Shown: positions 1 to 54,037 of the stretch, piece by piece | Layout of the letters: the number at the start of each line of letters is the position of its first letter | How positions within the stretch are numbered: the stretch's first letter is position 1 | NCBI GenBank assembly: GCA_016218495.1 | Contig: JACRDU010000128.1 | Span: forward strand, 1-54,037 | Reading direction: 5' to 3' | Length of the DNA: 54,037 bases | Source of the DNA: Elusimicrobiota bacterium | Lineage (GTDB): Bacteria > Elusimicrobiota > Elusimicrobia > UBA1565 | The notes under the pieces: model-generated | The model's input: only the letters and a program-made list of their open reading frames with translations | Database searches by the model: none | Told to the model about the DNA's origin: nothing | Translations under genes and position numbers: made by a program

Positions 1-1
1 C

Positions 2-652
2 GAGAACTCCTGGTCGGAGACCCTGTGGGTCTCCGACGACGGCAAGCACTACCTGCTGGGCGGCTTCAAGGACCTCTCGGTCCACCCCGACCAGGAGCGG
101 CTTGCCAAGATGGACCTCTCGGGCTCGCCCGCGCGCGGTCCGAAGGACGCCAAGGTCACCGTGGTCCAGTACACGGACTTCCAATGCCCTTTCTGCTCGA
201 AGGGCTACGAGCTGATGCGCGACGGCATCATGAAGGAGTTCGCCGGCAAGGTGCGCTGGGTCTACAAGTCCCTCCCGCTGACGAGCATCCACCCGTGGGC
301 CGAGCCGGCCGCCCTCGCCGCCGAATGCGCGAAACTGCAGGGGACGGACATGTTCTGGACCCTGCACGACAAGCTCTTCGAGAACCAGCGCGAGGTCACC
401 CTCGAGAACCTCGATGAGAAGGCCGCGGGGTACCTCAAGGGGGCCAAGGCCGACCTCAAGAAGTTCGAGGCCTGCACCGAAGCCAAGAAGACGATGGCCG
501 CGGTGGCGCGGGACTCCGCCGAGGCCGACGCGTTGGGCATCTCCGGGACCCCGGCCTTCGTCGTCAACGGCCACTTCGTCTCAGGGGCCGACTATGGCAC
601 CATCAAGAGGGTCGTCGAAGAGTCCCTCAAGGGCAAGCACGGGAAGTCTTAG
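2..652 (+). CDS. DsbA-like thiol-disulfide oxidoreductase, 5' truncated by window edge
   Basis: The reading frame is open from base 2, so the N-terminus lies outside the window. The visible ~216 residues start with a small domain ([17 protein letters not shown]) that also precedes the thioredoxin fold of the paralogue at 13454-14404. A DsbA-type thioredoxin domain follows: [12 protein letters not shown] carries the CxxC active site (CPFC), an inserted helical part follows, and the cis-proline loop is [12 protein letters not shown]. Known role of the family: forming or isomerising disulfides in exported proteins. The next gene is a thioredoxin-fold DUF255 protein, so the two probably form a thiol-redox operon. 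Family assignment is firm; substrate is unknown. Confidence 0.9.
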
Positions 653-2831
653 GGCCGGGGCGCTCCTCGCCGCGGGCCTGCTGGCCGCGGCGGCCCCGTA
701 CGCGCGGGCGATGAACCGACTCTCCGGGGAGAAGAGCCCCTACCTGCTGCAGCACGCCGACAACCCCGTCGATTGGTATCCCTGGGGGGAGGAGGCGTTC
801 GCCAAGGCCCGCTCCGAGGGCAAGCCGCTCTTCCTCTCCATCGGCTACGCCACCTGCCACTGGTGCCATGTGATGGAGCACGAGTCCTTCGAGGACGTCG
901 AGACGGCCCGCGTCCTCAACTCGTCGTTCGTCGCGGTCAAGGTGGACCGGGAGGAGCGCCCCGACGTCGACCGGCTCTACATGGCGGCGGCCAACGGGGC
1001 CGGCTGGGGCGGCGGTTGGCCGCTGAACCTCTTCCTGACCCCGGACCTCAAGCCCTTCTACGGGGGCACCTACTTCCCGCCGGAGGCGCGCTGGGGGCGC
1101 CCCTCCTTCGTGGAAGTGCTGGGCCATGTGGCCCGGACCTGGAGCGAGCAGCGCGCCGAGGTGGAGGCCGACGCGGGCCGGCTGGCCGAGGCCGTCGCCG
1201 CGCATGCCGCCGAGTCCGGCGAGCGGGCCAAGCCCGAGGCCGGCTGGCCGGCGGCTCTCACCGCCTCGCTCGCGCAAGGCTACGACGAGGCCCATGGGGG
1301 TTTCGGGTCGGCCCCTAAGTTCCCCATGCCGGTCAACCTGCGCTTCCTGCTCGACGAGGCCGGCCGCACCGGGGACAAGCGCGCGCTGGAGCTGGCCGCC
1401 GGGGCCTTGCGCGCGATGGGCCGCGGCGGGGTCTACGACCAGGTCGGCGGGGGCTTCTACCGCTACTCGGTCGACGAGGCCTGGCGGGTCCCGCACTTCG
1501 AGAAGATGCTCTACGACAACGCCCAGCTCATCGTGGTGCTCCTGCAGGCCTATCAGGGGACCCGCGACGCCGAGTTCTCCCGCCTGGCCCGCGAGACGCT
1601 GGACTACTGCCTGCGCGACCTCGCCCGCCCCGAAGGCGGCTTCTATTCGGCCGAGGACGCCGACAGCGTCCCCTACGGCGCGCCGGCGTCGAGCCGCCCG
1701 TCGGAGGGGGCCTTCTACCTTTGGAAGGCCTCCGAGGTCGTCCAAGCGCTCGGACCGGACGCCGCGCTGTTCTCCTACCGCTTCGGCGTAGAGGACGCGG
1801 GGAACGCCCCCGAGGACCCGCACGGGGAGTTCTCCGGGGCCAACATCCTCCACGGCGCGCATAGCGTCGAGGAGGCCGCCGCGCGGTTCAAGCTGACGCG
1901 CGCGCAGGCGCGGCGCACCCTCGAGGCCGCCCGCAAGACCCTGCTCGAACGCCGCGGCGCGCGGCCGCGCCCGCTCCGGGACGAGAAGGTCCTGACCTCC
2001 TGGAACGGCCTGATGCTCTCCGCCCTCGCCAAGGCCGCCTCGGTGCTCGAGGACCCGCGCGCGCTGGCGTCGGCCGAGAAGACGGCGCGCTTCCTCAGGC
2101 AATCCCTCTTCGACGCCAAGACGGGGCGCCTGAAGCACCGCTGGGCCTCCGGGGAGGCCGCGGTGGACGGGCTGGCCGAGGACTACGCCTTCCTGGCCCA
2201 GGGGCTCATCGACCTCTACGAGGCCTCCTTCGACCCGGCCTGGCTGGAGTGGGCCTTGGAGCTGACCGCGGGGCTCGAGGCGCGGCACTCCGACGGGAAG
2301 GGCGGCTACTTCCAGTCGCCCTCCGACGGCGGCAAGGACCTGTTGGCGCGCTTCAGCGACGACCACGACAACGTCGAGCCGAGCGCCGCCTCTGTAGCGG
2401 CCATGAACCTGCTGCGCCTGTCCCAGCTCGCCGAGCGGCCGGACCTGTACAAGAAGGCCCTGACGGTCCTGGAGCGCCACGGCGGGGTCCTGCGGGATTC
2501 CCCGCGCGCCCTGCCCATGATGATGGCCGCGGTGGGGCGTTCCCTGGAGAAGCCCCGCCAGGTGGTGGTGGCGGGGGCCCTGTCGGACCCGGCGGCGCGG
2601 GAGATGCTGCGGCTGGTCCATGCCCGTCTGCGCCCGCCCCTGTCGTTGCTGGCGGTGGAGCCGGGGCCGATGCGCGAGCGCCTCGTGAAACTCAACCCCC
2701 TGGTGCGCGGGATGGGGCCGGTCAAGGGCAAGCCCACCGCCTACGTCTGCGTCAATTTCTCCTGCGAGCTGCCCACTTCGGACCTGGAGACCGTGCGCAG
2801 GCTCCTCGACGGGGACAAGGAGGCGAGATGA
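594..2831 (+). CDS. DUF255/YyaL (spermatogenesis-associated protein 20-like) thioredoxin-fold protein, probably exported
   Basis: The core begins at Met-711 with [21 protein letters not shown], the family hallmark. A thioredoxin-like segment with ATCHWCHVM (CHWC) follows, then a long alpha/alpha-toroid resembling N-acylglucosamine epimerase folds. Typical members run about 650-700 residues, as here from 711. Upstream in frame is a hydrophobic stretch [17 protein letters not shown] ending in an A-x-A site. An ATG at 594 with AGGGG at 583-587 would give a 39-residue signal peptide, so I chose 594; 711 is the conventional cytoplasmic alternative. The 594 start overlaps the upstream dsbA-like gene by 59 bases. 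The stop overlaps the next ATG (ATGA). The biochemical role of the family is not established. Confidence 0.88.
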
Positions 2832-3670
2832 GGGGCGTCTTCCTGGCCGCGGCTGTTTCCGTCGGAGCCCTCTGTGTGCGGCCGGCCGCCGCGCAGAACC
2901 TCGTCTACGGGGTCATCCCGGAGACCGACCAGCTCTTCCACCGCCTGCTGGCCGACCCGCGCCAGCCCCAGACGACCTTCCGGTTCTACCGCCTCGGCGG
3001 CCGGAACCTGGCCGACGTGGCCCTCGGGACCACGTGGGGCATGGCGCGCTGGCATCTGCCGGGGGCCGGCGGCGAGGATTGGCATTTCCAGCTCAACGTC
3101 GCCGGGATGGGCTTTTCCCGCTTCAAGCTCTCGGGGGCCGTCAACGAGTTCCAGACCATCGATTTCTTCCTGAACTTCCCGCTCGAGCTCAGGCGCGGCC
3201 GCTTTTCGGCCCAGGTCATGGGCTTCCATGAGTCGAGCCATCTGGGCGACGACTACATCCGCCGCACGGGTTCCACCGGCTTCCGCTATTCCATCGAGGG
3301 CTTCCGGACCGTCGCCTCGTTCGAATTCACGCCGAGCCTGCGGGTCTACGGGGGCGCGACGGGCCTCTTCCATTGCGTGCCGGAGGACCAGGACGGGGCC
3401 CTGCAGTACGGCTTCGAAGTGCGCTCGTCGGACCTGGGCTGGCTCCCGCACCACGAGAGCTGGGTCTATCTGGCGCAGGACTTCAAGAACTACGGGCGCT
3501 CGGGCTGGAACCTGAACTCGAAGACCGACCTCGGCCTGCGCGTGGGCGTCCCGAAGGTCGTGCGCGACCTGCGGTTCCACGTGGGGTACTTCGGGGGACG
3601 CTCAGAGTACGGGCAGGTCCACAAGAACCGCGAGCACTACTGGGACACCGGCGTCACCTTCGACTTCTGA
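2828..3670 (+). CDS. DUF1207 family outer-membrane-like protein
   Basis: A 280-residue protein with a signal peptide ([23 protein letters not shown]). The N-terminal segment has the DUF1207 pattern [17 protein letters not shown], then the TWGMARW block, and in the middle [14 protein letters not shown], which is diagnostic for the family. The alternating polar/hydrophobic strands and a final phenylalanine (GVTFDF) suggest a beta-barrel in the outer membrane. The start codon overlaps the upstream DUF255 gene as ATGA, so the two are translated together. No function is known for DUF1207; the company of two thioredoxin-fold proteins suggests the group acts outside the cytoplasm. Confidence 0.85.
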
Positions 3671-3700
3671 GCTCCGCCGCCCCGCGCCGGTCCGGCACTT

Positions 3701-3709
3701 TGGTATAAT
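3701..3709 (+). promoter_or_regulatory. Extended -10 promoter (TGGTATAAT) for the organophosphate transporter
   Basis: TG-G-TATAAT matches a perfect extended -10 element in the 77-base gap between the DUF1207 gene and the transporter. No good -35 hexamer is visible, as often with extended -10 sites. The predicted start near 3716 leaves a leader of about 32 bases containing GAGG. Confidence 0.6.
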
Positions 3710-3747
3710 GGGCACGTCGTCAACGCCGATGCCTCCCGAGGTCGTCC

Positions 3748-5151
3748 ATGGCCCACTCCGCCGCCCCCTCCAACGCCGCGCCAGCCCCCGACCATAGCCC
3801 GGAGTACCGGCGCCGGCGCTTCTTCAACTGGTTCCCGCTGGGCCTGACCTACGCCCTCCTCTATATGGGCCGCTACAACCTGACGGTCTCGAAGACCGCT
3901 CTGGGCGACCTGATGAGCAAGGCCGACTTCGGCACCATCTTCGGCGTCGGCGCCTGGGTGTATGCGATCGCCTTCCTGATCAACGGGCCGCTGACCGACC
4001 GCATCGGCGGGAAGAAGGCCATGCTCATCGGCGCCGGCGGCGCGGCCGCCGCGAACCTCGCCATGGGGCTCTATCTGCAGCATGTGCTGGCGATGCCGGA
4101 CCCCCGCACGGCGCCGCTGAAGCTGGTCTTCTCCCTGCTCTACGCGGTGAACATGTACTTCCAGAGCTACGGCGCGGTGGCCATCGTGAAGGTCAACGCG
4201 TCCTGGTTCCATGTGCGAGAGCGCGGCACCTTCTCCGGCATCTTCGGGATCATGATCTCCACCGGGCTCTTCCTGGCCTTCGACATCAACAGCCGCATCC
4301 TACGGTTCATCCAGGCCTCCACCGGCGACACGGGCCCGGCGGGCACGCGCTGGGTCTTCTTCGCCCCCGCCCTCCTGCTGGCCGCCTTCTTCCTGCTGGA
4401 GTCCTTCCTGCTCAAGGACCGCCCCGCGCAGGCGGGCTTCGCCGACTTCGACACCGGAGACGCGTCCTCGGGGGAGGACGAGACGCCGCCGCCCTTCTTC
4501 GACGTGCTCAAGAAGGTGCTGACCAACCCGGTCATCCTCGTCATCGCCTGCGTCGAATTCTGCACGGGCGTGCTGCGCAACGGCGTGATGCACTGGTACC
4601 CGATCCTCGCCAAGGAGAAGATCGCCGCGGGCCTGGGCGGGGGCTGGAAGTACATGAGCGACAACTGGGGCCTGGTCCTGATGGTGGCGGGCATCATTGG
4701 CGGGATGTTCGCCGGCATGGTCTCCGACAGGATATTCCAGTCGCGCCGCGCCCCCGCGGCGGGGTTCCTCTACGCCGCCTCCTTCGCGGCGACGCTGCTG
4801 ATGATCCCCTCCCTCGGCAACGGCTGGGCCCTGGGGGCCCTGGTCTTCCTGATGTCCATCTGCGTCATCGGCACGCACGGCCTGCTGTCGGGGACGGCGA
4901 CGATGGACTTCGGCGGGCGCAAGGGCGCGGGGACGGCCGTCGGCATCATCGACGGATTCGTCTACCTGGGCACGGGGGCGCAGTCGCTCGCGTTGGGGTA
5001 CATCACCACGAGGAACTGGTCCTATTGGCCCGTCTTCCTGGCCCCGTTCGCGCTGTGCGGCTTCATGCTGCTCTTGCGCATCTGGAACGCGAAGCCCGCG
5101 CCGAAGGCCGCGCCGGCCCTCAAGCCCGCCGCCGAGTCCGCCGCGGCGTGA
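3748..5151 (+). CDS. Organophosphate:phosphate antiporter family (OPA) MFS transporter, GlpT/UhpC-like
   Basis: A 467-residue protein with about 12 hydrophobic segments. The N-terminal RRRFFNWFPLGLTYALLYMGRYNLTVSK carries the OPA signature (YxxxYxxRYN-type) seen in GlpT, UhpT and UhpC. LTDRIGGKKAM is the MFS loop 2-3 motif. The likely activity is exchange of a phosphorylated three- or six-carbon compound for inorganic phosphate across the inner membrane; the sequence does not fix the substrate. The following HAD phosphatase starts within its stop codon (GTGA), so import and dephosphorylation may be coupled. Its own extended -10 promoter lies just upstream. The C-terminal tail is Ala/Pro/Lys rich and probably cytoplasmic. 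Confidence 0.88.
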   Translation: MAHSAAPSNAAPAPDHSPEYRRRRFFNWFPLGLTYALLYMGRYNLTVSKTALGDLMSKADFGTIFGVGAWVYAIAFLINGPLTDRIGGKKAMLIGAGGAAAANLAMGLYLQHVLAMPDPRTAPLKLVFSLLYAVNMYFQSYGAVAIVKVNASWFHVRERGTFSGIFGIMISTGLFLAFDINSRILRFIQASTGDTGPAGTRWVFFAPALLLAAFFLLESFLLKDRPAQAGFADFDTGDASSGEDETPPPFFDVLKKVLTNPVILVIACVEFCTGVLRNGVMHWYPILAKEKIAAGLGGGWKYMSDNWGLVLMVAGIIGGMFAGMVSDRIFQSRRAPAAGFLYAASFAATLLMIPSLGNGWALGALVFLMSICVIGTHGLLSGTATMDFGGRKGAGTAVGIIDGFVYLGTGAQSLALGYITTRNWSYWPVFLAPFALCGFMLLLRIWNAKPAPKAAPALKPAAESAAA

Positions 5152-5849
5152 GCCTCCTCCAAGCCATCCTGGCCCGGGTGGCGGCGGCGCGCCGGGCCGG
5201 GCGCCGCCCGCTGGTCCTGCTCGACCTCGACGACACCCTGCTCGACACGACGCCGCGGCATCTGCGCATCATGTCGGAGTTCGCCGCGCTCCGCCCTGAG
5301 GCCGCGGCGCTCTCCGGCGTGGGCCCGGCCGCGGTGCGCTACCGGGTGACCGAGACGGCCCGCGCCGCGGGGCTCGTGGAGGAGGGGCTCCTGTCGGAGC
5401 TGAGCTCCTTCTGGGGGGAGCGCTTCTTCAAGAACGACTACCTGCTGCTGGACACCGAGGTGCCGGGCGCGTCGGCCTTCAGCCGGGCGGTCGTCTCGGC
5501 GGGCGGCGTGCCGGTCTATTTCACGGGGCGCGACGAGGCCATGCGCGAAGGGACCCTCAAGAGCCTCCTGCGCCACGGCTTCCCGGCCCCCGACGGCGGG
5601 GGGGACGCGCCGCGCCTGGTCCTCAAGCCCCGCTTCGAGATGCCTGACCTCGCCTACAAGGCCGAGGGCCTGGAGGGGATCGCCGCTGAAGGGTCGATCG
5701 AGGCCGGGTTCGAGAACGAACCCGCCCACGTGAACCTCTTCGCCGAACGCTTCCCGGAGGCGGCGATGGTGTTCGTCGACACGAAGCACTCCGGCAAGCC
5801 CGTGCCGGTCAAGCGCGGCGTCCCCTCGATCCGGGACTTCAGGGCCTGA
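5148..5849 (+). CDS. HAD-superfamily hydrolase
   Basis: A 233-residue protein from a GTG start that overlaps the transporter stop codon (GTGA). HAD motif I is LLDLDDTLLDT near residue 26, with nucleophile Asp and acid/base Asp. Motif II is VYFTGRDE (Thr). A conserved-type Lys lies in LAYKAEGLEGI, and acidic residues follow in GFENEPAHVNLF and MVFVDTK. This is the layout of a small HAD phosphatase with a helical cap between motifs I and II. The upstream OPA transporter suggests a phosphorylated metabolite as substrate; that is inference. It ends 7 bases before the convergent P-loop gene. Confidence 0.85.
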   Translation: MSLLQAILARVAAARRAGRRPLVLLDLDDTLLDTTPRHLRIMSEFAALRPEAAALSGVGPAAVRYRVTETARAAGLVEEGLLSELSSFWGERFFKNDYLLLDTEVPGASAFSRAVVSAGGVPVYFTGRDEAMREGTLKSLLRHGFPAPDGGGDAPRLVLKPRFEMPDLAYKAEGLEGIAAEGSIEAGFENEPAHVNLFAERFPEAAMVFVDTKHSGKPVPVKRGVPSIRDFRA

Positions 5850-5856
5850 GCGCCCC

Positions 5857-6846
5857 TCAGACGGTCTGCAGCTTGCGCTCGTCCCTGGCGGCCAGGGAAT
5901 CCAGCGCCGACTTCAGCCCTTCGTGGACGGCCTTCACGTCGGAGGGCTTCCAAAGCGCCTTCTCCTCGCGCAGGAAGCTGGTCTTGTCCACCCGGTTGTC
6001 GAAGCGCGCAACCGGCAGGACGAAGGTCTTCCCGTGCGCCGAGACGCTGACGGTGCCGGGCGTCTTGGAGTCCTTCTCCAGCCAATCCATGTCGTCGCAG
6101 CCGTAGTCGTTGAGCATGACCTCGAGGGGGACTCCGTGGTGCAGGATGGAGCCGGGGTCGTTGGGGTCGGTCCGCGCGGTGTTCTTGCGCCGCGACTCCT
6201 CGGGCGTGACCCACACGTACAGGATGACGGCCTTCTCGAGGATGGAGGCGGGCAACTGGGCCAGGGAGTAGCGGTAGCCCAGCGGGGAGGGCAGCGGCAT
6301 CTTCGACTTGTCGGGGCCGCCCCGGGCGAACTCTATGACCAAGGTCTTCCCGGCGAGGGAATCCGGATAGTTCGAGTGCTTCTCGGCGAGCATCTCGGCC
6401 GCTTCCTTCTCCAGGGCGGACTCCAGGACCTTGCGCGCCCCGGCGTCGAGCCCCTTGAGGCGGGGCGCGATGCCGACGGCCGCGGCGGCCTTCTCGATGC
6501 GGTCGATGAGGAGGGCCGTCGCCGACGCGGGCTTCTCGGTGCGCTTGGCGACGAGGTCGGCGTGGTCTTCTCCCACGAGCTTGACCAGCGTCCCCCAGTC
6601 CCGCGTGTCCTGGAAGGGCCGTTCGCCGGAGTGGAAGAATACCCGGGGCTTGCCCAGCGCCGCGAGCTCGTCGTCGACCCGCCGCATCATGTGGACGTAG
6701 GGGAAGTCGTCGAGCTGGACCGTCGGGCCCATGTGGAAGTCGTCGCGGGCGGAGTCGGGGGGCAGGAGCTTCAGGTAGCGCCGCACCTCGGATTTCCCGG
6801 AGGCGGGGAGCGCGAGCAGCAGGACGGTGTCGAGTATCTTGGCCAT
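5857..6846 (-). CDS. Uncharacterised P-loop NTPase/kinase-like protein
   Basis: A 329-residue soluble protein. Its N-terminus MAKILDTVLLLALPASGKSE is a beta-strand followed by a Walker A-like loop (LPASGKSE), as in small-molecule or nucleotide kinases. A histidine/aspartate-rich segment RDDFHMGPTVQLDDFPYVH follows, then HSGERPFQDTRDWGTLVKL, and a strand LVIEFARGGPDKSKM that may hold Walker B. I do not recognise a named family. It is monocistronic, convergent with the HAD gene and divergent from lpxL (29 bases apart). Phosphotransferase activity is a guess from the P-loop only. Confidence 0.7.
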   Translation of the reverse strand: MAKILDTVLLLALPASGKSEVRRYLKLLPPDSARDDFHMGPTVQLDDFPYVHMMRRVDDELAALGKPRVFFHSGERPFQDTRDWGTLVKLVGEDHADLVAKRTEKPASATALLIDRIEKAAAAVGIAPRLKGLDAGARKVLESALEKEAAEMLAEKHSNYPDSLAGKTLVIEFARGGPDKSKMPLPSPLGYRYSLAQLPASILEKAVILYVWVTPEESRRKNTARTDPNDPGSILHHGVPLEVMLNDYGCDDMDWLEKDSKTPGTVSVSAHGKTFVLPVARFDNRVDKTSFLREEKALWKPSDVKAVHEGLKSALDSLAARDERKLQTV

Positions 6847-6867
6847 GCGCGCATGATACCCAATAAT
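6839..6867 (+). promoter_or_regulatory. Candidate promoter TTGGCC-17-AATAAT for lpxL-like gene
   Basis: A 4/6 -35 and a 5/6 -10 hexamer with 17-base spacing end 9 bases before the ATG at 6876, which has no ribosome binding site. The transcript would be leaderless or nearly so. A second -10-like TAGAAT overlaps the start at 6872-6877. Confidence 0.4.
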
Positions 6868-6875
6868 CCGATAGA

Positions 6876-7808
6876 ATGGCCCCTCCCATGCCGCGCAAGC
6901 CCATGTCTCCCTGGTTGTCCGGGCTCTTGCGCGCCCTGCTCGTGCCGGTCGGGCTCGCCGCCACCCTGATGCCGCGCCGTCTGGAGCTCTTCCTAGGCCC
7001 GCTGTTCGGGCGCCTCGCCCTCGCCGCCGGCCTCTTCAAGCCGCACATCGCGGCCGAGAACATGCGCCGCTGCCTGCCCGGGCTCCCGGAGGGCGAGAGG
7101 CGGCGCCTGTTGGTCGAGAACTTCGAGCATTACGGGAACCTGTTCCTCGAGTACGCGCATTTCTTCTCGATCGTCCCCGGCCACTACCGCGCCTACGCGC
7201 GGCGCAATTCGCGCATCGAGGGCCTGGAGGTCTGGCGTGAGGCGGCGGCGAAGGGGAAGGGAGTCCTCTTCGTCGCCCTCCATCTCGGGTGGTGGGAGAT
7301 GCAGGCCGCCGCCGGCGGTCTGGCCGGCATGCCGCTGACCGTGGTGACCAAGGCCCTCCAGCCGGCCTGGCTGCACGAGCTCTTCACCGCGCAGCGCCTC
7401 GCTACGGGCGTAAGGGCGGCCCTCCATCCCGGCTCGGTGCCCACCGTCCTGCGCGCCCTGCGCAAGGGGGAGTGCGTGGCCTTCATGAACGACCAATACG
7501 CCCGTCCTCCGATGGGGGTCCGGGCGCGCTTCTTCGGAGCGGAGGTGGACACGCTCGGAGCCGTGGCCCCCCTTTCCAGGAGGACGGGGGCGCCGGTGGT
7601 GGGGGTCACCTCCTATCGCGGCGCGGACGGCGTGACGCGGGTGCGCCTCGGCCCGATGCTGGACCTGGGCGCCGACGCCGAACGGGGTACGCAGGTCATC
7701 GCCGATTTCATCGCGGCCAAGGTCATGGAGCATCCCGAGCAATGGATGTGGATGCACCGCCGCTTCAAGCACGCCGTCTGGCCGCAACAGCCGTCCGATG
7801 CCGCATAG
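6876..7808 (+). CDS. LpxL/HtrB-family lysophospholipid (lipid A) acyltransferase
   Basis: A 310-residue protein with an N-terminal membrane anchor (LLRALLVPVGLAATLM). The acyltransferase core has FVALHLGWWEMQ, the H-x4-E catalytic motif of this family, then FMNDQYARP and the C-terminal block EHPEQWMWMHRRFK, matching the usual PEQWxWxHRRW. Known family members add secondary acyl chains to lipid A or make glycolipids at the inner face of the inner membrane. Start ATGs exist at 6876, 6888 and 6903; none has a clear ribosome binding site. Presence of the gene supports a Gram-negative envelope. Confidence 0.88.
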   Translation: MAPPMPRKPMSPWLSGLLRALLVPVGLAATLMPRRLELFLGPLFGRLALAAGLFKPHIAAENMRRCLPGLPEGERRRLLVENFEHYGNLFLEYAHFFSIVPGHYRAYARRNSRIEGLEVWREAAAKGKGVLFVALHLGWWEMQAAAGGLAGMPLTVVTKALQPAWLHELFTAQRLATGVRAALHPGSVPTVLRALRKGECVAFMNDQYARPPMGVRARFFGAEVDTLGAVAPLSRRTGAPVVGVTSYRGADGVTRVRLGPMLDLGADAERGTQVIADFIAAKVMEHPEQWMWMHRRFKHAVWPQQPSDAA

Positions 7809-7821
7809 AACAGGAGTTCCC

Positions 7822-9126
7822 ATGGGCTTCAGCCCTTTTCAATTCGACCCGAAGGTCGCCGCGGGGGTGCGGGAGATGGGCTATACCGAGCCCACGCCCA
7901 TCCAGCGCCAGGCCATCCCGCACGCGATGGCGGGCCGCGACGTGCTGGGCCTGGCCCAGACCGGGACGGGGAAGACGGCCGCCTTCGCCCTGCCCATCCT
8001 CAACCGCCTGCTCTCGGGACCGCGCGGGCGTCTGCGGGCCCTGGTGATGGCGCCGACGCGCGAGCTGGCCGAGCAGATACACGAGGCCTTCCGCGGCCTG
8101 GGCCGCCACACGGGCCTGCGCTCGATGACGGTCTACGGCGGCGTCGGCATCGCCGCCCAGACCTCGGGCCTGCGGGCCGGCACGGAGATCGTCGTGGCCT
8201 GCCCCGGGCGCCTGCTCGACCACATGGGGCAGGGGCACGCCGACTTCTCCCGCCTGGAGGTGCTGGTGCTCGACGAGGCCGACCGGATGTTCGACATGGG
8301 GTTCCTCCCCGACATCCGGCGCATCATCAAGCGCCTGCCGGCGGTCCGCCAGAACCTGCTCTTCTCGGCCACCATGCCGGACGACATCCGCCACCTGGCC
8401 CATGTGGTCCTGCGCGACCCGGTCACCGTCCAGGTCGACCACGCGAAGCCCTTGGCCACCGTGACCCACGCCCTCTACCCTCTGCCCGACGGCGTCAAGA
8501 CGCCCCTCCTGACGGCGCTGCTGCGCCGCATGGACGGCGGGTCCGTGCTGGTCTTCACGCGCACCAAGCACCGGGCCAAGAAGCTGGCCCAGGTCCTGGT
8601 CGGGCAGGGGTTCTCGACCGCCTCGCTGCAGGGGAACCTCTCCCAGAACCGCCGCAAGGCGGCCCTCGACGGGTTCCGCAAAGGGGAGTACCGCATCCTC
8701 GTGGCCACCGACATCGCCGCGCGCGGCATCGACGTGTCGGAGATCACCCATGTGATCAACTACGACATGCCGGACACCGTGGAGGCCTATACCCACCGCA
8801 TCGGCCGCACCGGGCGTGCGGCCAAGACGGGGGACGCCTTCACCTTCGTGACGCCGGGCGACGAGGACATGGTCCGGCGCATCGAGGCCGCGATGAAGAC
8901 GCGCATCGAGCGGCGCAAGCTCGAGGACTTCGACTACGCGGCCCAGCCCGCTCCCGCGCCCAAGCACCGGGGCCACCATCAGCCGCACCAGCACCAGCAC
9001 CAGACGCGCCACCAACCCGCGCGGCCGCAGGGCCAGGGGCACGGAGAGGCCGGCGGCCAGGCCCGGCCGCATTCCCCGATGAGCTCGCGCAGCCGGCGCT
9101 CGTCGGGCCGGCGCCGCCGGCGTTAA
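7822..9126 (+). CDS. rhlE: DEAD-box RNA helicase, RhlE-type
   Basis: The start is ATG 7822 because AGGAG (7812-7816) lies 5 bases upstream; an upstream ATG at 7798 overlaps lpxL and lacks a site. Motifs in order: Q motif (PTPIQRQAIP), AQTGTGKT, PTRELAEQ, DEAD, SAT, and HRIGRTGR. The protein has 434 residues: a two-RecA-domain core of about 370, then a basic, histidine- and glutamine-rich tail (many HQ/HQH repeats, about 8970-9060) ending in RRRR, likely for RNA binding. Family role: ATP-dependent RNA remodelling. Its stop overlaps the convergent DUF3047 gene by 4 bases. A second, shorter paralogue lies at 42480-43703. Confidence 0.92.
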   Translation: MGFSPFQFDPKVAAGVREMGYTEPTPIQRQAIPHAMAGRDVLGLAQTGTGKTAAFALPILNRLLSGPRGRLRALVMAPTRELAEQIHEAFRGLGRHTGLRSMTVYGGVGIAAQTSGLRAGTEIVVACPGRLLDHMGQGHADFSRLEVLVLDEADRMFDMGFLPDIRRIIKRLPAVRQNLLFSATMPDDIRHLAHVVLRDPVTVQVDHAKPLATVTHALYPLPDGVKTPLLTALLRRMDGGSVLVFTRTKHRAKKLAQVLVGQGFSTASLQGNLSQNRRKAALDGFRKGEYRILVATDIAARGIDVSEITHVINYDMPDTVEAYTHRIGRTGRAAKTGDAFTFVTPGDEDMVRRIEAAMKTRIERRKLEDFDYAAQPAPAPKHRGHHQPHQHQHQTRHQPARPQGQGHGEAGGQARPHSPMSSRSRRSSGRRRRR

Positions 9127-9767
9127 GGGAGGCTCAAGGCCAGGTCGGCGAACCAGGCTTCCGCGCTCGCTCCGGTGCCGTCGCTGTCGCTCATGACGGC
9201 CACGCCGGTCAGCGGCGGGGGCTCCGAGCCGAACAGGGTCCGGTAGTCAGCGCGGAAGTCGCGGACCTCGGAGAGCCAGCGGCCGGCCTCGGCCTGCCCG
9301 GACCTCAAGGCGAGCATGCGGACCCGGTCCGTATAGGGGTTCGGCCAGGAGGCGCCGACGGGCTCATGGGCGGCCCAGACATAGGCGATGCCGGCATGGG
9401 GCGGGTATTCCCCGTAGAGGGCCTTGGCCAGCCGGTACTTGGAGCGCATGGCGAAGCCCGCCTTCGCGGGGTCGTAGCGGAAGGTCACATAGACGCGTGC
9501 CGCGAAGTCGTCCCCCTTCTTCTCGCGCTCGCCGGAGTGGACGAGGGGGGCGGCGACCTTCCATCTCCAGCGCAGGGTCGATCCGGCGGGGGCGGGGCCT
9601 TCGAACCGGCGCAGGAAGGCCGAAGCCGAGGCCGAGCTCCGCGCGTGGACGGCCCCGTCCTCGAAGGCGTATGCGGTGGCGCGCGGGACCTTCTTGAACG
9701 GGCGCGCCTCCCAGCCGGAGGCCGACATGCTCGACAGCAGGACCAAGGCCGCCGCGGCGAGGTCCAC
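9123..9767 (-). CDS. DUF3047 domain protein, exported
   Basis: A 214-residue protein from GTG 9767, one base after the preceding stop. An N-terminal hydrophobic run (LAAAALVLLSSMSASG) looks like a signal peptide, although it lacks a positive n-region. The body matches DUF3047: LRWRWKVAAPL, a GDDFAARVYVTF block and the C-terminal VMSDSDGTGASAEAWF. The fold is expected to be a beta-sandwich of carbohydrate-binding type. It is the last gene of the Fur/ApbE/porin/FMN operon, so it probably works in the periplasm with those proteins; its task there is unknown. Confidence 0.82.
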   Translation of the reverse strand: MDLAAAALVLLSSMSASGWEARPFKKVPRATAYAFEDGAVHARSSASASAFLRRFEGPAPAGSTLRWRWKVAAPLVHSGEREKKGDDFAARVYVTFRYDPAKAGFAMRSKYRLAKALYGEYPPHAGIAYVWAAHEPVGASWPNPYTDRVRMLALRSGQAEAGRWLSEVRDFRADYRTLFGSEPPPLTGVAVMSDSDGTGASAEAWFADLALSLP

Positions 9768-9768
9768 G

Positions 9769-10287
9769 CTAGCCGTGGTGCCGGTGCTGGTGCGCCGGCC
9801 GGCCGCCCTCTGCGGCGGAGCGCAGCAGGAAGAGGGCCAGGCCCGCGACCAGGCCGCCCAGGACGGCCTGGAAGGCGAGGAAGGATGCCACCTTGAGGGC
9901 GGCGAAGCCGGGGTCCACGAAGCGCACCAGCCAGCCGGAGGCCTCTTCGAGGAGGGCGCTGCCGAAGGCGGCCCAGACCAGGCGGGACTTGGCCTTGTCC
10001 GAGAAAGGCGCGAAGAGGAACAGGTGGGTAACGAGCAGGAGCACCAGCCCCATCATCGCGAAGTGGCCGTGCGCGGTCTCCGTCATGGACGCCAGGCTGC
10101 GCGGGTTCGAGAACCCGTCGGCCGAGCCGAGGTAGTAGTCGCGCACCGAGGCCGGCGAGAGCCCCATGCGCTGGAAGTACATCGCGAACCCCGTCGCCCA
10201 GACGCCCGCGACGAAGACCAGCGAGAGCCCGATGGTCAGGCGCATGGGAGCCTTGTGCTGGAAGCCGCCCTGCTGCATGTGCTTCAC
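9769..10287 (-). CDS. Small four-helix membrane protein with intramembrane histidines
   Basis: GTG 10287 is chosen because it overlaps the upstream stop (GTGA) and has AAGAGGG before it; ATG 10278 is possible. The 172-residue product has four predicted membrane segments, about residues 17-38, 70-93, 103-122 and 130-155. Segment two reads TAHGHFAMMGLVLLLVTHLF, with His residues at both ends, and a cluster of His closes the C-terminus (PAHQHRHH). Paired transmembrane histidines could hold heme b, and the neighbouring FMN-binding protein makes an electron-carrying role plausible. I do not recognise a named family; heme binding is inference. Confidence 0.75.
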   Translation of the reverse strand: MKHMQQGGFQHKAPMRLTIGLSLVFVAGVWATGFAMYFQRMGLSPASVRDYYLGSADGFSNPRSLASMTETAHGHFAMMGLVLLLVTHLFLFAPFSDKAKSRLVWAAFGSALLEEASGWLVRFVDPGFAALKVASFLAFQAVLGGLVAGLALFLLRSAAEGGRPAHQHRHHG

Positions 10288-10817
10288 GGGGCCCTCTTGT
10301 TCAGCACGGCGTGGACGGCCAGCATGCGGCGAGCCGACTCGGCGAAGGCGGCCGAGGTCAAGGTGGCCCCGGTCTGGTTGCGCAGGACGCCGCCGATGCG
10401 CAGGCCGCCGTCGAGCGGGCGGTCCTTGAGCTGGTCGAGCCAGCGGCGGCTGGCCTTGTAGTCGTCGGGCTCGTCGAAGGTCAGGACCTCGAGGAAGCGC
10501 AGGGTCCCGTCCGGGGCCAGCGCGGCCATCACGGTGGCGGGCATCGTGCGCACGACGACCCGGTCGAAATAGGCGTAGCCGGACGGAGCGCCGCTGGAGG
10601 CCCCCGCATAGTAGGTCCACACCCGCGACTCGACCTTGGCTCTGGCCAGCGCCTCGGCCTCCTTGACCTGGGCGTCGCTGAGGAAGGCCGTCTTCCTTTC
10701 GACGGACGACCCGGCCGGGAAGGCCAGCTCCAGCGCCTGCTTCTGGGTGAGGAGCAGGCGGGCCTGGCCTTCCGCGGCCGTCATGAGGAGGGCTGCGAGC
10801 AGCCCCAGGGTCTTCAT
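10284..10817 (-). CDS. FMN-binding domain protein (covalent flavin, RnfG/NosR-type domain)
   Basis: A 177-residue exported protein (signal peptide MKTLGLLAALLMTAAEGQA). The C-terminal motif QTGATLTSAAF corresponds to the flavinylation site of RnfG, NqrC and NosR, in which ApbE attaches FMN through phosphate to a Thr. The usual leading Asp of the site is Arg-Asn here, a deviation. A YFDRVVVRTMPATVMAALAPDG segment precedes it, as in other FMN_bind domains. An apbE gene lies two genes upstream in the same operon. The likely role is periplasmic one- or two-electron transfer. It starts 3 bases after the porin stop and overlaps the membrane protein gene (GTGA). Confidence 0.85.
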   Translation of the reverse strand: MKTLGLLAALLMTAAEGQARLLLTQKQALELAFPAGSSVERKTAFLSDAQVKEAEALARAKVESRVWTYYAGASSGAPSGYAYFDRVVVRTMPATVMAALAPDGTLRFLEVLTFDEPDDYKASRRWLDQLKDRPLDGGLRIGGVLRNQTGATLTSAAFAESARRMLAVHAVLNKRAP

Positions 10818-10820
10818 CGC

Positions 10821-12131
10821 CTAGAAAATATAGCCGATTCCGAGGTTGGTCTGCCCGACGCCGGTGAGTCCCTGGTCGCGCAGGAACTGGTGGTCGGCCT
10901 TGAAGACGACCTGGCCGAGCGGCTTATAGCCCGCCCCGACGGTGTACTCGACGCGGCTGTTCGACGGGTTCTTGCGCCAGGCGTTGGGGACCCCGGCCTG
11001 GGTGTCGTAGCGTTCATAGCGCAGGAAGGGCGTCAGCGACTGTCCCCGCGGATTGCCCCACGCGGTCAGCACGTCGTAGGCCGCCTCGACATAGCCTCCG
11101 AACATGGCGGAGCCCACCGAGCCGGTGCCGCCGACCGCATTGCCCTGGACGGAGTTGACCCTGTCGGCGTTGCCGACCCGGGCCTGGGCGTAGAGCGCTC
11201 TGAGCTCGGCGCCGCGCCAGGAGAACTTGGCGTGGGCCTCCCAGAGGCTGACGGGGACGGAGGGCAGGTGCAGCTGGCTCTGGTCGGCCTCTCCGAGGTA
11301 GAGCGAGCCGCCGACCAAGGCCCCTTCGGCCGGGGAGAGGTCGAGGCGGGTCACCCAGGCCAAGTCCTCGATATAGCTCTTGCCGCCCGAGGAGCGCCCG
11401 CTGCGCAGCCCGCTGGCGGCCGTGAAGCCCGAGACGTTCGCGTCAGTGGCCGCCTGCAGGCCGCTGACGACGTAGCTGCGGTAGCTGGCCGGACCCCATT
11501 CGCCGAAGAGCCCCGCTCCGTTCTCGCGCCAGGTCGTCGGGATGATGTTCGTCTCCACCGAAGGCCGCTTCGCCCCGTTGAAGGTCGTGGGCTCGTGGAC
11601 CTCGTTGACGAGGCCGACGGGCATCAAGAGGGTGCCGGCCCGCAGGCCCAGGCGGTCGTCGAAGGGCTTGAAGTCGAGCGCCGCCATCTCCAGCGAGACC
11701 TCGCCCCGGGCGCCGCCCCCCGAGACGCGGGCGCCGCTGTGCTCGAACTCCACCTCGGAGTTGAAGCTGACGTGGTCGCTGAATTTGTAGCCGACGTAGA
11801 GGATGGCCCGGGCGTTGTCGACGACGTCGCGCTTCCCGGCGCCGAAGCCGTTCTGCTTCTTGGGCTGGTAGTTCTCGTAGATCATCTCGCCGTAGCCGCC
11901 GATCGACACGCGCTTCGGGGCCTTCTGGTAGATCTTCGAGGCGGCTGGGCCAAACCCCAACGCGCTCTTGAGCTCGGGCTCGGCGGCTTCGCCGAGCTTC
12001 AGGCGCTCGATCTCGCCGGCCAGGGCCTCGACCTTGCGTTCCAGGTCGGCCATGCGGGGGTCCGTCTGAGCCGCCGAAGGGGCGGCTGCGCCGGCGAGGG
12101 CCATGACGAGCAACAGGGGCAGGTTCTTCAT
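10821..12131 (-). CDS. Outer-membrane porin with N-terminal coiled coil (phosphate-selective porin O/P-like)
   Basis: A 436-residue protein: signal peptide MKNLPLLLVMALAGAAAPSAA, a short coiled coil (MADLERKVEALAGEIERLKL, residues about 27-46), then an all-beta region starting RVSIGGYGEMIYENY and ending in aromatic YIF, typical of trimeric porins. The coiled coil followed by a barrel recalls porins that contact peptidoglycan or trimerise. The start codon overlaps the apbE stop (ATGA). In an operon headed by a Fur-family gene, import of a metal chelate or an electron acceptor is a reasonable guess; the sequence does not prove a substrate. Confidence 0.85.
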   Translation of the reverse strand: MKNLPLLLVMALAGAAAPSAAQTDPRMADLERKVEALAGEIERLKLGEAAEPELKSALGFGPAASKIYQKAPKRVSIGGYGEMIYENYQPKKQNGFGAGKRDVVDNARAILYVGYKFSDHVSFNSEVEFEHSGARVSGGGARGEVSLEMAALDFKPFDDRLGLRAGTLLMPVGLVNEVHEPTTFNGAKRPSVETNIIPTTWRENGAGLFGEWGPASYRSYVVSGLQAATDANVSGFTAASGLRSGRSSGGKSYIEDLAWVTRLDLSPAEGALVGGSLYLGEADQSQLHLPSVPVSLWEAHAKFSWRGAELRALYAQARVGNADRVNSVQGNAVGGTGSVGSAMFGGYVEAAYDVLTAWGNPRGQSLTPFLRYERYDTQAGVPNAWRKNPSNSRVEYTVGAGYKPLGQVVFKADHQFLRDQGLTGVGQTNLGIGYIF

Positions 12132-12931
12132 TTCATCCTCTCTTTACAACGACCATAGCGTTCCGGCCGCGCCCCCCTCAGGGGGATGACGAGGGCGCAG
12201 CCGGAGAAATCAGGGGGGAGGATGCGCGGCCCTCCCACATAGAGGGCCGTGGACCAGGCGTCGGCCTCGGCGGCCGACGGTGCCGCCACGGTGACGGCCG
12301 GGCGGTGCAGCGGCCGTCCGGTGAACGGGTCGACGATGTGGCCGGGCTGTTCGGATTCTCCGGAGGACGAGGCCGAGGCGTCCGTCAGCGCGACGGGGCC
12401 CGCCGCCGTCTCCACCGTCCAGGCGCCCAGCGCGTAGACCTGGCCGCCGAAGTTGAGCAGGGCCCTGCGGACGCCGCGCGCGCGCAGGGCGCGGGCCGCC
12501 GCGTCGAGGGCGTAGCCCTTGCCGACGGCGCCGAAGTTCAGCCGGCCGCCGGCGGGCAGCGCCGCCGCGCGCGGGCCGGCGTGGAGCGTCAGGCGCCAGA
12601 AGCCGCGGGCCGACGGGGAAGACTCGAAGGTCGGGTCAAAGGCGCCGCCGCTGGCCGCCCAGACCCGGGAGGAGACCTCGAGGACGGCCCAGAGGTCGGC
12701 GGAGACGGGGGACGGGGCCGCTCCGGCCCGGGCGTTGAGCCGGGAAACCTCGCTGTCCTCCTTGAAGGTGCTGAGCAGGGCGTCGAGGCGCTCGACCTCG
12801 GCGAAGGCGGCGTCCGCGCCGGAGTCCGCGGTGACCTCGAGCAGGGTCCCCATCACCCAGCGCGAGCGTGTCTGTGCTGATGCATTATTGAGACTCAGTA
12901 TCATTAATGCGGCAAAAAAAGAGGGCCTCAC
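12128..12931 (-). CDS. apbE: ApbE family FAD:protein FMN transferase
   Basis: The GTG at 12931 overlaps the fur stop (GTGA) and opens a clear signal peptide (VRPSFFAALMILSLNNASA). Upstream in-frame codons would lie inside fur. The mature part has ApbE features: the early MGTLLEVTA strand, FDPTFES, LNFGAVGKGYALD with the conserved GxxxKGYA(L/V)D loop, ALLNFGGQVYALG, and the C-terminal SAAEADAWSTALYVGG that holds acidic metal ligands. At 267 residues it is slightly shorter than the typical 300-350. The enzyme moves FMN from FAD to a Thr in periplasmic proteins; the probable target is encoded at 10284-10817. Confidence 0.9.
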   Translation of the reverse strand: MRPSFFAALMILSLNNASAQTRSRWVMGTLLEVTADSGADAAFAEVERLDALLSTFKEDSEVSRLNARAGAAPSPVSADLWAVLEVSSRVWAASGGAFDPTFESSPSARGFWRLTLHAGPRAAALPAGGRLNFGAVGKGYALDAAARALRARGVRRALLNFGGQVYALGAWTVETAAGPVALTDASASSSGESEQPGHIVDPFTGRPLHRPAVTVAAPSAAEADAWSTALYVGGPRILPPDFSGCALVIPLRGARPERYGRCKERMK

Positions 12932-13398
12932 GGCTTCTCCCGGCAGTCCTTGCAGCGGCCGAATATCTCGTGCCTGTGCCATTGGGGGGAGAAGCCCGCC
13001 GCCTGGCAGACCCGGTGCTGGATCTTCTCGAGCTCGGGCCAGCGCACCTCGACGATGTTGCCGCAGGATGTGCAGATGAGGTGGTCGTGGTGGGGCCGGT
13101 CGAGTTCGACCTCGAAGCGGGGCGTTCCCTGGGGCCCGGTGACCCGGCTGACCAGGCCGGAGTCCTGCAGGACGCGCAGAGTCCTGAAGACCGTGGCTCG
13201 GCCCAGCCCCGACCCGCGCAGGGCCTTGAGGATCTCGTCGAGGGAGACGTGGGACTGCGCCGAGAGCAGGAAGTCGAGGACCTGGGCGCGCTGGGCCGTC
13301 AGGCGCAGGCCGCGCGAGGCGAGGCGGTCGGCGAACACGCCGCGGGCGCGGTCGTCGTAGCCGGTGCGGCCGGGGCGGAAGCGGAGTTCGGAGGTCAT
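12928..13398 (-). CDS. Fur-family metalloregulator
   Basis: A 156-residue protein with an N-terminal winged helix (LRLTAQRAQVLDFLL ... ATVFRTLRVLQDSGLV) and the Fur metal region HHDHLICTSCGNIVE. Two CxxC pairs (CTSC and CKDC) form the structural zinc site seen in Fur and PerR. It is the first gene of a six-gene operon, all joined by overlaps or 1-3 base gaps. A perfect palindrome on its promoter indicates autoregulation. Sequence alone does not separate Fur, PerR, Zur or Mur; iron or peroxide sensing would suit an operon coding for flavin and possible heme proteins. Confidence 0.9.
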   Translation of the reverse strand: MTSELRFRPGRTGYDDRARGVFADRLASRGLRLTAQRAQVLDFLLSAQSHVSLDEILKALRGSGLGRATVFRTLRVLQDSGLVSRVTGPQGTPRFEVELDRPHHDHLICTSCGNIVEVRWPELEKIQHRVCQAAGFSPQWHRHEIFGRCKDCREKP

Positions 13399-13400
13399 CT

Positions 13401-13419
13401 ATTGATACCGGGTATCAAT
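13401..13419. promoter_or_regulatory. Perfect 9-1-9 palindrome: probable Fur-family operator
   Basis: ATTGATACC-G-GGTATCAAT is a perfect 19-bp inverted repeat, the size and layout (odd, 1-base centre) of Fur/PerR-class boxes. It lies 3 bases upstream of the fur-like start codon and overlaps the -10 and transcription start, so binding would block transcription. Confidence 0.75.
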
Positions 13420-13446
13420 ATGACACATCCCGTCCCGGCGCGTCAA
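13417..13446 (-). promoter_or_regulatory. Promoter TTGACG-18-CATATT for the fur-apbE-porin-FMN operon
   Basis: A 5/6 -35 (13446-13441) and a 4/6 -10 (13422-13417) with 18-base spacing lie in the 55-base gap after the upstream dsbA-like gene. The predicted start near 13410 lies inside the palindrome and leaves a leader of about 12 bases without a Shine-Dalgarno sequence. Confidence 0.55.
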
Positions 13447-13453
13447 GCCCCGC

Positions 13454-14404
13454 TCAGGGCTTCTTGGCGCCCGCCATCTCGTCCAGGACGGCCTTCACGT
13501 CGGGCCACTGGTACCCGCGCACGCGCCGGCCGTTGATGAAGATGGTGGGGGTGCCGGCGATCCCCAGCGAGTCGGCTTCCTCCCTGTCCCCTTCGATGAG
13601 GTCCTTGGTCTGCTTGTCGTCGTAGCAGCGCTGGAACGCGTCGGCTGGAAGCTTGGCTGCCTTCGCGAACTCCAAGGCCTTCGCGCGGACCGTCTTGGCC
13701 GTGATGGATTCCTGCTCGGCGAAGAACCTCTCGCGGAGCGCATCCCCGGCGGCGGGGGCGGCGCGGGCGGCGCAGGCGGCGGCCACGGCCGCGTCATAGG
13801 CCCAATCGTGCAGCGGCAGCGGGTAGTGCTTGAACGCGCGGCGGACCTTGACGCCTAGCTTGGGCAGTTCGGCGGCCAGGATGTCGTGGGACTTCTTGCA
13901 GTGGGGGCACTGCAGGTCGGAGTACTCGACCACCGTAACCGCGGCGTCGGCCGGGCCGGTGAGGGAGGCGCGTCCAAGGCCGATCTTCGCCAGGTTCGCG
14001 GCGTCCGGGTCCGCGGAGAAGTCCTTGGGGAACCCCAGGACGGCGTGGCGGCCCGTGCCGAAGACCTGCACGGGAGGGAGGCCCGGCTCGTCCGGGAAGG
14101 AGCGCATGCCCGGGACTTCCGAGTCCTTGAGCTCGACGAGCGCGCCGAGGAAGTACCAGCGCCCGTCCTCGGAGAGGAGCAGCGGCTGCGCGCTGCGCCG
14201 CTCGCCGTCGGCGACCTCGGCGGTGGCCATCAGCCAGCCGGCGACGGGGGACGGCGAGAAGTCGCCGATGGCGATCTTCATAGTCGCCGGGGTGCTGAAG
14301 GCCTTATGGATGTGCTCGGCCAGCCGGGCCTTGTCCACCGCGGCCGCCGCGGCGGCCGGGGCCGGCAGGGCGAGGGCGAGGACGAGCAGGGCGGTCGAGG
14401 TCAT
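13454..14404 (-). CDS. DsbA-like thiol-disulfide oxidoreductase, secreted
   Basis: A 316-residue protein. ATG 14404 overlaps the tlpA-like stop (ATGA) and begins a signal peptide (MTSTALLVLALALPAPAAAAA). A first domain (residues about 25-165) carries SEDGRWYFLGALVEL, similar to the small domain before the DsbA fold of the protein at 2-652. The thioredoxin domain has VVEYSDLQCPHC (active site CPHC, the same dipeptide as E. coli DsbA) and the cis-Pro loop GIAGTPTIFING. It probably works in the periplasm with the neighbouring TlpA-like protein, oxidising or shuffling disulfides. Architecture is clear; substrate is unknown. Confidence 0.9.
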   Translation of the reverse strand: MTSTALLVLALALPAPAAAAAAVDKARLAEHIHKAFSTPATMKIAIGDFSPSPVAGWLMATAEVADGERRSAQPLLLSEDGRWYFLGALVELKDSEVPGMRSFPDEPGLPPVQVFGTGRHAVLGFPKDFSADPDAANLAKIGLGRASLTGPADAAVTVVEYSDLQCPHCKKSHDILAAELPKLGVKVRRAFKHYPLPLHDWAYDAAVAAACAARAAPAAGDALRERFFAEQESITAKTVRAKALEFAKAAKLPADAFQRCYDDKQTKDLIEGDREEADSLGIAGTPTIFINGRRVRGYQWPDVKAVLDEMAGAKKP

Positions 14405-14919
14405 GAGGGGCTCCGTTGGAGTAGGGTCTGGACGTCCTGGGCGAGGGCGTCGGGGGCGACGACGTCTAGGTACTTGCGCACCAGCTTCCCATCCCGGCCG
14501 ATGAGGAACTTCGAGGGCAGGCCGAAGATGCGGTAGGCCTTCGATGTGGCCTCGTCGGCGAAGAGGATGCGGTAGGTCAGGGCCTTGTCGGCGGCGTAGC
14601 GCGCGACGACCTCGGGGCCGGCCTCGTCGACCGAGGCGGCGAGCAGCGCGAAATCGGCGCCCTTGAAGCGGTCGTCGAGGGCCTTGAGACCCGGCACCTC
14701 CGACTCGCAGCTCGAGCACCAGGTCGCCCAGAAGTCGAGCAGGACGACCTTGCCGCGGTAGTCGGCCAGGGTGACGGTGCGTCCCGACAGGTCGGTGAGG
14801 CGGAATTCGGGGGCCAAAGACCCGACGACAGGCCCTCCCGCGTCCGGGCGCGACAGGAGGAAGGCGAGGACGCCGACGGCCAGGGCGGCGGCCGCGATGG
14901 ATAGCGCTCTCTTGGGCAT
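14401..14919 (-). CDS. TlpA/ResA-type thioredoxin, membrane anchored
   Basis: A start at ATG 14919 gives MPKRALSIAAAALAVGVLAFLLS, a signal anchor; the frame runs further upstream only through the arm of a hairpin. The 172-residue protein then shows the AhpC/TSA-Redoxin pattern APEFRLTDLSGRTVTLADYRGKVVLLDFWATWCSSC with active site CSSC, and GLPSKFLIGRDGKLV with the cis-Pro region. Such proteins reduce disulfides outside the cytoplasm, for example in cytochrome c assembly. Overlap with the dsbA-like gene (ATGA) implies the reductant and oxidant are made together, and the cysteine-rich TetR gene lies just upstream. Confidence 0.9.
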   Translation of the reverse strand: MPKRALSIAAAALAVGVLAFLLSRPDAGGPVVGSLAPEFRLTDLSGRTVTLADYRGKVVLLDFWATWCSSCESEVPGLKALDDRFKGADFALLAASVDEAGPEVVARYAADKALTYRILFADEATSKAYRIFGLPSKFLIGRDGKLVRKYLDVVAPDALAQDVQTLLQRSPS

Positions 14920-14936
14920 GCGGGTCGGGGGTCCTG

Positions 14937-14972
14937 GGAAGGGCCGCCCCGGTCGCCCGGGGCGGCCCTTCC
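14937..14972. terminator. Perfect 16-bp GC hairpin with TCGC loop between tetR-like and tlpA-like genes
   Basis: Bases 14937-14952 and 14957-14972 are exact inverted repeats around TCGC. On the minus strand the hairpin begins 34 bases after the tetR-like stop. No T run follows, so it is not a classical intrinsic terminator. It may be a partial terminator or a structure in the tlpA leader. A TATAAT on the minus strand (14980-14975) sits directly upstream of it. Confidence 0.5.
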
Positions 14973-15005
14973 TCATTATAGCGGCCTTAGCAGCCGCAGG
15001 GAGTC

Positions 15006-15638
15006 TTAGGACCCATGGTCGACCTCCTTGGACGGCCTTTTATCGATGCGGTGGATCTCGAGGAGCCCGGCGGCCTGCGCTCCGGCGCGGCGCAGGATGT
15101 CGGGGTCCCGGTGGGCGCGCGCCAGCATCAGCGCGCCCTCATAGAGGGCCAGGACGGCCTCGGCGGCGGCCCGGGGCCGGAGGGTGCTCCTGAAGCAGCC
15201 CTTGTCTTTGGAGCGGCGCAGCGCGCCTTCCAGGCGCCCGGTCCATTCCTCGAAGAAATCCGAGACCTTCTGGCGGAAGGCCTCGCTGACGTCGCTCATC
15301 TCGGCGGCGACGTTGCCGACGAAACAGCCGGCCCGGCAGCCGTTGCCGCGCAGCACGGCCGCGGCGTCGTCGAAGAGCTTCTTGACCGAGGCGGCGGGGT
15401 CGCAGCAGTCGCGCAGGGGGTCGACGCAGCCGCAGCGGGTGGCCTGCACCTTGTAGTCGAGCACGGCCAGACCGAGGGCTTCCTTCGAGGAGAAGTGGTG
15501 GAGCAGGTTGGCCTTGGTCATCGAGCAGGCCTCGGCGATGTCGTCAAGGCAGGTGGCGCGGTAGCCCCTCAGGTGCATGAGGTGCTCGGCGTTCTCGATG
15601 ATGCGCCGGCGGATCTGCGGGTCTGCTCTGCGGGCCAT
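15006..15638 (-). CDS. TetR/AcrR-family regulator rich in cysteines
   Basis: A 210-residue protein. The N-terminal helix-turn-helix reads RRIIENAEHLMHLRGYRATCLDDIAEAC and KANLLHHFSSKEAL, classic TetR. The ligand domain contains nine cysteines in total for the protein, several clustered (CGC, CC, CRAGC), which is unusual for the family and suggests thiol or metal sensing. Downstream on the same strand are tlpA-like and dsbA-like genes, so it probably controls a thiol-redox unit. It has a perfect consensus promoter with an imperfect palindrome over the start region, consistent with autorepression. Confidence 0.88.
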   Translation of the reverse strand: MARRADPQIRRRIIENAEHLMHLRGYRATCLDDIAEACSMTKANLLHHFSSKEALGLAVLDYKVQATRCGCVDPLRDCCDPAASVKKLFDDAAAVLRGNGCRAGCFVGNVAAEMSDVSEAFRQKVSDFFEEWTGRLEGALRRSKDKGCFRSTLRPRAAAEAVLALYEGALMLARAHRDPDILRRAGAQAAGLLEIHRIDKRPSKEVDHGS

Positions 15639-15646
15639 GGCTATTT

Positions 15647-15668
15647 ATTGACTGACCGGATGGTTAAT
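15647..15668. promoter_or_regulatory. Imperfect palindrome, probable TetR-family operator
   Basis: ATTGACTGACC and GGATGGTTAAT pair at 7 of 11 positions around a CC/GG centre. This resembles TGACCGGTCA-like sites of AcrR/TetR proteins. It overlaps the -10 and transcription start of the tetR-like promoter. Confidence 0.5.
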
Positions 15669-15695
15669 TATACTTCATCGTTCCGTCCCTGTCAA
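15667..15695 (-). promoter_or_regulatory. Perfect sigma70 promoter TTGACA-17-TATAAT for the tetR-like gene
   Basis: TTGACA (15695-15690) and TATAAT (15672-15667) are exact consensus hexamers with 17-base spacing. The -35 lies inside the last codons of the upstream SGNH gene. The predicted start near 15660 gives a leader of about 22 bases. Confidence 0.8.
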
Positions 15696-17363
15696 GCGCT
15701 CGCGCAGCAGGTCGGCTACGGCCGATTCGCGCGCGCCGGGAGGGATGGATTCCAGGGCGTCGAGGGCCTCCGATGCCCTCCCCCGACCGGCATGGTCGAT
15801 GGCGGTCAGGAGCTTCACGAGGGGGGAGCCGGCGTTCAGGCGCGCCGCCTCGGCCCAGAGCCTGGAGGCGTCCGCGCTCCTTCCCGCGCGCGCGAAGGCC
15901 TCGCCGGCATGGGCGAGGACGCCCCACCAGCAGGGGGCCAGCCCGGAGGCCAGCGGGGCGCTCCAGCGGTTTTCCTCCAGCCGGCGCTCGACGGAACGCG
16001 GGTCGGCGAGGAAGGCGCGCAGGGCGGCGGGGTCCGATTGCGCGGCATGCTGGAACATGGCGACCGCGCGTTCCGAGAGGCGGCTGGATGGGCCGCGGGA
16101 GGCCTGGAGGGCTTCGGCCGCGGCGGCCAGGGCCAGGGCGAGCGACTCCCGCGCGTCGGGGCCCGCGGGCGCGGGCAGGGGCGTGCGGGTGGAGGCCGGC
16201 GCGTCCTTGACCAGGGCGTCGGCGATGAGCGAGGCCGCCGAAGCGCCCAGATCGGGGCGCCAATGCGTCCCGTCCGAGAAGGCCTCCCAGCCCGGGCCGG
16301 ATGCGGGGGAGAGGGGCCTCCAGGCCGCCTCCAGGTCGGCGAGGCCGGCGGCCTCCTCGGCGGCCAGCCGGCGCAGCGCGGCGTTGCGGGCGGGGGTCGT
16401 GCGGTCGGGGTTGTCCCGGGCCAGGGCGGCCGCGAACCCTTCGGCGGCGAGCTCCGGGTCGCGCGCGGAGCGCAGGCGCGCCAGGTGGTAGAGGCCCATG
16501 GCATCGTCCGGGCGCCGCGCGACGAAGCGCTCCAGGGCCTCCCGCGCCTCCCCGGAGCGTCCGGCACGCAGGGCGAGCACGGCGCGCAGGAAGTCCGCGT
16601 CGTCGAGCGGGAGCTCGCCGGCGGGGGGCCAGTCCCGGAGGTTCGCGGGCAGCACGCAGACCACGGCGGCCGCGCCCCGGCGGCGCGCGCGGCGCAGCAT
16701 CGCCCGCACGGCGGCGATGAAGCGCCGTTCCATGCGCGCGCGCAGGGCGCCGTCCGACGGGCGCGGCAGGGCCCGCGCGCCGAGCCGCACCAACTGCAGC
16801 CTTGCGCCCGCCTGCCGGAGGCGCCGTCCGAGCCGGGACGGGGGAGGGAGCATGGGGTGCTCGTTGTGCCCGGAGAGGAGGACGACGGCGTCGGCCTCCA
16901 GCCCGAGGACCTCGTCGAGGACGACTTTGGTCCGGGCGGCGTCATAGGCGCCCATGCCGGCGGAGACGACCCGCGGCCGGGCGACCCCGCGCGCAAGGAG
17001 CGCGGCGGCCAGCACTGCGCGGTCGACGCGCATCGCCGAGGACTCGCCGATGAGGAAGACCCGGTACTCTCCCGGAGGCTTGCGGCGCGGGAAGCGCTCC
17101 GGGAGGGCGCGGGGCCGCCGGGATTCGAGCTGGGCGGGGTCGTCGGAGGCGGGGGCGAAGAAGGGTTCGAGGACTTCGTCGTGCAGCAGGAGCTCCTGTT
17201 CGAGGGCCCCCGCGGGAGGGGGGGGAGGGGGCCCCAGGCGGATGCGCAAGGCGAGTTCGGCCGAGGCGAGCAGGGCCAGCGCCAGGGCCCCGGAGGCGGC
17301 CGCCAGCGCGGCTTTGCTCCGCCATGGGGTTGCGTAAGGAGCGGGGCGGCAGGGGGACGCCAA
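15675..17363 (-). CDS. Membrane-anchored SGNH-hydrolase-like protein with TPR-type helical repeats
   Basis: The product (562 residues from TTG 17363) has one membrane segment near the N-terminus (AALAAASGALALALLASAELAL) and an SGNH-like domain: FLIGESSAMR (block I, GxS replaced by GES), SAGMGAYDAARTKVVL, VVLLSGHNEHPML (block III, GxN) and DGTHWRPDLG (block V, DxxH). Between these lie helical repeats (RAVLALRAGRSGEAREALE, GLYHLARLRS) of TPR character, with more after block V. I use TTG 17363 because GGAGG precedes it and the promoter places the transcript start near 17386; ATG 17402 is the longer alternative. Possible role: acyl or ester hydrolysis on an envelope glycan; inference only. Confidence 0.75.
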   Translation of the reverse strand: MASPCRPAPYATPWRSKAALAAASGALALALLASAELALRIRLGPPPPPPAGALEQELLLHDEVLEPFFAPASDDPAQLESRRPRALPERFPRRKPPGEYRVFLIGESSAMRVDRAVLAAALLARGVARPRVVSAGMGAYDAARTKVVLDEVLGLEADAVVLLSGHNEHPMLPPPSRLGRRLRQAGARLQLVRLGARALPRPSDGALRARMERRFIAAVRAMLRRARRRGAAAVVCVLPANLRDWPPAGELPLDDADFLRAVLALRAGRSGEAREALERFVARRPDDAMGLYHLARLRSARDPELAAEGFAAALARDNPDRTTPARNAALRRLAAEEAAGLADLEAAWRPLSPASGPGWEAFSDGTHWRPDLGASAASLIADALVKDAPASTRTPLPAPAGPDARESLALALAAAAEALQASRGPSSRLSERAVAMFQHAAQSDPAALRAFLADPRSVERRLEENRWSAPLASGLAPCWWGVLAHAGEAFARAGRSADASRLWAEAARLNAGSPLVKLLTAIDHAGRGRASEALDALESIPPGARESAVADLLRERLTGTER

Positions 17364-17392
17364 GGGCCTCCAAACGGCGCTACGGCCGGCCG

Positions 17393-17421
17393 AATCTAAC
17401 ATGAGTCACGGCGTCTGTCAA
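17393..17421 (-). promoter_or_regulatory. Promoter TTGACA-17-TAGATT for the SGNH/TPR gene
   Basis: A perfect -35 (17421-17416) and a 4/6 -10 (17398-17393) with 17-base spacing. The predicted start near 17386 lies downstream of ATG 17402, which argues for translation from the TTG at 17363. Confidence 0.55.
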
Positions 17422-17453
17422 GCCGTTCGTATGATGATTTAATATGCGGGGTC

Positions 17454-17481
17454 TGGACAATTACTGCAGTACCATTAAACT
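17454..17481 (+). promoter_or_regulatory. Promoter TGGACA-16-TAAACT for the Ser/Thr kinase operon, leaderless
   Basis: A 5/6 -35 and a 4/6 -10. The last -10 base lies exactly 7 bases before the A of ATG 17488 and no Shine-Dalgarno sequence is present. Transcription would therefore start at the start codon. It is divergent from the SGNH/TPR promoter. Confidence 0.5.
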
Positions 17482-17487
17482 ACTGGG

Positions 17488-19869
17488 ATGTTCGGTGCGG
17501 TAAAATCCGCCTATCTCCACAACCAGCGCGAGAAGCTCTACGAGGCCCAGGATTGGGCGGGCTTGGCGAAGGTCTGCCGTAATATCCTGGAGACCGACGG
17601 CCGCGACTTCAAAGCTGCGCACGACCTGCTCTGGGCTCTGCGCAAGACCAAGGACTTCTCGGCCGCGGCGCTCTGGGTCGATCGTGTGCTCGCAATGGCG
17701 CCCAAGGGCGCGGTGGAGAACCGGGTCGCTCTGGAAGGGGCCCGCTACTGCCGCCATATCATCGCCTGCGCCGAGGCGCTGCTCCGCACGGGAAGCCACG
17801 AACGGGCCATCCGCCTGCTGCTTCCTCTGAAGAGGGCAGGGCTGCATTTCCATCAGAAGTTCTTCTTGCTGAGCGAGGCATGGCAGGCGCGCCGGGACTT
17901 CGTGCGCGCGGCGTTGGAGATGGAGCAGATGCGGGCGGAATTCGGGGAAAGGGGCGTGCGCCAGTGGGAGCACCTCGTTGTCGTCCGCTGCCGCGAGATC
18001 CTGCGCGACGCCGAGCGGGCGCGCGACGCGGACGCCGTCATCCTCTGCTACCGGACAATCCTGCGCTGTAAAGAGAGCTTCGGTCAGGTGGAGGAGTACG
18101 TCGCCGCGCGCCAGCGCGACCCCGCCCTCAAGCAGGAATGGCTGGCCCTGACATCCTTGGAGGCGCTCGAGCGCGAGGACTGGGCACGGGCCCAGGACGC
18201 CGCGGCGGCGCTCGAGTGGACGGCTCTGCGCGGGCGGATTTCGGCTCTGCATGCGGCACGGACGGGGGGGGCGGAGCAGGCGTTGTCCCTGCTCGAGGGC
18301 CTTCCTCCCGAGAGCGCCGTGCGTCAGGAGGCCCTGAGAGTGCTCGGGCGCAGGGTTCCGGCGACGGCTCGCTCGGCCCGGGCGATTGTGGCGAGCGAAC
18401 TGGCCGGCGGACGTGTGGAAGAGGCCTGCGCACAGGCCCCGGTCCTGGCCGCCGGGGTCGGAGGCACGCCCGAGGACCTGGCGTTGCGCCGTTCGCTGCG
18501 CAGACTCCTCGTCGAGCGTTCCGTCTGGGAGGACGAGCGCCGGCTCGGAGTGGCGCCGGCTCCCGCTCCCTTCGAGCAGCCTATCTTCGCGGAACTCCCG
18601 GGTGAGGCAGGGTCGGTAGTGCGCGTCGTCCCCAGCGAGGCCTTCCTCCGCTCAGCCGGGCACTCCGGGGTCGATCTGCGTGAGGCGTCACTGCGCCTGG
18701 CCCTTAACTACCTGCGGCTGGGCCGCAAGGGACCAGAGGCCGAAAGGCTGCTGTCGGGTCTGGCCCGGGAGAGCGGGCCGCTCAGAGCCGAGGCGGCGGC
18801 CCATCTTGCCATCATGAGGGTGCGCGCGCGCGCGCGGCCCGCGGCGGAGGCTGTCAAGGAATTCTCCGCGGCGGCGGCCGCGGCCGGGATGGAGGACCGC
18901 AAGCGGCTCTGGTTCCAACTCGCGGACGCCTGCGAGGGTGCTGGAGACCCTGCGGCGGCGGCCGAATGCTGCCGCCAGGTTCTCGCGGTCCTGCCCGAGG
19001 ACCTCGACGCCCGGCACCGACTCGACGCCGCCACCCCGCGCAGGGCGCCGGTTCCCGCCGCCGACGAGGCTCGCCTGCGCGAGCGGTTCGCCGACCTGAG
19101 GGTCCTTGGACAGGGCGGGATGGGGGTGGTGTACCGGGCTTACGACCCGCTCTTCTCGCGCGAGGTGGCGGTCAAGGTCCTCGCGGATCGATTCCGAGAC
19201 GAGCCCGAGGTCCTGGGACGCTTCCGAAGGGAAGGGGACGCGATGCTGCGCTTGGTGCGGCATCCGGGCATCGTCCAGGTCTATGAGGTCGGGCTGGGGG
19301 CGGAGCCCTTCATAGCCATGGAATTCGTCGAGGGGGAGAGTTTGCGCAGCCTCTTGCGCGCGCGCGGGCGCCCCGACCCGGCCGCCGCTTTGGCCTGGCT
19401 CCGCGCCGCTTCGGACGCACTGGCCTACGCCCACGGCAACGGGGTCATCCACAGGGACGTGAAGCCGGATAATCTGTTAGTGTCCAAGGCGGGGGTGCTG
19501 AAGCTCACCGATTTCGGCTTGGCGGAGGTCTCCTCCGCGACCAGGATCACCCGGGAGGGGACGATGATGGGGACGGGGCAGTACATGTCTCCCGAACAGG
19601 CGAGGGGGGCCAAGGTGGACGCGCGCAGCGATATCTACTCCCTCGGGGCCACGGCGTTCGAGTTGTTCACCGGCCGTCTGCTGTTCGAGAAGGGCGATTT
19701 GGCGTACCGCCATGTCCACGAGCCGGCCCCGCGCATGCGCTCCATCGCCCCGTGCCTGCCGGCGGCGCTCGACGAGGCGGTATCCCGGTGCCTCGAAAAG
19801 GACCCGGCGCGGCGCTTCCAGGATGCCGCGGGCCTCTCGGAAGCCCTCGCGGAGGTGCTCTTTGGCTGA
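17488..19869 (+). CDS. Hanks-type Ser/Thr protein kinase with large N-terminal helical-repeat region
   Basis: A 793-residue cytoplasmic protein without membrane segments. Residues 1 to about 530 are helical with TPR-like pairs (YEAQDWAGLAKVCRNILE, GAGDPAAAAECCRQVLAVLP). The kinase domain is C-terminal: glycine loop GQGGMGVVYRA near residue 540, AVKVL lysine near 560, catalytic HRDVKPDN near 654, DFGLAE near 674, SPEQARG and SDIYSLG. This order (repeats first, kinase last) is unusual among bacterial Hanks kinases. All catalytic residues are present. It opens the regulatory/exopolysaccharide gene series, and the next gene encodes an FHA-domain histidine kinase, so phosphothreonine read-out between them is likely. 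Confidence 0.92.
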   Translation: MFGAVKSAYLHNQREKLYEAQDWAGLAKVCRNILETDGRDFKAAHDLLWALRKTKDFSAAALWVDRVLAMAPKGAVENRVALEGARYCRHIIACAEALLRTGSHERAIRLLLPLKRAGLHFHQKFFLLSEAWQARRDFVRAALEMEQMRAEFGERGVRQWEHLVVVRCREILRDAERARDADAVILCYRTILRCKESFGQVEEYVAARQRDPALKQEWLALTSLEALEREDWARAQDAAAALEWTALRGRISALHAARTGGAEQALSLLEGLPPESAVRQEALRVLGRRVPATARSARAIVASELAGGRVEEACAQAPVLAAGVGGTPEDLALRRSLRRLLVERSVWEDERRLGVAPAPAPFEQPIFAELPGEAGSVVRVVPSEAFLRSAGHSGVDLREASLRLALNYLRLGRKGPEAERLLSGLARESGPLRAEAAAHLAIMRVRARARPAAEAVKEFSAAAAAAGMEDRKRLWFQLADACEGAGDPAAAAECCRQVLAVLPEDLDARHRLDAATPRRAPVPAADEARLRERFADLRVLGQGGMGVVYRAYDPLFSREVAVKVLADRFRDEPEVLGRFRREGDAMLRLVRHPGIVQVYEVGLGAEPFIAMEFVEGESLRSLLRARGRPDPAAALAWLRAASDALAYAHGNGVIHRDVKPDNLLVSKAGVLKLTDFGLAEVSSATRITREGTMMGTGQYMSPEQARGAKVDARSDIYSLGATAFELFTGRLLFEKGDLAYRHVHEPAPRMRSIAPCLPAALDEAVSRCLEKDPARRFQDAAGLSEALAEVLFG

Positions 19870-22156
19870 GGTCGTCCTGCTGCGCTCCGGCAAGGAACTG
19901 CAGCGCCTGCGCCTCGGCGCCGGGCCGCTGACGGTCGGGCGCTCCGGAGAGAACGACCTCTCCGTTGACGACCCGCGGGTCTCGCGCCGGCATGGGCGTT
20001 TCGTGCCGGAAGGCGCCGGCTGGGCCTATGAGGACCTGGGGTCCACGCACGGCTCGTTCGTAGACGGGTCCCGGGTGGGCCGCGTCGCGCTGTCCCACGG
20101 GCACAGGATAGGGATGGGCGAGCATGAAGTCTGCCTGGTGACGCAGGACGGAGCCGCGCCGCCGGGGCCCTCGACGGACACCCCCCTGACGACCGTCGGG
20201 CCGGCCGCGCATTGGCAGGATTTCGCCACCGTCCTCTCGCGCCCGGGCCCATCGGGAGACGAGGGCGCGCGCCGCCTCAAGGCTCTCTTCGAGATCACGC
20301 AGGAGATGGAAGGAGGGCGCGATTTCAGCGACGTGCTCCGCCACATCATGGACCGCGCCATCGCCATCATGGGCGCGGAACGTGGATTCATCATGCTCCG
20401 CGATTCCGAGCGGGCCGAGCTCAAGGTCCATGTGGCGCGGGAGGCCGGAGGAGACGTCCGAGGCATCGACCAGGAGAGCGTCAGCCGGAGCCTGATGCGC
20501 CGCGTCGCCGAGACCGGCGAGGCCGTGCTGGTCGGCAACCCGCAGAAATTCGAAGGCGGCGCTACCGAGAGCATGATCGCCAACAAAATACATACGGCCC
20601 TCTGCGTGCCGCTGCGTTCCCGGGGCCGGGTCGGCGGCGTCCTATACGTCGACCACCGTTCCCGCAAGGACGGCTTCATGGAACAGGACCTCGCCTTCCT
20701 GGCGACCTTCGCGGTCCAAGCCCAGGCCGCCATCGATTGGAGCCGGTCGTATTGGGAACTCGTCGAAGGCCTGTTCGCGGCCTCCGACGACATCATCATG
20801 GTCTGTTCTCCGGACGGCATGGTCACCCAGGCAAACCAGGGCGCCCAGCGCCTGCTTGGCCGGGCCTCGCTGACCGGCGCTTCGATGCGCTCCTTTGCGG
20901 CCAGCGGAGCGGACGTGGTCGACGCCCTGTTCTCGGAGGCGCTCGCCAATGGAGTCGCCGCGGCGCGCGAGGTATCATTCAGCGCCGCCGACGGCCGCCC
21001 GATACATGCGAGCCTGTCGGCGTTTTCGATGCGTGATCGCGACGGGCGTCCTGTCGGGATTTGCGCGATCGGGCGCGACCTCGGGGATATCCACTCCCTC
21101 GTCGAGATCCTCAGCGAGGCCAACGCCAAGCTGCGCGAGCAGGAGGAAAAGCGCAGCCAGTTCGTCGGGATGATCACCCATGAGATCAAGTCGCCGCTCA
21201 GCGTGGTCATCGGCTTCGCCGAAATGATCCTCCAGCCGGCGACCGGATCGAAGTTCGACATCCCGGCTTGCGCGTCGAAGATCCTTGCCGCTGCTCAACG
21301 GATGCTCGCGATGTGCCAGGAACTCCTCGAACTGATCCGGGTCGAGGGCGGCGGCGGCATGAGCGTCGAGGACCTGGACCCCGCCGCGCTGTTGCGCGAG
21401 GTGGGAGACTACGCGGCGGTGCGTGCGCAGCAGAAGGGGGTCTCCGTCATGCTCGACATCGATGGCGCGCCGGGAGTCATTCAGGCGGACCGCTCGATGC
21501 TATGGCGGGTCTTCGACAACTTCGTCGGCAACGGGGTGAAGTACAACCGAGAGGGCGGACGTCTATGGATTCGGGGGCGGGCCGAGGACGGCATGGCCGT
21601 CTTTGAGTTCCAGGACGAGGGGATCGGGATGAGCGCGGAGGACCGGGCGAGGCTGTTCCAGCAGTTCTTCCGCGCTCAGAACGCGCGCAAGATAGCGGGG
21701 ACCGGCCTCGGCCTCTCCATCGTCAAGAGCATCATCGACCGCCACGGGGGCTCGGTCGAAGTCGAGAGCGAACTCGGCAAAGGGAGCCTGTTCCGCGTGC
21801 GCTGGCCGTTGCGCCAGAGGGGGGGGATGAGGCGTAGCGCCGCGTCGGTCGCCCTCGCCGTCTGCCTTGCCGCCTCTCCGGCGGCAGCGGTCCCGCGCGA
21901 CCCTTGGGTCTTCTTCAGCCCCGATTCGCAGGCCCATGTCCATGCTTCGCTGTTGGGGACCTTTGCCACGGCGGAGTTCCTGCGCTGGCGCGGCTACGGG
22001 CCGTGGCGCGCGACCCTTTTGAGCGGGTTCCTGTGGGGCGCAGCCGGGGCGCTTAAGGAGTTCGGGCTCGACCGCCGGCCCTCCCAGGCGGACCTCAAGA
22101 GCGACCTGGTCGGCATCGGCTTGGGCATGTCGGTCCAGGTCTGCTACCGGTTCTGA
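19862..22156 (+). CDS. FHA-GAF-PAS histidine kinase, reading through into a DUF2279-like exported domain
   Basis: TTG 19862 is the start: GGAGG (19851-19855) lies 6 bases upstream and overlaps the kinase gene end. Domains: FHA (residues 1-95; VGRSGENDL, SRRHGRF, STHGSFVDG), GAF (about 130-290), PAS (about 295-410), HisKA with ITHEIKSPLS (His near 440), and HATPase with NGVKYN, DEGIGM and GTGLGLSIVK to about residue 650. No membrane segment or receiver is present. The frame then continues through a G8 tract into MRRSAASVALAVCLAASPAAA, a signal peptide. With 7 G the kinase would end as TGA overlapping that ATG. Fusion is thus probably artificial or phase-variable. Confidence 0.88.
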   Translation: MAEVVLLRSGKELQRLRLGAGPLTVGRSGENDLSVDDPRVSRRHGRFVPEGAGWAYEDLGSTHGSFVDGSRVGRVALSHGHRIGMGEHEVCLVTQDGAAPPGPSTDTPLTTVGPAAHWQDFATVLSRPGPSGDEGARRLKALFEITQEMEGGRDFSDVLRHIMDRAIAIMGAERGFIMLRDSERAELKVHVAREAGGDVRGIDQESVSRSLMRRVAETGEAVLVGNPQKFEGGATESMIANKIHTALCVPLRSRGRVGGVLYVDHRSRKDGFMEQDLAFLATFAVQAQAAIDWSRSYWELVEGLFAASDDIIMVCSPDGMVTQANQGAQRLLGRASLTGASMRSFAASGADVVDALFSEALANGVAAAREVSFSAADGRPIHASLSAFSMRDRDGRPVGICAIGRDLGDIHSLVEILSEANAKLREQEEKRSQFVGMITHEIKSPLSVVIGFAEMILQPATGSKFDIPACASKILAAAQRMLAMCQELLELIRVEGGGGMSVEDLDPAALLREVGDYAAVRAQQKGVSVMLDIDGAPGVIQADRSMLWRVFDNFVGNGVKYNREGGRLWIRGRAEDGMAVFEFQDEGIGMSAEDRARLFQQFFRAQNARKIAGTGLGLSIVKSIIDRHGGSVEVESELGKGSLFRVRWPLRQRGGMRRSAASVALAVCLAASPAAAVPRDPWVFFSPDSQAHVHASLLGTFATAEFLRWRGYGPWRATLLSGFLWGAAGALKEFGLDRRPSQADLKSDLVGIGLGMSVQVCYRF
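21819..21826. repeat. G8 homopolymer joining histidine kinase and DUF2279-like frames
   Basis: Eight G residues lie immediately before an ATG. Loss of one G would create the ATGA stop/start overlap typical of this genome. Confidence 0.8.
21827..22156 (+). CDS. Small exported DUF2279/YfiM-like protein (in frame with the kinase, probably a separate gene)
   Basis: From ATG 21827, preceded by a G-rich run that can act as ribosome binding site, the product is 109 residues. It has a signal peptide (MRRSAASVALAVCLAASPAAA) followed by FFSPDSQAHVHASLLGTF, AEFLRWRGYGPWRA, a glycine-rich hydrophobic segment GFLWGAAGALKEFGLD, and SQADLKSDLVGIGLGM. The DKxxH...KE...D-type layout resembles YfiM/DUF2279 small envelope proteins. 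An exported domain at the end of a cytoplasmic kinase makes no topological sense, which supports a separate gene. The next gene starts one base after its stop. Function unknown. Confidence 0.65.
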   Translation: MRRSAASVALAVCLAASPAAAVPRDPWVFFSPDSQAHVHASLLGTFATAEFLRWRGYGPWRATLLSGFLWGAAGALKEFGLDRRPSQADLKSDLVGIGLGMSVQVCYRF

Positions 22157-22157
22157 T

Positions 22158-23117
22158 ATGGGCAGCCTGCGCGCCTTCCTGGCCTTCCTCGGCGCCCTAA
22201 TGCCGACCTATCCGGGAGCCCGCGCCCCGGAACCGGCGCCTTTCGTCGAGGTGGTGGAGACGACGGCCTCGGTCGCGGCGCGCCCGGGACTTCGCCAGAA
22301 GTCGGTCCGCGCGCGCGCTGAGGAGGAAGCCCTGGGTGAAGCGGTGAGCCGGGTGGCCAGGCTCTACGCGCCCGCCATGGCAGGCTCCCGCCGCATGGAA
22401 GAGGCCGAGGCCGCGTTGGCGCGGCGCCCGCGCGGCTTCGTCCACCGCTACCGGGTCCTGGATGCCTCGGTCGGGCCCTCGTCGGCAACGGTCACCGTCG
22501 AGGCGATGGTGCTGGGCGACCGCGTCCGCGAAGCGATGTTCGCACGCGGGCTGCGCAAGCCCGGAGAGCGCCTAGAGATGGCGGTCTTGGCCTCGACTTT
22601 GTCGGGCGGCGACGGTTCGCGCGACGATGCCGGGGGCGGCCATGCGGTCCTCAAACGTCCGTTCGATGCCGGGCTGCTCGGACTGATGGTCCGCTATTAT
22701 TTTTCAGACGACGCTTTTGCCGAGGCGTCCTGGCAGACCCTCACGAGGCCGGTCGAGGTCGGTTCCTACTTTACCGCGGCCGGGGCCCGTTCGTCGGTGA
22801 CGTTGCGGCAGTACTCGCCCTTGTCGGCCTCCGTCGGTGTCGACGTCTGGCGCTGGCGGGGCCTGCGCTTGGGCGGATCGGCCGGGGTCGGGGCGGTCAA
22901 CGTCGCGATCGACCTGACCCCCGCCGTTCCGGGCCGCGTGCGGGACCGGGCCTTCCTCTTCTCGCCGTTCCTCGCCGTCGGTCTCCAGTGGGCTCCGAGC
23001 GCCCATTTCGGCCTGGGCCTGCGGTCCGAATACCGTCCCACCGGGCCGATGGACTGCTTCGTGTCGGTCCCTCTGCCCGCGTTGCAGCAGAAGGCCGAGG
23101 CGATGTTCGCATTCTGA
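22158..23117 (+). CDS. Hypothetical secreted, probably outer-membrane associated protein
   Basis: A 319-residue product with a signal-like start (MGSLRAFLAFLGALMPTYPGARA). Residues about 30-150 are mixed alpha/beta and include a charged helix (RARAEEEALGEAVSRVARLYA) followed by RYRVLDASVGPSSATVTVEA, reminiscent of LPP20/FlgT-type N-domains. From about residue 165 the pattern is alternating (LLGLMVRYYFSDDAF, SVGVDVWRWRGLRLGG, FLAVGLQWAPSAHFGLGLRSEYR), as in small beta-barrels, ending FAF. I do not recognise a named family. It lies one base after the DUF2279-like stop, and its own stop overlaps the next ATG (TGATG), so it belongs to the operon. Confidence 0.75.
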   Translation: MGSLRAFLAFLGALMPTYPGARAPEPAPFVEVVETTASVAARPGLRQKSVRARAEEEALGEAVSRVARLYAPAMAGSRRMEEAEAALARRPRGFVHRYRVLDASVGPSSATVTVEAMVLGDRVREAMFARGLRKPGERLEMAVLASTLSGGDGSRDDAGGGHAVLKRPFDAGLLGLMVRYYFSDDAFAEASWQTLTRPVEVGSYFTAAGARSSVTLRQYSPLSASVGVDVWRWRGLRLGGSAGVGAVNVAIDLTPAVPGRVRDRAFLFSPFLAVGLQWAPSAHFGLGLRSEYRPTGPMDCFVSVPLPALQQKAEAMFAF

Positions 23118-24061
23118 TGAGCGGCATCACGGCGCGCGGGAGCTATGGGGCGGCCGTCTCGGCGGTGCGCGACGCTCTGCGTCGGGGGTTCGGGCGTTTT
23201 CGCCGGGGAAGCCCCGAGCTGCATTCTGCGGCCCGCGGTCTCTGCGCCACGGTAGCCGATGACCCGCAAGGTCTCCTGGCTCTCGCCGTTCACGAGACGG
23301 CGGAATGTCATGTGTATGCGCACGCGGTCAACACCGCGGTCTATGCGGCGGTCATAGGGAAGAACCTCGTTCTCGCGGTCGAGGCGCTCGAGGAACTGGT
23401 TTTCCAGGCGCTGGTGCTCGACGCGCGACTCGGAGCCCGTTCGGACTTCCCGTGGGTCCAGGGGAGCCCCGAGAGGCCGGTCGAGGATATTCTCCATCCG
23501 CAGGGGGCGGCCGGTCTGTTCGCGTTCGCGGCATCGATTGAGGACGGCCTGCCCAGCGGCCTTGCCCGCATCATCGAAGACGGGGCCGAGGCCGTTCCGG
23601 AACGCCGCCAGGCGAACCAGGGGGCGCTGTTGTTGGCGCTGTGCGATTTCTTTGAAGGCGCCACGCACGGCCGGCCCTGGCGGCGCGCGGAAGGTTCGTC
23701 GGCCGCGCTGTTCGCGCTGCTGCGCGGTCTGCGCCGTTCCAGCGACGCGGCGGTGGTGAAGGCGTTTTGCGAGGGAGTGACGGTCTATCCGCCGGGGACC
23801 TTCGTGCGCCTGACCAATGGGGAGTACGCGGCGGTGGTGTCGACGCGCGCCGACAATCCTTCCCGCCCCGTCGTCCGGGTCATCTGCTCTTCCCGCGGCA
23901 CGCCCATCGTCCCCGCGATCAGGCTCGATGTGGCGGCGGGCTCTAACGTACATGTGGAAGGTTCCGTGCCCTCCCATAAGGTCCCGCTGGCCGACCCCTG
24001 GGATCGGGCGGCGATGGCCTTGGAGAGGTTCTGGTGGGATGGACGGCCCGGCGCTTATTGA
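23117..24061 (+). CDS. Degenerate HD-GYP-like protein without catalytic residues
   Basis: A 314-residue cytoplasmic protein. The segment YAHAVNTAVYAAVIGKNL corresponds to the HD-GYP helix HxVNVAVLSxxIG. The place of the catalytic HD (normally ALLHDIGK) reads ALVLDARLG, and no GYP or later HH motif can be found. The C-terminal part YPPGTFVRLTNGEYAAVV is typical of the strand region that ends HD-GYP phosphodiesterases. It therefore looks like a pseudo-enzyme, perhaps binding a partner or nucleotide without hydrolysing c-di-GMP. Its place in an operon with kinases and exopolysaccharide export genes suits a regulatory role. Homology is inferred from motifs only. Confidence 0.7.
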   Translation: MSGITARGSYGAAVSAVRDALRRGFGRFRRGSPELHSAARGLCATVADDPQGLLALAVHETAECHVYAHAVNTAVYAAVIGKNLVLAVEALEELVFQALVLDARLGARSDFPWVQGSPERPVEDILHPQGAAGLFAFAASIEDGLPSGLARIIEDGAEAVPERRQANQGALLLALCDFFEGATHGRPWRRAEGSSAALFALLRGLRRSSDAAVVKAFCEGVTVYPPGTFVRLTNGEYAAVVSTRADNPSRPVVRVICSSRGTPIVPAIRLDVAAGSNVHVEGSVPSHKVPLADPWDRAAMALERFWWDGRPGAY

Positions 24062-24097
24062 CTATGTAACACGGTCCGGCTACCCTTCCTTTAACAT

Positions 24098-26167
24098 ATG
24101 GCGCTTCCTGAGAACGAGAGCGGCGAGCCCGCCACGGGGTGGGACGCGATCACCGACATCGAGACGGCCCGCGCCACCCTGCGCTGGGCCCTGGAACGGG
24201 TACGCTCTTTAGAGGTTGAAAGGCGGGAGGCCTCCGCGGCGCGCTCAGCGGCCGAAGCCCAGGGCGCCCTCGAAGGCGCCCGCCGGGCCCTGGGCGAACT
24301 CCATGCGGCGGCGCTCGAAGGGTGGCTCGTGCGGCGCAGCGGCGCCCTCCACGAGACCTCGGCGGCCGCAGCCGAGTTGGCCGCGCGTATGGGCGACCTG
24401 GAAGCCGTCGCGCAGCGCGCGCTGGAAGCCGTGGCCGCGCTCCGGCGGGGCGCCGAAGCGGCCGGTGACGCCGGGCTCTGCGCATCCCTCGAACGAGGAC
24501 TTGCCGACCTGAAGGAGCGGGCCCAGGCGCACGGCCGTTGGAAGGGCATGATGACCGGCCTCGACGCCATCGGCGGGGCGCGCGACGCCCTGGTCCGGGA
24601 CTTGGACGCCTTGAACCTCCCCGCCGGGCGGGGGGCCCCACCCGAGCCGCGGCGCCTGCCGGAGTCGATGGTAGACGTCTTCGCCCCCGCCCCACGGCCG
24701 CCCCGGAAAGGGCGGCCGCCCGGCGAAGAGAACCTCGAGGTCTGGCGGCTCCGTGCGGAACTGGCGCGCCTCAAGGACCTGGCTGAGGACATGCGCGCCG
24801 AGATGGCCAAAGGCGAGCGCTTCTCTTTGGGCGAGATATTGCAGATGGTCCGCGAGCGCGACCTGTTGCGGGGGCGCCTGGCTGAAATGGAATCGGAGAT
24901 GGCGGCCATGCGCGAGTCAGCCGAGGCAGAGGCGGCCCGCCTGAGGGGCGAGGCGGACCGCAGCCGCCGCGAGGGAGCCGCGGCGTCCGCCATGGCGGCC
25001 GCAGGGGAGGAGGCGTTGCGGCGCGCCAGGGAGGCCGCCCAACACAACGAGCAGGCCATGCGTGCGGCCCTGGACCAGGGTCGGCTGTTGCGCGCCGAGC
25101 GGGACGAGGCCGCCGTCTCCCTGAGGGCCGCGCAGGAGCGGCTGCGCCAGGCCGAGGGACGGGCTCAGGCCGCCGAGGCCGCCCGGGATTCCGCCGCCGC
25201 CGCTTCCGCCGGCCTCGAGGCCCTGGTGTCGGACGCTCGCGGCCAGTTCGAGGCGGCGCGCGCGCGCGCCGCCTCGCTGCAGAGCGAAGTCGACGGCTTG
25301 CGCCGGGAATCGGGGGAGTCTGGTTCAGCGCTCCGCGCGAAGACGCTCGAACTCGCCCGTGCCCTGTCTGAGGCCGAGTCGGCGCGCGCCGCCGCCGCCG
25401 AGGCCGAACGGCGCGCCCGCGGCGCCGAAGGCGCCATCGAGCAGGTCCGCGGAGAGCTGGCCAAGGCGGTAGCGGAGGCGTCGCGGTCCGCCGCGGAAGC
25501 CTCACGGTCCTCCGCGCAAGCGTCGCGGTCGGCCGCAGAGGCCGCGACGCTGCGCTCGGATCTGGCAACGGCGTCGGCGGACTTGGCCGAGGCGCGGGCC
25601 CGGGCCTCCGAGGTCTCCCGCATGGCCTCGGCCGAGCTCGAGTCCGCCCGCCGAGAGACGGATTCCTTGCGCTCCCGCTCGCCTCGCGGGGCACCGCCGC
25701 CGGAAACGGCCGCCCTGCTGGAGCGCTGCGCGGCCCTCGAGGCCGACGCCGGGCGCCTGTGCTCGAAGGCGGAGGCCTCCGCTTCGGAGGCGGCTGCGGC
25801 CCGCGAGGATGCCGCCGAGCTGCGGCGGCGCCTTGAAACCGCTTGCGACGAGCTCGCGGCGGCGCGCGCCCGGCTCGCCGTGCCCAGCTTCGACGCGGAA
25901 GCCGTTACGATGATCGGCCCGTCCCCGGCCGCCGCCGAGCAGGCCGCCTCGGACAGTCGGGAGTTGGAACAGGCCCGGGACGACGCGCGGGCCGCTCGCG
26001 AGGAATCTGCGCGGGTCGGGGGGGAGGCCGCCCTGCTGCGCGAACGGGTCGTCAGGATGGAGACCGCGCAGGCGCAGGCCGGCCCGTCGGCGCAGGAGTA
26101 CGAGGCCGTCATCGAGGAGCTCTTTGAGCTGGTAAGGTCGCATCTGAGAGGGGATACAGGTGCCTAA
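24098..26167 (+). CDS. Large Ala/Glu/Arg-rich coiled-coil protein
   Basis: A 689-residue soluble protein. After a short N-terminus (MALPENESGEPATGWDAITD), helical coiled coil covers about residues 25-160. A proline-rich linker (about 165-205, PRRLPESMVDVFAPAPRPPR) follows, then a nearly continuous coiled coil to about residue 680 with a break at SRSPRGAPPPETAA. The end EYEAVIEELFELVRSHLRG looks like a capping helix. No enzyme motif is seen. Heptads EASRSAA/EASRSSA/QASRSAA are tandem at DNA level. It overlaps the next small coiled-coil/membrane protein by 8 bases, which suggests a structural or scaffolding partnership in polysaccharide assembly; inference. Confidence 0.8.
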   Translation: MALPENESGEPATGWDAITDIETARATLRWALERVRSLEVERREASAARSAAEAQGALEGARRALGELHAAALEGWLVRRSGALHETSAAAAELAARMGDLEAVAQRALEAVAALRRGAEAAGDAGLCASLERGLADLKERAQAHGRWKGMMTGLDAIGGARDALVRDLDALNLPAGRGAPPEPRRLPESMVDVFAPAPRPPRKGRPPGEENLEVWRLRAELARLKDLAEDMRAEMAKGERFSLGEILQMVRERDLLRGRLAEMESEMAAMRESAEAEAARLRGEADRSRREGAAASAMAAAGEEALRRAREAAQHNEQAMRAALDQGRLLRAERDEAAVSLRAAQERLRQAEGRAQAAEAARDSAAAASAGLEALVSDARGQFEAARARAASLQSEVDGLRRESGESGSALRAKTLELARALSEAESARAAAAEAERRARGAEGAIEQVRGELAKAVAEASRSAAEASRSSAQASRSAAEAATLRSDLATASADLAEARARASEVSRMASAELESARRETDSLRSRSPRGAPPPETAALLERCAALEADAGRLCSKAEASASEAAAAREDAAELRRRLETACDELAAARARLAVPSFDAEAVTMIGPSPAAAEQAASDSRELEQARDDARAAREESARVGGEAALLRERVVRMETAQAQAGPSAQEYEAVIEELFELVRSHLRGDTGA
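25475..25537 (+). repeat. Three tandem 21-bp heptad units inside the coiled-coil gene
   Basis: Three successive 7-codon units encode (E/Q)ASRS(A/S)A. They are imperfect at the DNA level and consistent with coiled-coil growth by duplication. Confidence 0.6.
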
Positions 26168-26612
26168 GTCCGCGGCCGAGCTCAGGAACCAACTCGAGGG
26201 CCTGCGCAAAGACCTTGAGAGCGCGCGTCTCGGCGTGGCGTCCGCGCCGGTCGCGGCGCCGCGGGCGGCCCCGGCGCCGGCCCGGGCTGCTTTGGCCTGG
26301 CTGCCGGCGCTGCTCTGCGCGGCTGGCTTCCTGGCCGGAGCGCTCGGCAGGCTGCCGACCGGAGCCGCCCTTACGGCGCTCGGGGTTTTGACGGAGTTCT
26401 GGGCGCGCCGGAGCGAGGCTCACGCGCAGGCCGAGCGGCTCTCCGACCTGGAGCGCCGCGCGGGCATCCTCGAGCGCCGGGTGGCCGGGGCTCTGGCCTC
26501 GGAAGTCCCTGAGCAGGTCCGCGACCTCTATGAGCAGGCGGCGCGGCTCAGCCGGGTGATTGAGGCGTTGCGCGATGCCGTCGACGAGAAAAGGGCCGAG
26601 GGACGGTCGTGA
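26160..26612 (+). CDS. Small membrane protein: hydrophobic hairpin flanked by coiled coils
   Basis: A 150-residue product from GTG 26160, overlapping the previous gene by 8 bases. Residues 3-24 are helical (SAAELRNQLEGLRKDLESAR). An Ala/Pro linker follows, then two adjacent hydrophobic segments at about 45-80 (WLPALLCAAGFLAGALG and TGAALTALGVLTEFW), and a second helical part (QAERLSDLERRAGILERRVAG). I recognise no family. Position between a long coiled-coil protein and Wza suggests a membrane adaptor for that coiled coil. Its stop overlaps the Wza-like start (GTGA). Confidence 0.7.
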   Translation: MPKSAAELRNQLEGLRKDLESARLGVASAPVAAPRAAPAPARAALAWLPALLCAAGFLAGALGRLPTGAALTALGVLTEFWARRSEAHAQAERLSDLERRAGILERRVAGALASEVPEQVRDLYEQAARLSRVIEALRDAVDEKRAEGRS

Positions 26613-27343
26613 GGGCTCCCTGCGCGGCGGTGGCGGCGGCGCTGTCCTTTTGCCTGGCCTTCGAGCCGGCGCTCCTTGCCGCGGCGGAGCCGCTCCGGGA
26701 AGGGTGGGTCGACGCCCAGCGTCCGGAAGGCAAGCGCGCGGGAATCGACGCCGAGTTGCTGAAGGACCGCATCCAGGCCGGCGATTCCATCGCCATCTCC
26801 CTCTACCCGGCCGAGGAATACTCGCGCGAGGTGGTGGTCCAGCCGGACGGCAAGATCCAGATGCCGCTCATCGGGTCGCTGATGGTGCGCGGGATGGACC
26901 TTACCGAACTGCAGGAGACCTTGCGCGTGAAGTACTCGCTCTACGTCGACCGCCCGCAGGTGACCGTGAATGTCCGGCGCTTCGCCGGACGGCGCATCGC
27001 CGTGGTCGGGGAGGTCAGCAAACCAGGCTTCTTCGAATACCGGGACGGGATGCGGCTGATGGAGGTCGTCGCGATGGCGGGGGGGCTGACCATCGACGCC
27101 CGCCCCGCCCGCACGACCGTCCTGCGCGCCGGCCCGAAGCGGGACCAGAGCTTCCGGGTGAATCTGGCCGCAGTCCTCGACGGCGACCTGTCCCGGGACC
27201 CGTTGCTGGCCCCCGGCGACACCATCCACATCCCGAAACAGCCGATGACGACGGGTGCAACCTGGGTGAACCGCAACGTCCTGCCCTGGGCGCTGTTGAC
27301 CAGCATGATCGTCAGCATCCTCCTCGCCACGCGGCGGCGTTGA
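26609..27343 (+). CDS. Wza-type polysaccharide export protein (poly_export/SLBB)
   Basis: A 244-residue protein from GTG 26609. It has a signal sequence (AAVAAALSFCLAFEPALLAAAE), the Poly_export domain with IQAGDSIAISLYPAEEYSREVVVQPDGKIQMPLIG, and an SLBB-like part IAVVGEVSKPGFFEYRDGMRLMEVVAMAGG. The end has a hydrophobic segment (LPWALLTSMIVSILLATRRR). There is no good lipobox, unlike classical Wza lipoproteins, and only one SLBB unit, so it is a short version. Family role: outer-membrane channel for capsule or exopolysaccharide. The Wzc-like gene follows immediately (TGA then ATG). Confidence 0.9.
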   Translation: MRAPCAAVAAALSFCLAFEPALLAAAEPLREGWVDAQRPEGKRAGIDAELLKDRIQAGDSIAISLYPAEEYSREVVVQPDGKIQMPLIGSLMVRGMDLTELQETLRVKYSLYVDRPQVTVNVRRFAGRRIAVVGEVSKPGFFEYRDGMRLMEVVAMAGGLTIDARPARTTVLRAGPKRDQSFRVNLAAVLDGDLSRDPLLAPGDTIHIPKQPMTTGATWVNRNVLPWALLTSMIVSILLATRRR

Positions 27344-29195
27344 ATGGACGCGGAACTCAGCCTCAGCGAATATTGGGGCATCGTCCGCAAGCGCCGCGCG
27401 GCCGTGCTCGGCGTGGCCGGCATCTGCGTTGCGGCGACCTTTTCCGCGTCTTTGACCCTCGACCCGCGCTACCGCGCCGAAGCCATCATTAAGTACGAGC
27501 CGCCTCTGCCCGCGATGATGGGGGGGGGGGACTTCTCCGCGCTGGCGATGCCCGCCGTCATCCAGACCCAAGTGAGCCTGCTGCAGAGCGAAGACATGCG
27601 CCAGCGCCTCGGGGGGAAGCTCAAGCGCCGTCCCGACGAGGTCGGTGCGCTTTACGAGGTCAGCAAGGTCGGGGCCTCGGCGCTCATCTCCATCACTTCC
27701 GCGGGTCCCGACCCGGCCCAGGCCGCGGTCGTGGCCAACCTGGTCGGCGAGACCTTCGTCGAGTGGGACCTCCAGAGCCGGTCTCAGAAGGTCACCCGCG
27801 CGATCGGCGAAATCAAGACCCGACAGAAGACCTTACAGTCCCAGCTCCAGAGGCTGGAAGCCCAGCGGCGGCAGTTCCTTGAAAATCACGAGACCACGGG
27901 CCTGTCCCAGGCCGTGGCCACCCAGCTCCTCGAACTCGACAACCGGCGCAAGGAGCTGGAGCGGAAGTTCACAGACCGTCATCCGGACATCATCAAGCTG
28001 GACTCCCGCATCCAGAACATGCGCGACAAGCTTGCCATGATGCCGGCCGAGCAGGAAGAATTGCTCCGGATAAACCGGGATATCGCGGTGATCGAAGGCA
28101 CATTCATCGAACTGGCCAAGCAGCTCGAGCAGAAGAAGATCGAGGAGGATTCGACGCTATCCTTTGTTTCGATCGTTTCGCGCGCCGTTCCGCCCGAGCG
28201 GCCCTATTTCCCGAACATCCCCCTGCTGCTCTTCGGAGGGGGCCTGGGAGCCCTGTTCCTGGGCGTGCTGGCCGCGTTCCTCTTGGAGAGCCTCGACATC
28301 TCCATCACCACTATCGAGGAGATTGAGAAAATCATGGGCGCTCCGGTGCTGGCTGTGATCCCTCACTTCGGCTCCTCGGACCGATGGGAGGAGGTGCTGC
28401 AGACCCTGCGCTTGCGCAGCCGGGTCGACGAGTCGCGCTTCCGGGCCATGCTGGCGTTCCGATTCGGCCCGAAATCCCCGAACATCGAGGTCTACCATGG
28501 GATGCGGGTGAACATCCAGGCCCAGTTGGGACGCTCGACGGCGACGGTGCTGACCTTCACCTCGACCGGGGTGGCCGAGGGCAAGACATTGACATCGGCG
28601 AACTTCTGTCTGGCCGCTGCGAACGCCGGCCTGAAGACCCTCCTGGTCGCCGCCGACATCCGCCGGCCGACCCCTGCACAAGGTCTTCGGCTTCCCGCGG
28701 CAGCCGGGCCTGGTCGAGGCCCTTACTGGGCGCGTTCCGTGGCGTTCGGCGCTGCGTTCCACCGTCGACATCCTGATGGGGGAGGGGGACCTGGAGCGCA
28801 TCGTCGCCTTCCCGAACATCGACAACCTCCGCATCATGACGGGCTGGGCGGAGTCGGCGATGGATGCGGTCAACCTGTTCAGCACCGACGGATTCCCACA
28901 TATGCTCCAAGAGATGCGGACCGAGTTCGACATGGTCGTGTTCGACATGCCGCCTGTCCTGCTTTTCGTGGACGCGATGCTGGTCGCCAAGCATACCGAC
29001 GGAGCCGTGATGGTCTACCGCTCCGGGAAGATCGGCCGCCGCGCCCTCAAACGCGCGAAGGAGCAAATCGAGCTCTCGCAGTCGCGCATCATCGGGATTG
29101 CCCTCAATGACGCTCACGCCGCCGAGCTCGACCCGGGCTACGCCACCTACGGCGACTACGGCCATTACGCCCGGCCCGCCCAGGACAAGGGGTAG
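27344..29195 (+). pseudogene. Wzc-type chain-length regulator with BY-kinase domain, one frameshift
   Basis: The first frame (from ATG 27344) encodes a Wzz domain with two membrane segments (about 17-36 and 280-305) and the start of a tyrosine-kinase domain with Walker A-like STGVAEGKT near residue 405. After LLVAADIRRPT the frame is lost. Reading on in the frame that ends at 29195 restores LHKVFGFPRQPGLVEAL, FDMVVFDMPPVL (Walker B) and a tyrosine cluster GYATYGDYGHYA at the C-terminus. One extra C in CCCC 28671-28674 explains the break. The corrected protein would be 616 residues. Walker A' is also altered (VAADIRR rather than the usual D-x-D). The break may be an assembly error, or real. 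Confidence 0.88.
27520..27530. repeat. G11 tract in the wzc-like gene
   Basis: Eleven consecutive G encode part of a triple glycine after residue 59, in frame as given. It is the longest homopolymer I noticed in the window and a candidate slippage site. Confidence 0.85.
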
Positions 29196-29197
29196 GC

Positions 29198-30358
29198 GTG
29201 CGGGTCCTGGTCGTCCATAACCGCTATCGCGTCCGTGCGGGGGAGGATTCCGTCGTCGATGAGGAGATGGCCCTGCTGTCCGGGGCGGGACACGAGGTCA
29301 TCATGCACGCCCCGGATTCCGCCCACTTGGAGCGGGCTGGGCCGCTCGCTCAGGCGGCGGCCCTGGCCAGGTTCGTGGCCGCGTCTCCGGTTTCGGCGGC
29401 CCTGGAAGCCCTCTTGGCGCGGCGGCCCGGCGTCGTCTACGCCCACAACCTCTTCCCCGGCATCAGCCCGTCGCTTTATGCGCGCTGCCGGGCGTTGGGA
29501 ATCCCGGTGGTCCAGGTGATCCATAACTCGCGCTTGGCCTGCCCATCGGCGATGCTCTATCGGGACGGGCGCTATTGCGAAGATTGCGTCGGCCGGTCGT
29601 TCGCCTGGCCGGCGGTCCGACATGGCTGTTACCACGGCTCAAGGCCGCTGTCATTGGTCGTCGCCGCGGCGATGCGGACCCAACTGGATGCTGCGCGGCG
29701 CGATGCCGCTCTATTCATGCCGGTCTCGGAGCTGAAGGCGGAGGTCCTCAAGCGGTCCGGCATCCCCCCCGCGCGGATCGTCATAAAACTCAATCCCGTC
29801 GCCGATACGCCGCGGCGCGCGTCGCCGCGGGGGCGGAGCGCCGTATTCCTCGGACGCCTGGTCCATGAGAAGGGCGTGTTAAACATCCTGGCGGCCTGGG
29901 CCGGCGACCATAGGCTCGGGCCGATACAATTCGTAGGCGACGGCCCATGCCGGGACGAGGTCGCCGCGGCGGCCCGCAGCGACCCGCGCATCCTCCCGCT
30001 CGGCTGGCTCCCGCGTGAGAACATCGGCGCAATACTGGCGGAGGCGCGGTTCTTGCTCTGCCCATCCTTCACGTCGGAGCCGTCTGGGATGACGGTCATC
30101 GAGGCCTGGTCGGTGGGCCTTCCGGCCATCGTGACGGGGCGGCCGGGCGCCTCGGGCCTATTTGGCAGGGGCACCGGCATCGAAGTCCCCCCGGGGGACC
30201 CGGCCGCCCTGGCCGACGCGGCGGCCGCGCTCTGGAGCGACGACGCGGCCTGGGAGCGGATGTCGGCGGCGAGCCGGTCGCGCTACGAGCGCGACCACTC
30301 CCCGGGCGCCGTCCTGGCGGTGCTCGAGCGCGCCTTCCGCCAGGTCGGGGCGCGATGA
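29198..30358 (+). CDS. Glycosyltransferase family 4
   Basis: A 386-residue GT-B enzyme starting at GTG 29198, two bases after the BY-kinase stop. The N-terminal domain begins MRVLVVHNRYRVRAGEDSVV and has YAHNLFPGISPSLYARC and a cysteine loop (CEDCVGRSF ... HGCYHGS) found in a GT4 subgroup. The C-terminal domain has VFLGRLVHEKGVLNIL, the nucleotide-sugar region, and SEPSGMTVIEAWSVGLP, the E-x7-E type motif of GT4. Expected role: transfer of one sugar to the lipid-linked repeat unit at the cytoplasmic face. Donor and acceptor cannot be read from the sequence. It overlaps the WecG-like gene (ATGA). Confidence 0.88.
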   Translation: MRVLVVHNRYRVRAGEDSVVDEEMALLSGAGHEVIMHAPDSAHLERAGPLAQAAALARFVAASPVSAALEALLARRPGVVYAHNLFPGISPSLYARCRALGIPVVQVIHNSRLACPSAMLYRDGRYCEDCVGRSFAWPAVRHGCYHGSRPLSLVVAAAMRTQLDAARRDAALFMPVSELKAEVLKRSGIPPARIVIKLNPVADTPRRASPRGRSAVFLGRLVHEKGVLNILAAWAGDHRLGPIQFVGDGPCRDEVAAAARSDPRILPLGWLPRENIGAILAEARFLLCPSFTSEPSGMTVIEAWSVGLPAIVTGRPGASGLFGRGTGIEVPPGDPAALADAAAALWSDDAAWERMSAASRSRYERDHSPGAVLAVLERAFRQVGAR

Positions 30359-31155
30359 CGCCGTCCTCCAAGTCCAGCGTCCTCGGCGTCCTCATCGACT
30401 CGGTGACGATGGACCGGGCCGTAGGCGCCGTCGTCCACGCCGCCCAGGCCGGCGTCCCGTTCCGGGTCACGGCGCTGGCAGTCCACGGCGTGATGTGCGG
30501 CCGCGCCGACCCCGCAATGCGCTACCGGCTCAACCGCTTCGACCTGGCCTTGCCAGACGGGCAGCCGGTACGCTGGGCGCTCAACCTCCTGCACGGACGC
30601 CGGCTCGCAGAGAGGGTCTATGGCCCCCATCTCGTAATGGCGGTATGCCGGGAGACGGCGCGGCGCGGCGTCCCCGTGGCCTTCTTCGGCTCGACGGCCG
30701 ACGACCTCTCCCGGTTGAGCGCGCGATTGTGTGCGGAGGTCCCCGGCCTGCGCATCGCGGCGCTGGAGCCCTCCCGCTTCGCGGCCGTGGACCAGGAAAC
30801 GGAGCGTGCCCTGGTGGAACGCCTGAAGGCCAGCGGCGCACGGCTGGTCTTCTGCGGCCTAGGCTGCCCGCGCCAGGAGGTCTGGGCCTGGGAGAACGCC
30901 GGGGCTCTGGGGATGCCCGTCCTCGCGGTCGGCGCGGCCTTTCGTTTCCTGGCGGGCTCCCTGCCGATGGCCCCGCCATGGATGCAGCGGACCGGGCTCG
31001 AGTGGCTCTTCCGGCTCGCATCGGAGCCGCGCCGTCTGTGGCCGCGCTACCTGCTGCTCAATCCGCTCTATATTTGGCATCTTCTGAGGCAAGCTGCGGG
31101 CTGGCGGCCGCCCCAGGATGGGGGCGGCGAACCGCCTCGCTTGCGATACGGATGA
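30355..31155 (+). CDS. WecG/TagA/CpsF family glycosyltransferase (GT26)
   Basis: A 266-residue protein. GT26 features are LGVLIDSVTMDRAV at the N-terminus, FDLALPDGQPVRWALNLL (the usual ADG-G-V motif, here PDGQPV), VAFFGSTADDL, FCGLGCPRQEVW (normally GxPKQE) and WMQRTGLEWLFRLASEPRRL followed by RYLLLNP. Family members transfer N-acetyl-mannosamine or its uronic acid to a lipid-linked sugar. The C-terminal basic/amphipathic helix suggests membrane association. It lies between a GT4 gene and the initiating transferase in the same operon. Confidence 0.9.
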   Translation: MTPSSKSSVLGVLIDSVTMDRAVGAVVHAAQAGVPFRVTALAVHGVMCGRADPAMRYRLNRFDLALPDGQPVRWALNLLHGRRLAERVYGPHLVMAVCRETARRGVPVAFFGSTADDLSRLSARLCAEVPGLRIAALEPSRFAAVDQETERALVERLKASGARLVFCGLGCPRQEVWAWENAGALGMPVLAVGAAFRFLAGSLPMAPPWMQRTGLEWLFRLASEPRRLWPRYLLLNPLYIWHLLRQAAGWRPPQDGGGEPPRLRYG

Positions 31156-31158
31156 GGA

Positions 31159-32559
31159 ATGTTGCGCTCTGATAGGGCCTTATTGAAGTTCGTAAACGAA
31201 GCGGCCGACATGCTCTGCCTCGCCGCCGCATTCGCCGGCGGGGTGCTGACGCGCACATACATCGACGTCACCGGTGACCCGCTGCTTTCGCGTTTTTCGC
31301 CCGGCGACTTCGTTTCGCTTTTCGCCGCGTTCTACGCGGCGAGCGTGGTCAGCCTGCGGCTGACGGGCGTCTACCCGGTCCGGATGGGCCGCCGCTTCGA
31401 GCAGATGCCCGCGTTATACGCCCGGAGCGTCGTGTTCGCGGTGGTGGCGGTGCAGGTCGGGGCCCACCTCCTCTTCCTGTTCAACCTGAAGACCAGCCGA
31501 CTCTTGCTGCTGTCGGCGACCTTCTATTCCTGGATTTTCTTTCTGCTCAAGGAGCGCTGGATTCAGGCCTTGACCAGGAGCATGCGCGCCAACGGCCGGG
31601 CCAAGGTCCGCGTCCTGGTCGTCGGCGAGCCCACCCCCGAAATCCTCGGGCCCGACCCCGGTTATTCCTTCGAAATCGTGGGGTGGCTGTCCCCGTGCCG
31701 CTCAGGGCAGGCTGGACACCTCGGCGGTCCGGAGGACCTGTCTCGGTTCCTCGACTCCGGAGGAATCGACCTGGTGTGGTTCGCCGAGGAATTCCGCGGG
31801 GACCGGGCCATCGAGCGGGCGCTCTGGGATTGCGAGGAGCGCGGCGTCGAGGTATGGATCCGCATGCCCGCCTTCCACCGCCGGGTGGAGTACGCCCGCA
31901 TCGAGATGGTCGCGGGACGGCCGTTCTTGAGCCTGCGCTCCGGCCCCGAGGAGGAACTCCCCCTATTGGTCAAGGAGGCAATCGACCGCGTCGGCGCGGT
32001 GGTCCTGCTGGCATTCTCGGCTCCGGTGATGGCCGTGGTGGCCCTGCTGGTCCGCCTCGATTCGGAGGGCCCGGCCCTATTCGTCCAGGAGCGCGCCGGG
32101 CTCAACGGGCGGCGGTTCAAGTTCTTCAAGTTCCGCACGATGATGGACAACGCCGACGAGCTGCGGGAGTCGCTGCGCGCACTCAACCAGATGAAGGGAG
32201 CGGCCTTCAAGATGGACCGGGACCCGAGGGTGACGCGCGTCGGGCGGTGGCTGCGCAAGACCAGCCTCGACGAGTTGCCGCAGTTCTGGAACGTGCTTCG
32301 CGGCGAGATGAGCCTGGTCGGGCCGCGCCCGCTGCCGCTCGACGACGTGTCGCGCTTCGACCCATGGATGCGGCGACGCCAGTCGATGAAGCCGGGCATC
32401 ACCGGCCTGTGGCAGGTGGCCGGCCGCAGCAACATTCGAGACTCCGCCCAGTGGTTCCGCCTCGACCTGCGCTATATCGACGAGTGGAGCCTCTGGCTCG
32501 ACCTGGACATCCTGCTGCGCACGGTCCCCGCCGTGCTATTCGGCCGCGGCGCCGCTTGA
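31159..32559 (+). CDS. Initiating polyprenyl-phosphate sugar-1-phosphate transferase (WcaJ/WbaP type)
   Basis: A 466-residue protein: four to five membrane segments in the N-terminal third, a cytoplasmic middle (VRVLVVGEPTPEILG, CoA-binding-like), one more membrane helix (GAVVLLAFSAPVMAVVALLV), then the bacterial sugar transferase domain. That domain has LFVQERAGLNGRRFKFFKFRTM, RVGRWLRKTSLDELPQFWNV, MSLVGPRPLP and KPGITGLWQVAGRSN. It starts repeat-unit synthesis by linking a sugar phosphate to undecaprenyl phosphate. Last gene of the plus-strand series; its 3' end overlaps the convergent wzy-like gene by 24 bases. Confidence 0.93.
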   Translation: MLRSDRALLKFVNEAADMLCLAAAFAGGVLTRTYIDVTGDPLLSRFSPGDFVSLFAAFYAASVVSLRLTGVYPVRMGRRFEQMPALYARSVVFAVVAVQVGAHLLFLFNLKTSRLLLLSATFYSWIFFLLKERWIQALTRSMRANGRAKVRVLVVGEPTPEILGPDPGYSFEIVGWLSPCRSGQAGHLGGPEDLSRFLDSGGIDLVWFAEEFRGDRAIERALWDCEERGVEVWIRMPAFHRRVEYARIEMVAGRPFLSLRSGPEEELPLLVKEAIDRVGAVVLLAFSAPVMAVVALLVRLDSEGPALFVQERAGLNGRRFKFFKFRTMMDNADELRESLRALNQMKGAAFKMDRDPRVTRVGRWLRKTSLDELPQFWNVLRGEMSLVGPRPLPLDDVSRFDPWMRRRQSMKPGITGLWQVAGRSNIRDSAQWFRLDLRYIDEWSLWLDLDILLRTVPAVLFGRGAA

Positions 32560-33791
32560 GGGGGCGCGGACGACCTCGCCGAGACGGATTATGGCTCCCA
32601 GCGCGGCCAGGAAGAGGAAGGTGGTGGGTTGGGGCGCGCTTCCGAAGATGTTCTCGACGGCGGCGGCGAGCAGGAGCGGGAGGAAGCCGGCGGAGGCGAC
32701 GAGGGCTGCCGCCCGCAAGCGCGGGTCGGCGAAGGCCCGCGGGGCGTTCCGGGCTGCGAGCAGGGCGGGCAGCAGCAGCAGCAGCCCCGTCACCCCCCCG
32801 TCTACGAGGGTCTGCAGGAAGGAATTGTGCACATGGGAGGTGGTCCAGATGCCGTAGCTCTGGGTAATCCCCGATATCCGGGTGCTGGCCAACCCGTGGC
32901 CGAACAGGACTGTGAAGGGGCTATCCCACCAGCGCAGCACGGCGGCGTGCCACATGAGGACGCGGTCCACCATCGTGAACAGGGTGGTGCCGGTCTTGAC
33001 CTGAATCGCGGAGTAGAAGGCGAGGTGCGCGAAGAGGCCTCCTTGAGAGCGCAGGGCCGCGGCCAGCACCGCCGCCAGAAGGAGCGGTAGAAGCAGGAGG
33101 GTGCGCAGGCGCACCAGATTGCCGCGCAGCAAGAAGGGCGCCGTGATGCTGCAGAAGGCGAGCCCGACGATGGCTGACTTCCCCCCGGCCAGGAAGCCGG
33201 CCCCGAGAGCGAACCCCGCCCCCGCGAAGTGCAGGGCGGCCCGGCGCTGGACCAGGATGCCGCGCGCCAGCAGCATGAGCCCTGAGGAGATCCCGATGGC
33301 CGAGGCCTGGCTGGGATGGAGCCAGGACTCGACGCGAAGATCTACGCGGAAGCTGCCGCTCAGGTAGCCGTGGAAGACGGTGGCCCATAGCGGGGAGCAG
33401 GCCCAGGCCGCGGCCGTCAGGAAACCCAGGGCGGCATCGCCGTCTGCATCCTCCAGGAGCAGGGTGACGAGCAGCACCGCGGCGAGCAGGCGCGCGCCGG
33501 TCAGCATCGCATAGGTCACCATCGGGCTCCAAAGGGAGGACGCGAACGAGTAGAGCCCGAAGGCGCAGACCCAGCGCAGGGCCGAATGGGGGGGGGGAAA
33601 GGCCCTAGCTCCCGGCGCGTGAATCGCGCGAGCACGATCAGGGCGACGGCAGCGCAGACGAAGGCGGTGATCCCGCCCTCAATCAGGGTGGTGGTGGAGA
33701 GGGCGCCGCCGAGTTCCAGCGAGGAGCCGCGGCCGAGGATGGCCCTGTTCCCGAGCAGGACGAACCAGAGCAGCAGCAGCGGCCCTCTCAC
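32536..33791 (-). pseudogene. Wzy/O-antigen ligase-like membrane protein, one frameshift at a G10 tract
   Basis: GTG 33791 overlaps the upstream GT4 stop (GTGA) and starts VRGPLLLLWFVLLGNRAIL, followed by a second hydrophobic stretch and ELGPFPPP. At a run of ten C (minus strand; 33597-33588) the frame is lost. Continuing in the frame that ends at 32536 gives SFASSLWSPMVTYAML and about ten hydrophobic segments, with VDRVLMWHAAVLRWWDSP, GHGLASTR and HVHNSFLQTLVDGGV, the Wzy_C pattern with conserved Arg and His. Changing the tract by -2 or +1 restores about 418 residues. Role of the family: polymerising repeat units or ligating O-antigen in the periplasm. Confidence 0.85.
33588..33597. repeat. 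G10 tract at the frameshift of the wzy-like gene
   Basis: Ten consecutive G on the plus strand lie exactly where the two halves of the polymerase/ligase change frame. Confidence 0.85.
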
Positions 33792-35029
33792 GCGCCGCGC
33801 TCCATGGCCGCCGCATAGGCCCGGCAGACCTCGTCGATGCGCGCGGTCAGCGTAAGGCGCCCGGCGGCCCATTTGAGGACTTCTCCCGAGATGGAGCGGT
33901 AGCGTCCAGGGTCTGCGTAGAGGGCGCCGGCTGCTTCCACCAGACCCCGGACGAGGGCGGGTTCCCCGTCGGCGGCCGCCGTCACGGCGGCCGGGCCGGC
34001 TACGGCGGCGGGTCCGCCGCCCCGAAGGCAGAGTACCGGGAGTCCGCGGGCGGCGGCTTCAGCGCAGGCCCATGGGCTGTCGTCGCGCAGAGCCGTATGG
34101 ATGAAGAGATGGCGGGAGTCGAGCCACCCGAAGATTTCCGCGCGGGGGACGGTGCCGACCAAGCGCAGGGCGTCGGCCACGCCGAGGCGTTCTCCTAGAG
34201 CTAGGAGGCGGCCGCGTTCGGGCCCTCGCCCCAGGATGTCCAGCGTCGACCTCGGGATCGTCCGGCGCAGCCCGGCCAGCACGCGCACGGCGAGCGAGAA
34301 GCCCTTGCGCGGGGTCAGGACCCCCATGGCCGCCAAGCGTAGCGGCTCGCCGGGTAGAGGAGGGGCCTTCGGGCCGGCGGCGATGTCGGCCGGGGCCAGC
34401 GCCGGCATCAGCGCCGGTTCCACGGCGCGGCAGCCGAGGCGGCGCAGCGCGTCGGTCGTCTCCGGGTTGCAGGACAGGGCTTGCGCGCAGCGGGCCCAAT
34501 CGGTGCGCAGCGGGGCGAAGGAGAGGAAGGCGGCGCGCCCCCAACCCCTGAGGCGTTCGCTCAGGCGCACTCCCAGCGGCAGGTCTTCCAGGAGGCCCGG
34601 AGGCATGTCCAAGCCTCCCCCCAGCGGCCCGAAGACCGTGGGCGGACCCACGCGCTGGGCCATGGCCGGATAGGCGAAGTTCGTGAAGGTCAGGTTGTGC
34701 ACCAGGTCGAAGCGTTCGCGTCGATGGCAATGCCGAGCCGCGTCTAGGGCGCGATGCTGCCATAGCATGTAGTAGGGGAGGACGGTGCCGGAGAGCTTCT
34801 TGAGCGCCAGGACGGGGGCGGGCAGGTCGACAAAGATGACCCGGGAGCGCAACAGGGGTTCATTGCTCAGGGCCGCCTCGATGGCGGGACGCTCGTTAGC
34901 CCGGGTCAGCAGCCAGACGTCATGATGCGCGTGCAGCCCGGCGGCAATGCTCCAACCGATGCCGGGCTCCGAACCTCTCCCCGGCGTGCAGGCGTAAGCG
35001 ACGATGAGGACTTTGAGGCGCTTAGACAT
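33788..35029 (-). CDS. Glycosyltransferase family 4
   Basis: A 413-residue GT-B protein. It starts MSKRLKVLIVAYACTPGRGSEPGIGW, the beginning of a well-known GT4 subgroup (CxPxxGSEPGxGW). RFDLVHNLTFTNFAYP, VFGPLGGG and CNPETTDALRRLG follow, then the C-domain with RLAAMGVLTPRKGFSLAV, VGTVPRAEIFGWL and a degenerate acidic motif DDSPWACAEAAARGLPVL. It directly follows the next GT4 gene (TGAATG) and overlaps the wzy-like gene (GTGA). Expected to add a sugar to the repeat unit; specificity is not readable. Confidence 0.88.
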   Translation of the reverse strand: MSKRLKVLIVAYACTPGRGSEPGIGWSIAAGLHAHHDVWLLTRANERPAIEAALSNEPLLRSRVIFVDLPAPVLALKKLSGTVLPYYMLWQHRALDAARHCHRRERFDLVHNLTFTNFAYPAMAQRVGPPTVFGPLGGGLDMPPGLLEDLPLGVRLSERLRGWGRAAFLSFAPLRTDWARCAQALSCNPETTDALRRLGCRAVEPALMPALAPADIAAGPKAPPLPGEPLRLAAMGVLTPRKGFSLAVRVLAGLRRTIPRSTLDILGRGPERGRLLALGERLGVADALRLVGTVPRAEIFGWLDSRHLFIHTALRDDSPWACAEAAARGLPVLCLRGGGPAAVAGPAAVTAAADGEPALVRGLVEAAGALYADPGRYRSISGEVLKWAAGRLTLTARIDEVCRAYAAAMERGA

Positions 35030-36148
35030 TCAGACGGTGTCCCGGGCCGCGCGGTAGGCCTCGAGCAGGGCGGCGGCCGACTTCTCCCAACGGTACTCCC
35101 TGAGGACCGCCGAGCGGGCCCGCTCTCCCAGCGCCGCGCGGGCCTCCGTGCCGTCGGCGGCGGCCCGGACGAACAGGGGGCCGGCGTCGTCGGGGTCCGG
35201 CGCCAGAAACGCGGCGGCCTCGGCCCCCAGCAGCCCCGCGGGGTCCGCTTCGCGCGAGAGCAGGCATGGAAGACCCAGGCCCGCCGCCTCGAGCACGGAG
35301 ACCGACATACCCTCCCAGCGCGAGAGTTGGACGTAGAAGTCAAGGTCGCAGAGCTGCGCCCAACGCGCCGGTCCGAGCGAGGGCCCCGGGAGGTGCAGGC
35401 GCTCCGCCACCCCCAGCGCGCGCGCCAGGCATCTCAGGCGGTCCGCGCCCCCGCGGTAGTCCTTGCCGATGAGGACCAGATGGGCATGGCACAGCCCCGA
35501 GGCGGCCAAAGCCTTCACCGAGCGGTCCAGCCCCTTCTGCTCGACGGCGATTCGGCCCAGCGTGCCGAAGAGGAGGGCGTCCCGGGGGAGCCCCAGGGCC
35601 GTGCGCAGGCCGCCGTTGCCGCGCGCCGGTCCTTTGGGCGGCACATCGACCCCGTTAGGGGCGAACACGGCCCGCGCGTCGACGCCGATGGCCCGGGGCT
35701 CGTCGGCCGGCCCGGTGACATGGATGAAGGAGGCCCCGCGCAGGAGCGGCTGCTCCACCAGGCTCCGATAGGCGCGCTTGGCCGGGTTCCAACCCGCCGC
35801 CGCCTCCGAGCTAAGCCCGCCGTGGGGCGAGACGCAGTAAGCGATCCCGCGGGCGCGCGCCCGTCGTGCCAGGATGGCCCACTGCGGGATGAATATGGAA
35901 TGCAGGTGGAGGAAGTCCGGACGGGCTCGGGCCAACAGCGCGTCGGCGCCGCCCAACGCCAGCGCGGCTAGGCTGCGCGGCAGGGTATGTCCGATCACCG
36001 GAAAGCCTGCCTGGGGCTGCTTGGGGGCGGCGACTCCGACCGAATGGCCGAGCCTGCTCTGTTCCCGTGTCAGGGCGAAGACCGCCTGCCCGACACCGTT
36101 CATGGAGACGGCGGAGGGTGTCCCCCAATACGCGTGGAGAATGCGCAT
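35030..36148 (-). CDS. Glycosyltransferase family 4
   Basis: ATG 36148 begins MRILHAYWGTPSAVSMNGVGQAV, a standard GT4 start with a glycine-rich acceptor loop; longer reading upstream would run through the divergent VanZ promoter. The 372-residue product has FLHLHSIFIPQWAIL, YCVSPHGGLS, VFAPNGVDVP, LGRIAVEQKGLDRSV (donor-binding) and QLSRWEGMSVSVLEAAGLGLP (E-x7-E). It is the first gene of a minus-strand three-gene unit (GT4, GT4, wzy-like). It likely works on the same lipid-linked oligosaccharide as the plus-strand transferases. Confidence 0.88.
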   Translation of the reverse strand: MRILHAYWGTPSAVSMNGVGQAVFALTREQSRLGHSVGVAAPKQPQAGFPVIGHTLPRSLAALALGGADALLARARPDFLHLHSIFIPQWAILARRARARGIAYCVSPHGGLSSEAAAGWNPAKRAYRSLVEQPLLRGASFIHVTGPADEPRAIGVDARAVFAPNGVDVPPKGPARGNGGLRTALGLPRDALLFGTLGRIAVEQKGLDRSVKALAASGLCHAHLVLIGKDYRGGADRLRCLARALGVAERLHLPGPSLGPARWAQLCDLDFYVQLSRWEGMSVSVLEAAGLGLPCLLSREADPAGLLGAEAAAFLAPDPDDAGPLFVRAAADGTEARAALGERARSAVLREYRWEKSAAALLEAYRAARDTV

Positions 36149-36205
36149 GCTGAGGGAAGTATGTCCGGAGAACGCGTCCCTCGCCAGCCCGCCCGGCGGA
36201 GCTCC

Positions 36206-36234
36206 TTGACAGGGCGGAGACAAACGGAAAAACT
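36206..36234 (+). promoter_or_regulatory. Candidate promoter TTGACA-17-AAAACT for the VanZ-like gene
   Basis: A perfect -35 and a weak 3/6 -10 that keeps the important second A and last T. The -10 ends 8 bases before ATG 36242 and no ribosome binding site is seen, so a leaderless transcript is possible. Confidence 0.4.
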
Positions 36235-36241
36235 GACTGCC

Positions 36242-36676
36242 ATGCCCATGGTCCCGCGGTTCGGCCGCCTGGTTCCGGCAGTATTGCCATGGGTCCTGTT
36301 GGCGCTGTGGCTGACCGGGATTTGGCAGTTGTCGGCGCGACGTGGGCCTCCGGCTTGGAATCCGCCTCCCGGGGTAGTCCGCAGAGCGCCCAGCCGCCCG
36401 TTCTGGAGCAAAGAACGGCTGATGCCGCTGTTGGCGCGCAAGGCCGGCCATGTCGTCGAATATGCCGGCCTGTGGATGCTGGTCTACCTGGCGCTGAGGA
36501 GCTCCGGGTTCCGGAGCCCCCGCCGCAATGCGCTGCTCCTGTGCTGCGTCGCGGCGCTGGTCGACGAGCTGCATCAGTCCTTCATCCCGAGCCGCCAGGC
36601 CTCTCTGGCCGACGCGCTGCTCGACGCGGCCTCGGCCTGGGCGGCCATGAAGGCCTCAGAGGCCCGTCGCGGCTAA
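36242..36676 (+). CDS. VanZ-like membrane protein
   Basis: A 144-residue protein with hydrophobic segments at about 11-30, 62-80, 95-108 and 120-135. The VanZ-like core is RKAGHVVEYAGLWMLVYLAL followed by ALVDELHQSFIPSRQASLADALLD, which matches the family motif DExHQxFxPxRxxxxxDxxxN. VanZ-like proteins are common in envelope and exopolysaccharide loci, but their activity is poorly defined. It is read divergently from the GT4 gene and converges with the wzx-like gene, overlapping it by 4 bases at the 3' end. Confidence 0.85.
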   Translation: MPMVPRFGRLVPAVLPWVLLALWLTGIWQLSARRGPPAWNPPPGVVRRAPSRPFWSKERLMPLLARKAGHVVEYAGLWMLVYLALRSSGFRSPRRNALLLCCVAALVDELHQSFIPSRQASLADALLDAASAWAAMKASEARRG

Positions 36677-37950
36677 GCGTCGGATTGGCGGGTACCGCGC
36701 GCCGCGCGCCACCCCATCCAGGCGAGGATGCCAGAAGACGCAGCGCTGAGCACCGAGAGCAGGGCCATCGAGGCGGCGGCCCCGTCCATCCCATAGCGCG
36801 AAATCAGGAGCGGCCCAATGCAGACCGACATCGCGGCCGTGACGGTGCGGGCCCAGAACTCGGAGCGCGGCCGGCCCACGGCGGCCGAACCGCTGGCGAA
36901 GACGACGGCCTGAGGGCTGAACAGCAGCGGGATGACGACGGCGGCCAGGACCGCGGGGCTGGGCGGCGGGTTGCCTGGGAACAAAATGCGCCCTACGGCC
37001 GGGAGCGCGGCCGCGGCGGCCAATGCGTAGACGGCGTTGAGGGCCAGCAGGGGACGCAGGACCTCCCATAGCCGGCGTGGGAGGCCTGCGGGTCCCTCCT
37101 GATGCACGAGACGGATGGTCTCGGGGGAAGCCAACGCGGTCAAGGCCATGTTGACCCGGTGCATGGGCTCCGCGAGCAGGGTGAAACCGCGCAAGGACCC
37201 GGTGGAGGAGGCGTCCGAGAGGCCCGAGAGGAGGACGTACTGCAGCTGGGTCCCCGCCCACACCATGACCGCCGCGGCCGGGCTCCATAGGCCGAACTCG
37301 GCGCGCAGAGCCTCTGATTCGAGGTCCGCCTCCGTGGTGTATCCGTCTGCGGCGGGCAGGAATCCGCCGCAGCGCAGCCCGACATAGGCCGCCACCCAGG
37401 CTGCTGCTCCGGCCCCCGCCAGGACGGGGAGCATCGAGAAGCGGGATGCGGCATGGAGCGCCAGCAGGACCGCCGCCAGGGACGTGGCATAGCAGCCGGT
37501 CGCGGTCGCCGCAGAGCGCGTGTTCTGGAGGACATAGTTTGCCCGGCGGGACAGAGCGAGGGCCACCCAGCCGGGGATGGCCATGCCGAAGCCCAGGGCG
37601 GCGGAGGCGGCGTCTTGGGATACGGTTCTGCGCAACACCAGCGCCAGGGCTCCGGCGGCCAGGCCGGCCTGAACTCCACGCCAAGCCAGTCGCCGGAACG
37701 CCTCAGCGGTGTCCTGCGCGAGCCGCGCACGCAGGCGTCCCGCGCCGACGGAGAAGAGCGGTGTCAGCACCGCGGCCTCGTATGTGTTGCGCAACAGCAG
37801 TCCCGCCGCCTGGGCGGTCGCGAAATGGCCGAACGCGACAGGGCCCAAGCGCGCGGCGAGCAGGACCGACAGCGCGAAATTGGCTCCCGCCAGCAAGCCT
37901 TCGTCCAGCACGGCCCAAGACGGGCGGCGGGGCGGGTAGGGTGTCCTCAT
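36673..37950 (-). CDS. Wzx-like polysaccharide flippase (MATE/MOP superfamily)
   Basis: ATG 37950 begins MRTPYPPRRPSWAVLDEGLLAGANFALSVLLAARLG, a typical start of polysaccharide transporter proteins where the first helix is followed by LGPVAFGHFATAQA. The 425-residue protein has about 12 hydrophobic segments with few charged residues. Role of the family: flipping lipid-linked repeat units to the periplasmic face, complementing the Wzy-like and Wza/Wzc-like proteins encoded nearby. A longer reading to 38391 would cross the divergent response-regulator gene and is rejected. A -10-like CATACT lies at 37967-37962. Confidence 0.85.
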   Translation of the reverse strand: MRTPYPPRRPSWAVLDEGLLAGANFALSVLLAARLGPVAFGHFATAQAAGLLLRNTYEAAVLTPLFSVGAGRLRARLAQDTAEAFRRLAWRGVQAGLAAGALALVLRRTVSQDAASAALGFGMAIPGWVALALSRRANYVLQNTRSAATATGCYATSLAAVLLALHAASRFSMLPVLAGAGAAAWVAAYVGLRCGGFLPAADGYTTEADLESEALRAEFGLWSPAAAVMVWAGTQLQYVLLSGLSDASSTGSLRGFTLLAEPMHRVNMALTALASPETIRLVHQEGPAGLPRRLWEVLRPLLALNAVYALAAAAALPAVGRILFPGNPPPSPAVLAAVVIPLLFSPQAVVFASGSAAVGRPRSEFWARTVTAAMSVCIGPLLISRYGMDGAAASMALLSVLSAASSGILAWMGWRAARGTRQSDA

Positions 37951-38003
37951 GGCCGGACGATAGTATGGCGCCGGAGCGGCGGTCGCGCCATATGCGCGCC
38001 GGT

Positions 38004-38032
38004 TTGACAGGGACCAGGAAGACCGGCATACT
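38004..38032 (+). promoter_or_regulatory. Promoter TTGACA-17-CATACT for the response regulator, leaderless
   Basis: A perfect -35, 17-base spacer and a 4/6 -10. The -10 ends exactly 7 bases before ATG 38039, and no Shine-Dalgarno sequence is present. Confidence 0.6.
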
Positions 38033-38038
38033 TTGGAC

Positions 38039-38419
38039 ATGCGAGGGTGTAAAATCCTTCTGGTCGATGACGACCCGTTGTTCCTCGAACTCATCGCCGA
38101 GCGGCTGACGTCGGCGGGCGCCGAGGTGCGCACGGCGACCAACGCCGTATCCTCCTTCAAAGCCGCCCTCGAGGAGACGCCGGACCTCATCATCACCGAC
38201 GTGAACATGCCCGGGTTCGGGAATGGGCTGGATTCCGTCCGCTGCATCCGGGAACAGCCCAGGCTCGCCAAGGTCCCGGTCATCATCGTCTCGGGCCTCT
38301 CGGAGGACCGGATGAAGCACTGGGACCTCCAGGGTATCCCCGTGCTCCAGAAACCTCCGGTCTGGAAGGCCCTCGAGGCTGCGATTCTCAAGGCCCTCGC
38401 CTCGCGCGACGCGGCATAG
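38039..38419 (+). CDS. Single-domain response regulator (CheY/Spo0F type)
   Basis: A 126-residue receiver with no output domain. ATG 38039 is chosen because the promoter places the transcript start there; TTG 38033 lies upstream of it. Acidic pocket: LLVDDDPLF; phospho-acceptor Asp in LIITDVNMPG; the Thr/Ser position is VIIVSG; the conserved Lys is in VLQKPP. All residues for phosphorylation are present. It is the only receiver in the window, while the FHA-GAF-PAS histidine kinase has none, so the two may be partners 16 kb apart; that is inference. The three-domain kinase gene follows after 21 bases. Confidence 0.9.
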   Translation: MRGCKILLVDDDPLFLELIAERLTSAGAEVRTATNAVSSFKAALEETPDLIITDVNMPGFGNGLDSVRCIREQPRLAKVPVIIVSGLSEDRMKHWDLQGIPVLQKPPVWKALEAAILKALASRDAA

Positions 38420-38440
38420 GCTCTGCGCCAGGATGGGGGA

Positions 38441-40834
38441 GTGACCGTTTCCTTGCGTCGAGAGGCGCTGGAGGCCGTTGCTGCCGCTTGGAACTCCTCA
38501 GGCGTGCCATATTGCGTCCTGCACGGCCTCGAAGGCTACCCGCAGTCTCTCGGGCGAGACCTTGACGTCATCGCCCCGCAGGCCGCGCATGCGACTTTGA
38601 TAGAGGCTGCGGGGAGGGCCCTCGAGGGGCTGGGCTGGCGCTGCGCCGAGTTGCCCTCGCCTTGGGACAGCCGGCCGCTCTTCGCCTTCCGGACGGGCGT
38701 GGGCCTGGAGATAGACCTGCTTGACCGGCTGCGTTGGGGCCCGGTGCTCCTGGCCGAACCCGGGCTGGCGTCCGGGAGGATGGGGCCGTTTAAGACCGAC
38801 CCTGGGCCCGCCTTCGCCAAGCGCGTGCTCTGGCGCTACCTCCATGGGGGCATGCCGGGGGTCCCGTTCCTGGCGGCCGACGAGACCGCGGCGGCGGAGG
38901 CCTTATGCGCGCGGGTCTTCGGGGCCGGGCCGGCCGCGGAACTCCTCGCCGCCTTGCGCGCTTGCGACCCTGGGGCTCTGGCGCGCCTGCGCGGCGGCCT
39001 GCGCCGCGCCGCCTACTTGCGTGCGGCGTTCCGGGCTCCGTGGCAGGTTCCCTCCTCCATGATCCGGAGGCTGCGCCGCTTCGTCCGCGCGCGCGTGGTC
39101 AGGATGTGGCCGGTCGTGATCGTCACGGGACCGGACGGAGCGGGGAAATCCACCGTCCTGGCCGTTGCCGCTCAGTCCTTCCCGCCGCCCCTGCAGGACG
39201 CGCTGGTCCGGCATTGGAGGCCCGGCCTCCTGCCAGTGCTCGCCCGGTTGGCGGGCCGGAGCCCCGCAGTCCCCGATTCCACGGGTCTTCTGCCCCCCCG
39301 GCGCTCCGCAGGGACCTTCAGCCCGCTGCGCTTGGCGTATTACCTGGCGGACTACTGGCTTGGGCGCCTCGCCATGGACAACCCCGGGGCCAATCACATC
39401 CGCGCCGTCCTCTACGACCGCGGCGCACTCGACGTCTCTGTCGCTCCGGAGCGCTTCGGAGCCGCGCCTGGGCGGCTCTCGGCCCTGTTCGCGCGTCTTG
39501 CGCCCCAGGCCGACCTCTGCGTCCTGCTCTGGGCGGACCCCCGCCTCAGCCGGGCCCGGAAGCCGGAGAACACGCCGGAGCAGGCGGAGCATGACGCGCG
39601 GCGCTGGCGGTGCGCGCTCGAGCAGGGCGCCTTCGACGCGGTCGTGGATGCCGAGGGGGACCCAGCGGCCGCCGCGGAAGCCGTCGTCGCGCTGACGCTG
39701 GACGCGGCGCTGCGGCGCGGAAGCCGGAGCGCGCCGGGGACCGACCCCCTCGCCTTCTTCTCCAACGCCGGGAGTCCTTACCACAGGCTGGACGCGGGGC
39801 ACGGCCGCGTCTTCCTGGCGGCGGCCGGACATCCCGAATCGGCGGCCGCGCTGGGCGCCGTTTACCGGCCCGAGAGCGTTCGAGGGCGCCTCGCGCTCTC
39901 GGCCGCGAGCATGCTGCTCCGTGCCGGGATTCCCCCCGCACCCCTCCGTCGGGTTTCGATTGACGACCGGGCGCTGCGCGCAGCGTTCGCCGAGGTGCTC
40001 GGGAGAGAGGATTTCGCCGTCGGCCTGGCCCTGCACGGAGGCCGCCGGGCCGGCAAAGCCGTGGCTGCCGCGGTGGGTGCCGGCGGCCGCACCCTGGCCT
40101 ATGCCAAACAGGCTTGTATCCCCGGGGCGGTGCCGGCCTTGGAGCGCGAGCGGGCGGCGCTCCAGGCTCCCCGCGCGCAGGCGCGCGTACTCAGGGTCCC
40201 GGCCATGTTGGCTTGGCGTCCTGGCCCGCCGCACATACTTGTCCAGGAGGCTGGACCGGGCGATTCGGTCGCCTCCCTCGATGACGTCGCCGCTGCGGCT
40301 CGGGAGGTCTCCGGTCCGCCGTCGGCGGACGCGGGCAGGTTGGAGGCGTGGCTGAGCGCCTTGGCGGCATCCGCCGAACTGGTCGAGTCGGCGCACACGC
40401 GGCGTGCCCTGGCGCGACACCTGCCGGCAGCGTTCTCGGGAGCGCGGAACGCGTGTCTGCCGATGTCGTCGTCCCACGGGGACTTCGCACCTTGGAACCT
40501 GGCGGCGGCGGGCGGCCGGGTATGGGCCTACGATTGGGAATCCTGGTCCGAGAACCGGCCGGACGGGTGGGACCTGGCTCATTGGGTCTTCTCGCGCAGC
40601 CGGCTGGCGCGGCGGCCGCTCGACGGCCTGCTCGACGGTTTCGTGCGCTCCGCCCGATGGCGGGGCTGGCTGATGGACTACCTTGCCGATACCGACGGTT
40701 CCAAGGCGCTGGCGCTGACGCGCCTCTATCTGCTCTCCAACGCCGTCTCCCGCGGGCTGCCCGGCGGGGAGGACCCGGAAGGCTGCGGTCTGGCGTCGCT
40801 GACAGTCGTGGAGGCTCTGGACCGCAGGAGGTAG
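38441..40834 (+). CDS. Three-domain protein: nucleotidyltransferase-like, thymidylate-kinase-like P-loop, APH/choline-kinase-like
   Basis: A 797-residue product from GTG 38441 (AGGATGGGGGA upstream). Residues 1-205: nucleotidyltransferase-like fold with YCVLHGLEGYPQSLGRDLDVIA and EIDLLDRL. Residues about 222-430: P-loop kinase with VIVTGPDGAGKST, YDRGALD and a lid-like region, similar to thymidylate kinases. Residues about 440-797: phosphotransferase of the APH type, with catalytic SSHGDFAPWNLA and VWAYDWESW (metal-binding Asp). Similar NTase/kinase/APH arrangements occur in polysaccharide loci, but I know no assigned function. A possible role is phosphorylation of a glycan or lipid precursor. 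Confidence 0.78.
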   Translation: MTVSLRREALEAVAAAWNSSGVPYCVLHGLEGYPQSLGRDLDVIAPQAAHATLIEAAGRALEGLGWRCAELPSPWDSRPLFAFRTGVGLEIDLLDRLRWGPVLLAEPGLASGRMGPFKTDPGPAFAKRVLWRYLHGGMPGVPFLAADETAAAEALCARVFGAGPAAELLAALRACDPGALARLRGGLRRAAYLRAAFRAPWQVPSSMIRRLRRFVRARVVRMWPVVIVTGPDGAGKSTVLAVAAQSFPPPLQDALVRHWRPGLLPVLARLAGRSPAVPDSTGLLPPRRSAGTFSPLRLAYYLADYWLGRLAMDNPGANHIRAVLYDRGALDVSVAPERFGAAPGRLSALFARLAPQADLCVLLWADPRLSRARKPENTPEQAEHDARRWRCALEQGAFDAVVDAEGDPAAAAEAVVALTLDAALRRGSRSAPGTDPLAFFSNAGSPYHRLDAGHGRVFLAAAGHPESAAALGAVYRPESVRGRLALSAASMLLRAGIPPAPLRRVSIDDRALRAAFAEVLGREDFAVGLALHGGRRAGKAVAAAVGAGGRTLAYAKQACIPGAVPALERERAALQAPRAQARVLRVPAMLAWRPGPPHILVQEAGPGDSVASLDDVAAAAREVSGPPSADAGRLEAWLSALAASAELVESAHTRRALARHLPAAFSGARNACLPMSSSHGDFAPWNLAAAGGRVWAYDWESWSENRPDGWDLAHWVFSRSRLARRPLDGLLDGFVRSARWRGWLMDYLADTDGSKALALTRLYLLSNAVSRGLPGGEDPEGCGLASLTVVEALDRRR

Positions 40835-40843
40835 TCCCGGGTA

Positions 40844-41890
40844 TCAGCGGGGCGACACCCCGATGCCGGACCGGACCTTGGAGAGGTCGTAGACCCCGCC
40901 GCGCCCGATAGGGACCCCGCGCATCGGGTCTTCGGCCAGGAAGAGCGGGGTGTCGAGGTCGGCGTAGGCGAAGCGCCCCAGCCCGCAGGCCAGGTGCGCG
41001 GCGGCCGTCATCCCGAGGCGCGTCTCGACGAGACCGCCGATCATCAATGAGAACCCGCAGGCCCGGGCGACGCGAGCGGTCTCAAGGGCCCCCAGCAGCC
41101 CCAGCTTCATCACCTTGATGTTGACCACGTCGCAGGCTGTGGCGGCCGCCAGCCGCATGACGGCGGAGGGGGAATCCGCCGACTCGTCGGCGGCGACCGG
41201 CACGCGGCCCTTCCTGCGGACCTCCCGCAGCCCGGCCATGGCGGGCGTCGGCTGTTCGAAGAGTTCCGGCTCCACGCCCTCGGAGCGCAGGCGCGCAAGG
41301 AGGCGCAGGGCGTCGGCGGGCGAATAGCCGGCGTTGGCGTCCAGCATCAGCTTCGAGCTGGGCGCGGCGGCCATGGCGGACAGGACGCGCGCGGCGTCGT
41401 CCTGGACCCGCTTGCCGACCTTGATCTTCAGGGTCCTGACGCCGAAGGCGCGTATGCCGCGGGCGGCGTCGGCGGCCTTCTCCGGCGCGACGATGGGGAT
41501 GGTGATGTCGGTGGTGATGCGCTCCTCGGCTCCGCCGAAGAAGACCCGCAGCGGGATGCCCAGGCGGCGCGTCCAGGCGTCGAGCAAGGCCGTCTCGACG
41601 GCCGCGCGGGCGCAGGCGTTGCGGGGCGTCTTCCAGGACCCCCACGCTCCGGCCGCCGCCCCGCGCAGCGCCGCGGCGGCCGCGCGGGCGGCCGACAGGG
41701 TCTGGGCCTGTGTCACCCCGTTGAAGGCGGGCATCGGCGCACCTTCTCCCCAGCCGACGGTGCCGTCGTCGAGTTCGGCGCGCACCAGGACGTTCGCGGC
41801 CCGGGTCTGGGCCCCTCCGGCGATGCCGAAGGGCTCCTTCATGGGCGCGTCGAGGCGCCCGACGGTGATCCGGCGCACGCGCGTCCTCAT
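40844..41890 (-). CDS. Dipeptide epimerase (enolase superfamily, L-Ala-D/L-Glu epimerase type)
   Basis: ATG 41890 overlaps the dipeptidase stop (ATGA). The 348-residue protein has an N-terminal capping domain (RRITVGRLDAPMKEPFGIA) and a TIM barrel with the K-x-K catalytic pair TLKIKVGK, metal ligands in LMLDANAGY (Asp), ELFEQPTP (Glu) and VAADESAD (Asp), and a final base Lys in VVNIKVMKLG. This is the muconate-lactonising subgroup that includes L-Ala-D/L-Glu epimerases of murein peptide recycling. The preceding gene for a D-Ala-D-Ala dipeptidase supports peptidoglycan peptide use. Substrate assignment within dipeptide epimerases is uncertain. Confidence 0.87.
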   Translation of the reverse strand: MRTRVRRITVGRLDAPMKEPFGIAGGAQTRAANVLVRAELDDGTVGWGEGAPMPAFNGVTQAQTLSAARAAAAALRGAAAGAWGSWKTPRNACARAAVETALLDAWTRRLGIPLRVFFGGAEERITTDITIPIVAPEKAADAARGIRAFGVRTLKIKVGKRVQDDAARVLSAMAAAPSSKLMLDANAGYSPADALRLLARLRSEGVEPELFEQPTPAMAGLREVRRKGRVPVAADESADSPSAVMRLAAATACDVVNIKVMKLGLLGALETARVARACGFSLMIGGLVETRLGMTAAAHLACGLGRFAYADLDTPLFLAEDPMRGVPIGRGGVYDLSKVRSGIGVSPR

Positions 41891-42483
41891 GGCGTCAGGG
41901 GCTCGTCGAGCAGAGGGAAGCGCTCCCAGCCCGCGAAGTCGAAATGCCACCACTCGGTGGGCAGCCCCTTGAAGCCCCGGGCCGCCATCGCGTCCTCCAG
42001 GGATTTCGCGTTGGCGCGGGCCGCGGGGGTCCCCCCCAGGGTCGCGCGATGGGCGTTCGCGGAGAAATCGTCGTAGCCGGTGGGCATCTCGACGCCGGCC
42101 AGGGTGGCGTCGACGGCGGCCCCCCGGTTGTGCCGGGAGCCCTTCTTGGGGTCGGCGACATACCGGGGGTCGGGGACGAGTTCCCAGAAGCGCCTCTGCA
42201 CGGACAGGGGGCGGTAGCAGTCCCAGAGCTTGAGGGTGAGGCCTTTGGCGGCGAGGTCGGAGCGCACGGCCTTGAGCGCGGCGGCGGCCTCGGGACGGAG
42301 CAGGCAGCGCGCCGCGGGATAGACGGCGGCCTTGGCGAAGTTGTCCGGGGTGGCGTAGCGGATGTCGAGGGCCACGCCGGGGAGGGCCTCAGAAACGTCG
42401 ACGAGGGAACCGCGCGCCGGGGCCCGTCCCGCGGCGCAGGCGAGCAGCGCTAGCGCCGTCAGAGCCCCGGCGGCCCGGTTCAC
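41887..42483 (-). CDS. D-alanyl-D-alanine dipeptidase, VanX/DdpX family
   Basis: A 198-residue exported protein with an N-terminal signal sequence (MNRAAGALTALALLACAAGRAPA). Family motifs are DIRYATPDNF, LWDCYRPLSVQ (substrate Arg), SRHNRGAAVDATL (zinc ligands His and Asp of SxHxxGxAxD) and EWWHFDF (catalytic Glu and third zinc ligand His). The enzyme cuts D-Ala-D-Ala or related dipeptides. With a dipeptide epimerase directly downstream, the pair probably processes peptidoglycan-derived dipeptides. Its start overlaps the helicase stop (ATGA). Confidence 0.92.
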   Translation of the reverse strand: MNRAAGALTALALLACAAGRAPARGSLVDVSEALPGVALDIRYATPDNFAKAAVYPAARCLLRPEAAAALKAVRSDLAAKGLTLKLWDCYRPLSVQRRFWELVPDPRYVADPKKGSRHNRGAAVDATLAGVEMPTGYDDFSANAHRATLGGTPAARANAKSLEDAMAARGFKGLPTEWWHFDFAGWERFPLLDEPLTP

Positions 42484-43703
42484 ATGAGCCGCCGGCGGAC
42501 CTTGCCGACGCCCTTGGCCCCGAAGCGGGCCAGGGGGGACGGGCGATAGGCGGTCAGCCGGGGAGGGACGTCGTACGGGAAGCCCTCGAGCGCCGCGCGG
42601 GGGATTTCCGAGCCGATGAAGGTCTCGATGGACAAGACGGCGTTCTTCTCCTCGTGGCTCATGATGGTCATCGCGTCCCCGACCGTGAAGGCGCGCGCGG
42701 TCCGGCCGATGCGGTGCAGGTAGTCCTCGGGGTAGTCGGGCACGTCGAAATTGACCACATGGCTGACATGGCGGATGTCGAGCCCGCGCGCGGCGATGTC
42801 GGTGGCGACGAGCACCTTGAACTTGCTCTCCCGGAAGGCGGTCATGGCCTTGGTCCGGGCCGACTGGGTGAGGTCGGAGTGCATGGCATGGGCCTCGAGG
42901 CCGCGCCCGCGCAGGTAGGCGGCCACCGCGTCGGCGCGCCGCTTCATCGAGGTGAAGACGACCGTGGCCGTGGCGTCCACCGAGGTCAGCAGGGCATAGA
43001 GCAGGTCGTACTTCTGCGCCGAGGAGACCGGATAGACCTTCTGGACGACTCCCTCGGCGGGTCGGCGCGGCGGGTCGATCTGTATGCGCAGCGGGTCGCG
43101 CATGTAGCGCGACATCAGGCCCTCGATGGCGGACGGGACGGTGGCGGAGAACATCAGGGTCTGGCGGCCGGACGGGACCTTGTCGAGGATCTCCGAGACG
43201 TCGGGCAAGAAGCCCATGTCGAGCATGCGGTCGGCTTCGTCGAGGATGACGGTCGACACGGCCTCGAGGCCCCAGCCCCGGGTGCGCCGCATGTGGTCGA
43301 GCAGGCGTCCAGGCGTGGCGATGGCGATGTCCGCGGACTGCTGCAGGGCCTTCGCCTGGGGCGGCATCGGCTCGCCGCCGATGATGAGGGCGGTCTTGAG
43401 GCTGGTGTGCTGGGCCAGGTCGGCGATGGTGGCCTCGACCTGGGCGGCCAACTCGCGGACCGGGGCGAGGACGAGGGCGCGCGGCCCGGGCCGGGCGGCC
43501 TTGGGCTGGGCCATCAGGCGCTGCAGGGTGGGCAGGGCGTAGGCCACCGTCTTGCCGCTGCCGGTCTGGGCGGAGCCCAGAACGTCGAGGCCTTCGAGCG
43601 CCGGCGGGACGGCGGCGGTCTGGATGGGGGTCGAGTGCTCGAAGCCCATCTCGTTGACCGCCTTGCGCAGGGCGGGGTTGAGGCCGAAGATGTCGAAGCT
43701 CAC
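42480..43703 (-). CDS. DEAD-box RNA helicase
   Basis: A 407-residue helicase core with little tail. Motifs: Q motif HSTPIQTAAVP, AQTGSGKT, APVRELAAQ (Ia; Thr replaced by Val), DEAD, SAT, and HRIGRTAR (VI; usual G replaced by A). The C-terminus is short and basic (GKVRRRLM). It is clearly related to the RhlE-type protein at 7822-9126 but lacks the His-rich tail. It sits inside an operon of envelope proteins and shares 4-base overlaps on both sides, so expression is tied to them, although its RNA role is generic. Confidence 0.9.
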   Translation of the reverse strand: MSFDIFGLNPALRKAVNEMGFEHSTPIQTAAVPPALEGLDVLGSAQTGSGKTVAYALPTLQRLMAQPKAARPGPRALVLAPVRELAAQVEATIADLAQHTSLKTALIIGGEPMPPQAKALQQSADIAIATPGRLLDHMRRTRGWGLEAVSTVILDEADRMLDMGFLPDVSEILDKVPSGRQTLMFSATVPSAIEGLMSRYMRDPLRIQIDPPRRPAEGVVQKVYPVSSAQKYDLLYALLTSVDATATVVFTSMKRRADAVAAYLRGRGLEAHAMHSDLTQSARTKAMTAFRESKFKVLVATDIAARGLDIRHVSHVVNFDVPDYPEDYLHRIGRTARAFTVGDAMTIMSHEEKNAVLSIETFIGSEIPRAALEGFPYDVPPRLTAYRPSPLARFGAKGVGKVRRRLM

Positions 43704-44809
43704 TGCTCCTCCTTGCGGGCGGTCAGGATCCAGCGGTATTCCTGGCGGTAGATGTCGGTGAAGGCCAGGAAGAGGGCGACGACGACGGGTCCGACCAGGA
43801 GGCCCGAGAAGCCGTAGACGCGCAGGCCGCCCAGCATCCCGAAGAACAGGAACAATATGGGCAGCTTGGCCTCTTTGCCGATGAGGATCGGCCGCAGGAG
43901 GTTATCGGCCATCCCCACGACCAGGGCGCACCAGAGCGTGACGCCGACGGCCTGCTGGTAGGACCCGGACAGGGCCAGGCCGGCGGCCACGGGGACCCAG
44001 ACCGCCCCCGTGCCCACGAACGGAATCGGGGCGAAGAGGGCGGTGACCATCCCGAGCAGGACCGCGAAGGGGACCCCGAAGACCAGGAAGCCCGCCATCG
44101 CGAGCAGGCCTTGGGCGCCGGCGACGATGAAGATGCCGCGCAGCACGGCGAGGATCGTCATCTGGAGCCGCCCGATGAGCGCGGACTTGTGTTCCTCGGG
44201 CATCGGGACGAGTTCGACGACGCGGCGGAAGACCTTGGCGCCGTCGCGCAGGATGAAGAAGAGGGAGAACACCAGGATGCCTACCTGGAAGAAGAAGAAG
44301 ACCAGGTTCCGCAGGGCGGCTCCGGCGAGGCCCGTGACGGAGCGGCTGAGTTGCTCGAGGGCTTCGAGCAGGTTCTCCTGGGGGTCTATTCCCCGCTCCT
44401 TGAGCGAGACGGAGAGGCGGGACCATGAATCGGAGACCCGGGGAGGGAGGATCTCGGCCAGGGGAAGCCCCCGCCGCTCCTGCATCCAGGCCGAAACGAC
44501 GGGGACGAGCTTCGCGGCCTGCCTGACCGCGACCCAGCCCGCGGTCAGCAGGGGGAGCACGACGATCAGGACGATCAGGACGGTCGTCGCGGCGGCGGCG
44601 CCGCTGGGGCCCAGGCGCGTGCGCTTGGCGAAACGGTCATGGAGCGGGTAGACCACCAGGCCGAGCAGGGCCGCGCCGGCCAGGGCGAAATAGAACGGCG
44701 AGATGATGCGGTGGAGCTGCCAGGCGACGAGGCCGAAGATGCCGAAGAAGAAGACCTGGAAGATGCGGTGGCGTTCGATCTGTGGCGCGGCTTCGGGCGC
44801 GGGGGTCAT
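43700..44809 (-). CDS. AI-2E family transporter (PerM/YdiK-like permease)
   Basis: ATG 44809 overlaps the preceding stop (ATGA). The 369-residue protein has the family layout: two N-terminal helices, a cytoplasmic or periplasmic alpha region (residues about 100-170), then a group of helices with GQGLLAMAGFLVFGVPFAVLLGM-type sequence and the conserved APIPFVGTGAVWVP and DNLLRPILIG motifs. Members export small molecules or ions; the name AI-2 is historical and not a proof of substrate. Placed between a DEAD helicase gene and a thioredoxin-fold gene in the same operon. Confidence 0.9.
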   Translation of the reverse strand: MTPAPEAAPQIERHRIFQVFFFGIFGLVAWQLHRIISPFYFALAGAALLGLVVYPLHDRFAKRTRLGPSGAAAATTVLIVLIVVLPLLTAGWVAVRQAAKLVPVVSAWMQERRGLPLAEILPPRVSDSWSRLSVSLKERGIDPQENLLEALEQLSRSVTGLAGAALRNLVFFFFQVGILVFSLFFILRDGAKVFRRVVELVPMPEEHKSALIGRLQMTILAVLRGIFIVAGAQGLLAMAGFLVFGVPFAVLLGMVTALFAPIPFVGTGAVWVPVAAGLALSGSYQQAVGVTLWCALVVGMADNLLRPILIGKEAKLPILFLFFGMLGGLRVYGFSGLLVGPVVVALFLAFTDIYRQEYRWILTARKEEQ

Positions 44810-45861
44810 TTGGTCTCGGTCTGGGCTTCGCAGAAGTCGGAGAACTCGAAGCCGTGCACCGAGGCTCCGGGGCCGTCGGGGAAGAGGGAGACCTCGTGCA
44901 TGCTCTCTTTGTTGGGGTCGCGGATGATGGAATAGAGGCGCCCTTCGTCGACCAGGACGTAGCTCCTGTCGGAGTCGTCCCAGAGGACGTCCGTCCCGGC
45001 GTTGCCGCCGTGGAGCCATAGGTTGTCGACCTTGATGAAGACCCGCACCTGCCGCCCGCCGCCGGGGGAGAGCACGGCGCCCGCCTCCCCGCCCCGGAAG
45101 ATCAGATAGAGCTGGTCGAGGGACTTGCCCGTGCCCGTGTAGCGCAGGGCCTCGGCGTCGTCCTCCCAGGCCCCGGACAGCGCGACCTCCCCATCGCGCG
45201 AATCGACGATGGGACGGTTGGCGTCCTTGCCCAGGCGCAGGGTCTTCACCCCCCGCCGCGAACCGAGGTAGAACGACGGGGTGGCCCGGCCGCAGGCTTC
45301 GCGCTTCGCCTCGGCGTAGGGCCGGTGGTCTCGGCCGGGCTTATAGCCGTTGAACGAGGCGAGCACGGAGAGCATCTCGCGCTCGAAGAGGGCATAGCCG
45401 CCCTCGCCGAGCTTGTCATGGACGATGCGCCCGCGGTGGTCGACCAGGTAGAACGCGGGCCAGCCCTCGTTCTGGTAATCGTCCCATAGCCTGCGGCGCG
45501 TGTCGATGACGACGGGGAACGGGATGCCCTGGCGGCGCACGGAGCGTCGGACCTGCAGCGGGTCGCGGTCGAACTCGTAGTCCGGCGTGTGGACGCCGAG
45601 GACCATCAGCCCTTGCAGGGCGTAGCGGTCCCACCAGGCCTTGAGGGCCTCGGCGGCCCGGCGCGAGCGGAGGTTCCCCATGTTGAGGAACGCGACCAGG
45701 ACGACCCGGCGCCCGCGCAGCAGTTCCAGCGGCAGGGGCACGGAGTTCACCCACGCCGCATCCGCTGGGATGGGCGGGGCCGGCGGCGTCAGAGGGCGCA
45801 GGGCGGATGCCGACGGGGCCTGGAGCAGGAGCGCCGCGGCGAGGACCGCGGCCGGCGTCAT
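44806..45861 (-). CDS. DipZ-type thioredoxin-fold protein without active-site cysteines, plus carbohydrate-binding-like domain
   Basis: The start ATG 45861 overlaps the aminotransferase stop (TGATG); GTG 45864 is also possible. After a signal peptide (AAVLAAALLLQAPSASA) comes a thioredoxin-like domain: VVLVAFLNMGNLRSRRAAEALKAW, where DipZ proteins have the CxxC loop, then VLGVHTPDYEFDRD, GIPFPVVIDTRRRLWDDYQNEGWPAFYLVDHRG. This order is that of the DipZ C-terminal thioredoxin domain. The C-terminal 150 residues (LDQLYLIFRGGEAGAVLS, RQVRVFIKVDN) resemble the DipZ beta-sandwich. Loss of both Cys means it cannot be a disulfide reductase; a scavenger or binding role is possible. Confidence 0.8.
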   Translation of the reverse strand: MTPAAVLAAALLLQAPSASALRPLTPPAPPIPADAAWVNSVPLPLELLRGRRVVLVAFLNMGNLRSRRAAEALKAWWDRYALQGLMVLGVHTPDYEFDRDPLQVRRSVRRQGIPFPVVIDTRRRLWDDYQNEGWPAFYLVDHRGRIVHDKLGEGGYALFEREMLSVLASFNGYKPGRDHRPYAEAKREACGRATPSFYLGSRRGVKTLRLGKDANRPIVDSRDGEVALSGAWEDDAEALRYTGTGKSLDQLYLIFRGGEAGAVLSPGGGRQVRVFIKVDNLWLHGGNAGTDVLWDDSDRSYVLVDEGRLYSIIRDPNKESMHEVSLFPDGPGASVHGFEFSDFCEAQTETK

Positions 45862-47069
45862 CACCGAGCGACCTTCTCTCCTTTGGACAGGGACTTGAGG
45901 TGCTTGCCGATCCGCGCGACGGCCTCGCGCAGGACAGCCGGGGGCTGGATGAGCGAGAAGCGCACGAAGCCCTCCCCGGCCGGCCCGAAGCCGGAGCCGG
46001 GGACGACGACGACCCCTTCCTCGCGGATAAGCCGCTCGCAGAACTCGGTGGAGGTCATGCCCGCCGCCTCGCGGGGGAGCCGGGTCCACAGGTACATCGC
46101 CGCGCGGGGCGGCGTGACCTTCCAGCCGATCTCGGCCAGCGCAGCCACCAGGGCGTCGCGCCGCTCCTGGTAGGTCTTGGCGCCTTTTCGCACGATATCG
46201 TCGGTCCCTTCCAGCGCGGCGATGGCCGCCTTCTGCAGGAAGGAGGGGACTCCGTAGTCGATGAAGCCCTTGAGCTTGCCGAGCACCTTCACGGCCTCGG
46301 CGTTGCCGACGGCGAAGCCGAGCCGCCAGCCGGCCATCGAGTAGGACTTCGAGGTGGAGTGGAACTCGATGGCGTGGGATTTGGCGCCCGGGATCTCGAA
46401 GATCGAGGGGGCCTTGTAGCCGTCGAAGCCGATTTCGGAGTAGGCGTTGTCGTAGACCACCAGGAAGCCGTGCTTGGCGGCCAGGGCCAGGGCCTTCTTG
46501 AGCAGGCTCAGGTCGGGCAGGGTGGCCCCGGTGGGGTTGTTGGGATAGTTCAGGATCATGATCTTGGCGGCCGCCAGGTCGGCTTCGGGGATGGCGTCGA
46601 AGTCGGGGAGGAAACCGTTCTCTTCCTTGAGGGGCATGAGCTTGGGGAGTCCCCCGGCGATGAGGACGCCGTTGTAGTGGACCGGGTAGCAGGGGCTGGG
46701 GACGAGGACGGCGTCGCCCGGGTCGAGCACGGCCATCAGCAGGTGGCCGAGGCCTTCCTTCGAGCCGATCAGGGGCAGGACCTCGGTCTCGGGGTCGAAG
46801 TCGGCGTTGAAGCGGCGCTTGTACCAGGCGGCCACGGCCTTGCGGTACTCGGGAAGGCCGTTGGCGATGGGGTAGCCGTGGGTGGCGACGTCGGTCATGC
46901 TCTTCTGGGCGGCGGCGATCACGTAATCGGGGCTGGGCAGGTCCGGGCTGCCCTGGCCGAGGTCGATGACCTTGAGGCCGGCGGCGGCGGCGGCGCGCTT
47001 GAGGTTGCCGAGGTGGACGAAGATGTAGGGGGGCAGAGCGGCCAGGCGCTTGTTCATGCCGAATTTCAT
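45861..47069 (-). CDS. PLP-dependent aminotransferase class I/II, LL-diaminopimelate or alanine aminotransferase type
   Basis: ATG 47069 has GGAGG five bases upstream; an ATG at 47108 has no site and lies at the promoter. The 402-residue enzyme begins KRLAALPPYIFVHLGNLKRAA and VIDLGQGSPDLPSPDYVI, close to bacterial DapL and related aminotransferases. Other motifs are LIGSKEGLGHLL, NYPNNPTG, YDNAYSEIGF and the PLP lysine in HSTSKSYSMAGWRLGF. It may supply lysine/murein precursors or transaminate pyruvate/aspartate; the sequence does not decide. First gene of a six-gene operon that also contains two murein-peptide enzymes, which favours a cell-wall link. Confidence 0.9.
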   Translation of the reverse strand: MKFGMNKRLAALPPYIFVHLGNLKRAAAAAGLKVIDLGQGSPDLPSPDYVIAAAQKSMTDVATHGYPIANGLPEYRKAVAAWYKRRFNADFDPETEVLPLIGSKEGLGHLLMAVLDPGDAVLVPSPCYPVHYNGVLIAGGLPKLMPLKEENGFLPDFDAIPEADLAAAKIMILNYPNNPTGATLPDLSLLKKALALAAKHGFLVVYDNAYSEIGFDGYKAPSIFEIPGAKSHAIEFHSTSKSYSMAGWRLGFAVGNAEAVKVLGKLKGFIDYGVPSFLQKAAIAALEGTDDIVRKGAKTYQERRDALVAALAEIGWKVTPPRAAMYLWTRLPREAAGMTSTEFCERLIREEGVVVVPGSGFGPAGEGFVRFSLIQPPAVLREAVARIGKHLKSLSKGEKVAR

Positions 47070-47098
47070 AGGAACCTCCAGAGGGGGACGACCGCCCA

Positions 47099-47127
47099 AG
47101 TATCCCAAATCCGGCCCGTCGGCTCAA
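47099..47127 (-). promoter_or_regulatory. Promoter TTGAGC-17-GATACT for the aminotransferase operon
   Basis: A 4/6 -35 (47127-47122) and a 4/6 -10 (47104-47099) with 17-base spacing. The predicted start near 47092 leaves a leader of about 22 bases containing GGAGG. Confidence 0.45.
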
Positions 47128-47139
47128 GGGCGGCGACGC

Positions 47140-48237
47140 CTAGAACAGGCGCAGTTGGGCGCGGATGGACCACCGCCATTGCTGCTGGATGTTGGCGGGG
47201 TCCAGTTGGGTGCGGCCGACGAGGAGGTCCGGGCCGCCCAGCAGCTCGAAGTCCTGACGGAAGCGCTTCCCCAGCATGAGGGAAACGGTGCCGATGGGGC
47301 GGGTCTGAGCCGCATGCTCGTTGGTGAACCCGGGCGTAGATCCGGGGCCTCCGACGACGAAGGTGCGCCTGATGTTCGCGCTGTGGTATTGCAGTCCGAC
47401 GCCCGCGGCGGCTTTCAGGAACAGGGGGAAGTCGAGCCAGGCGACTCCCGGGACACCCAGGCCGAAGGGGACGCGGAGCGCGCGGGAGCCGGTGAACCGG
47501 AATTCCAAGACCCGTGCGTCGCTGTCCAGGTTGGTCAAGACCGGTGTTCCGGCGAATGCGACCGCGCCGAAGACGACCGGGTCGTGTCGACGGGCGACCC
47601 AGGATTGGACCTCGAACGAGCCCTCCCACTTCTGCGGCTTGTCGCGCAAAGACACCCATGCGGCCGCGCCGGAGGCGTTCTCGGCCGATAGCGCTGCGCC
47701 GCCGACCCATAGCGGGGCGGGGAAGGGCGCCTTGAGGATGCCCGCCAACAGAGGCTGGTCGAGCCAGGACATCACGGTCATCACCGCCGGAGGCGTGGCC
47801 AAAGCCATCGGCGCGGGCGTCGAAAGCGCGGTTTCCGCCGCCGGCGGAGGCGGCAGTTCACCCCAGCGCGCCGAATCCGACTGCAGCAGTCGTCCGCTGG
47901 CCGCGTCGTGCAGGCGCCACTGCGCCATGAAGCCCTTGGGCAGGCCGGAGGCCGCCGTGCGCAGGCGCAGCCGGGGCGCCTCGCCGCCGGGCAAGACGGG
48001 GACGACGGTGGCGCCGCGGGCCAGCTCGGCCCAGAGGAATTGCTCGACGCGCAGCCAGCGCGCGGCCTGTTCGCCCAGGCCGGCCTGTTCGGAGGGCTCA
48101 ATCGCGACGACGACGGGGGGCGTGGAGGCCTGCGCCGCCGGGGCGGCCACGGCCGAGGCCAGGCGGGCGGCGAATTCGGGCTCCTGCGCCGCGGCGGGAG
48201 CGATCAGGACCAGGAGGAGAAGCAGGGCCAGGCCCAT
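47140..48237 (-). CDS. Hypothetical exported protein with probable C-terminal beta-barrel
   Basis: A 365-residue product with signal peptide MGLALLLLLVLIAPAAAQ. Residues about 40-120 look like a small domain (VVVAIEPSEQAGLGEQAARWLRVEQFLWAEL). A Pro/Ala linker follows, then alternating strands in the C-terminal half (WEGSFEVQSWVARR, LRVPFGLGVPGVAWLDF, GTVSLMLGKRFRQDFELLG) ending RAQLRLF, with the terminal Phe usual for outer-membrane proteins. I recognise no family. It has its own strong leaderless promoter and is monocistronic. Function unknown. Confidence 0.75.
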   Translation of the reverse strand: MGLALLLLLVLIAPAAAQEPEFAARLASAVAAPAAQASTPPVVVAIEPSEQAGLGEQAARWLRVEQFLWAELARGATVVPVLPGGEAPRLRLRTAASGLPKGFMAQWRLHDAASGRLLQSDSARWGELPPPPAAETALSTPAPMALATPPAVMTVMSWLDQPLLAGILKAPFPAPLWVGGAALSAENASGAAAWVSLRDKPQKWEGSFEVQSWVARRHDPVVFGAVAFAGTPVLTNLDSDARVLEFRFTGSRALRVPFGLGVPGVAWLDFPLFLKAAAGVGLQYHSANIRRTFVVGGPGSTPGFTNEHAAQTRPIGTVSLMLGKRFRQDFELLGGPDLLVGRTQLDPANIQQQWRWSIRAQLRLF

Positions 48238-48242
48238 GGCGC

Positions 48243-48272
48243 ACTATATCGCCGGCCGGCGGCGGGAGTCAA
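48243..48272 (-). promoter_or_regulatory. Promoter TTGACT-18-TATAGT, leaderless
   Basis: Both hexamers are 5/6 matches (48272-48267 and 48248-48243), 18 bases apart. The -10 ends 6 bases before ATG 48237 and no ribosome binding site precedes the ATG, so the mRNA should begin at the start codon. Confidence 0.65.
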
Positions 48273-48288
48273 GCGGGCGAGCATCGAA

Positions 48289-48302
48289 ATTCGCCGGCGA
48301 AT
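48289..48302. repeat. 14-bp perfect palindrome upstream of the hypothetical barrel gene
   Basis: ATTCGCCGGCGAAT is a perfect palindrome 17 bases upstream of the -35 of the promoter at 48243-48272. It could be an operator. Confidence 0.4.
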
Positions 48303-48330
48303 GTGGGCCCCTCAACGGCCGGATGATCTT

Positions 48331-48350
48331 GACATCGCGCTCGCGATGTC
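48331..48350. terminator. 9-bp inverted repeat after pyrB, possible terminator or operator
   Basis: GACATCGCG and CGCGATGTC flank a CT centre. On the minus strand it begins 10 bases after the pyrB-like stop. No T run follows, so termination is uncertain. Confidence 0.4.
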
Positions 48351-48359
48351 GCGTTGGAG

Positions 48360-49403
48360 TTAGGGCCGGCGCGCCAGGACCTGGTCTTCGAGGCCGAAGA
48401 TGTGGGCGATGAGGGCGGTCCGGGCCCACATCCCGTTGCGTTCCTGGCGGAAGATGACGTTGCGCGGGTCGTCGTCGAGCTCGGCGGGCAGTTCCTCGCG
48501 GCGCGGCAGCGGGTGCATCACGACGGCGTGCTTGGGCAGCAGGGCCATCCGGGCCTTCGAGAGGAAGAACGGGGCATAATCGACGCCCTTCGACTCCCCG
48601 TCCTTGTCGTGCTCGTCCTGGATGCGGGTCATATACACGGCGTCCGCGTCCTTGAGCGCCGAGCCCAGGTCGTCGGTCTCGCGGAAGGGGATGCCGTGCG
48701 TGGTCAGGAACTCGAGGATGTCGGGCTTCATCCGGAAGGGCTCCGGCGCGGCGAAGGTGAGGCGGACGCCCTTGAAGTTCCGCATCAGCTGCGACAGCGA
48801 GCGCACCGTGCGGCCGCGCTTGAGGTCGCCGACCATCACGATGTGCTTGCCGTCCACCCCGCCGAGGTAGCGCTGGAGGCTGTAGATGTCGAGCAGGGCC
48901 TGGGTCGGGTGCTCGTCCGGGCCCGAGCCGGCGTTGATGACCGGCACCGGCCGGGGGCTCGTGTTGAGGACCCAGGCCGCGCGCTCGGCGACCCCCGCGC
49001 CGTTGTGGCGCATGATGATGAGGTCGACGTAGCTGGCGAAGGTCCGAATGGTGTCGTCGAGGGTCTCGCCCTTGACCTCCGACGAGGTCTTGAGGTCCCG
49101 GGTCTCCATCACGCGAAGGCCGAGGATATGGCAGGCGCTCATGTGGGAGAGGAAGGTCCGGGTCGAGGGCTGTGAGAAGTAGAGCATCACCCGCTTGTGG
49201 GCCAGGAGGCCGCGCAGGAAATCGTCCCCGGAACGGTCCTTCGTGATGTCCCGCATATGGTCGGCCAGCGCGCACAGGCGGTCGAGCAGCGGCCGGTCGA
49301 ACTGCGCCGCGAACAGGCAGTCATAGAGGCGGCCGTCGCGGCTGAAGAAGCCGAGCTTCTGCGCCGGCGGCTTGGCCGAGAGGGCCTCCCAGGACGCCGT
49401 CAT
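48360..49403 (-). CDS. pyrB: Aspartate carbamoyltransferase-like transcarbamylase
   Basis: A 347-residue protein of the aspartate/ornithine carbamoyltransferase family. The carbamoyl-phosphate loop reads YFSQPSTRTFLSH, where most family members have STRTR, so one Arg is Phe. Other motifs are DLIIMRHNGAG, DEHPTQALLDIYSL (HPTQ), VMVGDLKRGRTVRSL and HPLPRREELP. GDLKRGRT and HPLPR favour aspartate (pyrimidine synthesis) over ornithine as substrate. The length exceeds the usual ~310 because of an N-terminal extension of about 35 residues and an insertion near DEHDKDGESK. Its start overlaps the cupin gene (ATGA). Assignment to pyrB is likely, not certain. Confidence 0.82.
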   Translation of the reverse strand: MTASWEALSAKPPAQKLGFFSRDGRLYDCLFAAQFDRPLLDRLCALADHMRDITKDRSGDDFLRGLLAHKRVMLYFSQPSTRTFLSHMSACHILGLRVMETRDLKTSSEVKGETLDDTIRTFASYVDLIIMRHNGAGVAERAAWVLNTSPRPVPVINAGSGPDEHPTQALLDIYSLQRYLGGVDGKHIVMVGDLKRGRTVRSLSQLMRNFKGVRLTFAAPEPFRMKPDILEFLTTHGIPFRETDDLGSALKDADAVYMTRIQDEHDKDGESKGVDYAPFFLSKARMALLPKHAVVMHPLPRREELPAELDDDPRNVIFRQERNGMWARTALIAHIFGLEDQVLARRP

Positions 49404-49762
49404 GGCGGCCCCCCGGCACGGCCGTAGTCGTCGCTCAGGCGGACGATGTCGTCCTCGCCCAGGTAGTCGCCGAACTGCACCTCGATGATGACCAGGTCCA
49501 TGGCCCCGGGGTTGCTCAGGCGGTGGGCCGTGCCCACCGGGACGGTGATGACCCCTCCGGTCGGCACGGCTTGGTCCTTGCCGTCGAGGGTCACCAGGGC
49601 CGAGCCGTGCACGACGGTCCAGCGCTCGGCGCGCCGCGCGTGGGTCTGGTAGCTCAGGCGCTGGCCGGGACGGACCAGGATGCGCTTGACCTTGACCCCG
49701 GGCTCCTGGTGGAGCGTGTCCCAGCGGCCCCAGGGGCGCTCTTGGGAGAGGGGGTCGGGCAT
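49400..49762 (-). CDS. Cupin protein, mannose-6-phosphate isomerase type II-like
   Basis: A 120-residue single-domain cupin. It starts with RPWGRWDTLHQEPGVKVKRILVRPGQRLS, then THARRAERWTVVHGSALV and VPVGTAHRLSNPG, matching the C-terminal isomerase domain of bifunctional GDP-mannose pyrophosphorylase/phosphomannose isomerases. In the metal motif H-x-R-R-x-E the His and Glu are kept (HARRAE), as is the later His in GTAHR. It may isomerise mannose/fructose-6-phosphate or act as a small regulator; direct evidence is lacking. Co-translation with a transcarbamylase (ATGA) is odd and has no evident metabolic logic. Confidence 0.85.
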   Translation of the reverse strand: MPDPLSQERPWGRWDTLHQEPGVKVKRILVRPGQRLSYQTHARRAERWTVVHGSALVTLDGKDQAVPTGGVITVPVGTAHRLSNPGAMDLVIIEVQFGDYLGEDDIVRLSDDYGRAGGPP

Positions 49763-49768
49763 GCCGGG

Positions 49769-49774
49769 ATTCTA
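49769..49774 (-). promoter_or_regulatory. -10-like TAGAAT before the cupin gene
   Basis: TAGAAT ends exactly 7 bases before ATG 49762 and the gene has no Shine-Dalgarno sequence. No convincing -35 is seen. It fits the leaderless spacing found at other genes here. Confidence 0.4.
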
Positions 49775-49781
49775 CTAAACG

Positions 49782-51071
49782 CTACTGCGGGATGAGCCCG
49801 TCGAAGCGGGGGGCCGTGGTGGACCCGGAGCCTTGGTTCTCGCTGCCCGCGTTAGTGTTCGTGTGGGTGAATGAGGCCTGAGCTTGATGGGCGGCGTTCC
49901 CGTTGAAGTTCTGGATGTCGATGACGGTCGAGTTCGTGATTCCGGCGCTGGACTCCGTTATCGAGATCCTCGCGGGAGCGTCGCCCGTGCCCCAGTACGT
50001 GGTCGGGATGTTGATGGTCTCGTTGACGGAGACGCCCCCTATCGTGTCGGTGTCGTTGACGGAGATGGCGGAGCCGAGCCCTCCGACCGTGGCCGCGCCG
50101 AAGTCGATGTTCATCTGCAGCTGCATCGACCCCGCGTTGTTGTTGGCGCAGGTGCTGTTGGCGCAGGTGGAGAGGTTCCAGGGGGCCGAATTGATGAAGT
50201 AGTGCGCCTGGCCCGACGGGATGGTGCGGAGGTTGTCCCAGGTCGCGACGCCGTCCCGGATGCCCCCGGTGGTCTGGATGGCTTGGATAGCGCTCTCCGT
50301 GCCGGGGCCCCCGGAGGCGGCGACGTCCGAGGCTGAGATGGCATTTTCCCCGCCGAGCGCGGTGCTTTCGCCCGACTCATCGGCGGCGCTCTCATCCATG
50401 GAGCCGGCCGCGGCCGTCTCGCCGCCGCCGGAGCCCGAGGCGGAGCCTCCGGCGTCCAGGCTGGCCAGGTCGGCGGGGGTCAGGGTGAAGGGGGGGGATG
50501 GAGGCTCGCCGGGGAGGATGACGGTGCCCGTGCCGGGTCGGTCCAGGTCGACCGAGCCTTCGCCGTTCGTGACGGTCACGGCGCCGGGCCTCTCGTCGGC
50601 GTTGTTGCCGGGCCCTGGTCCGAGGAGGGCCACCAAAGTCCGGTCGCCGTCGACGCTGCCGCCGGCGATGGTGCCGCGGATGCCGATGGTCCCCGAGGGG
50701 GTCTTCACCTTGATGTCGGGGTTCCGGCGGGCGGTCTTGCCGGTGACGAGGCGGAACACGCCCTTGAGGACCTCGGCGCGCACCTTGCCGGCGTCGGTGA
50801 AGGGGTCGTAGACGAACTCGTCGAGCACGACCTTGCTGTTCGGACCGACCGTGAAGACGGTTTCGTCGAGCAGCATCGCCTGCATGCGGCCCTTCGCGTC
50901 GGTGGCGACGGCGTCCTTGTGGAATACGGTGTCGCCGCTCCTGAGGGCGCGGGGCTTGGCCTCCGTCGTGGCCGTCACGCCGCCCGAGACGCCGCCGGCC
51001 GCCCCGATGCGCACGGGGGCGGCGTGGGAGGCCGCCGCCGCGGCCAGCAGCAGGGCGGCTATGGAGGTCAC
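49782..51071 (-). CDS. Secreted FecR-domain protein with beta-rich C-terminus (paralogue 2)
   Basis: GTG 51071 overlaps the stop of the preceding paralogue (GTGA) and gives signal peptide VTSIAALLLAAAAASHA; ATG 51095 would lie inside that gene. The 429-residue product has a FecR domain at about residues 20-155 (DTVFHKDAVATDAKGRMQAM, VFTVGPNSKVVLDEFVYDP, VRAEVLKGVFRLVTGK, VKTPSGTIGIRGT). A Gly/Ser/Glu-rich linker (about 195-250) and a beta-rich C-terminal part with MQLQMNIDFGAATVGGLGS follow. No lipobox and no membrane anchor are present, so this is not a sigma-regulator FecR. With the upstream Slam-like barrel it is a candidate surface-exported cargo. Confidence 0.83.
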   Translation of the reverse strand: MTSIAALLLAAAAASHAAPVRIGAAGGVSGGVTATTEAKPRALRSGDTVFHKDAVATDAKGRMQAMLLDETVFTVGPNSKVVLDEFVYDPFTDAGKVRAEVLKGVFRLVTGKTARRNPDIKVKTPSGTIGIRGTIAGGSVDGDRTLVALLGPGPGNNADERPGAVTVTNGEGSVDLDRPGTGTVILPGEPPSPPFTLTPADLASLDAGGSASGSGGGETAAAGSMDESAADESGESTALGGENAISASDVAASGGPGTESAIQAIQTTGGIRDGVATWDNLRTIPSGQAHYFINSAPWNLSTCANSTCANNNAGSMQLQMNIDFGAATVGGLGSAISVNDTDTIGGVSVNETINIPTTYWGTGDAPARISITESSAGITNSTVIDIQNFNGNAAHQAQASFTHTNTNAGSENQGSGSTTAPRFDGLIPQ

Positions 51072-52444
51072 GGCGGGCAGGACCCCGAGATGCACGGGGA
51101 GGTCACGGCCCCGGTGGCCGTGGCCGGCCCGTTGGTGTATTGCAGGTTGCCGGTCACCGAGTGGCCCCCGCTACCGAAGGCGAATCCGCTGCCGTTGAAG
51201 TTCGGGTCGCTGCCGCTGTAATTCGTCCCTTGGACCATCTTCGCCTCGCCGCTGAGGGCGGCGAAGCTGGTCAGGGGGATGTTGGAGCCGGGCGTCTCCG
51301 CGCTGATGAGGAGCGGCCCGCCGGTGAAGGCGAAGTGGGACGAGGTGCCCCCTCCTCCCAACTCCTTCGTCCCCCAGTTCACATTGAAGTGGAGGGTGAA
51401 GGTCCCGGAGCCCCCCGTGGAGCAGGCGCCGCCGGAGCAGCTGTAGCTGCCGCTGCCGCTGTAGAACCCCGAGCCGCTCTGCAGGGTCGCCCGGAGGTCC
51501 TCCCAGGAGAACGCCCCGCCGCCGGCCAGGATGGACTGCGAGCCGAAGACACTGGTCTCGGTGTTCTGGTTCTGGTCCTCGCTCAGGACGATGGTCTCGC
51601 CCGCGCCGGCTTGGCCTGCCGCGGTGTCCTGCCCAGAATCAGCGGACGCGGTTGCCTCATCGGACCCCCCGCCTGATGTCCCGGGAGCGCTGCCCGTCGT
51701 GTTGTTTTCGGACCCCCCGCCTGATGTCCCGGGAGCGCTGCCCGTCGTGTTGTTCGCGGTCGTCGCGGCGGCGTTGGACTGGCTCGGGGGAGGCGGCGGC
51801 GGGGTGGGGTCCAACTCCGCCATGGCCTCGGGGGACAGGGGGAAGGGCGGCGTCGGGGGCTGTCCTTCGCTGATGCGGGTGGCGTAGCCGGGCCGGTCGA
51901 TGGTGACCGACTCCCCGGCATTCTCGACGACCACCACACCGGGGCGCTCGTCGGCGTTGTTGTCGGCGCCCGGGCCGAGCAGGGCAATCAAGGACGAACC
52001 GTCGTCCTCGACCTTCCCTCCGACGATGGTGCCCCGGATGCCGAGGGTGCCGACGGGGAGCTTGATCTTGAGGTTCTCGGGATGGCGCCGGGCGGACTTC
52101 CCCGAGACCAGGCGGAAAATCCCCTTGGTCACCTCGGCGGTGACCTTGCCGGCGTCGGTGAAGGGGTCGTAGACGAACTCGTCGAGCGTGACCTTGCTCT
52201 TTGGGCCGACCGTGAAGATGGTCTCGTCGAGGAGCATCGCCTGCATGCGCCCCTGGGCGTCGGTGGTGACGGCGTCCTTGTGGAAGACCTGGGAGCCGCT
52301 GGCCAGGCTGCGCGCGGCGGCCTGGGGCGCTGCGGCGGTGACGCCGCCGCTGACGGCGCCGGCGGCCCCGATGCGCAGCAGTTCGGCTTGCGCGGGCGCG
52401 GCCAGGGCGAGGGAGGACAGGAGGACGATGGTATTCGCGTGCAT
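51068..52444 (-). CDS. Secreted FecR-domain protein with beta-rich C-terminus (paralogue 1)
   Basis: ATG 52444 is preceded by GAGGTGA five bases away; GTG 52453 lies upstream of that site. Signal peptide MHANTIVLLSSLALAAPAQA. The FecR domain (QVFHKDAVTTDAQGRMQAM, FTVGPKSKVTLDEFVYDP, GTLGIRGTIVGG) is very close to paralogue 2, and the same DNERPG-type segment (NNADERPGVVVVENA) follows. The linker has polyproline and two copies of a 16-residue unit. The C-terminal ~180 residues are Gly/Ser-rich strands: GTFTLHFNVNWGTKELGGGG, FAFTGGPLLISAETPG, GFAFGSGGHSVTGNLQY. These resemble the handle/barrel domains of Slam-dependent cargo such as TbpB or HpuA; resemblance only. Confidence 0.83.
   Translation of the reverse strand: MHANTIVLLSSLALAAPAQAELLRIGAAGAVSGGVTAAAPQAAARSLASGSQVFHKDAVTTDAQGRMQAMLLDETIFTVGPKSKVTLDEFVYDPFTDAGKVTAEVTKGIFRLVSGKSARRHPENLKIKLPVGTLGIRGTIVGGKVEDDGSSLIALLGPGADNNADERPGVVVVENAGESVTIDRPGYATRISEGQPPTPPFPLSPEAMAELDPTPPPPPPSQSNAAATTANNTTGSAPGTSGGGSENNTTGSAPGTSGGGSDEATASADSGQDTAAGQAGAGETIVLSEDQNQNTETSVFGSQSILAGGGAFSWEDLRATLQSGSGFYSGSGSYSCSGGACSTGGSGTFTLHFNVNWGTKELGGGGTSSHFAFTGGPLLISAETPGSNIPLTSFAALSGEAKMVQGTNYSGSDPNFNGSGFAFGSGGHSVTGNLQYTNGPATATGAVTSPCISGSCPP
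51661..51754. repeat. 48-bp tandem duplication in the linker of FecR paralogue 1
   Basis: Two copies of a 46-base identical block, period 48 bases (51661-51706 and 51709-51754), encode two NNTTGSAPGTSGGGS units. Identity at DNA level implies a recent duplication. Confidence 0.85.
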
Positions 52445-52454
52445 GGCGGTCACC

Positions 52455-53831
52455 TCAGTAGTCCCAGCGGTAGGTCAGCATGCCGTTCACCTTGTTGTTG
52501 GTGTAGGCGTAGTTTGTGATGTTCGAGTTCGCGTGCAGGTACTCGTAGGAGACGGTCAGCAACAGCGGCGCGAAGGGTTTGCCGAGGAAGCCCAGCGGCT
52601 GGCCGAAGGTCCAGGACACCCGGGTCTTGTCGTCTTTGCGCTCCTGGCGCGCGATGGCGAGCTCGGGGGCGGCGTAGCGGTCGAGGTCGACGTTGAGCCC
52701 GCTCAGGAGGAAGCGCCCCTTGCCGAGCAGCCAGGCGTGGGTCAGCCCGACGGTGTTGCGCTCGTAGGCGTTGTACATCTTGCGGGCGTCCTTCTGCTGG
52801 TAGCCCGTCTCCGCGGTAAGGCGCTGGGTCGGGGTCAGGGTGACGATGGCTCCGCCGCGCAGGGTGGACTCGTTGCCGGTGCGCTCGGTGGCGGTGGGGA
52901 TGTCGCTCGTGCGGATGTGGTCGTAGACCATGACCTGGCCCTGTCCGAACACGGCCAGGCGCTTGGAGAGGCGGCGTTCGACCCGCACGCGCCCGCCCCT
53001 GGTCCTGAGGTAGGTCTCCTCGGAGAGGCGCACGTGGTCGAAGACCAGGGCGGGGGTCACCGTGAGGCGCCCGGACTGGAACTCGGGGCCGGCCGAGAAC
53101 GAGTAGGCCTGCAGGTCCAGGGTGTTGACCGTGGTCTGCTCGGCCCGGTAGTAGGAGAGGTCCGCGACGAGGGCGCGCGCGAAGTTCCCGCGCAGGTCCC
53201 GGCGGATCCCGGCGGCCGCGAGGAACAGCACGCTGGTGTCGTCGGTGGCGCGGCCGGTGGTGAGGTTGACCGGCACGCCGCCGAAGAGGCGCTGGTTCGA
53301 GGACGGGCCGGCGTTGCGGTTGTCGTCGAACTGGTAGCCGACGCCGAGCGTCCCGTGCAGGTGCGTCAGGCGGGTCTTCTGGTCGACGAGCCTGATGTAC
53401 TCCTCGGCCTCGGCCTTGACCGCGCCGGAGGCCTGTCCCTTCACGATCTCGAGCTCGCGCCGGGCCTCGGGGAGGCTGTCGAGGCGGTAGAGCACGAGGG
53501 CGTAGGTCAGGCGCACGCGGGTTAGGGAGGGCTTCACCATCAGGATGCGCTCGAGGGTGGCCGAGGCGCCCTTGAGGTCGCCGCGCTCGACCTGGGCCTT
53601 CGCCCAGCGGTAGTTGAGGTCGACGTCGTCGGGCTTGGCGAGGACCATCTCGTAGGTGACGGCGCCGGCGTCCTCGACGGCGCGGCGGGCCTTGGCGTCC
53701 TGCGCGGCCGACTCCCCCTTCGAGCGGGCTTCAGCGGCCTGGGCGGCCTTCCGGGACTCCTCATCCAGGTCCTGCGGCCAGGCGGGTGCCGCGACGAGAA
53801 TGGTCAGAATCAGCGCCATCAGGTTCTTCAT
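52455..53831 (-). CDS. TPR plus outer-membrane beta-barrel protein, Slam/DUF560-like
   Basis: ATG 53831 starts signal peptide MKNLMALILTILVAAPAWP; the frame runs further upstream only through direct-repeat DNA. The 458-residue protein has a charged helical stretch, then TPR-like helices (residues about 55-155: VDLNYRWAKAQVERGDLKGASATLE, TRVRLTYALVLYRLDSLPEARRELE). After VDQKTRLTHLHGTLGVGYQFDDNRN comes a barrel of about 14 strands to the end (VNGMLTYRWDY). A periplasmic TPR domain joined to a C-terminal barrel is the Slam layout (surface lipoprotein assembly modifier, type XI secretion). The two FecR-type secreted proteins follow after 10 and -4 bases. Confidence 0.8.
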   Translation of the reverse strand: MKNLMALILTILVAAPAWPQDLDEESRKAAQAAEARSKGESAAQDAKARRAVEDAGAVTYEMVLAKPDDVDLNYRWAKAQVERGDLKGASATLERILMVKPSLTRVRLTYALVLYRLDSLPEARRELEIVKGQASGAVKAEAEEYIRLVDQKTRLTHLHGTLGVGYQFDDNRNAGPSSNQRLFGGVPVNLTTGRATDDTSVLFLAAAGIRRDLRGNFARALVADLSYYRAEQTTVNTLDLQAYSFSAGPEFQSGRLTVTPALVFDHVRLSEETYLRTRGGRVRVERRLSKRLAVFGQGQVMVYDHIRTSDIPTATERTGNESTLRGGAIVTLTPTQRLTAETGYQQKDARKMYNAYERNTVGLTHAWLLGKGRFLLSGLNVDLDRYAAPELAIARQERKDDKTRVSWTFGQPLGFLGKPFAPLLLTVSYEYLHANSNITNYAYTNNKVNGMLTYRWDY

Positions 53832-53905
53832 GGTTAACCCCTGCTCCTTAATAAAGAGTCCCGATGGTCCCAAATCAGGCGGGGACCGGTCAAGACGCAG
53901 ACTTG

Positions 53906-53961
53906 TCCAATACAGAATGAGCCTGAAATCCGGGCGATTCCAACACAGAATGAGCCTGAAA
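53906..53961. repeat. Two 23-bp direct repeats, 33 bp apart, upstream of the Slam-like gene
   Basis: 53906-53928 and 53939-53961 match at 22 of 23 positions (TCCAA(T/C)ACAGAATGAGC...). A 33-base period is about three helical turns, as for paired activator sites. They lie 75-130 bases upstream of the start codon, where no good sigma70 promoter is visible. Confidence 0.7.
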
Positions 53962-53989
53962 GAGGCACGGCGGAGGGCCCCCAAAGGAT

Positions 53990-54016
53990 CGAGCGAACCC
54001 CGCGGGGGTCCGCTCG
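53990..54016. terminator. GC-rich hairpin, possible terminator of a gene beyond the window
   Basis: Bases 53990-54001 and 54005-54016 pair at 11 of 12 positions around GCG. On the minus strand ATCCTTT follows, so it may end transcription of a minus-strand gene to the right. The remainder to 54037 shows nothing else. Confidence 0.4.
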
Positions 54017-54037
54017 GGGTCGGCGCTACCCGCGCCG

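Follow-up and report, generated by a model that had tools for sequence, protein, structure and literature searches.

In a 54,037-nucleotide stretch of DNA, referred to here as the window and forming one whole contig of a 4.1-Mb Elusimicrobiota draft genome, we identified a gene for a Slam-like outer membrane protein followed by two genes for secreted FecR-domain proteins that end in a cargo-type beta-barrel (Table 1). This three-gene observation is confirmed, and computation establishes the domain make-up of the products, how the exporter and the cargo barrel fold, and the conserved adjacency of exporter, FecR, and CHASE2 genes in relatives. Reading the locus as a Slam-like exporter with its cargo is an interpretation supported by these data, with secretion through the pore being predicted, and we consider this exporter-cargo assignment well supported and likely. 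The best explanation for the locus, combining a type XI exporter, two dedicated cargo proteins, and coupling of FecR to CHASE2 receptors, appears probable, and we favor it with some reserve.

Table 1. Features of the exporter-FecR locus and the adjoining contig end (window coordinates)
Feature	Position	Strand	Description and basis
Slam-like outer membrane protein gene (exporter)	52455..53831	-	Signal peptide, TPR helices, 14-strand beta-barrel; SlipAM match, AlphaFold
Promoter and leader of exporter gene	53832..53898	-	Sequence compared with relatives
FecR-barrel protein 1	51068..52444	-	Signal peptide without lipobox, FecR aa 22-210, linker, C-terminal 8-strand barrel
TbpB-like barrel (eight strands) at the C-terminus of protein 1	51074..51571	-	AlphaFold, PDB matches
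FecR-barrel protein 2 (paralogue)	49782..51071	-	Signal peptide without lipobox, FecR aa 20-203, linker, barrel
Barrel at the C-terminus of protein 2 (domain family shared with protein 1)	49797..50297	-	Family profile
End of repeated insertion element	53899..54037	.	139 nt capping 12 contig ends of the genome

The probable exporter and its FecR-barrel partners

The exporter matches the Pfam domain PF04575 SlipAM (DUF560/Slam) over nearly the whole domain with 29.9 bits (cut-off 22) and, weakly, PF24575 TPR_Slam. Its TPR helices occupy approximately residues 54 to 152 and its barrel residues 156 to 457, and in an AlphaFold model built from an alignment with 32 relatives (pLDDT 89.5) the helices are followed by exactly 14 long strands. 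Slam has been described as a TPR region plus a 14-strand barrel (PMC5449769), and PgaA is distinguished by 16 strands (PMC8406197). Four features that mark Slam/DUF560 exporters, i.e., a SlipAM domain, N-terminal TPRs, a 14-strand barrel, and a linked gene encoding a Sec signal and a C-terminal eight-strand barrel, were found for the window gene, and the 4.1-Mb draft contains no other SlipAM match. TPR matches were detected in all 32 relatives, with SlipAM matches at an E-value of 0.01 in just 13, and most exporters sampled from other groups had no Pfam SlipAM match, so that such distant members of the exporter family form a divergent branch. Comparison of the exporter profile with solved structures yielded generic TPR matches and nothing more specific. 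The closest named relatives of the window genome are Elusimicrobia metagenome-assembled genomes, one of which encodes a 69% identical exporter.

Both partner proteins match PF04773 FecR above the Pfam cut-off (29.2 bits for protein 1 and 43.6 bits for protein 2). As read from the sequence, their signal peptides end in AxA and the lipobox cysteine is absent; among 102 cargo proteins, lipobox motif matches occurred in four, all within signal peptides. The linkers of both proteins are enriched in G, S, P, and T, and that of protein 1 comprises about 80 residues. Gene spacing is operon-like, with about 10 bases between the exporter gene and the gene for protein 1 and an overlap of 4 bases between the two FecR genes. 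In Pfam searches neither window protein matched PF01298 or PF08794, domains that together with a lipobox mark Slam-dependent surface lipoproteins of the TbpB family; Magnetospirillum relatives did give such a match. The FecR genes are followed, nearly without gaps, by a mannose-6-phosphate-isomerase-type cupin gene and a carbamoyltransferase-like gene (window 48360-49762), both of which are conserved in the closest relatives.

The C-terminal domain of protein 1 was modeled with eight strands (AlphaFold pLDDT 89.1, pTM 0.81). In a Foldseek search with this model, the best 50 of 350,542 PDB chains were all TbpB, LbpB, NHBA, or fHbp, that is, known Slam-dependent cargo or NHBA. E-values were modest (best 8.5e-4), but the matches are strikingly specific. 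Beta-helix or low-complexity C-termini were ruled out by these uniformly TbpB-like best PDB matches and by a profile that was built up from the C-terminus in the window and gave no match among 1,900 shuffled sequences. The same profile recovered 74 partner proteins in Elusimicrobia, Omnitrophota, Deltaproteobacteria, and Alphaproteobacteria, matched the C-terminus of protein 2 with 111.7 bits, and among other ORFs hit solely fragments of two FecR loci (L069 and L091). The first-pass annotation had described three ORFs forming effectively one operon, in which a TPR plus beta-barrel protein of Slam/DUF560 layout accompanies two paralogous secreted proteins lacking a lipobox, each with a signal peptide, a FecR domain, a Gly/Ser-containing linker, and a beta-rich C-terminus recalling Slam cargo barrels; this description is borne out, and the checks suggested along with it turned out in its favor.

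The gene immediately behind the orthologous exporter gene in Magnetospirillum fulvum and M. molischianum encodes a FecR protein that ends in a TbpB_B_D domain (45.7 and 47.5 bits against a cut-off of 26) and matches NCBI slam_lipo with an E-value of 1e-14, falling short of that model's own cut-off. These proteins (L142:9386-11161, plus strand, and L158:9374-11077, plus strand) thereby join FecR to a canonical TbpB_B_D barrel, again with the lipobox absent. A matching FecR/TbpB-type pairing was seen with subthreshold scores in Paracoccus and Shinella cassettes, and TbpB_B_D was recognized by sequence in alphaproteobacterial relatives only. When profiles of the window-type barrel and of the two TbpB barrels from Magnetospirillum were compared, the similarity was not significant, and the tie of the window barrel to TbpB thus rests on fold rather than sequence. 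The Magnetospirillum cargo was searched for in viral contigs, where none was detected. Barrel number also varies: nine tandem TbpB-like barrels follow one FecR domain in L073:2778-7784 (minus strand), and at least five do so in L091:7912-11112 (plus strand). In five Omnitrophota loci (L105, L106, L108, L110, and L136), a second FecR protein of about 260 to 330 residues is too short to hold a C-terminal barrel.

The exporter gene starts with the ATG at 53831, preceded by AAGGAG, and a TTGGGACCAT...TATTAAGG stretch of its promoter and leader is common to two same-genus relatives. The first-pass annotation had extended the module to 53961, which is too far and reaches into an upstream repeat. The 139 bases with which the window ends recur at 11 other contig ends of the genome, identical in all copies but one (99%), and the border of this element, following ...GGACAAGTCT, is sharp; in the relative locus L205, a matching element end adjoins what by eye is a transposase-like ORF. 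In 11 copies, likewise read by eye, the unique flank appears to start some 4 nt upstream of a -35-like sequence, from which the distance to a -10-like hexamer is almost constant, and the insertion element may target promoters. Direct repeats of 23 nt ahead of the exporter gene belong to this element and were ruled out as regulatory sites.

Conserved gene neighborhood of the exporter

For synteny analysis, 69 loci were fetched independently and chosen on the exporter alone; they contain 70 exporter genes, five of which lie at contig ends. Of the 65 exporter genes with contig room, 62 have a FecR gene directly behind them in the same orientation; for the other three it follows after a 323-base gap (L113), is convergent (L160), or is absent (L151 only). 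The pair spans Elusimicrobia (Elusimicrobiota), Omnitrophota, Deltaproteobacteria, Myxococcales, and Alphaproteobacteria, and in relatives from the same order a FecR gene directly follows every exporter gene that has contig room. Among 57 relatives, 31 possess both exporter and FecR partner, one the exporter only, owing to a gene truncated by a contig end, two the partner only, and 23 neither (Fisher p of about 1e-12, uncorrected for kinship). Three plasmid records repeat the pattern, two independent ones in which the exporter bears the label hypothetical protein and a third in which it is listed as a tetratricopeptide repeat protein.

A third gene recurs beside the pair. In 51 of the 69 loci, exporter and FecR genes have at their side the gene for a CHASE2 receptor, in most cases a nucleotide cyclase, in one of several orientations: divergent in Elusimicrobia, downstream in Thalassospira, and converging in Omnitrophota. 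For the representatives that were run against it, Pfam confirmed CHASE2 together with a cyclase domain. In one Methylophilaceae locus (L160:9212-12734), it found CHASE2 together with a SpoIIE phosphatase; there a phosphatase instead of a cyclase is fused to CHASE2, and the FecR gene is convergent with the exporter gene. Every Elusimicrobia relative taken from a named record has an adjacent CHASE2 gene, and in the plasmid loci examined, FecR genes and CHASE2 receptor genes are neighbors in six of six cases. CHASE2 is missing from the Magnetospirillum loci and from some others, and 12 other CHASE2 genes in the same genome group adjoin neither FecR nor exporter genes. The window holds no CHASE2 gene, nor was a close orthologue found elsewhere in the draft genome. 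The assembly breaks where same-genus relatives carry the divergent CHASE2 gene, and its absence here is thus no evidence of loss. The conservation of FecR-Slam neighbors in other genomes, which the first-pass annotation had proposed to check, holds across phyla; that annotation had seen FecR solely as an unusual cargo domain and had missed the CHASE2 cyclase, a conserved neighbor which points to signaling.

Further genes were noticed around some of these loci. A conserved ORF upstream of the exporter in L138, L139, L146, and L150, with the N-terminus MAFKVKFWGVRGSIACPSP, looks metallo-hydrolase-like by eye, and in Ensifer (L189:9916-10821) a gene with a metallo-beta-lactamase fold according to Pfam adjoins the CHASE2 cyclase gene. 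Both are candidate cyclic-nucleotide phosphodiesterases.

Proposed export, FecR retention, and signaling

We propose that the locus encodes a type XI (Slam-like) outer membrane exporter and two dedicated non-lipidated cargo proteins, which would be made with a Sec signal peptide. The exporter may recognize the C-terminal TbpB-like barrel and carry it across, or display it on, the outer membrane, and the N-terminal FecR domain would partner a CHASE2-type inner membrane receptor, mostly a nucleotide cyclase encoded next door. The flexible linker would let the barrel reach the surface with FecR remaining periplasmic, at least for a time, and through FecR the cyclase might be informed of the export state or of a surface ligand. 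Export through the pore, the barrel as export signal, FecR retention, and FecR-CHASE2 contact are all steps that we infer. We put forward, tentatively, that the type XI translocon might serve as a trans-envelope receptor, with the barrel threaded to the surface, FecR kept back as a periplasmic plug and reporter, and the CHASE2 cyclase reading export or ligand binding out as cyclic nucleotide.

The sole PDB match of the FecR region was 5ix9, 'Antifreeze protein' (E-value 0.0025), which we take to be a retention module from an ice-binding RTX adhesin. The NCBIfam model retention_LapA (NF033682) matched 23 of 50 members at an E-value of 0.01 or lower (best 7e-6), under its curated cut-off, and the window FecR protein reached 18.1 bits, below the cut-off of 50 that would assign it to the LapA type. 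At the sequence level, this weak likeness to adhesin retention modules is no more than suggestive of periplasmic retention. Counting against the model, SMc02177 of Sinorhizobium meliloti, a FecR protein whose gene adjoins that of CyaD1, is a pathway output and dispensable for signal perception (PMC5498481).

Such a cAMP-controlled output that is not needed for sensing would suit the main rival of a retained FecR domain, namely, plain type XI secretion, with the FecR-barrel proteins fully exported as soluble proteins, at the cell surface or outside the cell, and the CHASE2 cyclase merely controlling operon expression. Signal peptide and barrel fit this reading as well, soluble non-lipidated T11SS cargo is known (PMC8406197), and CHASE2 is missing from some loci. 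However, FecR is also paired with CHASE2 receptors where a LysM domain ties it to peptidoglycan (PMC5192318) and where it sits beside OmpA, both of which argue for a periplasmic role of FecR, and CHASE2 adjacency is kept through several gene arrangements. We regard plain secretion, with the cyclase controlling expression, as rather unlikely.

Another TPR-barrel pore, such as a porin or a polysaccharide exporter of the PgaA, PelB, or BcsC type, might instead accompany FecR proteins that are purely periplasmic sensors. This would accord with the Foldseek ranking for the whole exporter model, in which OmpG, PelB, and BcsC come top, although the matches listed contained no structure of Slam, and with the several family members that have no Pfam SlipAM match. 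Against it stand the curated SlipAM match, the 14 instead of 16 strands, and the cargo-type TbpB barrel that structure or Pfam revealed in the partner for each lineage so examined, and we judge this alternative improbable. FecR genes are not rare, with 12 FecR domains in the window genome, and an unrelated porin might have come to lie beside them by chance, but direct same-strand adjacency in 62 of 65 loci across phyla makes this so exceedingly improbable that conserved synteny rules it out.

Under the favored reading of a type XI exporter with dedicated FecR cargo, Slam-type export would extend beyond Proteobacteria to Elusimicrobiota and Omnitrophota, and a specific class of cargo could be predicted for uncharacterized DUF560 clusters. 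FecR-domain proteins and CHASE2 receptors, both of which have long lacked known partners or ligands, would gain a testable common system, and the cultured hosts Thalassospira, Magnetospirillum, Shinella, and Paracoccus make it directly accessible to experiments. If FecR indeed stays periplasmic, protein export would be linked to second-messenger signaling, and a secretion system would have been turned into a signaling device.

Comparison with known systems

Type XI secretion systems (Slam1/Slam2 and HrpB, with the cargo proteins TbpB, fHbp, HpuA, and HrpC) share with the locus described here the TPR region plus 14-strand SlipAM barrel and a neighboring Sec-exported cargo protein with a C-terminal eight-strand barrel, and soluble cargo is known among them (PMC5449769, PMC8406197). 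They differ in that the cargo described here bears FecR without a lipobox or iron-binding handle and can contain up to nine tandem barrels, that a CHASE2 cyclase is encoded nearby, with no TonB genes in the immediate neighborhoods read, and that the system also occurs outside Proteobacteria. FecR is absent from two T11SS surveys and the Slam family paper (PMC8406197, PMC12282271, PMC5449769). In Campylobacterota, a cAMP cluster comprising a CHASE2 adenylate cyclase, a phosphodiesterase, a FecR-domain outer membrane protein, and a TPR protein was proposed to form one signaling pathway (PMC9239204). Three kinds of genes cluster there as they do here; however, the authors named neither the TPR protein Slam-like nor the FecR protein a barrel cargo. 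The first-pass annotation did not know the FecR-Slam pairing to be described; part of the cluster had been noted in Campylobacterota, and for the Slam/TbpB identity we found no description.

FecR anti-sigma regulators have the PF04773 domain in common with the window proteins, which instead carry a Sec signal peptide and have no anti-sigma domain, with no transmembrane segment seen; such a regulatory role was ruled out, since PF04773 alone was found, with a signal peptide ahead of it. The LapA-type retention module shares weak sequence similarity with the FecR region and the idea of an N-terminal periplasmic plug, but LapA is exported by type I secretion and the FecR match lies under the curated cut-off. 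In the Burkholderia BiofilmReg operon, a LysM-FecR protein is encoded together with a CHASE2 histidine kinase (PMC5192318), placing FecR beside a CHASE2 receptor as here; in contrast, its anchor is LysM and not an exportable barrel, the receptor is a kinase and not a cyclase, and an exporter is absent.

The S. meliloti outer membrane barrel NsrA acts through the CHASE2 cyclases CyaK, CyaD1, and CyaD2 (PMC7529298) and in this resembles the proposed signaling from an outer membrane barrel to CHASE2 cyclases. A S. meliloti plasmid ORF (L192:5237-8866, plus strand) combines FecR, TPRs, and an outer membrane barrel in one 1,209-residue chain directly before a CHASE2 cyclase gene, and by size and layout it is a candidate match to NsrA. 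Whereas NsrA is a single chain of about 1,200 residues, the TPR-barrel and FecR parts are separate proteins here; by analogy, NsrA would be the one-chain counterpart of the trans-envelope receptor that we tentatively propose.
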